From Ignavibacteria bacterium (lineage in GTDB: Bacteria; Bacteroidota; Ignavibacteria; Kapaibacteriales; Kapaibacteriaceae), in NCBI GenBank assembly GCA_013204605.1, contig JABMNI010000002.1, positions 1 through 58,154 on the forward strand: 58,154 nt of DNA. The letters are read 5' to 3'. The translations under genes and the position numbers were made by a program. This document shows positions 1 through 58,154 of the stretch, in pieces (positions within the stretch are counted from its first letter, which is position 1; every line of letters starts with the position of its first letter). The notes under the pieces are model-generated. The model searched no databases. It was given only the letters and a program-made list of their open reading frames with translations, and had not been told where the DNA came from.

Positions 1-141
1 GCTTGGATCAAATGTCACCGATAGTGTTTTCCTTCCTTGGGGAGTAATCGGCGACATGGATGACTTACCTAGCGAAACCAGACTAATAGTAACCGATGCA
101 ACATGGAGTATCCCTTTTAATCATGGGCATGGAATAGGAAC
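1..141. repeat. Left arm of terminal inverted repeat
   Basis: Bases 1-141 are the exact reverse complement of 58014-58154. From 142 to 211 the two ends stay alignable with about five mismatches in 70 bases, then diverge. The repeat lies inside the coding region of a T9SS-type gene, so it is two copies of one gene family pointing inward from both ends. The sudden change from perfect to about 93% identity at exactly 141 bases matches the largest default k-mer of a common metagenome assembler, so the perfect length may be set by assembly. Confidence 0.95.
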
Positions 142-1120
142 GCGGATCGACCCGGAATTGTATGTTCACCCCGCAACCCTTGAAGTTGACAAGGAAACAG
201 GCTTAAACACGGGAGCCTTACACGGGTTTTCACATGCACCCATCGGCACTGTGGGGGCTGGCGGAAAATATATTGAACTCCGAGATACAGCAGCAGCCGA
301 TACACTGTATGGAAATACCAACACTAGGGTGATGTTTAGATCTGGTAACATCAACCAAGAATACATCCAAAAAATATTTGTCTCTGATACAGAAACGATC
401 GAACGAAAGTACATAGATCCATGTGAAACTGGTGAATTTTTGTGGGTAGGCGCCACGCTTCGTAGACCAGGATCTCAATCAATTGGCAATAGTACTGACA
501 CTGTAATGAGAATATTCGTTCGGAGGCAGCGGCAAAGGAAAAAACTGTCTGAAATTTGGACTGAACCGTTCAAGGTATGCCCAGATTCGATAGAGTATGT
601 TGATGTTGAAAATACACTATCACATCCATACGAACTCGGGTTCAGCTACATTCCGGAGCAACCCACGGGCAGCGGTGATATAGCGCGCATTGGAATAGAT
701 TCATTGCCCAAGATGACCCCACAGCTAGATACTGTTCTCTTTCATCCGACGAACATTTTCAACAGGCTAGAAACTGAACTTCGCACAACGCAAGTTATTC
801 CAACCTTTGTTGATTCTACACGCGAGCATGTATGGAAACGCTACGTTGACGTCCGTAATGATTCCGGTAGATATAAATCCATTGTGATCACGCGTGGCAT
901 CCTGAACGCCTTGTTGCCGGCTAGTACTGGACCGGGTAGCGCATGGACCGAATTTGATGCCTTGCTTGTTCTTCCGGCTGATAGTACCGATAAATTTACA
1001 CCTAGTCACTTCTCAAAGAAATACGTTGCTAACCAAACCCTCCTCACTCTAGCCAACCGCCACACAGGAGTGCTAAATCTTGCCATGCCCGAACGTAGAA
1101 ATAGTGAGCATAATGGGTGA
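2..1120 (+). CDS. Secreted protein fragment, T9SS-cargo family, unknown function
   Basis: The reading frame is open from the first bases of the window, so the true start is upstream; the first internal ATG is at 56. The visible 372 residues match no domain I recognise. They are rich in Asp, Thr and aromatic residues and look extracellular, with a likely beta-rich fold. The frame ends at 1120 just as homology to a T9SS C-terminal sorting domain begins in another frame (1077-1259), so the protein appears to have lost its sorting tail by a small indel or deletion. A shortened, inverted relative lies at 57654-58154. Function unknown; a role as a surface or secreted structural protein is inference from the tail alone. 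Confidence 0.7.
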   Translation, partial: LGSNVTDSVFLPWGVIGDMDDLPSETRLIVTDATWSIPFNHGHGIGTRIDPELYVHPATLEVDKETGLNTGALHGFSHAPIGTVGAGGKYIELRDTAAADTLYGNTNTRVMFRSGNINQEYIQKIFVSDTETIERKYIDPCETGEFLWVGATLRRPGSQSIGNSTDTVMRIFVRRQRQRKKLSEIWTEPFKVCPDSIEYVDVENTLSHPYELGFSYIPEQPTGSGDIARIGIDSLPKMTPQLDTVLFHPTNIFNRLETELRTTQVIPTFVDSTREHVWKRYVDVRNDSGRYKSIVITRGILNALLPASTGPGSAWTEFDALLVLPADSTDKFTPSHFSKKYVANQTLLTLANRHTGVLNLAMPERRNSEHNG

Positions 1121-1259
1121 GACGTTGTATTCATGGACAGGAGCCTACACATCAGGAATACAAATTCAGGTGTCACGGTTTCTACCCGGCACTTACTTTG
1201 TAAGAACAAAGTGGGGTAACACCGAGTTCAGACACACGCCATTTACCGTGCAGAACTAA
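1077..1259 (+). pseudogene. Out-of-frame T9SS C-terminal sorting domain
   Basis: In the frame of the TAA at 1257-1259 the bases encode VEIVSIMGETLYSW followed by a typical end of a T9SS type A domain (a GTYFVRTKWG strand, then TPFTVQN). A stop at 1074-1076 closes this frame upstream, while the preceding gene is in a different frame and ends at 1120. The YPNP segment that starts such domains, present in the copy at the other end of the window, is missing here. I read it as the detached tail of the preceding gene, caused by a deletion of a length not divisible by three, or by a sequence error. Confidence 0.75.
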
Positions 1260-1278
1260 GGAAAGTAAATGTGGAAAT

Positions 1279-1306
1279 GTGCCCTTCGCTACGCTCAGGA
1301 TGACAG
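1279..1306. repeat. REP-like intergenic element, copy 1
   Basis: A 28-base element, GTGCCCTTCGCTACGCTCAG followed by GATGACAG, lies 20 bases after the tail of the first gene. Two more copies in tandem lie in the equivalent position after the inverted gene copy (57598-57652). The outer CCT/AGG and internal CGCT/AGCG units give it limited dyad symmetry. Similar words are common as intergenic repeats in many bacterial genomes; no function is evident. Confidence 0.7.
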
Positions 1307-1336
1307 TGAGAATGCGAGAATCGCAATTCGCAATTT

Positions 1337-2089
1337 CTAATTCTCTTGAAAGATCACGTTCGGAAAAACCCACGCAGCAATCTGATAGTCTTGTGTCTGC
1401 ATGAATTTGACAATAGGATGGGCCTGCATGTCGGAGAAGGTTGTGGAGTAAACTTCGACGATTACGAGGTGCGGACGGTACCGCGACCAGTTGTTGGATT
1501 GTAGGACTTCGATGTCGTGCGATTCTGCATCGACGCTCAGGAAATCGATTTTCTGGTTGGGTGGAAGGTGTTCGTCTAGGATCGATTCCAACGTGCGTGA
1601 AGTAACACGAACAATTTCCGGCTCCTTGCCGAGGTGTTTGGCAAATTCTTTGGCGTGGGTGGCAGATAGCGTATTGACAACCATGGGCGTGCCCCATGTG
1701 TAAAAGTCGAGATGCGTTTCTACGTTGCTGACGGCGTGCTCGAGGTTTACATCGTGCGGACGTGCCCGCTTGAACAACTTCATGCTTCCTGGTGCGGCGT
1801 CGATGTTTATTCCGCGCCAACCGTAACGGTAAAACATATACGTGTTGGAAAATTGCTTGGGGGCAAACGCTCCGACGTCGACAAAATATCCTGTCCGCGA
1901 GAGTTCTGGTAAGCCCCTTGCCTGATCCCTCCGCCATAACAACGATCGCAGAACTAGGTCTTCACCGGCCGAAGAAAATCCCTTGCTCATCCAAAAAGTA
2001 TTTAGGCGCACCTCCAATATTGAACGGAAATATTGGATGGTCCTTTTTGGTAGAAATTTGCGGGCTAGGTTGTGCAGTTGCCAGATCAT
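1337..2089 (-). CDS. FkbM family methyltransferase
   Basis: A 250-residue SAM-dependent methyltransferase of the FkbM family. The SAM motif is YFVDVGAFAP (about residues 68-77), followed by FSNTYMFYRYGWRGINIDA, the family's signature second strand, and PGSMKLFKRARP. The C-terminal part has KIDFLSVDAESHDIEVL, which fits the catalytic core. ATG at 2089 gives the normal family length; an upstream extension to 2170 has no homology and would run into the divergent accC. Such enzymes often O-methylate sugars in surface polysaccharides, but the acceptor cannot be told here. Divergent from accC with 56 bases between starts. Confidence 0.85.
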   Translation of the reverse strand: MIWQLHNLARKFLPKRTIQYFRSILEVRLNTFWMSKGFSSAGEDLVLRSLLWRRDQARGLPELSRTGYFVDVGAFAPKQFSNTYMFYRYGWRGINIDAAPGSMKLFKRARPHDVNLEHAVSNVETHLDFYTWGTPMVVNTLSATHAKEFAKHLGKEPEIVRVTSRTLESILDEHLPPNQKIDFLSVDAESHDIEVLQSNNWSRYRPHLVIVEVYSTTFSDMQAHPIVKFMQTQDYQIAAWVFPNVIFQEN

Positions 2090-2133
2090 GAATTGCAGGA
2101 GTGAGAAGGACAAACCGCAATTTAACATCTCCA

Positions 2134-2141
2134 TATCTTTG
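2134..2141 (+). promoter_or_regulatory. -7 promoter element of accC, predicted leaderless
   Basis: TATCTTTG matches the Bacteroidota -7 consensus TAnnTTTG and is followed by CA. Only four bases separate it from the ATG at 2146, so transcription is expected to begin at or next to the A of the start codon. No -33 TTG is clear. The same arrangement occurs before nnr at 46139. Confidence 0.5.
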
Positions 2142-2145
2142 CAAG

Positions 2146-3582
2146 ATGTTTTCCAAGGTTTTAATCGCAAACAGGGGCGAAATAGCGCTCCGTGTTATAG
2201 GTACGTGTAAACGGATGGGTATTGCCACCGTGGCTGTGTATTCGGATGCTGATGTGCGTGCGTTGCACGTGCAAGAGGCCGATGAGGCAGTGTCGATAGG
2301 CGGCTACACACCGCGCGATTCGTACTTGGTTATCGAAAAAATCATACGTGCTGCAAAAGATACCGGTGCAGATGCCATTCACCCGGGCTATGGGTTCTTG
2401 AGTGAGAACGCCGAGTTTGCCAGAGCAGTGGCCGAAGCGGGCATGACGTTTATTGGTCCGACGCCGGAAGCAATTGGAATGCTGGGTGATAAAACAGCGG
2501 CCCGTGAACTTGCAATTGCCTCGAAGGTTCCGGTTTCACCTGGGAGCGATGGGGCTGTAGAATCGTTCGAGGATGCTATAAAGGTTGTGAATGAGATTGG
2601 ATATCCCGTTATAATTAAAGCTGCCGCCGGCGGTGGTGGTAAGGGAATGCGCATCGTAGAGCACGAAGATGAAATTGAACGGGCGTTCATGGCGGCAACG
2701 GGCGAAGCACTGGCGGCGTTTAACGACGGACGTGTTTTTATTGAACGCTACATTGTGCAGCCACGACATATTGAAATTCAAGTGCTTGCTGATGAGCATG
2801 GAAATGTTTTGTATTTCCCGGAACGCGAGTGCTCGGTGCAACGACGCCATCAAAAAGTAATTGAAGAATCGCCAAGCACGGCGGTAACTCCCGCAATTCG
2901 AAAAGCGATGGGCGAGGCAGCCGCGCGATTGGTGCAGGCAGCAAACTATACGAATGCCGGGACGCTGGAATTTTTGCTAGATGCTTCGGGCGAATTCTAT
3001 TTTATGGAAGTGAATACGCGTCTGCAAGTTGAACATCCCGTTACGGAAATGATATCGGGTGTAGACTTTGTAGAACAACAGCTCCGCATTGCATCTGGTG
3101 AGCCCCTTTCAATACAACATGCCGACATTGCCGAACCAAAGGGTCATGCAATTGAGTGCCGTGTGTGCGCCGAAGATGTGTTCAACGAATTTCTGCCCGA
3201 TACAGGAACGATAAAGTTTATGCAATTGCCAACGGGCGAGGGTGTGCGTAACGATAGCGCGTTGTACGTGGGCTATGAAGTGTCGGTACATTACGATCCG
3301 ATGGTGGCAAAGCTGGTTGTGTGGGCGCCAACGCGGGCCGAGTGTATTGAGCGCACAAAACAGGCGCTTGATAATTATCATTTGGCCGGTTGTAAAACTA
3401 CGCTGCCGTTTTGCAGAATTGTTTTGGAACACGATGCATTTGTGAGTGGCAACTACAGCACATTTTTCGTGCAGGAAAATTGGCCACTTCCGCATTTGCC
3501 CGAGACGTTGAAAATTGTGACCGCAGCGGCCGTAGGTGGCGCCGTGCTAGAAGAACAAAGAAGAACTCCGATTAGTAATTAA
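2146..3582 (+). CDS. accC: Acetyl-CoA carboxylase biotin carboxylase subunit
   Basis: The ATP-dependent carboxylase that loads CO2 on the biotin of the carrier protein, first step of malonyl-CoA synthesis. The 478 residues begin MFSKVLIANRGEIALR, the standard start of the family. The glycine-rich ATP loop AAAGGGGKGMRIV lies near residues 160-172 and the catalytic EVNTRLQVEHPVTE near 288-301. About 30 residues longer than the 449-residue E. coli enzyme, with the extra at the C-terminus. accB and accA are not in the window; accD is at 21996, so the complex is not encoded as one operon. The same family also serves propionyl-CoA or pyruvate carboxylases, which sequence alone does not exclude. No Shine-Dalgarno; start fixed by homology. 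Confidence 0.9.
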   Translation: MFSKVLIANRGEIALRVIGTCKRMGIATVAVYSDADVRALHVQEADEAVSIGGYTPRDSYLVIEKIIRAAKDTGADAIHPGYGFLSENAEFARAVAEAGMTFIGPTPEAIGMLGDKTAARELAIASKVPVSPGSDGAVESFEDAIKVVNEIGYPVIIKAAAGGGGKGMRIVEHEDEIERAFMAATGEALAAFNDGRVFIERYIVQPRHIEIQVLADEHGNVLYFPERECSVQRRHQKVIEESPSTAVTPAIRKAMGEAAARLVQAANYTNAGTLEFLLDASGEFYFMEVNTRLQVEHPVTEMISGVDFVEQQLRIASGEPLSIQHADIAEPKGHAIECRVCAEDVFNEFLPDTGTIKFMQLPTGEGVRNDSALYVGYEVSVHYDPMVAKLVVWAPTRAECIERTKQALDNYHLAGCKTTLPFCRIVLEHDAFVSGNYSTFFVQENWPLPHLPETLKIVTAAAVGGAVLEEQRRTPISN

Positions 3583-3591
3583 GAAAGCATT

Positions 3592-5832
3592 GTGGTGACA
3601 CCGTATTCTGAAATCGAAGTAACCGAACTGACCGCAACTGAGCTGGGGTTAACCGCCGCCGAGTATGCGAAAATTGTTGAAGTGCTGGGCCGGACGCCAT
3701 CGTACACCGAGCTTGGTGTGTACAGCGTTATGTGGAGCGAGCACTGCTCGTACAAGAACAGTATTTTGCAGTTGAAAACGTTGCCGCGATCTGGTGGACG
3801 CTTGCTGGTGGAAGCCGGCGAGGAAAATGCTGGTGTTGTTGATATGGGAGGGGGCTATGGGGTTGCGTTCAAAATTGAATCGCATAATCATCCAAGTGCC
3901 GTTGAACCTTTTCAAGGTGCAGCCACCGGAGTTGGTGGAATTCTACGCGATATTTTTACCATGGGAGCGCGTCCAATTGCGGCTCTGAATTCGCTGCGTT
4001 TTGGTGAGCCCGATACCGAGCGAACGAAATATTTAGTACGCGGAGTAGTAAGTGGAATTGGACACTACGGAAATTGTTTTGGGGTTCCAACTGTTGCCGG
4101 TGAAGTATATTTTGATCGGTGCTACACGGATAATCCGTTGGTAAATGCAATGGCGGTTGGAGTTCTTCGCACTGATGCTATGGCATCGGCAACGGCCGAA
4201 GGGGTGGGCAATCCGGTGTTCATCATGGGTTCAAGCACGGGCAGAGACGGCATTCATGGCGCCTCGTTATTAGCGTCGCGCGAGTTTGACAGTATGACGG
4301 AGAATATGCGTCCAACGGTTCAGGTGGGCGATCCATTTGCAGAAAAACTTTTACTCGAAGCCTCGTTAGAATTGATTGCCGCAAAGGTTGTTGTGGGGAT
4401 GCAAGACATGGGTGCGGCGGGCATTTGTTGTTCTTCATCCGAGATGAGTGCTAAGGGCAATGTGGGAATGAAGCTCAACCTAGATGTGGTTCCATTGCGC
4501 GAAGCCGACATGTCGGCATACGAAATAATGCTTTCCGAAAGTCAGGAACGCATGTTGGTGGTAATTGAAAAAGGTAAAGAAAGTATTGCGAAAACTATTT
4601 GTGATAAATGGGATGTTCCGTTTGTTGAAATTGGAACGGTGACCGACACTTTGCACGTTGAAGTTTACCGAAACGAAAAGTTAGTATCGAGTATTCCTGC
4701 AAAAAGTTTGGTGCTTGGTGGCGATGCTCCCGTGTATGTGCGCGAGCAAACAGAGCCTGACTATTTGAAGTTGACGCGTAAACCCATAGACAAAGGTGCG
4801 ACGCTAAATCAAGATGAGTTCGAAAAAGTTCTGCGCAAACTTCTCAGCGCCCCAACCATTGCAAGTAAGCGCTGGATATATGAGCAATACGATTCGCAGG
4901 TTGGCGCCAACACCATAGCGCGCTGGCAGGGCGACGCCGCCGTTGTCCGCTTAAAGGAACTCCCAGGCAAGGCTGTAGCCGTAACTACAGATTGTAACAG
5001 CAGGTACGCCTACCTCAACCCATACCGCGGTGGAATGCTAGCTGTAGCCGAAGCTGCACGCAATTGCGTATGCGTTGGTGCGCATCCAGTGGCCATTACC
5101 AATTGCTTGAATTTTGGAAATCCGTACGATCCCGAAGTGTATTGGCAGTTTGCCGAAGTAATTCGTGGAATGGGCGATATGTGCCGAGCGTTAGATACAC
5201 CAGTAACGGGAGGCAACGTAAGTTTTCATAATGAATCGCAATCGCATGCAATTTTTCCGACGCCAACCATTGGTATGTTGGGGGTGATAGATGATATGAG
5301 CTACGTTACCGGCAACACCTTCACTGCCGAAGGTAATTCCGTTGCATTGATTGGCTGGCAACAAGTTGAACTTGGTGGCAGCGAGTACATGAAAACTGTT
5401 AAAGGTAGAATAACCGGCGACGCACCAGAAATAATTATCGAGAACGAAGTTGCGTTGCAGAAAGCAGCACTATTGGCAATTCGTGGTGGCTACGTAAGTG
5501 CAGCGCATGATTGTGCCGAAGGGGGCTTAATAGTTGCCTTAGCCGAAATGTGTTTTGGAAGTACCGTTGGATGCGAAATTGATATTCCATTTGCACATAA
5601 TGTTGGCGAACTTTTTGGTGAAGCACAAAGTAGAATAGTTCTTGAGTTGTCGAATAAGAACATTGATTCCGTAAAACAGATCTGCGCCGATCACGGTGTT
5701 CCGTTTACGTTGCTTGGAAAAACATCCGGTAACACATTCATAATTACAGAGCTATGCAACATTGAAGTACAGGAGTTGGCTAGCGAATATTACAACGCAT
5801 TGCCAGATATTTTAGAGACCGTGCACGCCTAG
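3592..5832 (+). CDS. purL: Phosphoribosylformylglycinamidine synthase, PurL subunit
   Basis: Fourth step of purine synthesis: ATP-dependent conversion of FGAR to FGAM, working with PurQ and PurS in organisms that have this short form. The 746 residues fit small PurL rather than the 1,300-residue fused enzyme. Diagnostic segments are SEHCSYKNS (about 48-56), [20 protein letters not shown] (about 98-117), and a repeated second half with DCAEGGL near 641. The start is GTG at 3592; a second GTG follows at once and could also serve. Nine bases separate it from accC, so the two may be cotranscribed. It carries two copies of the dispersed AGGGGGCT word. Confidence 0.95.
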
Positions 5833-5859
5833 TGCTACAAGAATTACGTTTAGAAAATC

Positions 5860-6348
5860 ATGAATAACCTAATGCTAAAGTTTTTTACGCTTCCAATACT
5901 TCCTAACGCAGGGCAGGCAATGTTGCGAATACTTACCGGTGCATTGTTGGTGTATCATGGTACTTCGAAGGTGTTTGGTGGATTAGGAAATATGGCTAGC
6001 TCATTAGCTGAAAGGGGCTGGCCGGCTCCGGAGTTACAGGCGTTTATGGCTTCGTACGTTGAGTTTGCCGGGGGAGTGCTGTTAATTGTTGGACTCTTCA
6101 CACGTCCAACGGCTCTGATGGTTGTGGGAATGTTTGCGATTATTGTTTTTGTTTTTCACGGTGCCGACCCATTTGCAAAACAAGAAAAAGCACTCATATT
6201 TATGGCACTTGGTGTTTTCGTTTTTCTAACGGGTCCGGGGAAATTCAGCGTAGACAACTTTTTGTTTACGCAAACCGCAACGCCTGTGAGGGCTGAACCC
6301 GAAGCGCAATTACCATCGGAGCAGTCGACGCCACAAGACAAAGCATAA
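5860..6348 (+). CDS. DoxX family membrane protein
   Basis: A 162-residue integral membrane protein with four hydrophobic segments (about 12-32, 62-82, 84-104 and 112-130). The pattern GxxxLRIxTGALLVYHGTSK, then GWP and an FAGG motif, is that of the DoxX/SURF4-related family, whose members are linked to redox or sulfur compounds but mostly lack assigned functions. The C-terminal tail is polar and rich in Pro, Glu and Gln. It follows purL by 27 bases. The end overlaps the convergent LolC-like gene by 83 bases, in the non-conserved tail. Confidence 0.85.
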   Translation: MNNLMLKFFTLPILPNAGQAMLRILTGALLVYHGTSKVFGGLGNMASSLAERGWPAPELQAFMASYVEFAGGVLLIVGLFTRPTALMVVGMFAIIVFVFHGADPFAKQEKALIFMALGVFVFLTGPGKFSVDNFLFTQTATPVRAEPEAQLPSEQSTPQDKA

Positions 6349-7447
6349 TACTGAAAAGTGGCACCACGATGAACGGCCAGAGGTCTAACGATACGGGTAG
6401 GGCATCTACATAATACACAGCACCATCGAGTTTGATGATTTTGTAATTGTGCTGCACAAAACAAAATGCGTAGCTAAGTGCCGAACCTATTACGCCACCT
6501 ATTACACCAATGCGTAAGCCCCTTACCATGATTACCATAACAATGCGAAATGCCGACATTCCAAGCACGCGAAGAATGGCAATGGAGCGGATTTTTTCGA
6601 CAACGGTGATTAGTACCGCCGACATTACAGTGAACACCGCAACCAAGGTAATCAGGCCCAGTACAATTGGAATGGGCTTGCGTTGTAAATCGATCCATTG
6701 CCAAATAGCTGCATATCGTTCTTGATATGTTATGGTGTACCCGAATGGGCGGACTTTATCATTGATTTGTTGAACGGCGCGGGGCACCATTTCTACGTAA
6801 TCCATCATTATTCGAATCATCGAAAAGTCTGCGCGATCAATTCGCAACTTGTCGCGAAGTGTGTTGATATTGCAAATAATGTTCGTAGCATCCACCGTCA
6901 TCATTCCGCTTTGAAAAATATCGCGCACAACCAACGTAAATATTAGCGGAAGCGGATTTGACTGCGAAGTAGCGTAGGACTGTTCCGATGCGAATATTAC
7001 AACCGTATCGCCAACCTTGAGCGCCAAGAGTCGGGCAAGTTCATGTCCAACGGCGCACCCATCACCCTGCACCGATGCCACGCTGGCCTTCACCGAAGCG
7101 GGTACGGCGTTCACACCATTAATCACCGCTCCCTCAACACCACGCTTTGTGCGTGCTAACGCCTCGCGAATCACCATGGTGTCGATACTCTTTATACCGC
7201 CCACATTCCACGATGATGCATCGATTCGTTTTGGAGCACCCGGTATGGGATGTACTTCAATATGCGAGGTAAACGCAGCCGCAGTGGTTTCGATTTGTTC
7301 CTCGTAGCCATGCAGAATGGCAAACGAAAGAATAAGTGCAGTGCATCCGAGTGCTACACTTCCCGTGCCCACGTACGACGTAAATCTTGCAAAGCCACTG
7401 CTCCGCAACGACCGTGAAAAACGCGACGCTATAAACGCAATTAACAC
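6266..7447 (-). CDS. ABC transporter permease, LolC/LolE (FtsX/MacB) type
   Basis: A 393-residue inner-membrane permease with the FtsX architecture: one N-terminal membrane segment (about 22-47), a large periplasmic domain, then three C-terminal segments (about 270-295, 318-345, 360-385). The end GLITLVAVFTVMSAVLITVV and the Ile/Arg-rich coupling region (EKIRSIAILRVLGMSA) are typical of LolC/E, which release lipoproteins from the inner membrane for transfer to the outer membrane. The ATPase LolD is not in the window. Start is GTG at 7447. Lies downstream of the kbl and dehydrogenase pair on the same strand with a 54-base gap. Confidence 0.85.
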   Translation of the reverse strand: MLIAFIASRFSRSLRSSGFARFTSYVGTGSVALGCTALILSFAILHGYEEQIETTAAAFTSHIEVHPIPGAPKRIDASSWNVGGIKSIDTMVIREALARTKRGVEGAVINGVNAVPASVKASVASVQGDGCAVGHELARLLALKVGDTVVIFASEQSYATSQSNPLPLIFTLVVRDIFQSGMMTVDATNIICNINTLRDKLRIDRADFSMIRIMMDYVEMVPRAVQQINDKVRPFGYTITYQERYAAIWQWIDLQRKPIPIVLGLITLVAVFTVMSAVLITVVEKIRSIAILRVLGMSAFRIVMVIMVRGLRIGVIGGVIGSALSYAFCFVQHNYKIIKLDGAVYYVDALPVSLDLWPFIVVPLFSIMLCLVASTAPMVIALRVQPSQALRFA

Positions 7448-7460
7448 TACTGATTGCTAC

Positions 7461-7490
7461 TCAACACTAGTTTATTCAACGCTAGTTTAC
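7461..7490. repeat. Tandem 15-base repeat, two units
   Basis: Two adjacent copies of TCAACRCTAGTTTAY, differing at two positions, fill the gap between the dehydrogenase stop and the LolC-like start. Likely replication slippage; no further role is visible. Confidence 0.8.
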
Positions 7491-7501
7491 ACATTGCCGT
7501 T

Positions 7502-8344
7502 TTACTCATTACCCGTAAAACCGCCACCGGTTTTCTTGCCGTGTAAGCCTGCATCAACATACGACTGTTGCAACATTGAAGGCGCAAAACGAGGTTCGTA
7601 AAAAAACTGTTCCCACTGTGATTTGGTGACGTCCAAATTCACATCCACACCTATCAAATCCATCAGCTCAAACGGCCCCATCTTAAATCCAAGCGCTCGG
7701 ATAAGCCTATCTACTTGCGGGATCTGCGCAGCCCCCTCCATAACTATCCGCTGGGGTTCGTTGTAAAAATTTCGGGCAACGCGGTTTACTATGAAGCCCG
7801 GGACATCTTTTGCGACAACCGGGGTCTTGCCCAGGTGTTTTGCAAAGTCTACGCAAAAAGTAATTACCTGCGCAGCTGACTTCGGACCCTTCACAACTTC
7901 CACAAGCTTCATGATGTGTGCAGGGTTAAAAAAGTGGAGTCCACAAAAACGCTCAGGGTGTTGTAAGGGGCTTGCCAGACTTGCAATAGAAATTGAAGAT
8001 GTGTTGGTTGCAATTATCGCATCGGTTGCGACAACTTTTTCAATTTCGGCGAACAACCGATGTTTGATTTCTGCAATTTCGGCGATTGCCTCGATTACTA
8101 AATGGCAAGGCGCAAGTATGCCAAATGATGTTCCGGACGAAATTCTTGTCTTTGCTTTTTCGAGCTCTTCGGCAGAAAGTTTTTTCTTTTCGACTGCTTT
8201 TTCAAGTTGTGCAGCAATGTATTTTTCTGCTGCGCTACAAGCATCGGCAGAAATATCAAACAACACCACGGTGTTACCAGCTAACAACGCAGCAACGGCA
8301 ATGCCCCTACCCATGGTGCCCGCGCCACAAATACCTATTGTCAT
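7502..8344 (-). CDS. 3-hydroxyacyl-CoA dehydrogenase (3-hydroxybutyryl-CoA type)
   Basis: NAD(P)-dependent oxidoreductase of 3-hydroxyacyl-CoA, acting in fatty acid breakdown or in butanoate metabolism. The 280-residue length is that of the stand-alone enzymes. The N-terminal Rossmann loop is [13 protein letters not shown] (4-16); the catalytic His lies in [19 protein letters not shown]; the C-terminal helical domain holds [17 protein letters not shown] and [12 protein letters not shown]. It overlaps the upstream kbl by four bases (stop and start share ATGA), so the two are translated from one message. Substrate chain length is not readable from the sequence. Confidence 0.9.
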
Positions 8345-9540
8345 GAAATAACTCCTAATTCTTTTCCAACCTTACCAAAGGCCGCAATTGCTGTATCTAA
8401 ATGTTCACGGGTGTGCGCAGCTGAAACTTGAACTCGAATACGAGCCTTGCCTTTTGGAACAACGGGAAAGAAAAAGCCAACTACATAGATGCCTTCGGCT
8501 AATAATTTTTCGGCCATTTGTTGCGCTAGGGGAGCCTCGTATAACATGATGGGAGTAATGGGATGCGTACCGGGCACAATATCGAATCCAAGACTGGTAA
8601 GCCCCTTACGGAAATATTCAGTGTTCTGCTCGAGCGTATCACGGAGTTCGGTGGTGGAGCTTAGCAAATCCATTACGGCAATACCGGCGCCCACAATTGC
8701 GGGAGGGAGGGAGTTGGAAAACAGGTATGGACGGGACCGCTGACGCAGCATGTCGATGATTTCTTGGCGTCCGGTGGTAAAGCCACCAATACCGCCACCC
8801 ATAGCCTTGCCCAACGTTCCGGTAATAATGTCCACCCTGCCCGTAACTCCGCAGTGTTCCACAACGCCGCGTCCGTTTTTGCCCATGAAGCCCATGGAGT
8901 GGCATTCGTCCACCATTACTAACGCTTCGAATTCATCGGCCAGATCGCAAATTTTGTCAAGGGGCGCTATGGTTCCGTCCATCGAGAACACCGCATCGGT
9001 CACGATCAAAATATTCTTGGCGCCATCTGCACGGGCCTGAACCAGTTGCGCTTTAAGATCGGCCATGTTGCATGATTCGTAGCGGAAACGCATTGCCTTG
9101 CACAAACGGACGCCATCGATAATTGAGGCGTGGTTTAGTGAGTCGCTAATAATTGCATCGGCATCGGTAAGGAGCGGTTCAAACACACCGCCGTTGGCAT
9201 CGAAGCAGGCCGCGTACAGAATTGTATCGTCGGTTTGACAAAATTTTGCAATCTTTTTTTCAAGTTCAAGGTGGATGTCTTGGGTTCCACAAATAAAACG
9301 AACGCTCGACATTCCAAAGCCATGAGTGTCCATGTACTTCTTAGCAGCATCAATAACCTTAGGGTGCGAGGAGAGTCCCAAATAATTATTCGCACAAAAA
9401 TTGAGTACTTCCTGCTGAGCCCCCTGCACTGAAATACGTGCACCTTGCGCCGAGGTAATTACACGTTCGCGCTTGTACAATCCGGCGTCTTTAATTGCTT
9501 GTAATTCAGTTTGAAGTGTCTGTTGAATCGTTCCGTACAT
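8341..9540 (-). CDS. kbl: Glycine C-acetyltransferase (2-amino-3-ketobutyrate CoA ligase)
   Basis: PLP-dependent enzyme of the alpha-oxoamine synthase family that joins or splits glycine and acetyl-CoA, part of threonine degradation. The 399 residues match Kbl in length. The PLP lysine is in [18 protein letters not shown] (about 236-253), and the cofactor-binding segments [12 protein letters not shown] and FSNSLPP are in place. Threonine dehydrogenase is not in the window, so close relatives such as BioF or serine palmitoyltransferase remain possible, but the CSSNNYLG-like CANNYLGL and SVRFICGT signatures favour Kbl. First gene of a two- or three-gene operon. Confidence 0.9.
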
Positions 9541-9642
9541 ATGTTTTTCAGTATTAATGACTTATTCCGCGAAGTATCAAATATCGGGAAAACTAGCCAC
9601 GTGTTGAGTGGGAGAGTCACAGAAAATGTAATTTTGGCGTCA

Positions 9643-10620
9643 ATGCACCAACCAACTACAAATACTCTACCCAGAGTGAGCGTGATTATGGCCACGTATA
9701 ATCGCGCGGACGTGCTGCAGAAGTGTCTGTCGTATTACGCCGGCCAAACCTACCCCAACATAGAAATACTCGTTGCCATTAACGGCAGCACAGATAACAC
9801 AGTAGAAATGCTCCGACTGAATTACCCCGATGTAAAGATTGCGGAATTCAAAAAGGGGATTGGCCCCTTAGCGCTAAATACGTTGGCCGACTTGGCAACA
9901 GGCGAGTATTTGTGGCGCACGGATGATGATGCGTATCCCGAGAAGCCCGATACGTTAGAGATGGCGGTGAAGTTCATGCAAGAGAATCCTACGGTGGTTG
10001 CGTTGAGTGGGGAAATACTCGAGCGAATTATTGGTTATAAAACGGTGAATTACTACCCGTTTCGAAAAGAGTATCCTGTGGATCTTCCGGAGGGTCTACC
10101 GTTAAAGGAGTTCTGCGGCGCTGCGGCAATGATTAGGCGAGAACAATTTATACAGTGCGGAGGTTTTTGGGACCAGTTCTATTTTGAGGAGCTCGACCTA
10201 AGTATCCGCCTTTTATTACTGCCAAACGTTCCGCGATGGGAAATGCGGTACACCCCGTGGATTAAGATAGTACACGAAAATGCATTTTTCGGCAAGGGTA
10301 ATCAATCAAAACGTTGGAAACTTCAACTTTCGCAAAGCATTAGGATCCAGTGGAAATATTATCCAGTGATTTTTGCCATAGGTAGAACGGCGGTAGTTAG
10401 TGCCTTCATGCTAGTTAGTGGTTTGTCGCACCGCGTTGCATTTAGTGAAATAGCTTCTGGATTTTGGAGCTCATTAAAAACTGCTGCTTACACCTGGAAG
10501 TACGAACGCATAAAAGTGAAGTACTCGGATTTGCGCCGCGCAACCAGCACTCGCAGCACAATACGTGTGCACCTTTCGTATTTCCTTCAGCGAATCAAGC
10601 AACGCAGGCAGTACGTGTGA
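9643..10620 (+). CDS. Glycosyltransferase family 2
   Basis: An inverting GT-A glycosyltransferase of 325 residues. RVSVIMATYNRADVLQKCL opens the nucleotide-binding fold, and WRTDDDAYPE (about 94-103) carries the DxD-type metal site. FEELDLSIRLLL (about 180-191) is the ED motif of the catalytic base. A hydrophobic segment near 245-265 may anchor it to the membrane. ATG at 9643 starts the recognisable domain; an in-frame ATG at 9541 would add 34 residues without homology. It overlaps the next glycosyltransferase by four bases, so the pair probably acts on one surface glycan. It is one of few long genes with no copy of the dispersed G-rich word, though it has two one-mismatch forms near 9854-9880. 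Confidence 0.88.
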   Translation: MHQPTTNTLPRVSVIMATYNRADVLQKCLSYYAGQTYPNIEILVAINGSTDNTVEMLRLNYPDVKIAEFKKGIGPLALNTLADLATGEYLWRTDDDAYPEKPDTLEMAVKFMQENPTVVALSGEILERIIGYKTVNYYPFRKEYPVDLPEGLPLKEFCGAAAMIRREQFIQCGGFWDQFYFEELDLSIRLLLLPNVPRWEMRYTPWIKIVHENAFFGKGNQSKRWKLQLSQSIRIQWKYYPVIFAIGRTAVVSAFMLVSGLSHRVAFSEIASGFWSSLKTAAYTWKYERIKVKYSDLRRATSTRSTIRVHLSYFLQRIKQRRQYV

Positions 10621-11798
10621 AAATCCTGCAGCTCATGCCACAATTCCCATTCCCACCTACTGATGGCGGTAAGGTTGGTTTGGCTAACATCACCAAACAT
10701 TTTTCAACAAGTGGTAACAACGTAACGGTTATTTGTAATTGGCAAGGGGCTTCTCCAGACGCTATTTTGGAAGCAAGTACGTATGCTACGTGGGTAATTG
10801 TTGATCACAGCACTCGAAATACACCGTGGCAGATTATTAAATCGGTTTTTTCTCGACGACCACTATACATTTCTAAACAAGAACATGGTGCATTTGAGCA
10901 GGCCATTGCAAATGCTTTTAGCGTTACCAAGTTTGATGTTATTCATGCAGATCACACTAGCATGGCCGGACTAGCAAAATGGGCGTCGGAAAAATATAAC
11001 GTTCCATGGGGGCTGCGTTTACACAACATCGAACATGTGATATGGCAGCGTTACGCCGAGCGTCTGTCGTTGCTGAATCCGAAACGTTGGTATCTGGCCC
11101 GTGAAGCCAGTAAGTTGATGAGGGAGGAGCATGATTTAATGTCGAAAGCTGACATCCTGTTTCCCATTACCTATGCCGATGCTACCCTGCTACCATTCAA
11201 TGCAGCACCCTTCGTGATTGCTCCTGCGGGAGTGGATGTTGCAGATTGGAACTCTAAGCCGCAGTTTGAAAACCAACGCGTGGTAATGGCTTCGTCGTTT
11301 AGTTGGATTCACAATGCCGAAGCATTGATGTGGTTCATCAAGAATGTCTGGCCGATTGTGTTGGCTCGGGTTCCAAATGCTGAATTCCATGTATGTGGAA
11401 AAGATGTTCCGCAATGGGTATGGGAATACCAAGGTGAAAAAATAGTGGTGCGCGATTTTGTGCCCGACCTTGCAGCATTTTATTCAGAATGCTCCGTAAG
11501 CGTATCACCGTTATTTGTGGGATCGGGAATGCGATTGAAAATTATCGAAGCCATGGCTGCGGGTCTTCCCGTTGTGGCTACCTCGATAGGTGCCGAAGGT
11601 ATTGATGCAACAGAACATCATGGACTCTTCGTTGCCGACGCGGTTGAAGCGCAGGCCGAACTTGTAATATCACTACTAACCAACATAGTTACATGGCGTC
11701 AAGCCTCGGCAGAAGCTCGCGATTTTGCAGCAGAACGCTATACTTGGCATAGAGCGGTTGCACTTATGATTGACGCGTACAAACGCATAATGCCTTAA
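10617..11798 (+). CDS. Glycosyltransferase family 4 (GT-B fold)
   Basis: A 393-residue retaining glycosyltransferase. VKILQLMPQFPFPPTDGGKVG opens the N-terminal acceptor domain with its DGG loop. The C-terminal donor domain contains PAGVD, FSWIHNAEALMWF and the sequence SVSPLFVGSGMRLKIIEAMA followed by GLPVVAT, where the E of KIIEAMA is the EX7E-type residue. The start is GTG at 10617, which overlaps the stop of the preceding gene as GTGA; the open frame extends further upstream only inside that gene. Together with the GT2 it suggests a short polysaccharide or glycoprotein-glycan unit. Confidence 0.9.
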   Translation: MKILQLMPQFPFPPTDGGKVGLANITKHFSTSGNNVTVICNWQGASPDAILEASTYATWVIVDHSTRNTPWQIIKSVFSRRPLYISKQEHGAFEQAIANAFSVTKFDVIHADHTSMAGLAKWASEKYNVPWGLRLHNIEHVIWQRYAERLSLLNPKRWYLAREASKLMREEHDLMSKADILFPITYADATLLPFNAAPFVIAPAGVDVADWNSKPQFENQRVVMASSFSWIHNAEALMWFIKNVWPIVLARVPNAEFHVCGKDVPQWVWEYQGEKIVVRDFVPDLAAFYSECSVSVSPLFVGSGMRLKIIEAMAAGLPVVATSIGAEGIDATEHHGLFVADAVEAQAELVISLLTNIVTWRQASAEARDFAAERYTWHRAVALMIDAYKRIMP

Positions 11799-11812
11799 TT
11801 TGGGAAACAAAG

Positions 11813-11840
11813 TGAGCTTCATTGTGTCAAGCTCATTATT
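11813..11840 (+). terminator. Weak hairpin after the glycosyltransferase pair
   Basis: TGAGCTT at 11813 pairs with AAGCTCA at 11829 around a nine-base loop, followed by TTATT. The T-tract is short, so termination is possible but not strong. Confidence 0.35.
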
Positions 11841-11876
11841 AGCATCTACTGTATACATTATCGGGACATAGAAAAT

Positions 11877-14800
11877 TTGAGACCTCGCATTTCATTTGCG
11901 TCGCTACAGCGACAACGTATTTTTATGCCATTTATAGTGGTAGCACTCATTTCGGTATGTCTTGTAAGTGCCTCTGCACAAAACAGTATTACTCAAAGCA
12001 AGAGCGCACAATTTGAACGCGTAAAAGCTGAAATGCAAGCCCGCTTAGAGCCGCTGCAAAAGGATGGCACTCGTAAACTTAGCAAGCAGTACCGCCGCTG
12101 GGAGTGGTTCTGGGAGTCACGTCTTATGGAAGATGGATCGTTTCCTACTACACAACTCTATTTGCAGGAAATTCAGCGCGTAGAAAACCGCAAGAAAGAT
12201 GCCGACGTTCAGGCAACTCCTACGTGGAAAGAATTGGGTCCTACAGCCCCAAACATGCCAAACGAACTCCCGGGTTGGAATGGCATTGGACGTGTGAGTG
12301 TGGTGGAAACGTTTGCAACCGATCCGAACTTGGTACTCCTTGGTTCGGCTCAAGGTGGAATTTGGAAGTCATCGAATGGCGGAGTCAACTGGACGGCCGT
12401 GAACATTCCCGGCTACCCAATTTTTAGTGTTTCCGACCTTACTGTGGCGCCATCAAATGAGAATATTGTGTACGTTGCCACCGGCGATGTAGATGCCACC
12501 GTGCCAAGTGAAGTAAGTGGATTTCCAAGCTTTTCCTACGGTGTGTTAAAGTCTACTGATAGGGGGCTTACCTGGAAATCAACTGGATTAACCATTGCTC
12601 CTGAATCAAACAATCTGATTTCAGCACTTTGGGTTGATCCTTCCAATCCTGACGTTGTAATTGCAGCAACGTACATTGGCATAATGAAGAGCACCGATGG
12701 TGGAGCTACGTGGCAGGTGAAATCAACGGCATTACAGTTCCGCGATATCATACAAAATCCGAGCAATAAGTCGATTATGTACTCCTCAACGTTTTCGATT
12801 TCTGGAAGTGCACGGTTTTACAAAAGCGAAGATGCGGGTGAAACGTGGGAACCAGTAATGACGCTGTCAAACGTCAGCAGAATTAAGATTGCGGTTTCGC
12901 CAGCAAAACCAAACCTTGTGATGTTTGCTGCTGCAAGTTCATCAGATGGCAGTTTAGATGGAGTGTATAAGTCGTTAAATAACGGCAGCAGTTTTTTGAA
13001 GATGGGCATAACAACAAACGTGTCTGGTACAACAAACTTGCTTGGTTGGTCATCCCCAATAAATGGCTCAAACACCGGAGGGCAAGGATGGTATGATCTT
13101 GCTTTCGAAATTTCACCAACAAACAGTAGTCAGATTTTTATTGGTGGTATTAATATTTGGCGGAGCAGCAACGAGGGTACTAACTGGGTGTTAAGTGCGC
13201 ACTGGACCGGTGCTGGTGGAGCACCCTGGGTACATGCCGATATTCATTGGTTGAAATATCAGAAGTCACAGAATAAATTATTTGCATGCAGTGACGGTGG
13301 AATTGCCAGATCGACAGACAATGGCGTAAGCTGGCGTGACGTAAGCGAGGGACTAAAAATCCAACAGTATTATGGACTTGCTTCTTCGAATGTTAACACT
13401 AGTCTTACCATGGCCGGCGCACAGGATAACGGCACCGCACTAACGCGTAATGGTTCTAACTATAGCCACGTTTTGGATGGTGATGGCATGGCCTGCGCAA
13501 TTGACAAAATCAACCCACAGGTTGTATATGCAAGTCAGTATAACGGCAGATTTTATCGTTCTTTGAACCAAGGAAGTTCATTTTCACAAATGTCGAACGA
13601 GGGGCAACGTGGTGACCGCGCGGCATGGGTGGCACCAATCGCATGCGATCCGAAAAATACCAGCACAGTGTACATTGGATACACAGGTTTGTACAAGAGT
13701 ACAAATGCCGGCAGCAGTTGGGTAAAGTTGGGCACTCTACCGGCCACAACAATGCGCTGTATTGCAGTAGCCCCCTCCAATCCCAACTACATTTACGTGG
13801 GCTACAACGGTGCAATGTATGTTTCTACAAATGGTGGCTCAACCTTTACTATGCAAAATGGCATAGGGGGCTTTGTTATGGATATCGAGGTGCATCCTTC
13901 AAATCCTGAAAGAGTTTGGGTTACGTTTGGTGCGTTTTCGCCATCGCAAAAAATTATTGAAATAAACAAAGGTGTAATTACTAACATCACAGGTTTTGGA
14001 TTGCCTAATGTTCCTTGTAATACCGTAGCGTTTCAGCCAGGCGTGTTAAACAGGCTTTTTGTTGGCACTGATGTTGGAGTGTTTTTCAAGGATGATGCTT
14101 CAACAACGTGGGCCCCGTACGGAAAAGGAATGCCATCGACGGTGGTTTCGGATATGAACTTCATTTCTACCACCAACGTTTTACGGGTAGCTACGTACGG
14201 CCGCGGAATTTGGGAGATTGATGCTGTACAATGCCAGGCAACTAAACCAACGGTGAGCGTTATTGGACAATCGAAAGTTTGCTATGGAGACTCAATTACT
14301 ATCGAAGCACAGGATGGTTTTGACACCTATTCGTGGAATAATGGCGCAAGCACCCGTAGCATTGTATTGAAGGATGTTTCGCAGAGCGGTGAATATACTG
14401 TGAGCGTTCAAGACAACAACGGATGTCATGCCTCAAGTAATTCTGTTACTGTTAGCGTTTTGCGAATTCCGGTTAAGCCAAACATCACCGTAAAATCAGA
14501 TACGTTACGTTCGAGTGCGCTTGGCGGAATTACGATTTTTCAGTGGTTCAAGAAAAATGGAGCCTTGGTTGAAATTCCGGGTGCAACAGATAGGGAATAC
14601 AAGGTTTTGCAGAACGGCGAATATGTTGTCCGCATAGGTAATGACGACGGCTGCTTTACGTTCTCTGACCCTGTTGCTATCACCGATATTAATGTTGGAG
14701 TAGATGAAGATTTGAATGCAGGATATCAAATGCTTGCTTCGCCAAATCCATTCGATGCAGAGTTAACTGTTAATCTGCCAAGAGTATCTGGCGGCCGTAT

Positions 14801-14960
14801 TGAAGTGATAAACTTGCGTGGCGAGGTTGTGTACAGCATGACAATTGAGGGCGGTGTTAGGTTGGCTAGAATACCTACGTCGCAGTTATCGGCGGCTACA
14901 TATTTGGTTCGGTTATGTGTGGATGGTGCCGTTTATACGGCGATTGCAATCAAGCAATAA
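11877..14960 (+). CDS. Sortilin/Asp-box repeat protein with T9SS sorting domain
   Basis: A 1,027-residue secreted protein. A hydrophobic signal segment (about 18-34, ending SASA) follows a basic N-region if the TTG at 11877 is used; ATG at 11925 would leave no basic residues. The body has at least ten Asp-box repeats of the form S-x-D/N-x-G-x-T/S-W/F, for example SSNGGVNW, STDRGLTW, STDGGATW, SEDAGETW, STDNGVSW, STNAGSSW, which fold as beta-propellers like sortilin and sialidase-type proteins. An Ig-like region follows (about 790-930). The last 80 residues from SPNPFDAELTV are a T9SS type A sorting domain. Expected at the cell surface or outside; ligand or enzymatic role unknown. Its last 11 bases overlap the convergent mnmA. 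Confidence 0.88.
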   Translation: MRPRISFASLQRQRIFMPFIVVALISVCLVSASAQNSITQSKSAQFERVKAEMQARLEPLQKDGTRKLSKQYRRWEWFWESRLMEDGSFPTTQLYLQEIQRVENRKKDADVQATPTWKELGPTAPNMPNELPGWNGIGRVSVVETFATDPNLVLLGSAQGGIWKSSNGGVNWTAVNIPGYPIFSVSDLTVAPSNENIVYVATGDVDATVPSEVSGFPSFSYGVLKSTDRGLTWKSTGLTIAPESNNLISALWVDPSNPDVVIAATYIGIMKSTDGGATWQVKSTALQFRDIIQNPSNKSIMYSSTFSISGSARFYKSEDAGETWEPVMTLSNVSRIKIAVSPAKPNLVMFAAASSSDGSLDGVYKSLNNGSSFLKMGITTNVSGTTNLLGWSSPINGSNTGGQGWYDLAFEISPTNSSQIFIGGINIWRSSNEGTNWVLSAHWTGAGGAPWVHADIHWLKYQKSQNKLFACSDGGIARSTDNGVSWRDVSEGLKIQQYYGLASSNVNTSLTMAGAQDNGTALTRNGSNYSHVLDGDGMACAIDKINPQVVYASQYNGRFYRSLNQGSSFSQMSNEGQRGDRAAWVAPIACDPKNTSTVYIGYTGLYKSTNAGSSWVKLGTLPATTMRCIAVAPSNPNYIYVGYNGAMYVSTNGGSTFTMQNGIGGFVMDIEVHPSNPERVWVTFGAFSPSQKIIEINKGVITNITGFGLPNVPCNTVAFQPGVLNRLFVGTDVGVFFKDDASTTWAPYGKGMPSTVVSDMNFISTTNVLRVATYGRGIWEIDAVQCQATKPTVSVIGQSKVCYGDSITIEAQDGFDTYSWNNGASTRSIVLKDVSQSGEYTVSVQDNNGCHASSNSVTVSVLRIPVKPNITVKSDTLRSSALGGITIFQWFKKNGALVEIPGATDREYKVLQNGEYVVRIGNDDGCFTFSDPVAITDINVGVDEDLNAGYQMLASPNPFDAELTVNLPRVSGGRIEVINLRGEVVYSMTIEGGVRLARIPTSQLSAATYLVRLCVDGAVYTAIAIKQ

Positions 14961-16044
14961 TTCCGCCGCCAACTACATCGTTGTCTTCATAAAGAACAAC
15001 GCTCTGGCCACGCGATACAGCACGCTGTGGTTCATGAAATTTTACATGCAGGATTCCATCGCTCGTAGTCCAACACTCGGCAAGGGATCCTGCATCTTTG
15101 TATCCTTTTTTCACACGGAACTCGCGTGGGACGTTTATATCAGAATACTTCGAAAAAACTGTCGAGTGTGCTGTAAGCGAATCAACAAGTAACTCTGAAT
15201 CTTCGCCAAGTATCAAGGTGTTTGTTTCAGGCAATACGTTTAGCACATAGAGAGGTGTTGAGTGAGAAACACCTAGCCCCTTACGCTGACCAATGGTATA
15301 AAATGGATATCCTTCATGCGTTCCAATAACCTTACCATCCAAAACAATTTCACCTTCGCCAATTTCTTGGTCGATGTTGGGCCTGTTGGAACGCAAGAAC
15401 CGACGGTAATCATCATCGGGGATGAAGCAGATTTCGTACGAGTCACCCTTGTTGGCAATATCCAGACCCAACCGCACGGCTTCGGCGCGCGATTGATCCT
15501 TGGTAAATCCGGCTAGCGGGAATAATGTTCGTGCAAGATCGGCCTGACGAACGCTCCACAACATATACGACTGATCTTTTTTAGGATCGTCACTTTTCCT
15601 GATCCAACGGTTTCCCGTTTCGGGATCTTCGGCAATCTGAGCGTAGTGTCCAGTTGAAATGTACTGTGCACCCAACGCATCAGCCTTCTTCAGCATTTCC
15701 TCCCACTTAATCGTGCGGTTACATTTTACACATGGATTTGGCGTATTTCCGGCTAGATAGTCCTCGATGAAATAGTCGATAACTTTTTCACGAAATACTT
15801 GCGAAAAATCTACCGTGTAATGTGGGATTCCAAGTTTCATTGCAATGCGACGCGCATCATTTATTCCATCAAGCGAGCAACAGCTTGAATCATTCCCAAC
15901 GTTTCCACCAATGTCTTCGTACCGATACGTTTTGATAGTAATTCCAACAACATCGTACCCTTGCTCTACAAGTAATGCGGCGGCCACGGATGAATCAACT
16001 CCACCCGACATTCCTACCAATACTTTTTTTCCATGTTGCTTCAT
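14950..16044 (-). CDS. mnmA: tRNA-uridine 2-sulfurtransferase MnmA
   Basis: Thiolates U34 of tRNA Lys, Glu and Gln, with ATP activation. The ATP loop is GMSGGVDSS (near 11-19). The catalytic cysteine pair is in NPCVKCNRT and GDSYEICFIPDDD. Length of 364 residues is normal. The start is ATG at 16044, giving MKQHGKKVLVGMSGG; the frame is open to 16119 but the extra residues are not conserved. It is divergent from the thioredoxin gene with 55 bases between. The rest of the sulfur relay is not in the window. Confidence 0.95.
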   Translation of the reverse strand: MKQHGKKVLVGMSGGVDSSVAAALLVEQGYDVVGITIKTYRYEDIGGNVGNDSSCCSLDGINDARRIAMKLGIPHYTVDFSQVFREKVIDYFIEDYLAGNTPNPCVKCNRTIKWEEMLKKADALGAQYISTGHYAQIAEDPETGNRWIRKSDDPKKDQSYMLWSVRQADLARTLFPLAGFTKDQSRAEAVRLGLDIANKGDSYEICFIPDDDYRRFLRSNRPNIDQEIGEGEIVLDGKVIGTHEGYPFYTIGQRKGLGVSHSTPLYVLNVLPETNTLILGEDSELLVDSLTAHSTVFSKYSDINVPREFRVKKGYKDAGSLAECWTTSDGILHVKFHEPQRAVSRGQSVVLYEDNDVVGGGIIA

Positions 16045-16099
16045 AACCTTAATTTCGTATTCATAATAATGCAAATTACCATATTCACGGAGACAAGGC

Positions 16100-16420
16100 A
16101 TGCCCGTAACGGCAACCACCGACGATGACTTTCAGACAATCTTACATGAAAACGAAAACGTAATTGTTAAATATTATGCCGACTGGTGCGGATCATGCCG
16201 TCTTTTCTCACCGAAATTCCGACGCTTGAGTGACGACGAACGTTTTTCTGAAATCAAATTTTTGGAGATAGATACAGAGAGTAATCCCCAAGCTCGCGAG
16301 ATGGGCAACGTAGATAACCTTCCATTCTTTGCCATTTTCAAAAACGGCGTGCTACTGCATGGCAGTGCCACAGCAAAAGAAGAAACCGTGGTAGCCATGC
16401 TTTCAGAAGTTCAACCGTGA
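16100..16420 (+). CDS. Thioredoxin family protein
   Basis: A 106-residue cytoplasmic thioredoxin fold with active site DWCGSC (Cys30, Cys33) and the cis-proline segment NLPFFAIF near 73-80. The WCGSC active site replaces the classic WCGPC, which changes the redox potential in known cases. No signal peptide. It overlaps the next small gene by four bases (GTGA), so they form a translational unit with possibly related roles. Confidence 0.88.
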   Translation: MPVTATTDDDFQTILHENENVIVKYYADWCGSCRLFSPKFRRLSDDERFSEIKFLEIDTESNPQAREMGNVDNLPFFAIFKNGVLLHGSATAKEETVVAMLSEVQP

Positions 16421-16659
16421 ACCTCACAGCAATCATAGAATTGGTTGAACGGTACAACAATCACGAACTTCAACAGGCCGAGGCCGACCTTGTAGAGGAC
16501 AGACCAACAACCATTTTAATTCAAGGTGCCGACCAAGGCGAACAACTCACACACGTTCTTGCCGCCCTGTGGGTGGTTCAGTACATTAAGGAATCTGATT
16601 GTTCAGTTCCTGATGCCGTACGCGCGTACGCGTATCGCGTCCGCAATTCCATTGGCTAA
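16417..16659 (+). CDS. Small conserved-looking protein, unknown function
   Basis: An 80-residue acidic protein starting with GTG at 16417, overlapping the thioredoxin stop. I recognise no domain. It is predicted mostly helical and has no cysteine in its body apart from one near residue 61. Tight overlap with thioredoxin suggests a partner or target. Small thioredoxin-linked proteins of this size are known in Bacteroidota, but I cannot assign it to a named family from the sequence. Confidence 0.65.
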   Translation: MNLTAIIELVERYNNHELQQAEADLVEDRPTTILIQGADQGEQLTHVLAALWVVQYIKESDCSVPDAVRAYAYRVRNSIG

Positions 16660-16685
16660 AGAATGCAATGATAGTTTTGCATTCT

Positions 16686-17825
16686 ATGCAAACAACTTCA
16701 AATCCTTTTTTCGCGATCCAAGCCACATGCGATAATGCCCGGGCTGGGCTTTTGATGACCGACCACGGTGAAATTGAAACTCCAATTTTTATGCCCGTTG
16801 GTACGCAGGGAGCTGTGAAAGCAATGGAGCACCGTTCGTTGCTCGAGGTTGGTGCTCAAATTATTCTTGGCAACACGTATCACCTGTACTTGCGTCCGGG
16901 TACCCAGGTACTGCGCGCAATGGGAGGTCTGCACGGGCTTAGCGGCTGGACCAAGCCGATACTAACCGACAGTGGCGGCTACCAAGTTTTTTCGCTCCGA
17001 GATTTGCGGAAAATTAGTGAGGAGGGGGCTTCATTTAAATCTCATTTGGACGGATCGAAACACGAGTTTACGCCCGAGAGTGTGGTTGACATTCAAAGGG
17101 TAATTGGTAGCGATATTTTTATGGTGTTGGATGAATGCACCCCACATCCCGCCACCTATTCGTACGCTAAAGAGTCGATGGAACGAACCGTACGCTGGGC
17201 AGCTAGAGCCAAACAACACGACACAGAAAGCCCCCTCATATATAACAAAAAACAATTTCAGTTTGCCATTGGGCAGGGAAGTGTGTTTACAGATTTGCGT
17301 GTTGAGTGCATGAAGATTTTGGTTGAAATGGATTTTCCGGGCTATGCGATTGGTGGGTTGAGCGTGGGCGAAAGTGCCGACGAAATGTATGCCATGACGG
17401 AGGTTAGCACGGCGCTTATGCCGGTTGAAAAGCCTCGATATTTAATGGGGGTTGGTACTCCGGAAAATATTCTTCGCAGTATTGCACTGGGAATAGACAT
17501 GTTTGATTGCGTAATGCCAACGCGCAATGCCCGAAACGGGACGCTGTTTACTACCACTGGAAGAGTGAACATTAAAAATGCGAAGTGGAAGGAAGCCGAC
17601 GAGCCCGTGGATGCGAATTTGGACTGTTATGCGAGCAACAACACCTCGATGGCATACCTGCGCCACCTATTTGTTGCCAATGAGATTTTAGGACTGATGC
17701 TGGCTACAATGCAGAACGTTGCGTTGTACATGTGGCTGGTTAAAACGGCTCGTAAAAAAATTATTGAGGGCACATTTCATGCATGGTCCGCAGAAATGAT
17801 AACCGTTCTCAACCAAGTTCGGTAA
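16686..17825 (+). CDS. tgt: tRNA-guanine(34) transglycosylase Tgt, zinc ligands reduced
   Basis: Exchanges G34 for a 7-deazaguanine precursor in queuosine biosynthesis. The 379 residues include TPIFMPVGTQG, the nucleophile-region LTDSGGYQVFSL with catalytic Asp, IGGLSVGE and MPTRNARNGT. The usual zinc site CxCxxC is not intact: the segment VDANLDCYASNN keeps only one of three cysteines. Loss of these ligands is also seen in Bacteroidota Tgt as I recall it, so this looks like a lineage form rather than decay. ATG at 16686 is chosen over 16668 because homology begins close to NPFF. Confidence 0.93.
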   Translation: MQTTSNPFFAIQATCDNARAGLLMTDHGEIETPIFMPVGTQGAVKAMEHRSLLEVGAQIILGNTYHLYLRPGTQVLRAMGGLHGLSGWTKPILTDSGGYQVFSLRDLRKISEEGASFKSHLDGSKHEFTPESVVDIQRVIGSDIFMVLDECTPHPATYSYAKESMERTVRWAARAKQHDTESPLIYNKKQFQFAIGQGSVFTDLRVECMKILVEMDFPGYAIGGLSVGESADEMYAMTEVSTALMPVEKPRYLMGVGTPENILRSIALGIDMFDCVMPTRNARNGTLFTTTGRVNIKNAKWKEADEPVDANLDCYASNNTSMAYLRHLFVANEILGLMLATMQNVALYMWLVKTARKKIIEGTFHAWSAEMITVLNQVR

Positions 17826-17830
17826 TTTTG
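17823..17830 (+). promoter_or_regulatory. -7 promoter element before yajC
   Basis: TAATTTTG followed by CA matches TAnnTTTG and overlaps the tgt stop codon. It predicts a transcript start near 17835 and a leader of about 36 bases. No clear -33 element. Confidence 0.45.
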
Positions 17831-17870
17831 CACGGCTCACATTTAATAACACAACTTTTCGGATTTATAA

Positions 17871-18188
17871 ATGTTCATGTTAATGTTTCTCTTTTCACCT
17901 CCTGCAGCGGGTGCCGATGGCACGGGTCAGATGATTCAGACCTTTGCAATGATGGGCGCAGTAATAGCCATTTTTTACTTTATGATGATCCGTCCGCAAC
18001 AAAAACGCGCTAAGGAACATCAAAAATTGCTTTCGTCGGTTTCGAAAGGCGATAAAGTGGTTACCTCTAGCGGAATGCACGGTTCGGTGTATGAAGTTGA
18101 TGGCAACACCGTGGTTGTTACCATTGGCTCAAACTGTCATGTGAAGTTTGATAAATCTGCGATTGCAAGTGTCAACCCCGACAACTAA
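17871..18188 (+). CDS. yajC: Preprotein translocase subunit YajC
   Basis: Small inner-membrane accessory of the SecDF translocase. The 105 residues have one membrane segment (about 22-42, MIQTFAMMGAVIAIFYFMMI) followed by the family signature IRPQQKRAKEHQKLL and a cytoplasmic beta domain (KGDKVVTSSGMHGSVYEV). Three close ATG codons at 17871, 17877 and 17883 could each start it. The tgt-yajC order is common in bacteria. secD and secF are not in the window. Confidence 0.93.
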   Translation: MFMLMFLFSPPAAGADGTGQMIQTFAMMGAVIAIFYFMMIRPQQKRAKEHQKLLSSVSKGDKVVTSSGMHGSVYEVDGNTVVVTIGSNCHVKFDKSAIASVNPDN

Positions 18189-19413
18189 TTCACCAACCCG
18201 CTTGGACATAAACAAGTTGCATAGCGTTCAAGAAGCCGTAGCCGATGTTAAAAACGGCAAGTGCATCATTGTAGTTGATGATGAAGATCGCGAGAACGAA
18301 GGTGACCTTGTCTGCTCGGCCGAGCTCTGTACCGAACAAATAATCAATTTCATGGCCGCCGAAGCACGTGGATTGATTTGTGTGAGTGTTACTGAAGACC
18401 GTGCAAAGCAACTCGACCTGGCACTAATGGTGAATGATAACACCGCGCTGCACGGCACGCGGTTCACCATTAGCGTGGACTACATTCACGGCACTACCTC
18501 GGGCATCTCCGTGTCAGACCGCACAGCCACTGTACGCGCAATGGCCGAACCAACATCCAAACCTGCGGATTTTGGCCGACCCGGTCACATCTTCCCTCTA
18601 GTTGCCATGGAAGGGGGCGTTCTGCGGCGTGCTGGGCACACAGAGGCCGTGGTGGACATTATGATGTTGGGCGGCTTACGACCCGTAGGAGCGCTTTGTG
18701 AGATACTTAAAAGCGACGGCAGCATGGCGAGAATGCCTGATTTATTAGAATTCGCTGCAAAGCACGACCTTAAGATTATATCAGTACAAGACTTAATTGC
18801 CTACCGTAGACGAAACGAAATACTCGTTCAACGGGTTGCCGAAGCTCAGTTACCCTCGGAGTTTGGTTCGTTTCGAATGGTAGTATACGCTAATTCTATC
18901 GACGACAAGGAGCACGTCGCCATTATCAAGGGCGACATCGACTCAGAAACTCCCGTTCTAGTACGCGTGCACAGTGAATGCCTTACTGGGGATATTTTCG
19001 GCTCGATGCGCTGTGACTGTGGCCCTCAGCTGCAGGCGGCGCTGCGAAAAATTGAAGAAGAAGGATCTGGAATCGTGCTGTATATGCGCCAGGAGGGACG
19101 GGGAATTGGCTTGGTTAACAAAATCAAGGCTTACGCCCTTCAGGAGCAAGGATTCGACACTGTTGAAGCCAACATGAAGCTTGGCTTTCAGCCGGATCCG
19201 CGCGATTACGGCATTGGGGCGCAAATCCTGTTCGACCTTGGCGTTCGTCAGATGCGGCTCATGACAAACAACCCCAAAAAGCGGGTTGGTCTCCAATCGT
19301 ACGGCCTGGAAGTAGTTGATTTAGTTCCTTTGGAAATAGAGGCTACTACCGACAGTCAAGCCTACCTGGAAACGAAACGCGATAAAATGGGTCATTTGTT
19401 GCGTCACTTGTAA
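18169..19413 (+). CDS. ribBA: Bifunctional DHBP synthase / GTP cyclohydrolase II
   Basis: Makes two riboflavin precursors: 3,4-dihydroxy-2-butanone 4-phosphate from ribulose 5-phosphate, and the pyrimidine from GTP. The N-terminal half carries [11 protein letters not shown] and the C-terminal half the zinc cysteines in [18 protein letters not shown] and the RQEGRGIGL loop. With GTG at 18169 the product is 414 residues and overlaps yajC by 20 bases; TTG at 18202 or 18217 is also possible because conserved sequence begins near KLHSVQEA. No ATG is available, so the start is uncertain. Followed by a clear terminator. Confidence 0.92.
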
Positions 19414-19422
19414 TTTTACCTG

Positions 19423-19430
19423 TACATTTG
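19423..19430 (+). promoter_or_regulatory. Candidate -7 element inside a 14-base palindrome, greA leader
   Basis: TACATTTG matches TAnnTTTG and sits in the palindrome TGTACATTTGTACA (19421-19434). It lies before the terminator hairpin and 80 bases before greA. It may drive greA through an attenuator-like leader or be a chance match beside the ribBA terminator. Confidence 0.3.
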
Positions 19431-19436
19431 TACAAG

Positions 19437-19468
19437 AACAAAGCTGTCCGCGCGGCTTTGTTTTTTTT
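19437..19468 (+). terminator. Intrinsic terminator after ribBA
   Basis: AACAAAGC (19437-19444) pairs with GCTTTGTT (19455-19462) around a ten-base GC-rich loop, and a run of Ts continues to 19468. A strong rho-independent terminator in form, 24 bases after the ribBA stop. Confidence 0.85.
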
Positions 19469-19474
19469 ATCATT

Positions 19475-19495
19475 AGCCCCCTTTGAAAAGGGGCT
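19475..19495. repeat. Inverted pair of the dispersed G-rich word
   Basis: AGCCCCCT at 19475-19482 and AGGGGCT at 19489-19495 form a hairpin with an AGCCCC/GGGGCT stem and inner TTT/AAA pairs. It lies just after the ribBA terminator and nine bases before the greA start. Inverted pairs in terminator regions are typical of DNA uptake sequences in Neisseria and Haemophilus; the resemblance is in arrangement only. Confidence 0.8.
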
Positions 19496-19503
19496 CTGCA
19501 GAG

Positions 19504-19986
19504 ATGACTATGCCAGCAGACACCGTATACCTAACCAAAGAACGCTACCTGCAAATGCAGGCTGAGTTGCATGAACTGAAGTCGAAGGGTCGTAAAGACA
19601 TTGCGCAAAAAATTGCCGATGCAAGAGCGCACGGTGATCTATCCGAGAATGCAGATTACGATGCCGCGAAACACGCCCAAGAATTAATGGAAATGAGAAT
19701 TTCGAGATTGGAAACCAATCTCTCTCGCGCACAGATTATTGAGGCTGCAGATTTTCCTGACGATAAAATTTATATTCTTTCAAAAGTTTCGCTTTTGAAT
19801 AAGAAGACTAAGCGCAAGATCGACTACTTGTTGGTTTCACCTGAAGAGGCTGACTTTGAGCAAAATAAGTTATCAGTCACAAGTCCGCTGGGTAAGGTAC
19901 TTATGGGTAGGGTAAAAGGAGACATGGTTGAAATGACCGTACCTGCTGGTGTAATTGCGTATGAGATTTTGTCGATCGGTAAGTAG
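19504..19986 (+). CDS. greA: Transcription elongation factor GreA
   Basis: Stimulates transcript cleavage by backtracked RNA polymerase. The 160 residues have the N-terminal coiled coil with the acidic tip segment GDLSENADYDAAKHAQ (about 43-58) and a C-terminal FKBP-like domain ending SPLGKVLMGRVKGDMVEMTVP. ATG at 19504 or 19510 gives the usual length; the frame also opens at a TTG at 19483, which would place the hairpin in the coding region and is less likely. Confidence 0.95.
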   Translation: MTMPADTVYLTKERYLQMQAELHELKSKGRKDIAQKIADARAHGDLSENADYDAAKHAQELMEMRISRLETNLSRAQIIEAADFPDDKIYILSKVSLLNKKTKRKIDYLLVSPEEADFEQNKLSVTSPLGKVLMGRVKGDMVEMTVPAGVIAYEILSIGK

Positions 19987-20019
19987 GAGCATCTAGCAAC
20001 TAAAACTACAAGGTACCTC

Positions 20020-20520
20020 ATGATAAGCCGCGAACAACTAGTAGCCTCCATTCAAAATGAAATTCGCGTGTGCCGTCACGTGGCCACCAAACTCAACCCT
20101 GCCGATTCCGAGTACCGTCCAACCGATGAACAGCGAACTACCATCGAACTCATGCGCTACCTTGCCGTATGCGGCATAGGTACATTGGAAGCCCTTGTGA
20201 ATGGGAATTGGGACTCTTACGATGCTCGAGAAGAACGAGCAAAAGCTATGCAGTTTGCTGATTTTGATGCTGCTATGGAAACCCAAGACGCGGAGATCGT
20301 TAGCGCGTTTTCTAACATCACGGATGTAGACCTCGTTTCCAAGTTAGTTAAAGCGCCTGGTGTAGGTGAAGTTCCGCTTGGACTAGCCCTTATGCGTACG
20401 GTGTATGCTTGGTTTGTTGCATACAGACACGAGTTATTTGTTCGTGCAAAAATTTGCGGGAACTCCGAAATCAACACCTCCAACAACTGGGGTGGAAAAG
20501 ATCGCAAAAAAGTATCTTAG
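20020..20520 (+). CDS. DinB-like four-helix protein, function unknown
   Basis: A 166-residue soluble protein, mostly helical. YRPTDEQRTTIELMRYLAVCG near 32-52 and LALMRTVYAWFVAYRHELFVRAK near 121-143 resemble the DinB/YfiT metalloenzyme superfamily, whose members bind a metal through three histidines and transfer or detoxify thiols. Only one convincing histidine of that set (in YRHELF) is visible here, so activity is doubtful. It follows greA by 33 bases on the same strand. Confidence 0.6.
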   Translation: MISREQLVASIQNEIRVCRHVATKLNPADSEYRPTDEQRTTIELMRYLAVCGIGTLEALVNGNWDSYDAREERAKAMQFADFDAAMETQDAEIVSAFSNITDVDLVSKLVKAPGVGEVPLGLALMRTVYAWFVAYRHELFVRAKICGNSEINTSNNWGGKDRKKVS

Positions 20521-20640
20521 AGTCGGAGAATACTGAGCTAGTTGTCGTTATTTCCCCTTGTTTTTAGTCCGAAATCTTTTGGAAAAGGATACTGACTCAA
20601 TTTCATGAGTCGATGTTTCACTCAATATTAGGATGTACGT

Positions 20641-21873
20641 ATGCGCAACATTTTACGCTTGACAACATGGGTGTTGTTTGCCGCAACGGTTGTATTTGCA
20701 ACTGGATGTTCCACGGATAATATAACAGCAACCTCTCCTGATGCACAACTATATCAATCAGGTGATTTGGTTCCCAACCAATACATTGTTGTCTACAAAT
20801 CACTGTCGTTGGGTAGTAAGTTGGAAGACTTACAAAGTATGACCCACCAAGGCAGATTAGACCGAGTGGTCGAGCAAAACGGTCTAGTGTTAGACAGACA
20901 CGGCATTTCCCGCGAAGCTGTGATTAATACATTTGGTTCGGTTATTCTAGGTAGTGTAATGACGCTTTCTAAACAACAGTTAGGTGAGCTTAGAAAAGAT
21001 CCGAGCATACGTTATATCGAGCAAGACCGTTACGTATCACTACCTCCGATAAGTGTTTTAGGTAAAGGTGGTAAGGGCGGCGGTGGCGGAACTGCTCCTG
21101 CGCAGGAAACTCCATGGGGAATTACATGTGTTGGTGGATTTGTTGATAAAACAGGTACAACCACCGGTGTTTGGATTGTGGATACTGGCGTTGATTTTGA
21201 TCATCCAGATTTGAATGTCGACATTATTCGTAGTAGAACCTTTGTTCCACGCACTGGTTCGGCCGATGACGAACATGGCCACGGAACGCACGTATCCGGA
21301 ACAATTGCAGCAATCAACAATGATTTTGGCGTTGTTGGCGTTGCTGCTGGCGCCACTGTAATTTCCATGCGAGTGTTGGACCGCCGAGGTTCCGGACAGT
21401 TCTCGTGGTCTGTAAGCGCGTTCGGTCATGTTTGGGCAAATGGTACGGCTGGTGACGTTGTAAATTATTCGGTAGGCCCAGGCAACAGGTACGAAAGCGC
21501 AGTATTAGATGCTGCCGTCAAAAATCTATCCGATAAGGGAATTAGAGTGTGCATAGCGGCAGGCAATGCTACCGATGACTGTGCTTTTTATTCACCAGCT
21601 CGTGTTGATGCCGCAAACGTTTATACGATCTCGGCGATGGATGCTGCTGGCGTTTTTGCCTATTTCTCAAACTACGGCGCTCCGGTAGATTATTGCGAGC
21701 CCGGTGTTGGAGTTCTTTCTTGCTACAAAGGCGGCGGATATGCAACTATGAGCGGAACCTCAATGGCATCGCCACATGCTGCTGGAATACTTACCGCTGC
21801 TGGTGCCATTACTGCCAATGGAATTGTAGCGGCCGACCCCGACGGAAATGCCGACCCAATTGGCGTTAGGTAG
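20641..21873 (+). CDS. Subtilisin-like serine protease lipoprotein (S8)
   Basis: A 410-residue lipoprotein: the signal ends ATGCSTDN, so Cys23 is the likely lipidated residue. An inhibitor I9-like propeptide follows (about 45-135), then a Gly-rich linker (about 140-152), then the catalytic domain with Asp181 (WIVDTGVDFDHPDL), His214 (DEHGHGTHVSG) and Ser374 (MSGTSMASPHAAG). All triad residues are present. There is no T9SS tail. It should act on the periplasmic or outer face of an envelope membrane. The 120-base region before it has a small hairpin (20594-20611) and no clear promoter. Confidence 0.92.
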   Translation: MRNILRLTTWVLFAATVVFATGCSTDNITATSPDAQLYQSGDLVPNQYIVVYKSLSLGSKLEDLQSMTHQGRLDRVVEQNGLVLDRHGISREAVINTFGSVILGSVMTLSKQQLGELRKDPSIRYIEQDRYVSLPPISVLGKGGKGGGGGTAPAQETPWGITCVGGFVDKTGTTTGVWIVDTGVDFDHPDLNVDIIRSRTFVPRTGSADDEHGHGTHVSGTIAAINNDFGVVGVAAGATVISMRVLDRRGSGQFSWSVSAFGHVWANGTAGDVVNYSVGPGNRYESAVLDAAVKNLSDKGIRVCIAAGNATDDCAFYSPARVDAANVYTISAMDAAGVFAYFSNYGAPVDYCEPGVGVLSCYKGGGYATMSGTSMASPHAAGILTAAGAITANGIVAADPDGNADPIGVR

Positions 21874-21904
21874 GAATTAGCCAATTTTCGACAGTAGATT
21901 TTTC

Positions 21905-21966
21905 GAAGTGCTCATTTGTGACAAGTATGTTCAATACTTTCCGTGGATGAGCACTTCTGTATTTTT
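21905..21966 (+). terminator. Terminator-like nested hairpin after the subtilase
   Basis: GAAGTGCTCAT (21905-21915) pairs perfectly with ATGAGCACTTC (21947-21957), and inside the loop AAGTAT pairs with ATACTT. TGTATTTTT follows. The outer stem is 11 bases, so it should be a stable RNA structure. Its T-tract is also the -7 element for accD. Confidence 0.7.
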
Positions 21967-21967
21967 G
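21960..21967 (+). promoter_or_regulatory. -7 promoter element of accD
   Basis: TATTTTTG followed by CA matches TAnnTTTG and lies 28 bases before the ATG at 21996. It shares bases with the T-tract of the preceding terminator, so ending of one transcript and start of the next are packed in the same few bases. Confidence 0.5.
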
Positions 21968-21995
21968 CAGACCCCATTCACTATTATCGGATTGT

Positions 21996-22847
21996 ATGGC
22001 TTGGTTTTTACGAAAGAGTAAAAACATCTCGGAAACTCAGATCAAGGAAATGCCCGACGGGCTTTGGTCGAAGTGTCCAGAATGTGCTACTGTTATTTAT
22101 CGCAAGGAGTTAGTCGAGAACTCTTTCACATGTGAGAAATGCGATCATCACTTTCGAATAAGTGCGCAGAAGTATATAGAGGTGTTGGTAGACAAAGGAA
22201 CGTGGGAGGAAACAGACAATAAAATTCGCAGTGCCGATCCGCTGGAGTTCGTGGATACACGCCCCTACAAAGCCCGTTTAAAAGAAGCGTATACCCGCAC
22301 TGACCTACCGGATGCCGTTACCACCGGAATTGGCAAGATTAACAATATGAACATTGCTTTGGGCTGCATGAATTTTGGATTCATTGGCGGCAGCATGGGG
22401 AGTGTAGTTGGTGAGAAGTTTTTGCGTGCCGGCAGACGCGCCCTGGAGGCTCAGATGCCATTTGTTTTCATCAGTGCATCGGGCGGCGCAAGAATGCAAG
22501 AGGCTGCGTTGTCGCTCATGCAAATGGCCAAAACCAGCGCGTTTTTATCTGAATTCGCAGAGGCGAGACTTCCGTACATCTCAATACTCACAGATCCTAC
22601 AACGGGCGGTGTGAGTGCCTCGTATGCCATGCTGGGCGATATTATTATTGCCGAGCCGAAAGCGCTCATTGGATTTGCCGGACCTAGAATTATCGAACAA
22701 ACCATTCGCAAAAAACTTCCCGAAGGATTTCAGCGCTCAGAATTTTTGTTGGAAAGGGGCTTTGTGGATATGGTAGTTCATCGCAAAGAGTTGAAGTCTA
22801 CAGTTCACACAATGTTGTCACACCTTATGGGAAACAGAAATGCATAA
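21996..22847 (+). CDS. accD: Acetyl-CoA carboxylase carboxyltransferase subunit beta
   Basis: Transfers the carboxyl group from carboxybiotin to acetyl-CoA with AccA. The 283 residues begin with the zinc ribbon (Cys27, Cys30, Cys46, Cys49), followed by the crotonase-like domain with ASGGARMQEA (about 154-163) and ILTDPTTGGVSASYAMLGD. Length is normal. It overlaps the next gene by eight bases. It is distant from accC at 2146 and accA is outside the window. Confidence 0.95.
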   Translation: MAWFLRKSKNISETQIKEMPDGLWSKCPECATVIYRKELVENSFTCEKCDHHFRISAQKYIEVLVDKGTWEETDNKIRSADPLEFVDTRPYKARLKEAYTRTDLPDAVTTGIGKINNMNIALGCMNFGFIGGSMGSVVGEKFLRAGRRALEAQMPFVFISASGGARMQEAALSLMQMAKTSAFLSEFAEARLPYISILTDPTTGGVSASYAMLGDIIIAEPKALIGFAGPRIIEQTIRKKLPEGFQRSEFLLERGFVDMVVHRKELKSTVHTMLSHLMGNRNA

Positions 22848-23757
22848 ATCAACAAGGGTGCGGGTAATTGGATTCCCAATCGACCTTGGTGCAGAGCGCC
22901 GAGGTGTTGATATGGGACCCAGCGCACTTCGCATTGCCGATGTGGATTTGAAACTTAGAAAACTTGGATACAACGTAGTAGACGAAGGCGACATTCCCAT
23001 TCGGAATATCGAAGTTCAAGAACTGCAGGATGTAAAACTAAAGTACCTCCCTGAGGTTGCTGAGATGAGCACGGTTTTGTGCGCACATGTAAAAAAAGTT
23101 CTCGACGAAGGCGATTTTCCACTCATTCTTGGAGGCGACCATTCTATGAGCGTTGGATCGCTTGCCGGAATTGGAGCGCATTGTAAAGAGCAGGGGAAAA
23201 CGTTGGGAGTAATTTGGATTGATGCTCATGCCGATATGAATACCGCCGAGAGCACTCCATCAGGCAACATCCACGGTATGCCCCTTGCCGTAGCCATGGG
23301 CTATGGCCATCCGTCGCTCACTTCAATTGGTGGCGACTTTGCAAAACTCGACCCGCGAAATCTTGCCATTGTTGGACTTCGCTCCATCGATCCAGGTGAA
23401 CGAGTTCTTATAAAAGAGTTGGGCGTTGCGGCCTACACAATGTTCGATATCGACCGCCTTGGTATGTATGAAATTGCCACACGCGTGCTGGATGATATGT
23501 CGCGCAGTGTTGACCACCTACATATTTCGTTCGATGTGGATGGAGTCGACCCACGAGTAGCTCCCGGCGTAGGTACACCTATTCCCGGCGGTCTCACGTA
23601 TCGCGAAACGCATCTCTTCATGGAAATGATTTCTCAAATCGAAGCCTATTCTTCACTCGAAATCGCCGAAGTAAACCCAATCCTAGATGATAGAAACCAA
23701 ACAGCCTTGTTCGCCTCAGACGTTGTTGCTTCGTCCATGGGCAAAAGAATTTTGTAA
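22840..23757 (+). CDS. rocF: Arginase
   Basis: Mn-dependent ureohydrolase that splits arginine to ornithine and urea. The 305 residues have all three family motifs: GGDHSMSVGS (about 99-108), WIDAHADMNT (about 125-134) and ISFDVDGVDP (about 226-235), which supply the His and Asp ligands of the two metals. The N-terminal VIGFPIDLGAERRGVDMGP favours arginase over agmatinase. The last eight bases of accD overlap its start. Its TAA stop is part of an AAGGGGCT word. Confidence 0.93.
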   Translation: MHKSTRVRVIGFPIDLGAERRGVDMGPSALRIADVDLKLRKLGYNVVDEGDIPIRNIEVQELQDVKLKYLPEVAEMSTVLCAHVKKVLDEGDFPLILGGDHSMSVGSLAGIGAHCKEQGKTLGVIWIDAHADMNTAESTPSGNIHGMPLAVAMGYGHPSLTSIGGDFAKLDPRNLAIVGLRSIDPGERVLIKELGVAAYTMFDIDRLGMYEIATRVLDDMSRSVDHLHISFDVDGVDPRVAPGVGTPIPGGLTYRETHLFMEMISQIEAYSSLEIAEVNPILDDRNQTALFASDVVASSMGKRIL

Positions 23758-24577
23758 GGGGCTTTCCCTTTGCGTGTTACTCTGTTCTTTAACTATCCAA
23801 CTGCAAGCAATTGCCTTAGATAGCGTCAGGGCCGGGCTGCCCGTTATCGAGGAAACCCGTGTGATAGGTCAGAAAAAGGTTGTGCGAATAAACGCCGATC
23901 TGAATTGGACCTTAGGTATTTCGGCCGCAGGCTTTTTTAAAGACTATCAGTCACTGCTGCGAGGTCCTTCTTCCGGGTTCGACGCTCCTATAGGATTTTC
24001 AGTTGGCATGTCTTCGTACCAAGTAAAGAATGCCCCTATTGGCCTCAGCGTTTCCTACTACAGGGCCGTAGCCCGCGAAACCTATCAGTACAAGTCATCA
24101 ATATTAGATACGGTAGGGCTGCCTTCTCAAACATACTCTCAAGACATTACGCTAACCGTGATTCCCATAATGCTAACCTGGGACTATTATCCAATTGACC
24201 GACAATTTACCGGCTACATTGGGGGCGGTATTGGAGCTGCACCGGTTCATGCATTTTGGAGAGAAGACATTTCCGAATCGACGTTGCCGGGATCGCGACT
24301 GAGCGGCACCAGGTACGACGCGTGGCACGTTGCGCCGTCCTTTATGGGTAGGGTAGGCGTTTCGTTGGGCTTCGATGAACCATTGGGTTCGAAAACTAAA
24401 GCAGGTGTGTATTTCGAAGCTTCGTATTTGTTTGTTCCTTATTCAGCTCCGTTGTTTACTGAAGCTGCGAAGACAATTCCAAACGCACCCCCTAGTACGA
24501 AAGGTAACTACACCACACAATCGGGTGGGTTCGTTGTTCGGTTAGGAATGAATATTTTTTTCATGGGCAACAAATAA
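23687..24577 (+). CDS. Predicted outer-membrane beta-barrel protein
   Basis: A 296-residue protein overlapping the arginase end by 71 bases. The hydrophobic segment LSLCVLLCSLTIQLQAIA (about 27-44) is a signal peptide if ATG at 23687 is used, which leaves an unusually long 25-residue N-region; a GTG inside the segment is another option. After it come alternating amphipathic strands rich in Tyr, Gly and aromatic ends, with a final strand GFVVRLGMNIFFM typical of barrel proteins. I cannot name a family. Confidence 0.65.
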   Translation: MIETKQPCSPQTLLLRPWAKEFCKGLSLCVLLCSLTIQLQAIALDSVRAGLPVIEETRVIGQKKVVRINADLNWTLGISAAGFFKDYQSLLRGPSSGFDAPIGFSVGMSSYQVKNAPIGLSVSYYRAVARETYQYKSSILDTVGLPSQTYSQDITLTVIPIMLTWDYYPIDRQFTGYIGGGIGAAPVHAFWREDISESTLPGSRLSGTRYDAWHVAPSFMGRVGVSLGFDEPLGSKTKAGVYFEASYLFVPYSAPLFTEAAKTIPNAPPSTKGNYTTQSGGFVVRLGMNIFFMGNK

Positions 24578-24673
24578 AAATATAGTTGCAATTTTTCCTT
24601 GAAGAATTCGACGGCATTGCATACATTGAAACAGTTCGAGGGAACAGTTTGTACTCACTAATACGAGACGGTT

Positions 24674-24979
24674 ATGGAAATCCATGTAACGGCACGGCAC
24701 ATTCACCTCACAGACGAAGAAAACCAAGCAGCCATTGATTCTGCCCAACATTTTACGAAATATTTTGAACCCATTATACGCGTTGATGCCGTATTAACAG
24801 AAACAGCCGGTGTGAAAGAATGCGAATATCATGTAAAGGTGCAGGGGCAAACCCTGATTGCTAAAGATTCTGGGTCTGACTTTACCAAGAGTGTCCATAA
24901 CAGTTCAGTAAAAATTCATCGACAACTTGAAAAATTAAAGACAAAACGCGACGACGTGCGTTCTACTTTGTCCACTTAA
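24674..24979 (+). CDS. hpf: Ribosome hibernation promoting factor, short form
   Basis: A 101-residue HPF/YfiA protein that binds the 30S subunit and stabilises inactive 100S ribosomes. MEIHVTARHIHLTDEE, the AVLTETAGVKECEYHVKVQGQ strand pair, and the C-terminal HRQLEKLKTKRDD helix match the short family form. It lacks the C-terminal dimerisation domain of the long form. 14 bases precede hprK, as in many genomes where hpf and hprK are neighbours. Confidence 0.9.
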   Translation: MEIHVTARHIHLTDEENQAAIDSAQHFTKYFEPIIRVDAVLTETAGVKECEYHVKVQGQTLIAKDSGSDFTKSVHNSSVKIHRQLEKLKTKRDDVRSTLST

Positions 24980-24993
24980 CTTTTATACCCAAT

Positions 24994-26010
24994 ATGCCTC
25001 TTTCACGTGCCACCGTTTCGGTGGTAAAAGAGTTTGTTACGGTGGAAGAATTGCTACAATGTCCCATTCCATTCAATGTGTTAACGGGCGACATTGGACT
25101 GCAAAATAAAATCGTCGACAAAAGTCTGCATCGTCCGCAATTAGCCTTAGCCGGCTACACAGAATTGTTCACGCACCACCGTGTTCAAATGTTCGGCAAT
25201 ACAGAATTCTTCTATCTCGAGAGTTTACCTGAAGAACAACGCAAAAAGGCATTTGCTAAGATTTGCGAGTTTAAAGTTCCATGCATGGTGTGGGCGAATG
25301 GGCGTGTATTGCCCGACAATCTTGCACAACTAGCAGCCGATAACGGTGTTGCTATTCTTGCCACAACTGTAGATACCACCAAAGCTATTCAGCAGCTCGG
25401 CGAATTCTTGGATGACCAGTTCGCCGAGCAAGTAAGCATGCATGGTTCATTTGTGGATGTGTATGGTGTTGGGATGTTTCTCGTAGGAAAGAGCGGTATT
25501 GGAAAGAGCGAAATTTCTCTGGACCTATTAGAACGTGGCCATAGATTAGTAGCTGATGACGTGACTGTGTTCACAAAAAAACGAGAAAGTATTTTGATGG
25601 GTACGGGAACCTCATTGGTGCGCCACTTTATGGAGATACGAGGCGTGGGGGTTATTGATGTGCAACAAATGTTTGGTATCCGCTCGATACGATTTCAAAA
25701 AAGACTTGAAATGATTGTTGAGCTTGAGGTGTATGCCAGCAATCAAGAATACAATCGCACGGGTCTCGACGAAAAGTCGTCTTCCATTATGGGTATAGAT
25801 ATTCAGACAGTTATGCTTCCAATTTTTCCTGGCAAAAATGTGACGGTTATTTGCGAGGCGATTGCTTTGAATTATCTGCTAAAAACGTACGGGTACAATG
25901 CATCGAAAATATTTTCAGACCGGCTTCAAGATCAAATAGACAAACGCTCTTCAAAATCTCATTCAATAGATCAACGACATGTTTCATATTTCCAAAGTGA
26001 CGATGAATAA
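24994..26010 (+). CDS. hprK: HPr kinase/phosphorylase
   Basis: Phosphorylates and dephosphorylates a serine of HPr or a related protein. The 338 residues show the N-terminal regulatory domain, the catalytic His150-Gly151 in SMHGSFVDVYGVG, Walker A GKSGIGKS (165-172), and the family signature MEIRGVGVIDVQQMFGIRSIR. HPr and PTS enzymes are not in the window, so the substrate is unknown; in Gram-negative bacteria this kinase often serves regulatory rather than transport roles. Overlaps the next gene by eight bases. Confidence 0.93.
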   Translation: MPLSRATVSVVKEFVTVEELLQCPIPFNVLTGDIGLQNKIVDKSLHRPQLALAGYTELFTHHRVQMFGNTEFFYLESLPEEQRKKAFAKICEFKVPCMVWANGRVLPDNLAQLAADNGVAILATTVDTTKAIQQLGEFLDDQFAEQVSMHGSFVDVYGVGMFLVGKSGIGKSEISLDLLERGHRLVADDVTVFTKKRESILMGTGTSLVRHFMEIRGVGVIDVQQMFGIRSIRFQKRLEMIVELEVYASNQEYNRTGLDEKSSSIMGIDIQTVMLPIFPGKNVTVICEAIALNYLLKTYGYNASKIFSDRLQDQIDKRSSKSHSIDQRHVSYFQSDDE

Positions 26011-27781
26011 GTCAATTACTACGAGTTTAATTTTTGCAATCGCTTTTGCATCCCTGCTGGTTAGCGGTTGCGGCGGGGATAACGCAGATGCCAATTATGG
26101 TACGAATCTTGGCAATCCCGTATTTGGTGAATGGGTGGTGGTGCACGAGCTCTCCGATCCCGAAGGTATCAACCCGATTGTGGTAAATGATGCATCCGCA
26201 AGTGCAATTTTTAGTCGTGTTTACGAGAAGTTGTTAGAACAAGATTTCGAAACCACAGAACTGACTCCAAATCTAGTCGAGGCCCTACCGACTTTATCGG
26301 ACGATCACATGACGTATACGTTTACATTGAAAAAGGGGATCAAATTCAGTGATGGAAAGCCCCTTACCACTAAAGATGTGCTGTTTTCATTTAAGACTGT
26401 GAAGAATCCGTTGATTATTGATGGCGCTGCCTTGCGCAATTACTTTGTCGATATCAAGGATGTGGTTGCAGTTGATGATTATACCTTTACGGTAAATATG
26501 ATTCGACCATATTTCATGGCGGAGTATCAGTTTGGGTTGTTTTGGATTATGCCAAAGCATGTGTTAGATCCGAAGGGATATACGGATCGCTATACGTTCG
26601 ACGAAACGAATGATTTAGACAAAGCACTAAAGAGCTCGGCTATGAAGGGGTTGGCCGATTGGTTTAACACGGCCGAAGTGAAACGCGAGGGACGTAATAA
26701 CATTGGGTCGGGGCCGTACATTATGGATGAGTGGCGTACCGGCGAAGCCGTTATACTTAAGAAGAACCAAAAATGGTGGCAGGCTGGAAAGGATAAATGG
26801 AATACGGCATACGCAGACAAGATTGTGTACAAGATTGTGAACGATAGAAATACAGCGGTGGTAGCCTTAAAAAATCAGGAACTTGATTTTATGGAGTATG
26901 TACCACCACCAAAGTTTGTTGAAGAAGTAGATACAAACTCAGTAAAACACCTTGCCAAGTTTGCATACGAAGGACAGGTTTATACCTACATTGGTTGGAA
27001 TACTCAGCATCAGGTGTTGGCTGACAAACGAGTCCGCTTGGCGTTGTCGCATTTGGTTGATCGCGATGCCTTGATTAAGCAGGTGTTGCGCGGCATCGGG
27101 AAAAAGGTTGATTCTCCTATCTATCCGCAACGTCCGGAGTACGATAAAACCATTAAGCCCATCGATTACAACCCTGAAACTAGCCGTCGGTTACTTACGG
27201 AGGCTGGATGGATTGATAGCGATGCGAATGGTGTGGTAGACAGAATGATCGACGGTAAAAAAGTTGAATTGAGTTTTAAATTTTTACTTAACGCCGGTAA
27301 CGAGGCGCGCGAACAAATTGCTCTGATTCTTGTAGACGAGTTCAAAAAGGTTGGTATAAAGGCGGAGATTAAAAAGTTGGAGTGGACAGTATTCCTCGAC
27401 AATTTGCGCACCCGGAACTACGATGCGTACATTGGCAGTTGGGTGAACGATCCAATTCCATCTGATCCATATCAGTTATGGCACTCATCTCAGGCTGACA
27501 ACAAAGGTTCTAACTATGTTGGATTCCGAAACAAACGCGCCGATGAATTAATGGAAATGAATCGGACGGAATTCGATCCTGTTAAGCGTCTTGAGTACAT
27601 GCGAGAATTTCAACAAATTGTAGTTGACGAACAGCCGTACACATTTTTGTGGATGCCTCTTTATCCCGCGGTCTACAACAAGCGTTTGCAGAACGTTGGA
27701 TTTTCTTTTGTGCGCCCTGGGTATAACCCAACTCAGTGGTGGGTGTCAAAAGCTAACTGGCGTTACGCTCAAGTGCAGTAA
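26003..27781 (+). CDS. Peptide-type ABC solute-binding lipoprotein (family 5)
   Basis: A 592-residue extracytoplasmic binding lipoprotein. The signal ends LLVSGCGGDN, so Cys near residue 23 is lipidated. The SBP family 5 hallmarks are PTLSDDHMTYTFTLKKGIKFSDG, LTTKDVLFSFK, GSGPYIMDEW and the C-terminal DAYIGSWVNDPIPSDPYQLWHSS. Such proteins bind oligopeptides, nickel or other solutes and pass them to a permease. No permease or ATPase gene is adjacent. ATG at 26003 overlaps the hprK stop; an ATG at 25979 adds only eight residues before the signal. Confidence 0.92.
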   Translation: MNKSITTSLIFAIAFASLLVSGCGGDNADANYGTNLGNPVFGEWVVVHELSDPEGINPIVVNDASASAIFSRVYEKLLEQDFETTELTPNLVEALPTLSDDHMTYTFTLKKGIKFSDGKPLTTKDVLFSFKTVKNPLIIDGAALRNYFVDIKDVVAVDDYTFTVNMIRPYFMAEYQFGLFWIMPKHVLDPKGYTDRYTFDETNDLDKALKSSAMKGLADWFNTAEVKREGRNNIGSGPYIMDEWRTGEAVILKKNQKWWQAGKDKWNTAYADKIVYKIVNDRNTAVVALKNQELDFMEYVPPPKFVEEVDTNSVKHLAKFAYEGQVYTYIGWNTQHQVLADKRVRLALSHLVDRDALIKQVLRGIGKKVDSPIYPQRPEYDKTIKPIDYNPETSRRLLTEAGWIDSDANGVVDRMIDGKKVELSFKFLLNAGNEAREQIALILVDEFKKVGIKAEIKKLEWTVFLDNLRTRNYDAYIGSWVNDPIPSDPYQLWHSSQADNKGSNYVGFRNKRADELMEMNRTEFDPVKRLEYMREFQQIVVDEQPYTFLWMPLYPAVYNKRLQNVGFSFVRPGYNPTQWWVSKANWRYAQVQ

Positions 27782-27785
27782 CTGA

Positions 27786-27822
27786 GAAATTAGAAATTAG
27801 AGCTGAGAGCTGAGAGCTGAGA
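27786..27822. repeat. Short tandem heptamers in intergenic gap
   Basis: GAAATTA occurs twice, then AGAGCTG three and a half times in direct succession. A slippage-prone tract of no recognised function between the binding protein and the AlbA_2 gene. Confidence 0.8.
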
Positions 27823-27880
27823 AAAGTAAACGTATAAAGTAGGAAGAATTAAGCACTTGCTAAACGACAGACAACGTCAA

Positions 27881-28528
27881 ATGAGTCGCCACACGCTACG
27901 AGAAATCATAGCTGGTGGCGAGTCGTCAACCGTTGAATTCAAGCGCAAGTTCACCACAGCGGATAAGTTTGCCCGAGAGATAATAGCATTCGCTAACACG
28001 GCAGGGGGCTATCTGTTAGTTGGAGTTGATGATGATGGATCGATTGTTGGGGTGGAGAGCGAAAAAGAGACCGAGGCGCTCTTGTTACAGTCGATGGTTC
28101 AAATTGTACCAGAAATTGATTACGAGATTGAGATTGTAGAAATTCAATTTCGCGATGTAGTAGTTATTCAAATTCCGCCTAGCGTAAACAAGCCACACCG
28201 ATTAATTTCTGACGACCCCAACGAGAAGCCCCACCAACGCCAGGCCTTTATTAGGCAAGGCGAAAACAGCGTTGCCGCCTCTCGTGAAATGTCGAAAATT
28301 TTGGCTGCCCAGAACCCTGGATCAGCCCCCTTACAAATCTCCTTAGGCGAACGCGAACGGCGTCTGTTCACCTACCTAGAGCATTATAAAAAAGCCACAG
28401 TTGCAGATTTTGCCAGGCTTGTGAATATCTCACGCAGAAGAGCCTCACAAATTCTTGTGAAGCTCGTACGCGCTGGAGTGTTACACATTAACACCGATAA
28501 CGGTCATGACTGGTATACCTTGGTGTAA
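27881..28528 (+). CDS. AlbA_2 (Schlafen-like) domain protein with winged helix
   Basis: A 215-residue predicted DNA- or RNA-binding regulator. The N-terminal domain has SSTVEFKRKF and IIAFANTAGGYLLVGVDDDGSIVGV (about 14-56), the signature of the AlbA_2 fold often annotated as an ATP-binding regulator. The C-terminal 55 residues contain a winged-helix region, ATVADFARLVNISRRRASQI. ATG at 27881 is preferred to a TTG at 27857. Targets are unknown. It is convergent with the CAP-domain gene. Confidence 0.85.
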   Translation: MSRHTLREIIAGGESSTVEFKRKFTTADKFAREIIAFANTAGGYLLVGVDDDGSIVGVESEKETEALLLQSMVQIVPEIDYEIEIVEIQFRDVVVIQIPPSVNKPHRLISDDPNEKPHQRQAFIRQGENSVAASREMSKILAAQNPGSAPLQISLGERERRLFTYLEHYKKATVADFARLVNISRRRASQILVKLVRAGVLHINTDNGHDWYTLV

Positions 28529-28568
28529 AGGTTGGTTGAACCTAAAACTTTACCTGAGAACCAATTCC

Positions 28569-30344
28569 TTAGTGGCTAACTACGAACATCTGTCGGACTA
28601 AATCATACTTGCTAGAGATAACCAAACTGTAAGCACCCGACGGGAGTTTGGTAACGTCAGGTAATGAAATAGTGCTAACACCCGCCGGTAACTCATAATC
28701 GAACGAGAACATTTTAGTTCCCGACATTGAATATGCCGACAGAACAATGGTCTGCTTTTCCGGACTGGTAATCTTAACGGAACCTTCACTTGCCATGGGG
28801 TTTGGCAAAATGGTTGCTTTTAGGGCAGTGTCGGTTGGTTCGTCAACTTCTACATCAGTTACCGTCAAAATGGCTTCTGATGATGAACTGAAGCCACTCC
28901 AGCCACATTCGTTGGCCGAGCGTACCATCCAGTAAAAAGTTTTGTTTGTTATGTCACTTACTGCCACGCTGAATTCAGTAGTGGTAAGTGTAGAATCTTG
29001 CGCAATAATGTTCACCATGTTGGGCTGATCTGCAAGGCGGACGTGATAGGCGGTTGCACCTGCAACTGGAGTATATGTAAACTTGACTGTTTTATCGAAG
29101 TCAGCAGATACGGCACCCTTCGGTGAAACCATGTTTGGCGCGATTGGTTTAGTGCCCGAAGTTGTAAATGCGAACGGTACGCTCCAAGTTCCATTTCCAA
29201 CTGTGTTAACTCCACGAACCCTCCAAAAATATTTGGTGTTGCAATCAGTAACCGGAGCAGTGTATTCTATACCATAGATTTTCTTGAGGAAAACTCGTTG
29301 TGCTGTTGCAAAGGTTTGCGAAGTTGAAACTTCTATTTCATATTCATCGGCAAAGCTAGAAGCGTTCCAGCTAAACGTAATAGAACTACGGTCAATCTTG
29401 GTAGTGTTGTTCGCAGGGAGCTTTAATGTTAACACGCCCGGACTCAATGATGCCGGTATAAAGTCGACCTTCACGTTATCGGTTGAAAAGTTCACTGTCT
29501 TAGTAATAGGAGCCGATAAGCCCCCTCCCGAAGCAGTGATAGTAACCGAACCGGAAGTCATGGGGACAGAATATCCGCCCGACGTACTTGTAATAGCAAA
29601 CGCCGCGCTTTTAGAATTACGGATTTCAACTCCGGGCATGCCTTCGCCGATGTCGTAAAAGCCATTGTTATTTTTATCGTTGTAAACAACTCCCAAAACG
29701 TATCGAACGGTGCGAATTCCGAAGTCTTGCGTGATAACCCAAGGGCCAACCGTACCAGATTGAAGTCCACCGCCGCTATTAGTAATACCTAGGCCGATTT
29801 CGGTGTACACGCCACCGCTGAAGTTCATGATGTTACTGCGGTGACCTAGGACCACTTGGTTGTCTCCTCCCCAATCAACGTTCAGACCGCAATGACCGTA
29901 CCACACGGAATTCGAATACGCACTAACATTCTCGCCATACTGTCCAAGACTCGAATATCCTACATCGGCATATCGGTTTTCCAATTGCTTTCCATTTGAA
30001 CTCGTGTGGCCTTGGAAATTTTTAGCAATCATGTCGGCAGTGTGTCCACGAGCTGCTTGGATAAGGTCTACATGGAATGAAAGTGGGGGACGCACCGGAT
30101 ACTTCGTAAACGCGAGCTTGGTTGCCGGCCTATCAATTTGAAAGTAGTTGTAAGCTGATTGCACATCGGCATCATCTGTGTCCATCAAACGAATACCTTC
30201 CTCGGTTGGATTTGCGCGCGCACGGTTAATCATTTCAAGCATTAATTGCTCTTCAACCGTAGGATCGCCGTGACTAAACTGTTGGGCGTTCATCGTTGAA
30301 GCACCAATCATCAAAAAGGCTGTAAGTAGTAATCGAATGTTCAT
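28569..30344 (-). CDS. CAP/SCP-domain secreted protein with fibronectin III and T9SS tail
   Basis: A 591-residue secreted protein. The signal peptide is MNIRLLLTAFLMIGASTMNA. A CAP (SCP/PR-1) domain follows at about 30-215, with MINRARANP at its start, the HTADMIAKNFQGHTSSNG segment and an HRSNIMN segment supplying the cavity histidines. After it come a carboxypeptidase-regulatory-like stretch (DKNNNGFYDIGEGMPGVEI), two fibronectin type III-like repeats (about 310-490), and a T9SS type A domain from LPNPMASEGSV. Many CAP proteins bind lipids or act as proteases, but the role here is unknown. A promoter candidate precedes it. Confidence 0.92.
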   Translation of the reverse strand: MNIRLLLTAFLMIGASTMNAQQFSHGDPTVEEQLMLEMINRARANPTEEGIRLMDTDDADVQSAYNYFQIDRPATKLAFTKYPVRPPLSFHVDLIQAARGHTADMIAKNFQGHTSSNGKQLENRYADVGYSSLGQYGENVSAYSNSVWYGHCGLNVDWGGDNQVVLGHRSNIMNFSGGVYTEIGLGITNSGGGLQSGTVGPWVITQDFGIRTVRYVLGVVYNDKNNNGFYDIGEGMPGVEIRNSKSAAFAITSTSGGYSVPMTSGSVTITASGGGLSAPITKTVNFSTDNVKVDFIPASLSPGVLTLKLPANNTTKIDRSSITFSWNASSFADEYEIEVSTSQTFATAQRVFLKKIYGIEYTAPVTDCNTKYFWRVRGVNTVGNGTWSVPFAFTTSGTKPIAPNMVSPKGAVSADFDKTVKFTYTPVAGATAYHVRLADQPNMVNIIAQDSTLTTTEFSVAVSDITNKTFYWMVRSANECGWSGFSSSSEAILTVTDVEVDEPTDTALKATILPNPMASEGSVKITSPEKQTIVLSAYSMSGTKMFSFDYELPAGVSTISLPDVTKLPSGAYSLVISSKYDLVRQMFVVSH

Positions 30345-30411
30345 ATCTGTCTGTTGTAAATGTATATGATGGTTATGAACTCGTATATCCGTTCAAGAAT
30401 GACACCGAGTT

Positions 30412-30419
30412 CAAAAATA
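30412..30419 (-). promoter_or_regulatory. Promoter of the CAP-domain gene
   Basis: On the minus strand TATTTTTG matches TAnnTTTG, and TTG lies 21 bases further upstream, the spacing expected for the Bacteroidota -33 element. The predicted leader is about 63 bases. Confidence 0.5.
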
Positions 30420-30428
30420 TGACTTTAG

Positions 30429-31130
30429 TTACAGGTCGCCCAAGAGTGGACGTAACAAAATTTCTTCAGTTAACAAACGCGGATGATGGTACTGTGAGAT
30501 TATGTTCATTACACTTTCCGCAATATCCGAAGGATTCATCATTTGGTCGGCGTGCGTGGTAAGGTGTTCGGCCGACCATATATCGGTAGCCGTAGCACCG
30601 ACAATCATATCTACCACCCTTACGCCATCGGCACGAACCTCTTCTCGCAAGCTTCTGGTTAAGGCCAACACTCCGGCTTTCGAGGCCGCATAGCCCGTGC
30701 ATCCACTAAATGCCTTTGTTGTGGCAATTGAGTTCAAGGTTATAATCATCCCATCTTTATGTGCCAGCATTGCTGGCAGCACATTTTTCACGCAAAGAAA
30801 AACTCCACGCAGGTTTGTAGCTATTTGTGAATCGAAATCAGCTACAGAAAGATCCGTCAGATTTTCAAAAACACCAATTCCGGCATTATTAATCAGCACA
30901 TTTACTGCACCATATTTTGCGACCGCCGCGGTATGCGCATCTGCCACACTTTTTTCATCACGCACGTCGCACATCGTAGTAAAAACATTCGATGCCCCAG
31001 CCAGGCTTTCCGGCACCTTGCCGCTTCTGTTTGAAATGGTTACGTAGAATTCCGGTGCAGCCAGCTCGGCCACTGCCAACCCAATACCCTTACTTGCGCC
31101 TGTTATCCAAATATGTAGGGGGCTATGCAT
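30429..31130 (-). CDS. Short-chain dehydrogenase/reductase
   Basis: A 233-residue NAD(P)-dependent SDR. The cofactor loop is ITGASKGIG (near 8-16), followed by LINNAGIG and the catalytic Ser-Tyr-Lys set in LNSIATTKAFSGCTGYAASKAG. ATG at 31130 gives the normal SDR start; it overlaps the preceding GlmU-like gene by eight bases. A longer frame to 31169 lies wholly inside that gene. Substrate cannot be deduced. Confidence 0.9.
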   Translation of the reverse strand: MHSPLHIWITGASKGIGLAVAELAAPEFYVTISNRSGKVPESLAGASNVFTTMCDVRDEKSVADAHTAAVAKYGAVNVLINNAGIGVFENLTDLSVADFDSQIATNLRGVFLCVKNVLPAMLAHKDGMIITLNSIATTKAFSGCTGYAASKAGVLALTRSLREEVRADGVRVVDMIVGATATDIWSAEHLTTHADQMMNPSDIAESVMNIISQYHHPRLLTEEILLRPLLGDL

Positions 31131-32289
31131 TTGCGTGCTCGGATACCTCTCGTAACAACGCCTCGGCATGTTCGCCCAGCTTTACGTTGCGTCTACCCAT
31201 CATAGTGCGATTATGCTCGATGGCCTTTTCCAAATCATATCGTACTATTCCATTGCTATCTATCCACGAAAACGAAGTAACGGATTTGTTAACAGATGCA
31301 ACAACGGCAATACTTACGTTAACGCCAAGCACAGAACCGGTAGACAATAACGTTCCAATCCCTGTCCTACAATAATCGCCAAAGCAAGTTCCTAAGAATT
31401 GCAGCCCTGTAGGTACCGCGCCCTCGGGCATCTGCACAACAATGTTTCCATACGTGTTTTTCAAATCAGAGGAGACCGTTCCAGCCCCTAGGTTGCACCA
31501 TTCGCCCAGTATTGAATACCCAATGTACCCATCGTGCGCTTTGTTGGAATACCCGAAAAAAATGCTCGCTGATATTTCTCCGGCTACCTTGCACACAGGT
31601 CCAATTACGGTCTTAGAAATCTTGGAGTGCTCAAAAACTGTACTCCCAGCACCAATGCTCAAGGGGCCGATTAAAACTGCAAACGGATGCACCACCGAAT
31701 TTTCTCCGACTATCACCTGACCGTCCGTCTCATCAATCACAACCGTCGGGTGGACGCTGGCAGAGGCGTCAATATTTTTTCCGAGTAACTCCGCATCCCA
31801 ACCAACTGCTTCGGCAACCAATCCCAGAGTCTGCCAAATTCTATCCACCAACGTACCGTGTACTTCTACAATTTGTGGCGGCCCAACTGTTTCCGTCTCG
31901 AAAACCGTCAGCGAATCCCAAGGTGTTGAAAGGGGCTTGGGGGAATACGCACCGATTGGCCTGCTATTCAATGTGAACAATAGCGGTTTGTCAGATTTCT
32001 TGCAAAGTTCAGAGAGACGTCTCATTTCGGATGGAGAAATGACAACGTTACCTAAAATCAACAACGTCGGAAGCACTTGAAACGGAGCAGATTCAGGGAC
32101 ACGTTCCACAAAGCCCCTTACATGAATATCTCGGTGCGAACTAAAAGTAACAGTATTCTCTGTCAACGTTTTAAGCCATCTCTCATAAACCGTATAATAG
32201 CCGAATCGAAGCTCCCATGTGCAATGCAACTCGGTGAACGGGTAGAGTTTCGAGGTGTCGTCGGACTCAATGAGAAGTACTTGTAGCAA
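31123..32289 (-). CDS. GlmU-like sugar nucleotidyltransferase family protein
   Basis: A 388-residue protein of the Bacteroidota GlmU-like type. The N-terminal half has the reduced nucleotidyltransferase pattern with LYPFTELHCTWELRFGYYTVYERW in place of the classical glycine-rich GTRM loop. The C-terminal half has the hexapeptide repeats of a left-handed beta helix (IVGENSVVHPFAVLIGPLSI and NLGAGTVSSDLKNTYG). It probably transfers or activates an amino sugar in envelope synthesis; the exact product is unknown. The start is TTG at 32289, five bases after the pyrG stop, with no ATG nearby. Confidence 0.82.
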   Translation of the reverse strand: MLQVLLIESDDTSKLYPFTELHCTWELRFGYYTVYERWLKTLTENTVTFSSHRDIHVRGFVERVPESAPFQVLPTLLILGNVVISPSEMRRLSELCKKSDKPLLFTLNSRPIGAYSPKPLSTPWDSLTVFETETVGPPQIVEVHGTLVDRIWQTLGLVAEAVGWDAELLGKNIDASASVHPTVVIDETDGQVIVGENSVVHPFAVLIGPLSIGAGSTVFEHSKISKTVIGPVCKVAGEISASIFFGYSNKAHDGYIGYSILGEWCNLGAGTVSSDLKNTYGNIVVQMPEGAVPTGLQFLGTCFGDYCRTGIGTLLSTGSVLGVNVSIAVVASVNKSVTSFSWIDSNGIVRYDLEKAIEHNRTMMGRRNVKLGEHAEALLREVSEHANA

Positions 32290-32294
32290 TGCGG

Positions 32295-33914
32295 TTACTC
32301 TTTTGTTGAATGTTTCAATGAGGCTTTAACAAAGTCGATAAACAACGGATGACCGGTTACGGCGCGCGATTTTAATTCGGGGTGGAATTGAACTCCAACA
32401 AACCACGGATGATCTTTGAGTTCGATAATTTCTACCAAGCGACCATCGGGCGATGTGCCACTGAAAACCATTCCTCCTTGCGCCAATTGATCTCGGAAAT
32501 CATTGTTCAATTCGTAGCGGTGACGGTGACGTTCCTTGATTTTTTCCGTTCCGTAGGCAGCGTACGCTTTCGATTTTGGTAGCACTACACAAGGATAGGT
32601 TCCCAACCGCATGGTTCCACCTTTTTGTGTCACTCCACGTTGGTCGGGCATAAGGTCGATCACGTTCTCGCTGTTCTTTTTGAACTCCGAAGAATTTGCC
32701 GACTTCAATCCCACAACGTTTCTAGCAAATTCAATAACGGCGCACTGCATGCCAAGGCAGATTCCAAAAAATGGAATTTTATTTTCACGAATGTATTTCA
32801 TGGCGGATATCTTGCCTTCGATGCCTCTCGAACCGAAACCCGGTGCTACCAAAACTCCGTGAACGCCATCAAGTTGTTCCTTCACATTCTCATCTGTCAA
32901 GCTTTCAGAATCGATCCACTTCACGTTTACGCGAGTGTTGTTGATAGCTGCAGCGTGAATAATGCCCTCGCTGATGCTCTTGTATGAATCCTGAAGCTTT
33001 ACGTATTTGCCAACTAGGGCAATGGTAATTTCTTTTTTGGGCGACTTGATACGGTGCACGAACTTCGACCACGTATCCATGTCGAGCTTCGACTTTTTCA
33101 TGTGAAGTTTTTCACAAATGATAGAGTCGAGTTCACGCTTAGCGAAAAGCAACGGTACTTCGTAAATCGTATCGGCATCCAGGGCCTCTATAACGGAACG
33201 TTCTTCAACGTTGCAGAATAGGGCAATTTTGGCGCGGATTTCTTTGTCGAGTTTGTGTTCGGCGCGACACAGTAAAATGTCGGGCATAATTCCATGTTCC
33301 ATCAACACCTTCACCGAGTGTTGTGTGGGTTTGGTTTTCAGCTCCCCGGCGCTTCGAATGTAGGGGACGTACGTGAGGTGGATATTTAAGGCGTTTTGGC
33401 GTCCGATTTCCAGACACAACTGACGCGTTGCCTCCATGAACGGCAACGACTCAATATCACCAACAGTACCGCCTATCTCAATCAGGATAACGTCTACCTT
33501 GCCGTCGAAAACCCTCATGCGTCGCTTAATCTCGTCGGTAATGTGCGGCACCACCTGAACGGTCTTACCCAGGTATTCGCCCCGACGTTCGCGCATAATC
33601 ACATCGTAATACACCTGACCCGCCGTGGCGTTGTTTTGGCGCGACATGTTAACATCAAGAAAGCGTTCGTAGTGTCCGAGATCTAGGTCCGTCTCGGCCC
33701 CGTCTTCCGTTACATAAACCTCCCCATGCTGATACGGATTCATCGTCCCTGGATCGACGTTGATATAGGGATCAAACTTCATAACCGTAACCGAATAGCC
33801 CCTTTGCTTAAGCAGCAAACCAATCGATGACGATGCGATACCCTTACCCAGAGATGAAAGCACTCCGCCCGTAATAAAAATGTACTTCGACGATTTTGGC
33901 ACGTATGCCTCCAT
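32295..33914 (-). CDS. pyrG: CTP synthase
   Basis: Makes CTP from UTP with glutamine as the ammonia source. The 539 residues begin with the ATP-binding synthetase domain ([39 protein letters not shown]) and end with a class I glutamine amidotransferase whose nucleophile is the Cys of FFGICLGMQ; His and Glu complete the triad in VQFHPELKS. Length is normal. First gene of a likely three-gene run with the GlmU-like protein and the SDR. Confidence 0.97.
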
Positions 33915-34012
33915 TGTGATGAGAAAGTTCGAGTGTACCGAAAGTGCGGACGCACAATCATTAGGACGGATTCGAAATTACGGATGATAAATGGAATGGG
34001 CAACGTGAACCG

Positions 34013-34020
34013 TAACTTTG
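34013..34020 (+). promoter_or_regulatory. -7 promoter element of the sugar-binding lipoprotein
   Basis: TAACTTTG matches TAnnTTTG and lies 23 bases before the ATG at 34044. AAAGGA about nine bases before the ATG is one of the few good Shine-Dalgarno sequences here and supports that start. Confidence 0.5.
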
Positions 34021-34043
34021 TCCGCTGTAAAAAGGAACTATTC

Positions 34044-35285
34044 ATGAAAAACCGCTCAACTGTCACATTTTTCCATCTCATTTTCTGCTGTACCTGCATG
34101 GTGCTGGCTGGCTGTAGCTCTGATGATTCCGGCGGGGGAAGTGATATTCCCACCATTCGGTTCTGGCATTTCTGGAGCGAACCATCGCAAAAAGAAGCCC
34201 TAGCCGCAGTGATTTTACAATACCAGCAGAAGTACCAAGTAAAGGTGGAGCTTACTGAGCTCTCATGGAACGACGGTAAAGCAAAACTCCAAGCCGCATT
34301 CAATTCCGGTAACCCGCCCGATGTAGTAGAACTTGGTTCCGATTGGATAGCCCAGTTCTCCAGCGCCGGCGTGCTCACGCAACTGTCGTCCAACCCCACC
34401 GAAGTTGGCCGCTTTATCAATTTCAGCATGGCCCCCGGTATGTGGGGTAACAAAGCCTACGCCTACCCCTGGATAGTAGATACCCGCGTGTTATACGTGA
34501 ACAACGACCTTTTGAAGGGGGCTGGGTGGAACTCAGAAATTAGAACGCTCGATGATCTATTGAACGCTTCGAAAAAAGTGCACGAAGTAGGGGGCTTTGG
34601 GTACGGTGCAAATGGAGCAGATGCGCACCGACTGTACAAAAAAGTTCTACCGCTAATGTGGACGATGGGCGGCAGCGTGTTTGATGCCCAGGGCAGACCA
34701 GCCATCAACTCACCCGAAAACGTGAAGGCTTTTACCATGATGTTGGATTTAGCACGGACGGGTTTCATAGAAACCCAGCGTCAACTCGATGCATCATTCT
34801 TGCAAGGCAAACTTGCGTTCTGGATTTCAGGTTCGTGGATTCTTGACAAACTAAATGCAAATAAAAAGCTTGACTATTCTGTACTGGAAATACCAGGCTC
34901 CGATGGCAAGCCTGGCATTTCCTTTATGGGCGGAGAATATTTGGCCGTTAGTGCAGCCTCAAAAAATCAACACAGGGCCACACAGTTTGTACAGTTTATG
35001 ACGTCGGGCGAACAAGCATTGTCGTTCTGTAAAAAAGTCAGCGAAGCCGGTTTCCCGGCTGACACATCGCAATACATGAACGCTGAGTTAATCCGTACGC
35101 CGGCAAAAAAAGTATTTGCACAGCAATTGAAAAACGCAAAAATGACACCGGTTCATCCACGATGGTTGGACATCGAAGAGGTAATCGAAGATGCCGCTGT
35201 TCGCGTACTGCTTGGTGATAAATCACCACAAGATGCCTTGAACGATGCGCAACACGAGGTACTGGAAATAGTCGACGCAAAGTAA
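34044..35285 (+). CDS. Sugar-type ABC solute-binding lipoprotein (family 1)
   Basis: A 413-residue binding lipoprotein. The signal ends MVLAGCSSDD, with the lipidated Cys near residue 22. IRFWHFWSEPSQKEALAAVI, SGNPPDVVELGSDWIAQFSSAG and the hinge region LAFWISGSWILDKL are those of SBP family 1 proteins, which bind malto-oligosaccharides, glycerol 3-phosphate and similar solutes. No permease genes adjoin. The frame is open from 33933 but the SD sequence and lipobox set the start at 34044. Divergent from pyrG. Confidence 0.92.
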   Translation: MKNRSTVTFFHLIFCCTCMVLAGCSSDDSGGGSDIPTIRFWHFWSEPSQKEALAAVILQYQQKYQVKVELTELSWNDGKAKLQAAFNSGNPPDVVELGSDWIAQFSSAGVLTQLSSNPTEVGRFINFSMAPGMWGNKAYAYPWIVDTRVLYVNNDLLKGAGWNSEIRTLDDLLNASKKVHEVGGFGYGANGADAHRLYKKVLPLMWTMGGSVFDAQGRPAINSPENVKAFTMMLDLARTGFIETQRQLDASFLQGKLAFWISGSWILDKLNANKKLDYSVLEIPGSDGKPGISFMGGEYLAVSAASKNQHRATQFVQFMTSGEQALSFCKKVSEAGFPADTSQYMNAELIRTPAKKVFAQQLKNAKMTPVHPRWLDIEEVIEDAAVRVLLGDKSPQDALNDAQHEVLEIVDAK

Positions 35286-35309
35286 ACAGTGTGATAAGCA
35301 ACTAGCTGA

Positions 35310-37013
35310 CTAGTTAACAATCAATCGTTGCACTACCTGTTCGCCAGACTGCGTGGTGAGTACTACCATGTACATGCCTGGCTGCACATCAGTAAGAACG
35401 AATGGTAGTTGATGATTTCCTGCCGGTCTAGGAGAAGATTGAATGATTGATTGCACAACCTTGCCATCAAGTGAAAAAACATTAACGGTGATCACGTTGG
35501 GTTGCGCCAGTGTATAATCCAACGTTGCACCTTTTTCCCAAGTGGGATTAGGAAACACCTTCGAATCCGTAACCGACGCCGATTTAGTTCGCGTCTCCTG
35601 TAACGATGGTACTGAGTTTATCGGTATGGTCTGCTTGGTACCTCTTCTATTCTTCGGAGAAAGAATAATTATTCTGGTTTGTGCAACAACACATTTACGA
35701 GCTGTTGAACCTTCGATATCAGAGAATTCCTGACTATTTATCCGTAAAGATTTACTCCATGGCATTGATTTCAATATCGAGTCTACCTTTGCCGAAAAAT
35801 TTACTTCCTTAATCTTTAGCTCCTTAGCTTTGACATCAATATCTCTTATCGTCTCTATATTCACATAGTCAACTAGGTCACTATCCGGCGATTCTATTCT
35901 CTTACGAATCAGAACCTTATTGACTCGCTTGATATTCGCACTTGTGTCATCATCGGCTTGGTTGTCAGATTCAATCACAATCTGATCTGAGTCATCATCT
36001 ATCACAAACATTTGCGAGTGTACTTGCATACGCGAAGAGTCTAAACACAGTGCCTTGGTATTCATAGAATTCAACCGGATAAACGAAGGGTTAGCTAGAT
36101 CTTCAGCATCAGAAAACATCACAGCGTGTTTTTCTACGTTCACCATTTTGATGTTCAACGAATTTTCGATTTCCGATTGAAGCGAATCTGGAAAGCCCCT
36201 TACCACATTCATGGTGGCAGGATACCAAAGCAGCACATCGGTGTTGTTCAGGTTTGCAGCAACGGGAAGCATTTGGTTTGGGTCTAGTCCGGCAGCGGCG
36301 TTGTTCGAAACTCTGCACCCGCGTCCCGACGTTGTGGTAATCATGTAGGGAATCTGCGAGGCATCCTTCGTAAAATCAAACGTCTTCATTTTCCCATTAG
36401 TAAAAACTGTCACCTGCGTGTTCTCGTTTGAGTTCACGCTCTTTACAATAACTACAATGCTATCCGTATTACTGCCATTTGCCAGAGCGGCCTTTACAAA
36501 ATCATCGTCGACGCCGGGTAGATTATTCAACTCGATCCCCGGACTGTACACGGTAACAAATGGAGCCGGAATTTGCGGATGGTTGGGTGCCTCGGAATTC
36601 ATTTTATGTGTGGAAGTTTTTGGCAAAGAGTTAGGCGCGCTGTTCGGCGTTGTGTTAGTTGTTGAGTTAGTTGTTGTGTGAGTTGTTGAGTTAGTTGCTG
36701 CTTTAGTTGTTGAGTACTCTGGAGCTGATGCTAGGGGGCTAGGTGTTACGTCGACGGTTTGTGTGGGCGGCGTATTGGGAGTCTGGTTGGGAGAATCTGT
36801 AGGAGTAAAAACAGCTCGAACTCCAAACAGCATGGCCGTGGCCATGACAACTGAGCTGAGGGCAAAGGCTAGTATCATAATAGGTTTCCTTCTGTGCGAG
36901 CGCACATCAGCACCGTGAACAATTGTCTGTGCCTCATCTGCCGTGAAACCAACGGGTTCATTCTTGGCAGAATTAAAGAGGTCTTCGAAATTTTGCTTTG
37001 AGTTTTTCATCAC
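35310..37013 (-). CDS. Membrane-anchored putative anti-sigma protein with T9SS sorting domain
   Basis: A 567-residue protein whose start shares ATGA with the stop of the ECF sigma gene, the usual place of an anti-sigma factor. A short cytoplasmic part (1-44) precedes one membrane segment (about 45-64, IMILAFALSSVVMATAMLFG). Then follows a Pro/Thr-rich linker with a Thr-Asn-Ser repeat (about 101-130), a 350-residue extracytoplasmic region with no domain I recognise, and a T9SS type A domain from VFPNPTW (about 484-567) ending in QRLIVN. No zinc-binding anti-sigma HxxxCxxC motif is visible. The topology is that of a transmembrane regulator with an exported tail that normally belongs to soluble, fully secreted proteins. 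Confidence 0.8.
   Translation of the reverse strand: MMKNSKQNFEDLFNSAKNEPVGFTADEAQTIVHGADVRSHRRKPIMILAFALSSVVMATAMLFGVRAVFTPTDSPNQTPNTPPTQTVDVTPSPLASAPEYSTTKAATNSTTHTTTNSTTNTTPNSAPNSLPKTSTHKMNSEAPNHPQIPAPFVTVYSPGIELNNLPGVDDDFVKAALANGSNTDSIVVIVKSVNSNENTQVTVFTNGKMKTFDFTKDASQIPYMITTTSGRGCRVSNNAAAGLDPNQMLPVAANLNNTDVLLWYPATMNVVRGFPDSLQSEIENSLNIKMVNVEKHAVMFSDAEDLANPSFIRLNSMNTKALCLDSSRMQVHSQMFVIDDDSDQIVIESDNQADDDTSANIKRVNKVLIRKRIESPDSDLVDYVNIETIRDIDVKAKELKIKEVNFSAKVDSILKSMPWSKSLRINSQEFSDIEGSTARKCVVAQTRIIILSPKNRRGTKQTIPINSVPSLQETRTKSASVTDSKVFPNPTWEKGATLDYTLAQPNVITVNVFSLDGKVVQSIIQSSPRPAGNHQLPFVLTDVQPGMYMVVLTTQSGEQVVQRLIVN
36624..36713 (-). repeat. Thr/Asn/Ser codon repeat in the anti-sigma-like gene
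   Basis: The bases encode a tract of Thr-Thr-Asn-Ser-type units (residues 101-130). On the plus strand it shows as repeated GTTGTTGAGTTAGTTGTTG words. Such tracts can gain or lose units by slippage and set the reach of an extracytoplasmic linker. Confidence 0.75.
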
Positions 37014-37576
37014 AGAACAGTTTGGTGTTGAATAGTTTTTGAAATGGGGGATTTAGGGGGCTCAGACAATGCAGGGGCCTCATTCAATCCAAGGTGTGCT
37101 GAAAGCATGGCGCGTCCGCGATGCAACCGAGTTTTTACACCACCGGTGGTGCCACCTTGAATTTTTTGAATTTCTGCAAGACTCAAATCCAGCACGTAGA
37201 ACAGGACAATGGATTCGCGAATTTTGCGCGGGAGTATTTCCAACGATTCACGCAAGATTGCAGCGTCGGTCTCCGAATCGGGTAACGGACGCGTATCGTG
37301 AAGTTCTTCGGCTGCTTGTTCATCGAACCAACCGAATAGTTTTTTCCGGAAGCGCTGACGCTTTACTATTCTACTGGCTATGGTGAACAATACTGATTTG
37401 AGCGAATCCGCATCCTTCAGTCGGTGCATTCCTTCAAGCGCTTGAAGAATGGTTTCCTGCATCACATCCTCGGCCACGTGATTGTTGCCCACCATCTGCT
37501 TTACAAATCGCCATAACGACTCTCTGTGCGGCTCGAATGCCTCGATAAATTTTGCGGAACGTTGTTCCTTCGTCAT
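37010..37576 (-). CDS. RNA polymerase sigma factor, ECF type
   Basis: A 188-residue extracytoplasmic-function sigma factor. Region 2 holds WRFVKQMVGNNHVAEDVMQETILQALEG, and region 4 holds LPRKIRESIVLFYVLDLSLAEIQKI followed by TGGVKTRLHRGRAML, the helix-turn-helix for the -35 element. ATG at 37576 is preferred; the frame is open to 37615. It overlaps the gene for the membrane partner by four bases and has its own promoter-like sequence upstream, so autoregulation is likely. Signal and regulon unknown. Confidence 0.93.
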   Translation of the reverse strand: MTKEQRSAKFIEAFEPHRESLWRFVKQMVGNNHVAEDVMQETILQALEGMHRLKDADSLKSVLFTIASRIVKRQRFRKKLFGWFDEQAAEELHDTRPLPDSETDAAILRESLEILPRKIRESIVLFYVLDLSLAEIQKIQGGTTGGVKTRLHRGRAMLSAHLGLNEAPALSEPPKSPISKTIQHQTVL

Positions 37577-37617
37577 GATACTCCGGTTTATCACTGTTGT
37601 TGTTGAATCCAACACGG

Positions 37618-37647
37618 CATAAGTGACACCACACTCAAAAAGGTTTC
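37618..37647 (-). promoter_or_regulatory. Candidate autoregulated ECF promoter
   Basis: On the minus strand GAAACCTTTTTG (37647 to 37636) and GTCACTTATG (37627 to 37618) look like the AAC-type -35 and GTC-type -10 of ECF promoters, about 35-40 bases before the sigma start. It differs from the TAnnTTTG elements elsewhere in the window, as expected if the sigma factor reads its own promoter. Confidence 0.45.
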
Positions 37648-37669
37648 AGGGCTATTCAAATTTTGTTCA

Positions 37670-38836
37670 CTAATACTCAATAGTGATTTTTTCTGCGGCT
37701 TGTTTTGCGGTTTCGCGCAACTCCTCAATGCCTTCATCACCTCCAGCATACGCAAGCGCTACTCCCATTCTGCGATGTTTGCGCGTAGATGGCTTTCCAA
37801 ATATATTTATCTCAACATTTTCAATTTGAAGGGCTTCTTGAATACCGAGATAACTCGGCGTTGAAGAGTACTCTTGGTCTGCAAGTATGACAGCAGAAAC
37901 TGCATTTCTCAATAGTGTGATTTCTGGTATGGGGTATCCAAGTACGGCCCGTGCATGTAGGTCGAATTCGGATAGCTCGGTGCTATGTGCTAGGGTGACG
38001 AGGCCGGTATCGTGCGGACGCGGCGACAGCTCACTGAAAAACACTTCGTTCTTACCAAGAAAAAACTCTACTCCCCAAATTCCATATCCTCCCAAAGCTT
38101 CGGTGACCAACGCGGCCATTTTCTGTGCTTCGGCTAATTGCGTTGGCAACATTGCGTGCGGCATCCAAGATTCTTGGTAGTCGCCGCGTTCCTGCCGGTG
38201 TCCGATTGGTGGACAAAACCTTGTCGGTCCATTCCGCTGCGTTACCGTCAACAACGTTATCTCACTTTCAAACTCAATAAACTCTTCTACTATCAACTCA
38301 CGAATATCGCCGCGCGAACCTTCCATTCCATAGTCGAACGCATGTTGTATATCTGCGGCGGTGCGAATAACACTTTGCCCCTTTCCACTCGATGACATAA
38401 GGGGCTTTACCACGCACGGAATACCAATGTCTTGAACGGCTTCCACAAATTCCTCGTTTGTGGTGGCGTAGGCATAACGAGCGGTTCGTAGGCTAAGAGT
38501 TTGTGAGGCTAAATCTCGGATGGCCTTTCTATTCATCGTCATGTTTGCAGCATTGGCACTTGGAACTACTTGAATGCCTTGTTGTTCGTATGCGAATAAT
38601 CGCTCGGTTCTGATTGCTTCGATTTCGGGCACGATAATGTCGGGACGCACCTCTGCAACAATGGCATCAAGCACCGCTGCATCTAACATATTGCCCACAC
38701 GGAACTCATCGGCCACCTGCATGGCGGGGGCGTTGGCGTACGAATCGACGGCTACAACCCGGTGACCGTATCGCTTAACGGAAATGGTGAATTCTTTTCC
38801 GAGTTCGCCCGAACCTAGTAGTAAAATGGTTTTCAT
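37670..38836 (-). CDS. purT: Formate-dependent phosphoribosylglycinamide formyltransferase
   Basis: Third step of purine synthesis by the ATP and formate route. The 388 residues are an ATP-grasp enzyme: [18 protein letters not shown] opens the N-terminal domain, [14 protein letters not shown] binds ATP, and [26 protein letters not shown] holds the metal and catalytic region. Length is normal. The upstream gap to priA is 47 bases on the same strand. Confidence 0.96.
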
Positions 38837-38883
38837 GATGTGTGCTCAGTTTTGTTTGGAATAAACTACGAAACCCTGAATGG

Positions 38884-41397
38884 CTAGATAGAACCATTAG
38901 CATCAACATCAACTATTACGCGGACGGCCGAACTGGCATACGTTGCATAGTAGTCATTGAGTGCGGCTGTAAGAACTGCGCGGCATCCAGCTCCGCTGGG
39001 ATCCGTGTGACGAAAATTCTTGATTACAATGATCTTCCTGTAACGGTTGCGCACTCGCGGAATGGCCGGAGCTGCCGCTGGAAATCTTTCGTAATAATCG
39101 CTGTGTTGTGGGATGAGTGCCGTTAATACTTGTGCTGTATGGTCTACAGCAACTTCGTCGGCAGAGCTAATTGTAATAACTATGAATCGAGAATATGGCG
39201 GATACGAGGTCTGTCTTCGTACGCTCAACTCCTCAGTGCGCCACTGCTCCAACGAGTTATCCTTGGCCGTTGTTATAGTGTGATCTTCAGGTTGAGTGGT
39301 TTGAATTACCACCTTCCCGGGCTTACCAGCGTGGCGTCCGGCGCGACCCGACACCTGAACCAACAACTGCAACGTTCTCTCCGATGCGCGAAAATCTGAA
39401 TGAAACAACGACTGATCCGCATTCATCACGGCTACCAATGTTACTCGCGAAATGTCAAGCCCCTTAGCAATCATTTGAGTACCAACAAGAATATCAATGT
39501 CGCCGCTGGAGAAACGTTGCAGCATTTTTCTGTGCGCACCTTTCCGGCTTGTGGTATCGGCATCCATGCGTTCAACAACTATTTCACGATCGACGTGCGG
39601 AGTAGCAGTGAAAAATTCTTTGAGTTCCTCTTCAACGCGCTGGGTTCCGGCGCCAACGTCCTTGATGTCGACACTTCCACAAACCGTACACGCGGAATAC
39701 GCAGGTATATGGTAGGAGCAGTAGTGGCAGCGCAATGAACGCGAGGCCTTGTGATACGTGAGTTTAACATCGCAGTTCACGCACTCAGGAACATGCCCAC
39801 AATCGATACATTGCAGTTGCGATGAAAATCCACGTCGGTTCAGAAATAGTAGCGCACCTTCGTTGCGCTTTGTAGTGTTTACCAATTCGCGCAACAACTC
39901 CGTTGAAAACGAACCCTGTACGGTACCAGATTTTCTACCCTTTAGCATGTCTACGATTTCTATCTGGGGCAGCACCGCACCATCGGCGCGATGAAGAAGC
40001 TTGATGTGTTTGTAGCGATTTGTGTGAACGTTGTGAATTGATTCGAGCGATGGCGTGGCACTGCCAAGAACTACAGGACAGTTTTCTATCTGACCTCGCA
40101 TAATGGCAACATCGCGTCCGTTGTAGCGCGGCGCCGGATCCGTCTGCTTGTACGACGGATCATGCTCTTCATCAACAATTATCAAACCCAAATTCGACGT
40201 AGGTGTAAGAATTGCGCTACGCGGTCCGATTATCACGGCGGCTTCACCCGATCGTGCACGCCTCCATGCATCAATCCGTTCACCCAATCCAACCTTTGAA
40301 TGAATCAACACAACTTGGTTTTCAAAAATCGATGCAAACCGATCGAACAATTGTGGCGTGAGCGAAATTTCCGGCACCAGAAGAATTACTTGTTTGCCTT
40401 GCTTCACCACCTCCAACATTGCGCGTTGATACACGATGGTCTTGCCTGACCCAGTGATACCCTCTAATAACGTTGTCGAGAAATTTCCCGACGCAACATC
40501 CGATGTCAATGCTTCGATTGCTATTTTTTGCTCTGCCGTTGGACTCAATTCCAACTCATTGCGCTGCGAAAGCGAGGTAAGTGAATCGAACGATTCCAAT
40601 TTATACGCCGAAATATTCTCAGAATCGGCAAGCCCCTTATCAATCAAACTTTCCACCACCGATACCGAACACTGCAGTTCCTTAACAATGCTTTTTATGG
40701 ATACCCACGGCTCGCCACGTTCATGCGCAAGGTAGAGTAAGCCCAGTGCTAGGCTTTGTTTGGGGGCTTTCTGGTCAAGCAAATTGAATGTTTGCTGCAG
40801 ACGCTCTTCATTACCCGCCAGACCCGCATCGATGCTTACTGCGCGGACGGATTTTCCGGCTTTGTCTGACTCCATTTCGCGTGTGATTTCAATTATTCCG
40901 TTCCGCTGCAACGAATCCAACTGGTCGGCAATAGTTGTGCTTTTTAGCGTGCGTTGCAGGAATGAAATAGTCAGGTCGGCATCGTGGGCTTGGAGCACCT
41001 CCATCAACGCGGCACGCTTCGGTGCCTTGCGTTTCATTGTCGACAATTCATCGGCTGTAGGTACTGCGATTACTTTTACACGAATAATTTCACTGGGTGC
41101 TAGGCCGGCAGGTAACGATGCTGCAAGAACCTCGCCGTGCGAACACATATAATACTGCGCAATTCTTTTTGCGAACTCAACAAATTGCGGAGTGAACGAA
41201 GGCGCATCATCTAGCACCTCAATTACATCCTTCACGGCATCAACTTCTCCTACCTCGATTTCAACAATGGTGCCGGTCATAACTCGGCGTCCGAGCGGCA
41301 CTAAAACCCTACTACCAACAGCAATTGTTGGATAATCTTCTAACCGATATGTGTACGGTGGAATACGGGGGATAGGGAGTGCTACGCTGACATACAT
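38884..41397 (-). CDS. priA: Primosomal protein N' (PriA helicase)
   Basis: Restarts stalled replication forks. The 837-residue superfamily 2 helicase has a 3'-DNA-binding domain at the N-terminus, Walker A GITGSGKT, Walker B IIVDEEHDPSYKQ, and the zinc-binding insertion with eight cysteines (CIDCGHVPECVNC, CHYC, CTVC). LVGTQMIAKGLDI and QVSGRAGRH are the later helicase motifs. A near-consensus -7 element TAATTTAG sits four bases before its ATG, so it may be leaderless. Confidence 0.96.
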   Translation of the reverse strand: MYVSVALPIPRIPPYTYRLEDYPTIAVGSRVLVPLGRRVMTGTIVEIEVGEVDAVKDVIEVLDDAPSFTPQFVEFAKRIAQYYMCSHGEVLAASLPAGLAPSEIIRVKVIAVPTADELSTMKRKAPKRAALMEVLQAHDADLTISFLQRTLKSTTIADQLDSLQRNGIIEITREMESDKAGKSVRAVSIDAGLAGNEERLQQTFNLLDQKAPKQSLALGLLYLAHERGEPWVSIKSIVKELQCSVSVVESLIDKGLADSENISAYKLESFDSLTSLSQRNELELSPTAEQKIAIEALTSDVASGNFSTTLLEGITGSGKTIVYQRAMLEVVKQGKQVILLVPEISLTPQLFDRFASIFENQVVLIHSKVGLGERIDAWRRARSGEAAVIIGPRSAILTPTSNLGLIIVDEEHDPSYKQTDPAPRYNGRDVAIMRGQIENCPVVLGSATPSLESIHNVHTNRYKHIKLLHRADGAVLPQIEIVDMLKGRKSGTVQGSFSTELLRELVNTTKRNEGALLFLNRRGFSSQLQCIDCGHVPECVNCDVKLTYHKASRSLRCHYCSYHIPAYSACTVCGSVDIKDVGAGTQRVEEELKEFFTATPHVDREIVVERMDADTTSRKGAHRKMLQRFSSGDIDILVGTQMIAKGLDISRVTLVAVMNADQSLFHSDFRASERTLQLLVQVSGRAGRHAGKPGKVVIQTTQPEDHTITTAKDNSLEQWRTEELSVRRQTSYPPYSRFIVITISSADEVAVDHTAQVLTALIPQHSDYYERFPAAAPAIPRVRNRYRKIIVIKNFRHTDPSGAGCRAVLTAALNDYYATYASSAVRVIVDVDANGSI

Positions 41398-41466
41398 CGT
41401 TCTAAATTACGGCATGCTGGAAAGCCCCTTCACAATAAAATCGGAAATTGGTCGACAAAGCGGGCC

Positions 41467-42645
41467 ATGAAAGCACAACAATTATTGAAGTTAGTGTATG
41501 CCACAGTGGCTGCAGTGTTGGCGGCCCATCCTATGTCGGCATTTGCGCCCAGTTTTGCGCCCGGTAATGATGACATCTCAACATCGCGCTCGAACGCCAT
41601 TACACGTGCCGTACAAATGTGTTCGCCGGCAATTGTGGGGATAAGCGTTACGGAAATTCGCGAGCAGACGTTTGTGGATCCGTATGGACCTTGGAACGAC
41701 CCATATTTCGGACGGTACTTTCCGCAGGAGTATTACACGAAGCGGTACAATGTGCACGGAGTGGGTTCGGGTTTTATTATTTCGCCAGACGGATACATTG
41801 TGACAAATGATCACGTTGCCGGCAATGCATCGAAAATTGTGGTGACACTTACGGGTGGGAAAAAGTACGACGCAAAAATTATTGGATCTGATGCGGTTAC
41901 TGATGTAGCGTTGTTGAAAATTGAAGGAAACGATTTTCCATATTTGAAGTTCGCTCCTGAAAATGATTTGCAAGTTGGAGAGTGGGCAATTGCATTTGGA
42001 AATCCGTTTGGACTTTTCGATAACAACTCGAAACCAACCGTCACGGTGGGTGTGATAAGTAACATCGATATCAATTTCACTCAGGCCGATGGGAACTCGA
42101 AGGAACGCGTGTACAAAGGGATGATACAAACCGATGCGGCAATTTCATCGGGCAATAGTGGTGGACCGCTGGTGAATGCCACCGGCGATGTGGTAGGCAT
42201 TAACACCGTGATTTATTCTACGTCACAAAATTCACGCGGCGCAGGATCAATAGGAATTGGATTTTCCATTCCCATTCATCGTGCGAAGATCATTATTGAC
42301 AAGCTGAAACGAGGCAAACCGATTGACCGTGAGTTTTGGACCGGGATTAGGCTACAGGATGTGAATGAAGATGTGGCGGCCTACTTCCGGCTTTCAACCA
42401 GCGAGGGTATGTTGATAACGCAGGTGGCAGGGGGCTCACCAGGCGATGAAGCCGGACTGGAACCTGGAGACGTGATTATTGAAATAGACGGACAAAAAAC
42501 TCGGACGCTACAAGACATTAATTTGGCAATCTTGGATGGGGAAGTTGGAACGGTATTAAAAATGACGGTGCAGCGGGGAGCTGGGCAAAAAGTGATAGCT
42601 TTGACGCTCAAGAAACCAATGAAAAGTCGTGGTGGAAGAAACTAA
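41467..42645 (+). CDS. HtrA/DegP-type periplasmic serine protease with one PDZ domain
   Basis: A 392-residue periplasmic protease and chaperone-type enzyme. The signal peptide ends near HPMSAFA (about residue 27). The trypsin-like domain has His116 (VTNDHVAG), Asp146 ([12 protein letters not shown]) and Ser231 ([11 protein letters not shown]). One PDZ domain follows (about 285-380, [24 protein letters not shown]). DegP has two PDZ domains, so this is closer to DegS in layout, but it has a cleavable signal rather than a membrane anchor. It overlaps lptB by 17 bases, linking it to envelope maintenance. Confidence 0.93.
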
Positions 42646-43393
42646 AGTATTTAAGAGCTCTTTACGAGCTACCGATTTAAAAAAGGTGTACAAAAAGAGA
42701 GTTGTTGTAAAAAGCAGCTCTCTTCTTGTTAATCAGGGTGAAGTAGTTGGCTTGTTGGGTCCGAACGGTGCCGGCAAAACCACCACATTCTGCATGATCG
42801 TGGGCATGGTGAAGCCCGAATATGGAAGCGTATTTATCGATGACGATGATATCACGCGGATTCCGATGTATAGGCGGGCAAAGGCAGGCATAGCGTACTT
42901 GCCACAAGAGCCCTCAATTTTTCGCAAGTTGAGCGTTGAGCAAAACATCCTGGCGATTCTTCAAATTAAACGGATGCCCCACTCGGCTAGAAAAGAAAAA
43001 ATGGAACAGCTCCTCGAGGAGTTCGGACTTGAAAAGATTCGGAAAAGTAAGGGCTATCAACTTTCCGGTGGTGAACGAAGACGTTGCGAAATTGCACGTG
43101 CATTGGCAACCGACCCGAAGTTTGTGTTGCTCGACGAGCCTTTTGCGGGCATCGATCCGCTTGCCGTTGAAGACATTATGAATATTGTAACGTCATTGAA
43201 AAACAAGGGGATTGGCGTATTGATCACAGATCATAATGTTCACGAAACGTTGAACATCACCGATCGAGCGTACATCATTATCGACGGAACAATGTTTGTA
43301 AATGGCACGGCACATGAAATTGCCGAAAACGAAGAAGTGCGCCGTCTGTATTTAGGTGAGCACTTCAAACTTGACAGGTACGATGGGGAGTAA
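42629..43393 (+). CDS. lptB: LPS export ABC transporter ATP-binding protein LptB
   Basis: Energises lipopolysaccharide transport from the inner to the outer membrane. Walker A is GPNGAGKTT, the Q-loop [17 protein letters not shown] is the typical LptB sequence, the signature is [18 protein letters not shown], Walker B is [13 protein letters not shown] and the H-loop is ITDHNVHET. The start is GTG at 42629, inside htrA. LptF, LptG, LptA and LptC genes are outside the window. Confidence 0.94.
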
Positions 43394-43412
43394 TAGGGGA
43401 GTAAGCTCGAAC

Positions 43413-45617
43413 CTATTTTCTGTATTCAAGTTGTAGCATAAAATTTCTGCTGGGTCCGAGGTTTGCCACGTATTCTGTGTACGCATAATTCATCACATTG
43501 CGTCCAATAATCGAAAACCTCATTGGAACATTCAAGAACGATGCAAAATCGAATATCAACCTCGCATCCACAATGTGCGCCGGTACACGTTGATCTGCAT
43601 CCGGTATAAACAGCTGAAGTTGCGCATCGGTGGTTGTAATCTTGCTCACGTACCTGTAATCTGCCTGCACGTCCACTCCGTCAAACACTTGCCACGAGGC
43701 ACGATTATACCACAACACAGCATTCCGATATTTGAGTTCTCTGTCTAAGCCAATATCTTTCGGAGCCATAAGAGTCAGTCCGGTTTCAAAACGAATATTC
43801 TTTGCAACCAACGTTCTAATAGTTAACTCGGCGCCGATAATCCTAGCCTGAGTAACGTTTTTGAACACGATGGGAACGCTTGCCTGATCCACTGCAAATT
43901 CCGGCTCGATTAAATTGCGGAGCTCGTTGTCGAACACCGCTACGTCAACGTCGATGGGCAACAACCAGTTGGTGACGGTGATGTGGGCGCCTATCTCGGC
44001 CGACCATGAACTCTCGGGCAAAATGTTCGGATTGGGAATTACATTAAACGGACCGTACCGAATATTCGCATAGCGCTCCGCAACTGTAGCGGCGCGAAAG
44101 CCGCGTCCAAGTGATGCACGAAAGTTTAAGAAATCTGAAAACTTATACGACGCTCCAAATTTTGGCGAAAGCTCTAACTGCGGTTTCAGTGTATACGTTT
44201 CTTCACGGTCAACACGAAGCCCCGCCGTAAAAACCCAATACTTCAACTCTGTTACTTCGGCCTGCGCAAAGGCACTGATAATCGACTGCAACTGAAAACC
44301 GTACAAATCTGAACGCACATGATTTAGTTTTCCCGTAATGCCCGACGTAAGGGTGATGGTAGGAACTATCACCGAGGTAACTTGTACATCCACGTTATGC
44401 GAATAGGCGGTGGATTTATTCGACTCAAGAGCTACACCGTTCACGCGATTTTCGAACGTTGTTCTATATGTAGCCGGACGAACTGTCAAACTTGTCTTGT
44501 CGGAAAACAAATACAGCCACTCGCCCGACAATGCAAAACGCGTGGTATAGAGTCTTTCATCAAGGTTCTGCTCCAGCGGCGGCAAGGTTGCATTAGTTAG
44601 GTTTCGCCAGTAAATAAAATTTTGTGAATTCTCCACGGCAACCAACGTTGCCACGGTAAACGAGTTTTGATACGTAGGTTGCCACACGGCTTTCCCGTAT
44701 CCAAATCCGCGCAGGTGCTTGTCGAACTCCCTCGATCCCTCGTCATACCGCACACCCCCACTCGCACTAAACGAAAAATCTCCAACAGATTGCGCCACCC
44801 GCAAGTCTGCACCCGACTGTGTAGGAACGGTATTGCGGTATTTCCACGAATCATACTTCGGGAACTCGTACACACCCATGTAGCTCCGGGCACTCAATTC
44901 TAGTTTTTTGGCAGGGGGCTTTGTGAACATGCTCACCACGCCACCCAGGGCGCCGGTTCCGTACAAGGCACTGCCAGCCCCCTTAATAATTTCAATTCTA
45001 TCCACGTCGGCTACCGGCAGAACATCGAATTTTATATCGCCGTTATCGCCTGAGAGTAATGGCATTCCATCTAAGAGCACGGCCGTTCTCGATCCAATTC
45101 CAAGTGCAAAGCCCGATGCTCCTCGAATATTTACCTGATCGCCCTGCACGGTTACGCCACTCACATACTTTAGCGCATCATCTAACTTGGTAATCGCTCG
45201 GCTATCCAAATCAGCACTTGTAAGCGTGCTCACGCTTATAGGAACGTCTTGGGCAGCTTGCACACGTCGGTTGGCCGAAACCACCACCTGGTCCGTTTCT
45301 AGGGGCGACTGCAATAATGTCACCACAATGTCCTTTGGTTCCGTTGTTCTGAAAACCACCATTGTTGAAGATTTCTCATACCCAATGCTCGAAAACCGCA
45401 GTATGAGTGTGCCCGCAGAAAGCCCCTTTAACCGAAATCTTCCATCCGTACCCGAAACCGCACCAATCTGGGTGCCATCAACACGCACCATAACGCCGGC
45501 CACGGGTGTGCCTAATTCGCGGTCGGAAATGAAGCCGTTTATGATGCCGGTTTGCGACCACGCATTAACCACACTGATTAAAAGCAACACGCAGAATATG
45601 AGCACGGACTTCATCAT
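43413..45617 (-). CDS. TonB-dependent outer-membrane receptor
   Basis: A 734-residue barrel receptor. The signal peptide ends near VNAWS (about 21). A carboxypeptidase-regulatory-like domain (about 24-105, INGFISDRELGTPVAGVMVRV) precedes the plug (about 115-240, with NIRGASGFALGIGSRTAVLLDGMPLL and GSALYGTGALGGVVS) and a 22-strand barrel ending NFMLQLEYRK with the terminal aromatic. Such receptors import siderophores, cobalamin or other ligands, driven by TonB. The cargo is unknown; a lipoprotein gene precedes it by 22 bases and may be a surface partner. Confidence 0.93.
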   Translation of the reverse strand: MMKSVLIFCVLLLISVVNAWSQTGIINGFISDRELGTPVAGVMVRVDGTQIGAVSGTDGRFRLKGLSAGTLILRFSSIGYEKSSTMVVFRTTEPKDIVVTLLQSPLETDQVVVSANRRVQAAQDVPISVSTLTSADLDSRAITKLDDALKYVSGVTVQGDQVNIRGASGFALGIGSRTAVLLDGMPLLSGDNGDIKFDVLPVADVDRIEIIKGAGSALYGTGALGGVVSMFTKPPAKKLELSARSYMGVYEFPKYDSWKYRNTVPTQSGADLRVAQSVGDFSFSASGGVRYDEGSREFDKHLRGFGYGKAVWQPTYQNSFTVATLVAVENSQNFIYWRNLTNATLPPLEQNLDERLYTTRFALSGEWLYLFSDKTSLTVRPATYRTTFENRVNGVALESNKSTAYSHNVDVQVTSVIVPTITLTSGITGKLNHVRSDLYGFQLQSIISAFAQAEVTELKYWVFTAGLRVDREETYTLKPQLELSPKFGASYKFSDFLNFRASLGRGFRAATVAERYANIRYGPFNVIPNPNILPESSWSAEIGAHITVTNWLLPIDVDVAVFDNELRNLIEPEFAVDQASVPIVFKNVTQARIIGAELTIRTLVAKNIRFETGLTLMAPKDIGLDRELKYRNAVLWYNRASWQVFDGVDVQADYRYVSKITTTDAQLQLFIPDADQRVPAHIVDARLIFDFASFLNVPMRFSIIGRNVMNYAYTEYVANLGPSRNFMLQLEYRK

Positions 45618-45639
45618 GCAATTGTACTCGATGAATTCT

Positions 45640-46152
45640 TCATTTGAACGGCTGTGGTGGAAGTTGGTCGAAATCGACGGTGAAATTGATAGTAGCTGTT
45701 TCGCCGGTCAGGATTGACACCGTACCGGGCTGGTTTACGTTGCCGGTTGGCGCATACACCGATAGCATCAGCCAATCAGTAAGCGGGCTGGGTCCGTTGC
45801 GTAGGGCCACAACCACATACCGAAACGTGCGCGGTGCGGGGTTGATTTGTATAGCATACTGCGTTGAAATGGCGGGCGATGGAAGGGTATTCGAAAAAGC
45901 AGCACTTCCGCTAAGAATAGCACCTAAAACTGCTGTTGTGGATGTTGGAATGGAATCGAACATCACCACGCGGAGGTCGTACACGCTATCGGCCGGCCAC
46001 GATGCCTCACCGCCCACATACGTTACCGTACCCCGAAATTCGGTTATCGGTGGAACGTTGGCAGGATTGAGTCCTTCGCAACCCCACACCGTACCCAGTA
46101 CAAGGCACCAGACTATCACGAAGATTTTTGACGAGTTGTAGCTTTGCTGCAT
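45640..46152 (-). CDS. Lipoprotein upstream of the TonB receptor
   Basis: A 170-residue protein with signal ending LVLGTVWGCEG, so the Cys near residue 25 is probably lipidated. The mature part resembles a small beta sandwich (ITEFRGTVTYVGG through TVSILTGETATINFTVDF) but no family is recognised. Cotranscription with the receptor suggests a role in the same uptake step. Its ATG (minus strand 46152-46150) overlaps the ATG of the divergent nnr gene by two bases, so each coding sequence occupies the other's upstream region. Confidence 0.75.
   Translation of the reverse strand: MQQSYNSSKIFVIVWCLVLGTVWGCEGLNPANVPPITEFRGTVTYVGGEASWPADSVYDLRVVMFDSIPTSTTAVLGAILSGSAAFSNTLPSPAISTQYAIQINPAPRTFRYVVVALRNGPSPLTDWLMLSVYAPTGNVNQPGTVSILTGETATINFTVDFDQLPPQPFK
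46139..46146 (+). promoter_or_regulatory. -7 promoter element of nnr, predicted leaderless
   Basis: TAGCTTTG matches TAnnTTTG and ends exactly four bases before the ATG at 46151, the same spacing as at accC. It lies inside the coding region of the divergent lipoprotein, which is possible only because nnr needs no leader. Confidence 0.5.
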
Positions 46153-47725
46153 GATCCCGTTGTACAACAGTAATGCCATTTCGAAAATTGATGCGCTTTA
46201 CATTAGCGATGCAAAAGTACCTGCTTTGCATTTAATGGAAACAGCCGCCACAAATGCGTGGAATGCAATTGCATTGTTGCTGCCAAAATCTGACAGTTGT
46301 AACATACTCGTGGCGTGTGGTGGCGGTAACAATGGCGGCGATGGTTTAGTAATTGCCCGACTGTTGAGCGCCAAGCACAACGTAACCGTGTTGTTTGATT
46401 CTGAGGCTGATAAGATTTCAGAATCAACGCGCACAAATTATTCTCGACTCCCCGATGGCGTTCTAGTTTTCAAGCCGACAATTTTACTCGACGACATCAA
46501 CCGTCGGTTACTCGATAATCTTAACACAGAGTTCCTCGATAATATTTACACACAATTCGATGTGGTTATTGATGCCTTAATTGGCGTGGGCGGTTCGCAT
46601 TTGTTACGTGGCCCGGCTTCCGAGATATGTAACGCGTTGAACAACCTTCACTCCATAAAGATTGCAATTGATGTTCCCACCGGCGTGAACGCAAATACGG
46701 GTCAGGCGCATGCGAACGCATTTCATGCAGACCACACCGTCACCATGGTGGGTGCAAAGCCCGGACTCTATCTAAGCGCGGGCAAAAATGTAGCGGGAAA
46801 AATACACCCGGTGTCAATTGGTGAAAGGGGCGATCTGGAAACGTCAAACAGTTCCGGCGCCATTCTTACCATGGACGATGTACGAACATTTCTACCATCG
46901 CGTACCGGAAACACTTCGAAATTTTCATTCGGCAGGGTTTGCGTTATAGCTGGTTCGCAGGCCATGCGTGGCGCGCCTGCGCTCACGGCACACGCGGCAA
47001 TGTTAGCAGGCGCGGGTTTGGTTGAGCTGCATGCACCTGCAATACATCCGCTAACACCACGAGAGGTGATTTGCTATGAATGCGCCCCTACAAATGATGG
47101 AACAATTAGCAAGCGCGCAACAGAGAGTTTGAACGAAGCGATTGGTAGATGTACAACGTTGGCAATTGGCCCAGGCCTGGGAAGAAATTCAGAAACCATA
47201 CAACTAATCGGCAGCTTAATCAACTCCTGCATGCACGATGTCAAATTGAAGGTTAGCAATCGAAAAAAATACGTGGTGTTGGATGCAGATGGACTCCAAT
47301 CTTTTTCACATTTGGAAAAGCCCCTTTCACAAGTAATTATTACGCCGCATGTTGGAGAGTTTGCGCGGATTAGTGGAATTGGTGTCGACGATATTATTGA
47401 CGATCCGCTGACGCATTCGATGAATTTTGCGGAAGTGAATGGGTGCATAGTTCATCTGAAAGGTGCAACATCGGTGACCACAAATGGTGTTGATTATTTT
47501 TTGACGGTAAATGGAAATGCAGGGTTAAGCAAGGCGGGGAGTGGCGATGTGTTAACGGGCATTATAGCTGCAATGTTGGCGCAGAATTTAGAACCGCTCG
47601 TTGCGGCGGCGGTGGCATCGTACTTACATGCTGCGTGTGCAGATGTTTGCGCGCAATCGCAGGCAATGGAAACCATTATGCCGTCGGACATTATACAAAC
47701 ATTACCAAAAATATTTCCGTTATGA
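46151..47725 (+). CDS. nnr: Bifunctional NAD(P)H-hydrate epimerase/dehydratase
   Basis: Repairs hydrated NADH and NADPH. The N-terminal YjeF_N epimerase domain (1 to about 225) has METAATNAW and CGGGNNGGDGLVIARLL; the C-terminal ADP-dependent dehydratase (about 240-524) has GSQAMRGAPALTAHAAMLAGAG, LDADGLQSF and NAGLSKAGSGDVLTGIIAAM. The 524-residue fusion has normal length. ATG at 46151 starts the conserved IPLYNSNAISKIDALYI strand and overlaps by two bases the divergent ATG. Four-base overlap with the next gene. Confidence 0.95.
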   Translation: MIPLYNSNAISKIDALYISDAKVPALHLMETAATNAWNAIALLLPKSDSCNILVACGGGNNGGDGLVIARLLSAKHNVTVLFDSEADKISESTRTNYSRLPDGVLVFKPTILLDDINRRLLDNLNTEFLDNIYTQFDVVIDALIGVGGSHLLRGPASEICNALNNLHSIKIAIDVPTGVNANTGQAHANAFHADHTVTMVGAKPGLYLSAGKNVAGKIHPVSIGERGDLETSNSSGAILTMDDVRTFLPSRTGNTSKFSFGRVCVIAGSQAMRGAPALTAHAAMLAGAGLVELHAPAIHPLTPREVICYECAPTNDGTISKRATESLNEAIGRCTTLAIGPGLGRNSETIQLIGSLINSCMHDVKLKVSNRKKYVVLDADGLQSFSHLEKPLSQVIITPHVGEFARISGIGVDDIIDDPLTHSMNFAEVNGCIVHLKGATSVTTNGVDYFLTVNGNAGLSKAGSGDVLTGIIAAMLAQNLEPLVAAAVASYLHAACADVCAQSQAMETIMPSDIIQTLPKIFPL

Positions 47726-48111
47726 ACAAACCTCAAGTACGTGTTGCGTTGCCGGTCGCTATTGCATCGGCGGCAATTTTTGTGGCGTCAGGGCTGCCAG
47801 CACCGTATACGCCCGACCTTGGCTTCGACCTACAAGACAAACTTTACCATGCCGTTGCCTATCACTTGTATGGCATAACCGTATTGATTTTCATTCTGGG
47901 TTCGTGGCGAAATATTGAACGCAGACAGGCTATAATTTGGTTGTTATTGTTTGGCGGACTCTACGCGGTATCGGATGAATTGCATCAGGCGTTTGTGCCA
48001 ACGAGGCATGCCGACACTACAGATTTGGTTGCCGATTGGGTAGGCGTTGCATCATCTATTTTCTGGTTTTCTAGAATTCGTTGGCTTGTTGGCCGGAAGT
48101 TCTTCAGCTGA
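47722..48111 (+). CDS. VanZ-like family membrane protein
   Basis: A 129-residue protein with four hydrophobic stretches. KLYHAVAYHLYGITVL and LYAVSDELHQAFVPTRHADTTDLVADWVG are the VanZ-like signature, including the conserved DELHQ and the aspartates near the C-terminal helix. VanZ confers low-level teicoplanin resistance in enterococci, but most homologues in Gram-negative bacteria have no known role. Starts with ATG at 47722 overlapping the nnr stop as ATGA. Its end overlaps the convergent PBP4 gene by 60 bases. Confidence 0.88.
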   Translation: MNKPQVRVALPVAIASAAIFVASGLPAPYTPDLGFDLQDKLYHAVAYHLYGITVLIFILGSWRNIERRQAIIWLLLFGGLYAVSDELHQAFVPTRHADTTDLVADWVGVASSIFWFSRIRWLVGRKFFS

Positions 48112-49872
48112 TTCTTCGTCCGACTCGTCATTCGTGCCACTATCTATCGTAGCAGGAATTGGTGTGCCATAGCTAAAGTTTGCAAGCAGCACTGCCGCTT
48201 GATTTTCCGAGCCCTTAAAGCCCCTTACATTGGGTCCGTTACTGATAAATGAGAATGCAAGAGGCTCTCCGTCGGCCGTAACCACATAGCCCGAAAGCGC
48301 GCTGGTGTTGCGCAACGTTCCCGTTTTTGCCTTCACATTATTTTCCGCCAACGTACCCTTCATTCTACCACGAACTGTGCCGTCGAACCCTGCTATAGAA
48401 AGTGTCGATGCAAACTCTGGTCCCCACGGAAGCTTTGATATTTCTGCTAACAGTCCGGCAAGACTAGCAGCGCAAATTTTATTGCGTCTACTAAGCCCGC
48501 TTCCATCATTAAAACTACATTCCATACGCGGTACGCCGAGTGAATCGAATACTTCCACCATCAATCGCTTTGACGTTTGGGCAGTGTTAGTTTTTGCATG
48601 GTGTAGTCCACCTAGCATTTTAAAAACATGTTCGGCCAAATAATTATCGCTACGTTTATTTACTACCGATGCGAAATCAACAAACGGTCGGCGGAACGAA
48701 GTGATGAGCTTTGAATTTGACGGCGCAATTTTTTCACCAACGGTGCCATCGATAAACACACCCGCGGTTCGCAGACGCGTACTCAACGTACCGGCGCATG
48801 CGACCGTTGGATTGCTCATGTTAACGTAGGTGGTATAGGACCGGTTAGCGCCTGGCGATCCGTGAATTGTAATTTGTTGGATGCCGTTTGATAGCATGGC
48901 CGATGTTACCCGTACTCGGCTTCGAGCTGCTTTTCGGCGGCGACGGTTTTTCTGCCGTGGCACATCGCCGTATCGGTCTATCTGCATAGAAAGAACTTCT
49001 GCATGCCTACGTTTCTTTTTTGATACAATCGGCTTGCGCTTAGTAGGAACACGAGATTTTGTTTTAGACCGTACGGCCCGTTTGCTCTTAGCCGGAGCAA
49101 TTTTCTTGCGTTTGATTGGAGCAACTATTTTTGGTGTAACCACTTGCGCCGGAGCCGATGTGTTGCCAACTATTTCAACGCCATCTGATGACGGCAACGT
49201 CTGCACCGTTGTCCGGCCATTCGAAGCCGCAGTAACAATTACCGCCAGCGTGCTCTTATTCAGTGTGAGCGGAACAATGGGCGCCACGGCTTGAACTTGT
49301 TCGCCATCGCCGCTATAAATTTCCCTACTCGACACGTTATCGAAAAAGGAATCATCGCCGTAAACATTTCCCGTAATTCTCTTCACACCGGCAGCGCGAA
49401 CCTTGTCTGCAATAAACTCAAGATCGGGCGCCGAAAGCAACGCATCTCCACAACCAACTATATACAGATTGCCCCGCAGTGTTCCGTTTACATCAATCGG
49501 CCCATCAGCGCGAATCTCCGTGTTAATAGTTCCGCCCTTACCCAGCGTATTAAACACCGCCGCCGTTGAAACAATTTTAGTGTTCGATGCAGGAGTTAAC
49601 GCCGTAAACGGATTGTATTCGTAAAGGGGCTTTCCAGATCGTAACGACCAGACAGCCACACTTACGTGAGAGCCGCGGTAGATTCTTGACGTGAAAACAT
49701 TGTTGAGGCGAGTACGAAGTTCTTTAACTGCATTTGCAGAGTCGAACTGCGACACTAAGGCCGGACGGGGGCGGGGATAGGGGACGCTTACGGAGTCTTG
49801 TGCACGCAAGCCCACGGCAATCGTAAAAATTGCGCATAGAATTACTGCATGTACAAGGCTTCTGCGAAGCAC
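48052..49872 (-). CDS. dacB: D-Ala-D-Ala carboxypeptidase/endopeptidase PBP4 with basic insertion
   Basis: A 606-residue periplasmic class C penicillin-binding protein that trims peptidoglycan. The signal ends near GLRA (residue 24). Catalytic motifs are SxxK at Ser96-Lys99 (TPASNTKI), SxN at Ser408-Asn410 (KRSDNYLAEHV) and KTG at 516-518 (KAKTGTL). Between the usual domains, residues about 248-322 form an insertion very rich in Lys, Arg, Pro and Ala with histone H1-like units. The start is GTG at 49872, preceded by GGAGG at a good distance, one of few strong ribosome sites here. The family norm is near 480 residues, and the insertion explains much of the excess. Confidence 0.92.
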   Translation of the reverse strand: MLRRSLVHAVILCAIFTIAVGLRAQDSVSVPYPRPRPALVSQFDSANAVKELRTRLNNVFTSRIYRGSHVSVAVWSLRSGKPLYEYNPFTALTPASNTKIVSTAAVFNTLGKGGTINTEIRADGPIDVNGTLRGNLYIVGCGDALLSAPDLEFIADKVRAAGVKRITGNVYGDDSFFDNVSSREIYSGDGEQVQAVAPIVPLTLNKSTLAVIVTAASNGRTTVQTLPSSDGVEIVGNTSAPAQVVTPKIVAPIKRKKIAPAKSKRAVRSKTKSRVPTKRKPIVSKKKRRHAEVLSMQIDRYGDVPRQKNRRRRKAARSRVRVTSAMLSNGIQQITIHGSPGANRSYTTYVNMSNPTVACAGTLSTRLRTAGVFIDGTVGEKIAPSNSKLITSFRRPFVDFASVVNKRSDNYLAEHVFKMLGGLHHAKTNTAQTSKRLMVEVFDSLGVPRMECSFNDGSGLSRRNKICAASLAGLLAEISKLPWGPEFASTLSIAGFDGTVRGRMKGTLAENNVKAKTGTLRNTSALSGYVVTADGEPLAFSFISNGPNVRGFKGSENQAAVLLANFSYGTPIPATIDSGTNDESDEESAEELPANKPTNSRKPENR

Positions 49873-49896
49873 TACTTCCTCCGTTTTACTGCTGCG

Positions 49897-50850
49897 CTAC
49901 AAATCTACGAACGAAGCAACAGACGGCACACTTTTCAAGTGCGTAAGCACGGCATCCACGATCATTTTATCGCTCCCCTCAAACCATGTGTACCGTTCGT
50001 CCCTGTAAAACCAAGTACGTTGTCGCTTTGCATACTGTCGGGTAGTAGTTTTCATATTCATCAGCGCCGATGTTGCATCAATCTCGTCGTGGATAAACTG
50101 CAATGCCTCTCTGTATCCCACGGTACGTAGTGATTGGGCATCGCGGTCTACACCCATTTCCAGAACAGATTGGGTCTCCGCAATCAACCCACCATTCCAC
50201 ATCTGCTGGCAGCGTTCGTTGATCTTGAGATTCAGTTTTTCTTTTTCCTGAAATCTCACGCCAATAAAAACAGGATCGAACTCGGCGTGATTTTTTTCTG
50301 CCGTCCATGTTTCAGAAAACTTTTTGTTTGTTACGCCTATATATTCTAGTGCTCGTAAAATGCGTCGTGGATTTCTATCTGAATATTTTTCGGCCGCAAT
50401 TGGATCGGCTACTTCCAATTCAGAAAACAATGCTTCAATTCCGTTCCTATCTAATTTTTGACGCAACGCTTCTCGTAGTTCTTCATTTGGCTCAATTCCC
50501 GCAGTCGAAAAACCATCTGTGGCAGCACTGATATACATCCCTGAGCCCCCTACCAAGACCGGCAAATGAGTTTCCGATACTATGTTCACGGCATTTCGAG
50601 CATCGGTTAAAAAACGTGCCGCGTTGTAGTCTTCAGACGGATGACAGATATCTATGCAATGGTGTTTTACTTCCAGTTGCTCCTGTTGGGTTGGCTTTGC
50701 TGTGCCGATGTTGAGGTACGTAAAAACTTGTCGAGCATCGGCCGACACAATTTCCAGCGGGAAAATTTTTGCAAGCTGCAGCGCAAGCGAGGATTTACCA
50801 GCGGCGGTGGGACCACCAATTACCAGAACCGGCCTACGTTTAGCGTCCAT
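49897..50850 (-). CDS. miaA: tRNA dimethylallyltransferase MiaA
   Basis: Adds dimethylallyl to A37 of tRNAs that read U-initial codons. The 317 residues have the P-loop GGPTAAGKSSLA (about 12-23), SADARQVFTYLNIGTAKPT, VGGSGMYISA and RNPRRILRALE, with the C-terminal tRNA-binding region RQYAKRQRTWFYRD. Length is normal. Overlaps the preceding pcm by 11 bases. Confidence 0.96.
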   Translation of the reverse strand: MDAKRRPVLVIGGPTAAGKSSLALQLAKIFPLEIVSADARQVFTYLNIGTAKPTQQEQLEVKHHCIDICHPSEDYNAARFLTDARNAVNIVSETHLPVLVGGSGMYISAATDGFSTAGIEPNEELREALRQKLDRNGIEALFSELEVADPIAAEKYSDRNPRRILRALEYIGVTNKKFSETWTAEKNHAEFDPVFIGVRFQEKEKLNLKINERCQQMWNGGLIAETQSVLEMGVDRDAQSLRTVGYREALQFIHDEIDATSALMNMKTTTRQYAKRQRTWFYRDERYTWFEGSDKMIVDAVLTHLKSVPSVASFVDL

Positions 50851-51511
50851 CCTCCCACCCCTCGATTCCTATCAGCGGTACAAACTTGTACGGACCCAAA
50901 TCGAGCACGTCCCATTTTTCATCGGCGGTTCTTGTAACAACGTAAAGTTGTTGCGAACTTTTATCGCCAACGGGTACGGCAAGGCGTCCACCAATCTTGA
51001 GTTGTTTTGCCAACGTTTCTGGCACGTCTGGCGCACCCGCTGTAACAATTATTGCATCATAGGGGGCTTGTGCAGAATATCCAATTGTACCGTCGCCAAT
51101 TCTGCAATTCACATTATAGCCTTCGCGCGCTAAAACTTCTCGAGCCTTCTGTGAAAGAATTGGGTGACGCTCAATGGTGAAAACATGCATTCCCATTTCT
51201 GCGAGTATGGCGGCCTGATAGCCACTACCCGTTCCTATTTCAAGAACCTTCATCTGCGGTTCTAAGCGCAATGCCTGCGTCATACTGGCAACGGTGTACG
51301 GTTGAGAAATCGTCTGTTTGTTGTCGATAGGCAAGGCGGTATCTTCATACGCTCTACTTACCATAGCTGCCGGCAAAAATGCTTCTCTATGCACGGTTTC
51401 AATTGCGCGTAACACATTAGTATCAGAAATGCCCTTCGAACGAAGTTCCTTAACTAATACCGTGCGTTGCACACCAAGAGGTGAGGTAATTTTATTGTTT
51501 TGTTTGCTCAT
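50840..51511 (-). CDS. pcm: Protein-L-isoaspartate O-methyltransferase
   Basis: Repairs isoaspartyl residues by methylation with SAM. The 223 residues contain TISQPYTVASMTQAL, the SAM loop VLEIGTGSGYQAAILAEMG (about 91-109), YDAIIVTAGAPDVPETL and GGRLAVPVGDKSSQQL. All are typical of Pcm. The start is ATG at 51511. The order cdaA, pcm, miaA runs on one strand with a 49-base gap before pcm. Confidence 0.95.
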   Translation of the reverse strand: MSKQNNKITSPLGVQRTVLVKELRSKGISDTNVLRAIETVHREAFLPAAMVSRAYEDTALPIDNKQTISQPYTVASMTQALRLEPQMKVLEIGTGSGYQAAILAEMGMHVFTIERHPILSQKAREVLAREGYNVNCRIGDGTIGYSAQAPYDAIIVTAGAPDVPETLAKQLKIGGRLAVPVGDKSSQQLYVVTRTADEKWDVLDLGPYKFVPLIGIEGWEDGR

Positions 51512-51560
51512 TCTTAAATAGCTTGCCTGATTCCCTAACCTCGTTCAATAACATGAATTA

Positions 51561-52337
51561 CTAGCTTGCAATAGCAGTAATTTTTTCTAATAACCTGTCT
51601 TTGAGATCACTCTCATGAACGTCCAGTTCTAGCTCGCCTTGATATGCCAAACTAATACTGCCGGATTCTTCGGAGACAATTAGAACCACCGCATCGGCTT
51701 GCTCGGTTATGCCTAAACCGGCGCGATGGCGCGTACCCAGGTTACGGGTGCCTTCGCGTTGCTTGTTGCTTAACGGTAATACGCAACGGGCGGCAATTAT
51801 GGTGCGTCCGTCAATTACCACTGCACCGTCATGGAGAGGCGAGCGGGGATTGAATATTGATAATAGCAGTTCTGTAGATGCCGACGCCTGCAATTCTATT
51901 CCTGTATCGACCGTAACCTTGATATGCTGAGCCCTGCTAAATACCACCAAGGCACCGGTGTGTTTTGAGGCCATGGTTAACGCAGCTTCTACAACTTCAT
52001 CGACGGTCTGAGTATTACTGGTGCGCACAAACAGTCTAAAGAGTCTAGACTGTGTAAGCATTAACAACACCCTTCGAAGTTCGGGTTGAAATAACACCAC
52101 AAAGGCAATGAGTCCAACATCCGCAATTCTGCGCAACACCCAATTCACCGTTTTAAGGTTGGCGGCTTCGGTAGCAAAACCTGCTGCTAAAAGAAACAAC
52201 AACAGAATTAAAACTTGCACCGCAACGGTATCGCGAAGAGTACGATACACAACAAAAAAGAAAAATGCAATGAGAAGCACATCGATCAGGTCGACCAATG
52301 TGATGTTTAAAAAACCAATATTGAAAAGAGAGATCAC
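51561..52337 (-). CDS. cdaA: Diadenylate cyclase CdaA
   Basis: Makes c-di-AMP from two ATP. The 258 residues begin with three membrane helices (about 12-32, 37-55, 68-85), then the DAC domain with the catalytic DGA (PLHDGAVVIDGR, about 165-176) and RHR (GTRHRAGLGITEQ, about 199-211). This is the membrane-bound CdaA class; the regulator CdaR and GlmM, its usual partners, do not adjoin. It is five bases downstream of phoH and so likely cotranscribed. Confidence 0.95.
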   Translation of the reverse strand: MISLFNIGFLNITLVDLIDVLLIAFFFFVVYRTLRDTVAVQVLILLLFLLAAGFATEAANLKTVNWVLRRIADVGLIAFVVLFQPELRRVLLMLTQSRLFRLFVRTSNTQTVDEVVEAALTMASKHTGALVVFSRAQHIKVTVDTGIELQASASTELLLSIFNPRSPLHDGAVVIDGRTIIAARCVLPLSNKQREGTRNLGTRHRAGLGITEQADAVVLIVSEESGSISLAYQGELELDVHESDLKDRLLEKITAIAS

Positions 52338-52342
52338 GGTAT

Positions 52343-53368
52343 TTATTCGCTACGTTCAGCCGATAGGTCGTCTGCAACAAAACCTTTTCGTGGAGGATTT
52401 TCTCTTCGAATTTCATCACGCTCGTAAGCGGCAACAATCTCCATTACTAATCGGTGACGCACAACATCTGATTTATCAAATTCTACAAATTCGATTCCTC
52501 GGATATTTTGGAATAACTGAAACACGTTAACCAAACCACTGTCGTGCTTCTTTACCAAATCCACCTGCGTAACATCACCAGTCACAATTGCTTTTGAATT
52601 TTGACCCAGCCTAGTCAAGAACATTTTCATTTGAATCTTGGTAGAGTTTTGCGCTTCATCTAAAATGATAAACGAGTTGTTCAAGGTTCTACCACGCATG
52701 TATGCCAACGGAACTATTTCCACCACACGTCGGTCAATCATACTCTTTAATTTTTCTGGGGTTACCATATCCGATAAAGCATCCAATAGGGGACGCAAAT
52801 ATGGATCAACTTTTTCTGCAATATCACCGGGTAGAAAACCAAGTGATTCACCGGCTTCGACGGCCGGCCTGGAAAGAATAATTCGACTAATCTCGTTTGC
52901 TCTCAGTGCCGACAGTGCCATTGCCACAGCAAGGAATGTCTTTCCTGTGCCAGCCGGTCCTATGCAGAACACTATATCGTTGGCTTGAGCTTTCTTGTAA
53001 TATTCTAACTGTTTTGGAGTACGAGCGCGAATAACTTCTTTTTTACCCCACAGGATAACCGAATCAAGATCATCGCCGTTACCACTTGCGGCAGTGCCGG
53101 CACGGCCGCCGTGAACTAAGTCGATAATTGTAGACACATCAGTCAACGATAGCTTATGATTACGCCGAACCGTATTAACCAATTCAGACACAATCATTTC
53201 GATCGTTTTAACTTCTGCCGATTCACCACGCAGGATAATGGTGTCGCCCCTTACCGTGATTGCAGTGTCGAACTTGTTTTCTATCAACTGTAAATGTGAC
53301 TCTTGCAAACCAAACAGTTCAACTAGGTCAACATCTACAAGTCTAATTTTCTTTTCTACTATGTGCAT
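52343..53368 (-). CDS. PhoH family ATPase (PhoH-like protein)
   Basis: A 341-residue nucleotide-binding protein of the PhoH/PhoL family. An N-terminal KH-like region (about 15-110) precedes Walker A IGPAGTGKTFLAVAMAL (about 136-152), RPAVEAGESLGFLPGDIAEKVDPYLRPLLDAL is the signature block, and Walker B is FIILDEAQNST. Members of this family act in RNA metabolism, often near ybeY. The start is ATG at 53368. It is followed by cdaA after five bases and stands behind a strong terminator. Confidence 0.92.
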   Translation of the reverse strand: MHIVEKKIRLVDVDLVELFGLQESHLQLIENKFDTAITVRGDTIILRGESAEVKTIEMIVSELVNTVRRNHKLSLTDVSTIIDLVHGGRAGTAASGNGDDLDSVILWGKKEVIRARTPKQLEYYKKAQANDIVFCIGPAGTGKTFLAVAMALSALRANEISRIILSRPAVEAGESLGFLPGDIAEKVDPYLRPLLDALSDMVTPEKLKSMIDRRVVEIVPLAYMRGRTLNNSFIILDEAQNSTKIQMKMFLTRLGQNSKAIVTGDVTQVDLVKKHDSGLVNVFQLFQNIRGIEFVEFDKSDVVRHRLVMEIVAAYERDEIRRENPPRKGFVADDLSAERSE

Positions 53369-53390
53369 CAATTATTGTTGCTGATGTTCA

Positions 53391-53433
53391 AAAAAAAAAT
53401 CGACCGTACTGGTAGAATCCAATACGGTCGATT
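53391..53433 (-). terminator. Intrinsic terminator after the LysM gene
   Basis: Reading the minus strand, AATCGACCGTA (53433-53423) pairs with TACGGTCGATT (53408-53398) and an adjacent TGG/CCA extends the stem; eight or more Ts follow down to 53391. It ends the LysM and lipoprotein operon just upstream of phoH. Confidence 0.88.
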
Positions 53434-53463
53434 GTATAAATCATGATACTTCAATCGAAGCCA

Positions 53464-54306
53464 TTAACGACCAGCTTCTGACTTCTTGGTTTCTGTTTCG
53501 GGTGTTACAGGTGCGGCCTCGGCAGCAGCATTCATAACAGCACGTTTGTTTCTCCAATACTTGCGTTCAGCCTTCATTTCATCAGAAGTATTTGGACCCG
53601 GAGGTGGCACTGTCAAAACCCATCCTGGTTGAATGATGTCTGGATTCTTAATCTGATCGGTGTTAGCCTGCCAGATTTTTGGCCACTGGAATGGATCGCC
53701 GTAAATCTCAGAACGTCCAGCAATATTCCAAAGACAGTCCTTGTTCTCGGCCCAGGTACCAACGGTGTATCCTTTGATTTTCTTCTCACGATACAATCCC
53801 TTGATGTCACGAGCCAAAGCGATAATTCTATCGTAGAATTCAGGGAGTGCCGCAACACGCATAACACGCAATTGGTTCAGTTCAGCTTCAAGTGCCCTCA
53901 CTTCGTCCTGTCTGTCGGCCAATTGATCGTCGTTAAGCCGTTGCATTTCACGAACCTTACCTTCAAGCACACCTAGGCGCTGACGGAATGCATTAATGTC
54001 GGCTTCGGTAGCACCAATCATTGCGTAAATGTCATCGTTACATTTTTTCAGATTCAACACAGACGTAGCTAGGTCGTTTTCTGATTTTGTGATGTCAGCT
54101 TTCAAACCATTTAGTTTGATCTGAAGCGCGGCTGTTTTTTCTTTATACAATGCAATACGTGCATCGGCTTCTTCGCAGGTTAGTTCCAAATCCGGTTTTG
54201 ATTCCGGCGGTGGAGGTATGCGATCTTGTGCATTTGCGGTCATTAGAAGGCCACCACATAACGCAGCAATCATAAAGAACATCTTCATGGTTGTAATTCC
54301 TTTCAT
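53464..54306 (-). CDS. Coiled-coil protein with LysM domain, secreted
   Basis: A 280-residue exported protein. A hydrophobic signal (MFFMIAALCGGLLMTANA, about 9-26) is followed by a Pro-rich stretch, a long coiled coil (about 42-170) and a LysM peptidoglycan-binding domain (about 180-245, with KDCLWNIAGRSEIYGDPFQWPKIWQANTDQI and NPDIIQPGWVLTVPP). The C-terminus is Ala, Pro and Glu-rich. It likely tethers to the cell wall. Two starts are possible, ATG at 54306 with GAGG seven bases before it and ATG at 54288 with AAAGGA before it. It follows the lipoprotein by three bases and shares its coiled-coil pattern. Confidence 0.88.
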   Translation of the reverse strand: MKGITTMKMFFMIAALCGGLLMTANAQDRIPPPPESKPDLELTCEEADARIALYKEKTAALQIKLNGLKADITKSENDLATSVLNLKKCNDDIYAMIGATEADINAFRQRLGVLEGKVREMQRLNDDQLADRQDEVRALEAELNQLRVMRVAALPEFYDRIIALARDIKGLYREKKIKGYTVGTWAENKDCLWNIAGRSEIYGDPFQWPKIWQANTDQIKNPDIIQPGWVLTVPPPGPNTSDEMKAERKYWRNKRAVMNAAAEAAPVTPETETKKSEAGR

Positions 54307-54309
54307 GGT

Positions 54310-54654
54310 TTACCTCTTCATTTTAGTAGGTGGAGGAGGAACTGGAACAGGATCGGGGGTAACTTTCCAATCAGGCCACATGTCTGGGAACTTGTTCAAT
54401 TTGTCCTGCACAAAATTCTTACGTTCTGTACACTTGCGAACTTCTCCCTCGCGCGAAGCCAACTCGTTATTAATCCGGGTCTTGTCTTTTTCTGCTTTCT
54501 CGATGTCTGCCGTTAACTGTTTTTCATCGGCGCGCAGCTGGTTTATCATAGCCTTCTGCTCGTCTTTGATTTTACAGGTACACGACGAAAGCACTATCAC
54601 GGCGCCAATAGCAGCAAAAGCTACTAGTCCGGCACGCGATTTAAGTAATGTCAT
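54310..54654 (-). CDS. Coiled-coil lipoprotein partner of the LysM protein
   Basis: A 114-residue lipoprotein. The signal ends IVLSSCTCKIKDE, so the first Cys (about residue 25) is lipidated. The body is a coiled coil with QLRADEKQLTADIEKAEKDK and EGEVRKCTERK, and the C-terminus is Pro-rich. The pattern of Cys, Leu, Asp-Ile, and Lys-Cys is similar to the start of the LysM protein next to it. GGAGG lies five bases before the ATG at 54654. Probably placed on a membrane facing the periplasm. No named family recognised. Confidence 0.8.
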   Translation of the reverse strand: MTLLKSRAGLVAFAAIGAVIVLSSCTCKIKDEQKAMINQLRADEKQLTADIEKAEKDKTRINNELASREGEVRKCTERKNFVQDKLNKFPDMWPDWKVTPDPVPVPPPPTKMKR

Positions 54655-54739
54655 GCGTCCTCCATTTATTTCGTAATGCTGATAAATTATCGTCTCCCTC
54701 GTACGCAGCTCAAAATGTCCTGAGCCTGTACAGATACTG

Positions 54740-54747
54740 CAAATATA
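54740..54747 (-). promoter_or_regulatory. -7 promoter element of the lipoprotein/LysM operon
   Basis: On the minus strand TATATTTG followed by CA matches TAnnTTTG. It predicts a start near 54735 and a leader of about 80 bases before the ATG at 54654. Confidence 0.5.
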
Positions 54748-54796
54748 CAAGCCATAACCTTAACAGCCATATTACAATCGCTTTATGATCGGATGG

Positions 54797-54804
54797 TATC
54801 TTTG
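54797..54804 (+). promoter_or_regulatory. -7 promoter element of valS
   Basis: TATCTTTG matches TAnnTTTG, the same word as before accC, and lies 40 bases before the valS ATG. It is divergent from the lipoprotein promoter, with 49 bases between the two elements. Confidence 0.5.
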
Positions 54805-54844
54805 TGGCTAACCCTATGTAACTACTTGGAATCTCTACGCAAAG

Positions 54845-57544
54845 ATGAATAATCTCGAAAAAATCTACTCTCCAAACAGCGTACAGGACAAATGGTACGA
54901 GTCCTGGAACTCGAATGGCCTGTTTTCCTCTTCACCGAGCCAGAAAGCCCCCTACTCAATATTAATGCCACCGCCGAATGTGACGGGAATCCTGCATTTC
55001 GGGCACATTCTGAATAATACGTTGCAGGACATATATATACGGTGGAATAGGCTGAAGGGTAATGAGGCTTGTTGGTTTCCGGGAATCGATCATGCGGGAA
55101 TTGCAACGCAAACCAAGGTGGAGCAGGAGCTGAAAAAAGAGGGGATTAGTCGTCGGGATATTGGACGGGAAGCCTTTGTTGATAGGGTTTGGGAGTGGAA
55201 AGAGAAGTATGGTGGAATAATTTTCCAGCAGCAGCGGACCCTGGGCGTGAGCGCTGATTGGGAGCGAACGCTGTTCACTATGGACAACTCGGCAGTAGCA
55301 GCGGTTCGTGAGGTGTTTATTCAGCTTTTCGATGAAGGCCTGATTTATAAGGGGAAGGGCATCATTAATTGGTCGCCGGTGGCACAATCGGCGCTGAGCG
55401 ACGAAGAGGTGATTTTCAAGGAGGTGAAGGAGCATTTTTACACAATGCGGTACCATCTTGAGGATGGTAGTGGCACGTTGATGGTGGGAACGGTGCGTCC
55501 GGAGACCATTTTTGCCGACGTAGCAGTAGCCGTAAACCCCGCCGATGAACGCTACAAACACCTCATTGGCACCAACGTTATTGTTCCTTTAGGGGGCCAA
55601 GTGGTTCCTATAATTGCTGATGATTATGCCGATCCTACGTTTGGAACGGGCTGTGTGAAGGTTACACCCGCGCACGACCCCAATGACTATCAAATTGGAA
55701 TTCGGCATGGTTTGGCTATGCCCCAGTGTATTAATGCCGATGCGACTCTGAATGAGATTTGTGGCGTTTTTGCTGGTTTAGACCGATTTGTTGCCCGCCG
55801 TAAGATTGTGGCAGCTCTGGAAGCCGCCGAATTGTTGGAGAAAACCGAAGATTACGTGCATAACGTGGGTTTTAGCGAGCGTGGCGAAGAGGCTATTGAG
55901 CCGTATTTGAGCGATCAATGGTTTGTAAAAATGAAGCCGCTCACCGGACCGGCGTTGGACGTGGTTCGGAGTGGTGAGGTGAAATTTTACCCTGAGCATT
56001 GGACAAAGACATACGAGCATTGGATGGGGAACATCCGCGATTGGTGTATTTCACGTCAGTTGTGGTGGGGACACCGCATTCCGGTGTTTTACGCTGAAAA
56101 CGGACAATTCACTGCCGCTCGAAACGAGGCCGAAGCGAGAGTAAAATTGGGTCTGCCGGATGGCGAGAATTTGGTGCAAGACCCCGACGTTTTAGACACG
56201 TGGTTTTCTTCATGGCTATGGCCACTAACCACCATGGGGTGGAGTGGTGAAAAACCAGGCGAGGCTTCGGCAGAGTCGGAAGCACTGATGAATTACTATT
56301 TGCCGACCGATCTTTTAGTAACCGGACCCGACATTATTTTCTTTTGGGTTGCACGAATGATCATGGCAACAAAGAAATTTCGAGATACGGTTCCGTTCAA
56401 AGCTGTGTATTTCACTTCGATTATTCGCGACGGTCGTGGAAGGAAACTTTCAAAAAGTTTGGGCAACTCGCCCGATCCGTTGGATGTTATTGAAAAGTAT
56501 GGGGCTGATGCGGTTCGTTTTACAATGATCCACATGGCGCCTATGGGTTCGGATGTTCGGCTAGACATCAACGTTGAAACGCAAGACATTGCCTCGATGG
56601 AATTAGGTAGAAACTTCGCGAACAAGATTTGGAATGCCTGCAGATTTCTTCAAATGAAGCAAGACGAAATCGGCGACGTAACCGAAGGTGTTTCTGAATT
56701 TCAGCACACCACCGCCGACAAATGGATTCGCAGTAGGTATGAGTCGACAGTAGCGCAGGCATCAGAAGCCCTCAACAATTTCCGCATCACCGAGTACGCA
56801 CGCGCGTTATACGATTTTGTGTGGCGCGACTTCTGCGATTGGTACGTTGAAATTGTAAAGGTTCAATTCGCAGCAAATCAAAACGCCCAGTACCGCAAAC
56901 AACTCCTCGATAATGCCTTTGGAATAATCAAGGGGATGCTTACGCTTATTCATCCTGTAATGCCATTTCTCACCGAAGAACTTTGGCACGAATTGTATGA
57001 TAAGTCTAGCGCCGAAAGCATCGGTACAACAGCCGCTCCCGTTTCTAACTCAGCACTCATAGATTCCGACATCGAAAGCAAATTCGAACTCACCCAGTTG
57101 TTAGTCGAGGCCGTACGGCGTCAGCGCAATGAAATGAACATCCCGCCCAGCGAAAAACTTCCCATCACCGTTTCGGCACCCGAACCGTTGGTTGAATTTT
57201 TTCAAGAACAAAAAAACGTTTTACAGTCACTCGGCCGTAGCAATTCGGTAACCATTGGTAGCAACGTAGCGCGTCCACAAGGCTCCGTAGCCGACGTGGT
57301 CCGCGGCATCGAATTCTACCTCGAAGTTTCGTCAGCCGTTGACATGAATAAAGAACGCGAACGTCTACAAAAAGAATACGTCCGTCTTCAAGGTGCCATA
57401 AAAGGCATCGAGAAAAAACTCAGCAACGAAGGATTTGTGAAAGGGGCTAACCCAGACGTAGTAGAACAGGAACGCAAAAAGCTGGCCGATTGGACGGAGA
57501 CGATGGAGAAGATCGACAAAAACCTAGAATCAATTAACAATTAG
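54845..57544 (+). CDS. valS: Valyl-tRNA synthetase
   Basis: Charges tRNA-Val. The 899 residues have the class I motifs HFGH (PNVTGILHFGHILNN, about 41-55) and KLSKS (GRKLSKSLGNSPDP, about 532-545), an editing domain between them, and the C-terminal coiled coil (about 830-899, rich in Lys and Glu) that binds tRNA. Length is normal for the family. No T-box or other leader structure is visible. It carries two copies of the dispersed G-rich word. Confidence 0.97.
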   Translation: MNNLEKIYSPNSVQDKWYESWNSNGLFSSSPSQKAPYSILMPPPNVTGILHFGHILNNTLQDIYIRWNRLKGNEACWFPGIDHAGIATQTKVEQELKKEGISRRDIGREAFVDRVWEWKEKYGGIIFQQQRTLGVSADWERTLFTMDNSAVAAVREVFIQLFDEGLIYKGKGIINWSPVAQSALSDEEVIFKEVKEHFYTMRYHLEDGSGTLMVGTVRPETIFADVAVAVNPADERYKHLIGTNVIVPLGGQVVPIIADDYADPTFGTGCVKVTPAHDPNDYQIGIRHGLAMPQCINADATLNEICGVFAGLDRFVARRKIVAALEAAELLEKTEDYVHNVGFSERGEEAIEPYLSDQWFVKMKPLTGPALDVVRSGEVKFYPEHWTKTYEHWMGNIRDWCISRQLWWGHRIPVFYAENGQFTAARNEAEARVKLGLPDGENLVQDPDVLDTWFSSWLWPLTTMGWSGEKPGEASAESEALMNYYLPTDLLVTGPDIIFFWVARMIMATKKFRDTVPFKAVYFTSIIRDGRGRKLSKSLGNSPDPLDVIEKYGADAVRFTMIHMAPMGSDVRLDINVETQDIASMELGRNFANKIWNACRFLQMKQDEIGDVTEGVSEFQHTTADKWIRSRYESTVAQASEALNNFRITEYARALYDFVWRDFCDWYVEIVKVQFAANQNAQYRKQLLDNAFGIIKGMLTLIHPVMPFLTEELWHELYDKSSAESIGTTAAPVSNSALIDSDIESKFELTQLLVEAVRRQRNEMNIPPSEKLPITVSAPEPLVEFFQEQKNVLQSLGRSNSVTIGSNVARPQGSVADVVRGIEFYLEVSSAVDMNKERERLQKEYVRLQGAIKGIEKKLSNEGFVKGANPDVVEQERKKLADWTETMEKIDKNLESINN

Positions 57545-57597
57545 TAATTAGCAGTTAACAATTGGTATTTCCGCGATTCTAATTTTCCGCATATAGA

Positions 57598-57652
57598 CTG
57601 TCACCCTGAACGTAGCGAAGGGCACTGTCACCCTGAGTGTAGCGAAGGGCAC
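57598..57652. repeat. REP-like intergenic element, tandem copies 2 and 3
   Basis: Two head-to-tail copies, each about 27 bases, of CTGTCACCCTGAACGTAGCG followed by AAGGGCAC (the second has AGTG for AACG). They are the reverse-oriented counterpart of the element at 1279-1306 and lie right after the inverted gene copy, so the element appears to belong to the duplicated unit. Confidence 0.75.
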
Positions 57653-57653
57653 A

Positions 57654-58154
57654 TTAGTGCTGCACCATAAACTGAGTATGTCTGAACTCAGCATTACCCC
57701 ACTTTGTTCGAACAAAGTAAGTGCCGGGTTGAAACCGTGAGACCTGAATTTGTATTCCTGATGTGTAGGCTCCTGTCCATGAATACAACGTCTCACCCAT
57801 TATGCTCACAATTTCAACGGTCAGTGTGGTTGCCTGCGTATCGTTCTGATGCGGTACAATATAGATTTCTGTCGACGAAGGGTTTGGGTATACCAGTGGT
57901 CCGTTACCTTGCCCTTGCAGGTGTACTTTCTTGGATTTCAGATCGTGTTTAAGCCTGTTTCCTTGTCAACTTCAAGCGTTGCGGGGTGAACATACAGTTC
58001 CGGGTCTATGCGAGTTCCTATTCCATGCCCATGATTAAAAGGGATACTCCATGTTGCATCGGTTACTATTAGTCTGGTTTCGCTAGGTAAGTCATCCATG
58101 TCGCCGATTACTCCCCAAGGAAGGAAAACACTATCGGTGACATTTGATCCAAGC
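57654..58154 (-). pseudogene. Shortened, frameshifted copy of the T9SS-cargo gene, continues beyond window
   Basis: Read on the minus strand this copies the start of the first gene (identical for 141 bases), diverges at 57944, has about 125 unique bases and rejoins the homologous sorting domain at 57818. Compared with the first copy about 880 bases are replaced. The shared N-terminal frame meets TGA at 57940-57938, while the T9SS domain (LVYPNPSSTEIYIV through FRHTQFMVQH, stop at 57656-57654) lies in another frame. A single-base indel near the GGCTTAAACACG stretch would join them. So this copy kept an intact YPNP sorting motif but lost frame with its N-terminus. Confidence 0.75.
58014..58154. 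repeat. Right arm of terminal inverted repeat
   Basis: Exact reverse complement of bases 1-141; see the left arm. The identical length at both ends marks a graph branch point in assembly as the likely reason the contig stops here. Confidence 0.95.

Follow-up and report, generated by a model that had tools for sequence, protein, structure and literature searches.

The window analysed here, 58,154 nucleotides from an Ignavibacteria bacterium, contains an ECF sigma factor gene paired with a gene for a membrane-anchored protein that ends in a type IX secretion system (T9SS) type A sorting domain. Judged from the sequences of related loci, this architecture is real and conserved, and is not a one-off. 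Our best explanation, which we hold at slightly better than even confidence, is a two-gene signalling unit composed of the sigma factor and a Dma-like, envelope-spanning anti-sigma factor, the outer end of which would be handed to the T9SS carrier or translocon. The pairing, the single hydrophobic helix, the identity and conservation of the tail, the exchange of the tail for a beta-barrel and an autopromoter-like site were computed; from these we infer sigma binding, topology, docking and release.

The sigma factor gene is found on the minus strand at positions 37010–37576 and encodes 188 amino acids from an ATG, with a GTG start further upstream also possible. The protein comprises regions 2 and 4 only, both above the curated cut-offs (Pfam Sigma70_r2, 37.7 bits; Sigma70_r4_2, 37.1 bits), and matches the NCBIfam sigma70-ECF superfamily model at 64.9 bits versus a cut-off of 42.9. 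Orthologues with the same neighbour gene share 40–53% identity. Located 5' of the gene is a promoter-like site, TGAAACCTTTTTGAGTGTGGTGTCACTTA (37620–37648, minus strand), corresponding to the pattern TGMAACYTTT-N11-GTCACYTA, for which the sigma gene provides the one exact match in the genome of the window. Near-identical sites precede orthologous sigma genes in other genomes, and autoregulation of the sigma factor through this site is probable. A search of the same genome for a regulon using the pattern returned one further site at two mismatches; since the reversed-pattern control also returned one, no regulon can be named from it. Near-exact sites were likewise sought at the T9SS genes of this genome, and none was present there. 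In another genome, an exact copy of the pattern is seen near position 1501 of locus L260 (G013:C154:12577–12605), 5' of a gene whose small product begins much like a signal peptide and is a possible regulon member.

Two further features of the sigma locus were observed. Beyond region 4 the protein ends in a hydrophobic peptide (37013–37027) that is common to the orthologues L173, L174, L183 and L075; the peptides in the window and these four loci are HQTVL, QHTVL, NQPIL, PKTVL and HHPIL, and could possibly serve as a degron or a binding peptide. The gene on the 5' side of the sigma gene (37670–38836, minus strand) is PurT-like in appearance, and the sequence preceding the sigma genes of L174, L176 and L185 also resembles a PurT-like C-terminus, which suggests a conserved gene order.

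The partner, a putative envelope-spanning anti-sigma factor, is encoded at 35310–37010 on the minus strand, with 566 residues from the ATG or 567 from a GTG at 37013. The initial annotation had described an ATGA overlap with the sigma gene; the junction in fact reads TGATG, with one shared base, for the ATG start, or GTGA for the GTG one codon earlier. Its assignment of the two genes as a pair of sigma/anti-sigma type agrees with the ECF profiles, the membrane anchoring of the partner and the conservation of the pairing in homologues, and the single membrane segment that it proposed corresponds to one hydrophobic stretch at residues 42–69.

An AlphaFold model of the partner was calculated with 43 sequences. 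Two helices are predicted within the 42 N-terminal residues (8–17 and 24–33), defining a putative cytoplasmic segment of residues 1–40 (36891–37010, minus strand) in which the block means of pLDDT for residues 11–30 are 83–88. This segment is probably the sigma-binding (anti-sigma) domain; its comparison with Pfam and PDB sequences gave chance-level matches only. The membrane helix follows at residues 43–67 (36810–36884, minus strand), with a hydropathy of 2.37, and is preceded by the basic run RSHRRK, consistent with an N-in topology by the positive-inside rule. A T/S/N/P-rich linker (residues 68–168; 36507–36809, minus strand) is predicted to be disordered, with pLDDT below 50 over nearly all of residues 70–169, and leads into a small ectodomain (residues 169–285; 36156–36506, minus strand) that is ordered in the model. 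Residues 286–479 (35574–36155, minus strand) are again mostly disordered (pLDDT below 50), with 73% gaps in the alignment, and the chain ends in the T9SS type A sorting domain (residues 480–566; 35313–35573, minus strand), a TIGR04183 match modelled as a beta-sandwich with pLDDT 94–97. The large exterior region envisaged in the initial annotation consists mostly of predicted disorder around one small domain.

The ectodomain carries the pattern P-x3-T-x3-G ... LxPV ... W-x2-P ... P and has no match in Pfam. P221, G229, W262 and P274 are kept in 86–95% of 42 relatives. In a sample of 296 genomes from the phylum, a profile of the domain has matches in 17, exclusively within the class of the window, and so misses divergent members elsewhere in Bacteroidota. 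The list from structure comparison of the partner model (VIA-align) is filled by the tail and barely covers the ectodomain.

The position of the hydrophobic core supports an anchor. Among 77 tailed partners the core begins at a median of residue 49 (range 35–75) and spans 26 residues, and the family median for its start is 49–53, compared with 6 in cargo; in ordinary cargo of the same genome it starts at residues 2–12 (n=5 measurable). No cleavable N-terminal Sec signal peptide is predicted for the partner itself, the core of which begins near residue 42. A core lying 35–75 residues in, rather than 2–12, argues against the cleaved signal peptide that the initial annotation had named among the outcomes that would refute its proposal.

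The assignment of the tail is carried by sequence profiles. TIGR04183 aligns over its full model (1–72) with residues 486–567 in the GTG numbering, at 40.8 bits versus a cut-off of 23. PF18962 scores 26.6 bits, just below the gathering score of 27, and all eight homologues scanned exceed that cut-off (32.5–57.1 bits). When a profile was built solely from ordinary tailed proteins encoded in this genome, it recovered the partner tail with E = 3e-14; the tail ranks sixth of about 110 T9SS-tail matches there. By structure comparison the tail fold matches the CTD of RemA held in the T9SS translocon (PDB code: 8gl6_D), the CTD of PorU (Z 10.8, 22% identity), that of mirolase (Z 9.8) and the NucA-CTD in the translocon (8glk, Z 9.5). 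Many unrelated Ig-like domains match at similar Z, so that the sequence profile rather than the fold identifies the tail.

The tail is also the best-conserved segment of the partner (1.79 bits per column, versus 1.37 for the N-terminus and 1.18 for the ectodomain), a ranking that is partly circular as members were chosen for having it. The core type A residues PNP, G516, G545 and Y547 are retained at about the levels seen in cargo. Arg562, by comparison, is present in 71 of 79 partner tails versus 4 of 24 tails from cargo encoded in the same genome (with Lys in 4 more), and Glu557 in 50 of 79 partner tails, a position at which Glu falls outside the six most frequent residues of cargo and Lys and Val predominate. 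By these residues the partner tails form a specialised subclass, distinct from those of cargo.

Recurrence was assessed in an unbiased set of 80 loci, obtained by a pattern scan of reference genomes that used the sigma alignment alone and took no account of the partner. These are mostly from Candidatus Kapabacteria, to which these relatives assign the window, Ignavibacteria and other Bacteroidota MAGs, and include the named strains Agaribacillus aureus BMA12 and Marinoscillum pacificum MRN461. A T9SS tail was found on 50 of the 74 sigma-linked partners that could be scored and on 23 of 290 other ORFs at the same loci (Fisher p = 1.4e-25). The anchored, tailed partner beside an ECF sigma gene, which the initial annotation had suggested looking for in related genomes, therefore recurs there, and homologues keep the tail, the loss of which had been raised as a means of refutation. 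The pair is seen across the family and order of the window. In 63 of 77 pairs the partner start overlaps the sigma stop or lies within 10 nt of it, with a 4-base overlap in 34. The gene 3' of the pair is often convergent or well separated in the orthologues inspected, giving the pair the appearance of a two-gene unit. Two tailed pairs are present in the genome of the window (C11, C72), and related genomes often hold at least two, with ectodomains of very different length. Covariation of the sigma factor with the partner N-terminus (0.30) equals that with the tail (0.30), and singles out no binding segment.

One relative departs from the two-gene form. At L095:2968–5490 (plus strand; G037:C130) a single 840-residue ORF combines an ECF sigma factor and a membrane helix with a parvulin domain of the PpiC type (92.6 bits) and a T9SS-like tail, although this fusion may reflect an error of assembly or reading frame.

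In some relatives a different outer-membrane module takes the place of the tail. Among 119 classifiable non-redundant loci, 79 partners are tailed, 22 have an outer-membrane-type C-terminal signature and 18 have neither; because some loci of this set were selected with an eye to the tail, 50 of 74 is the unbiased figure for tail frequency. About one fifth of the classified partners thus bear the signature of an outer-membrane beta-barrel, most of these labels resting on the C-terminal signature, and one tail-less alignment was modelled (10 sequences, mean pLDDT 64). In that model, helices at residues 6–15 and 22–30 are followed by a membrane helix at 41–63, some 108 disordered residues and eight strands ending in Trp; at this medium confidence the eight-strand end matches OmpA, NspA and OmpX. 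Tailed and barrelled partners have in common an N-terminal motif (hydrophobic-x3-F-x2-A-[RK]) with a second helix, the position of the membrane helix is alike in both, and the linker after the helix is disordered over about 100 residues in the tailed and the modelled barrelled partners. The sigma tree requires 16 changes of the tail label, of which well supported branches force at least 3, and 10 of the barrel label, with at least 5 so forced. In genomes G031 and G037, tailed and barrelled pairs occur side by side, with at least four tailed ones in each.

A closely related layout has been described in Bacteroides thetaiotaomicron, contrary to the initial annotation, which knew of no such system. 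In the Dma anti-sigma factors, the N-terminal anti-sigma domain is followed by a membrane helix and a disordered tether, and the C-terminus is a barrel; the effects of losing Dma1 or Dma2 run via the cognate sigma factor, and Dma3 carries its sigma factor fused (PMC13088901). In layout, the level at which the two were compared, the partner resembles Dma in its N-terminal segment, one membrane helix, long disordered tether, outer-membrane end module and adjoining ECF sigma gene, and the fusion in Dma3 has a parallel in the relative at L095. The partner differs in ending with a T9SS type A tail instead of a beta-barrel, and in having an extra ectodomain before that tail. The short cytoplasmic part of two helices is also reminiscent of class II (CnrY-like) anti-sigma domains, in which two helices within fewer than 50 residues wrap the sigma factor (PMC4598750, PMC7406223); sequence similarity to CnrY is, however, not detectable, and CnrY senses via CnrX and not through an outer-membrane module. 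With respect to T9SS type A cargo (TIGR04183/PF18962), the likeness lies in the sequence and predicted fold of the tail, whereas the partner lacks a short cleavable signal peptide and has a cytoplasmic segment, a membrane helix and Arg562/Glu557. A link between a T9SS CTD protein and an ECF sigma factor is known from Porphyromonas gingivalis, where PorA acts on SigP, which controls T9SS genes (PMC7712824). PorA is, however, a surface protein with a signal peptide that works via a two-component system (PorXY), in contrast to a tail within a putative anti-sigma factor; that the partner belongs to the same system was rejected, as PorA has no anchor. A literature search joining anti-sigma with T9SS terms found no description of an anti-sigma factor with a T9SS tail.

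In the signalling unit that we favour, the first 40 or so residues, as two short helices, would hold the sigma factor in the cytoplasm, and one uncleaved helix would anchor the partner in the inner membrane, leaving most of the protein outside. The disordered tether of about 100 residues would cross the periplasm, followed by the small ectodomain, and the C-terminal tail would be handed to PorV/SprA at the outer membrane, in parallel with the docking of the beta-barrel in relatives and in Dma proteins. An outer-membrane or surface cue could be felt by the ectodomain, or as changed docking of, or pull on, the tail; passing through the tether, it would free the sigma factor by conformational change or proteolysis, and the freed sigma factor would activate a small regulon along with its own promoter. 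For T9SS type A substrates, loading onto PorV takes place within the SprA pore with the CTD leading; this step is energy-free whereas extraction requires energy, and passengers wait at the periplasmic rim (PMC10994853). An anchored passenger could therefore dock: it could load but not leave, and would so link the outer-membrane translocon or carrier with the inner-membrane sigma factor. The anchored N-terminus could also hinder or block the translocon. Many paralogues and the barrel exchange favour the reading of a surface ligand by the ectodomain, over that of the state of the T9SS itself, as the general role.

As to the machinery itself, SprA is above cut-off in the genome of the window and PorV matches at 66 bits, below the cut-off of 250. 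The draft assembly yielded no full-length PorU (best match 158 bits versus a cut-off of 420), a protein that nearly all related genomes contain. Its absence may stem from a gap in the 86-contig assembly, with assembly gap and real loss both possible.

The initial annotation had proposed instead a dedicated sensor of T9SS function, in which the tail samples free PorV/SprA, and channel occupancy, stalling, motor pull or cleavage of the tail by PorU itself serves as the cue that governs sigma release. In favour of this, the tail is more conserved than any other part of the partner and a subclass apart from cargo tails; energy-free CTD-first loading with motor-driven extraction would place an anchored substrate under tension, and the translocon includes a prolyl isomerase subunit (PMC10994853); a parvulin domain is present in the fused relative. 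PorA further provides a precedent for a T9SS CTD protein acting on SigP (PMC7712824). A monitor of one machine nevertheless sits less well with several tailed paralogues per genome (at least four in G031 and G037, beside barrelled ones), with ectodomain lengths that differ greatly among them, with replacement of the tail by a barrel in relatives, and with a promoter-like site that, as far as near-exact copies were sought, is not at T9SS genes of the same genome. The tail/barrel swap and the paralogues per genome are better fitted by a general outer-membrane docking module, and we regard the dedicated monitor as rather unlikely. The further proposal that the tail is itself the sensing element is somewhat more doubtful: the anchored anti-sigma factor would be loaded CTD-first into SprA/PorV, and translocon availability or motor pull, by stretching the tether or causing its cleavage, would set sigma activity. 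If true, it would make the secretion channel a mechanosensor for transcription.

Two other readings dispense with docking. The tail could be a retained Ig-like periplasmic domain that makes no contact with the T9SS, the partner then being an ordinary inner-membrane anti-sigma factor responding to a periplasmic cue. The fold matches do extend to many unrelated Ig-like domains, and an N-terminal anchor should hinder export, but PNP, G516, G545 and Y547 occur about as often as in cargo, and the module that replaces the tail, an outer-membrane barrel, points outward; we consider this reading improbable. That the partner is ordinary T9SS cargo whose signal peptide is cleaved off, beside the sigma gene by chance and with its N-terminal extension untranslated, would account for the VRA after the hydrophobic core and for in-frame start codons closer to it. 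Yet the gene starts on the sigma stop, the N-terminal motif is common to tailed and barrelled relatives, the core is deep (35–75 versus 2–12), linkage to the sigma gene is strong and the nearest relatives lack an alanine-rich cleavage site where the helix ends, so that we give this explanation very little credence.

Outer-membrane signals must cross two membranes to reach genes. The work on Dma indicates that a single anti-sigma polypeptide with a barrel end may span the envelope (PMC13088901), and the tailed partners suggest that the outer end is exchangeable and may be an export signal, in which case the type IX machinery would, besides its role in secretion, give gene regulators a place to dock. 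The same layout in dozens of related bacteria suggests a wire from the outer membrane to gene control, and makes sensing of the outer membrane or secretion machinery by Bacteroidota testable. It also provides a sequence signature for finding such regulators, which, if judged by the tail only, would be classed among secreted T9SS cargo.

Two further observations concern other partners and tailed proteins. Short partners of about 330–360 amino acids (L088, L127, L128, L129, L131 and L132), mostly in a separate sigma clade, have neither the PNP motif nor a barrel, and their ends are weakly tail-like at best (HMM E 7e-5 to 1), being perhaps degenerate tails. At L160 and L163 (G000:C76 and C53), T9SS-tailed cargo is seen with Tat-signal-like N-termini (NRRKFIS and NRRRFIT).
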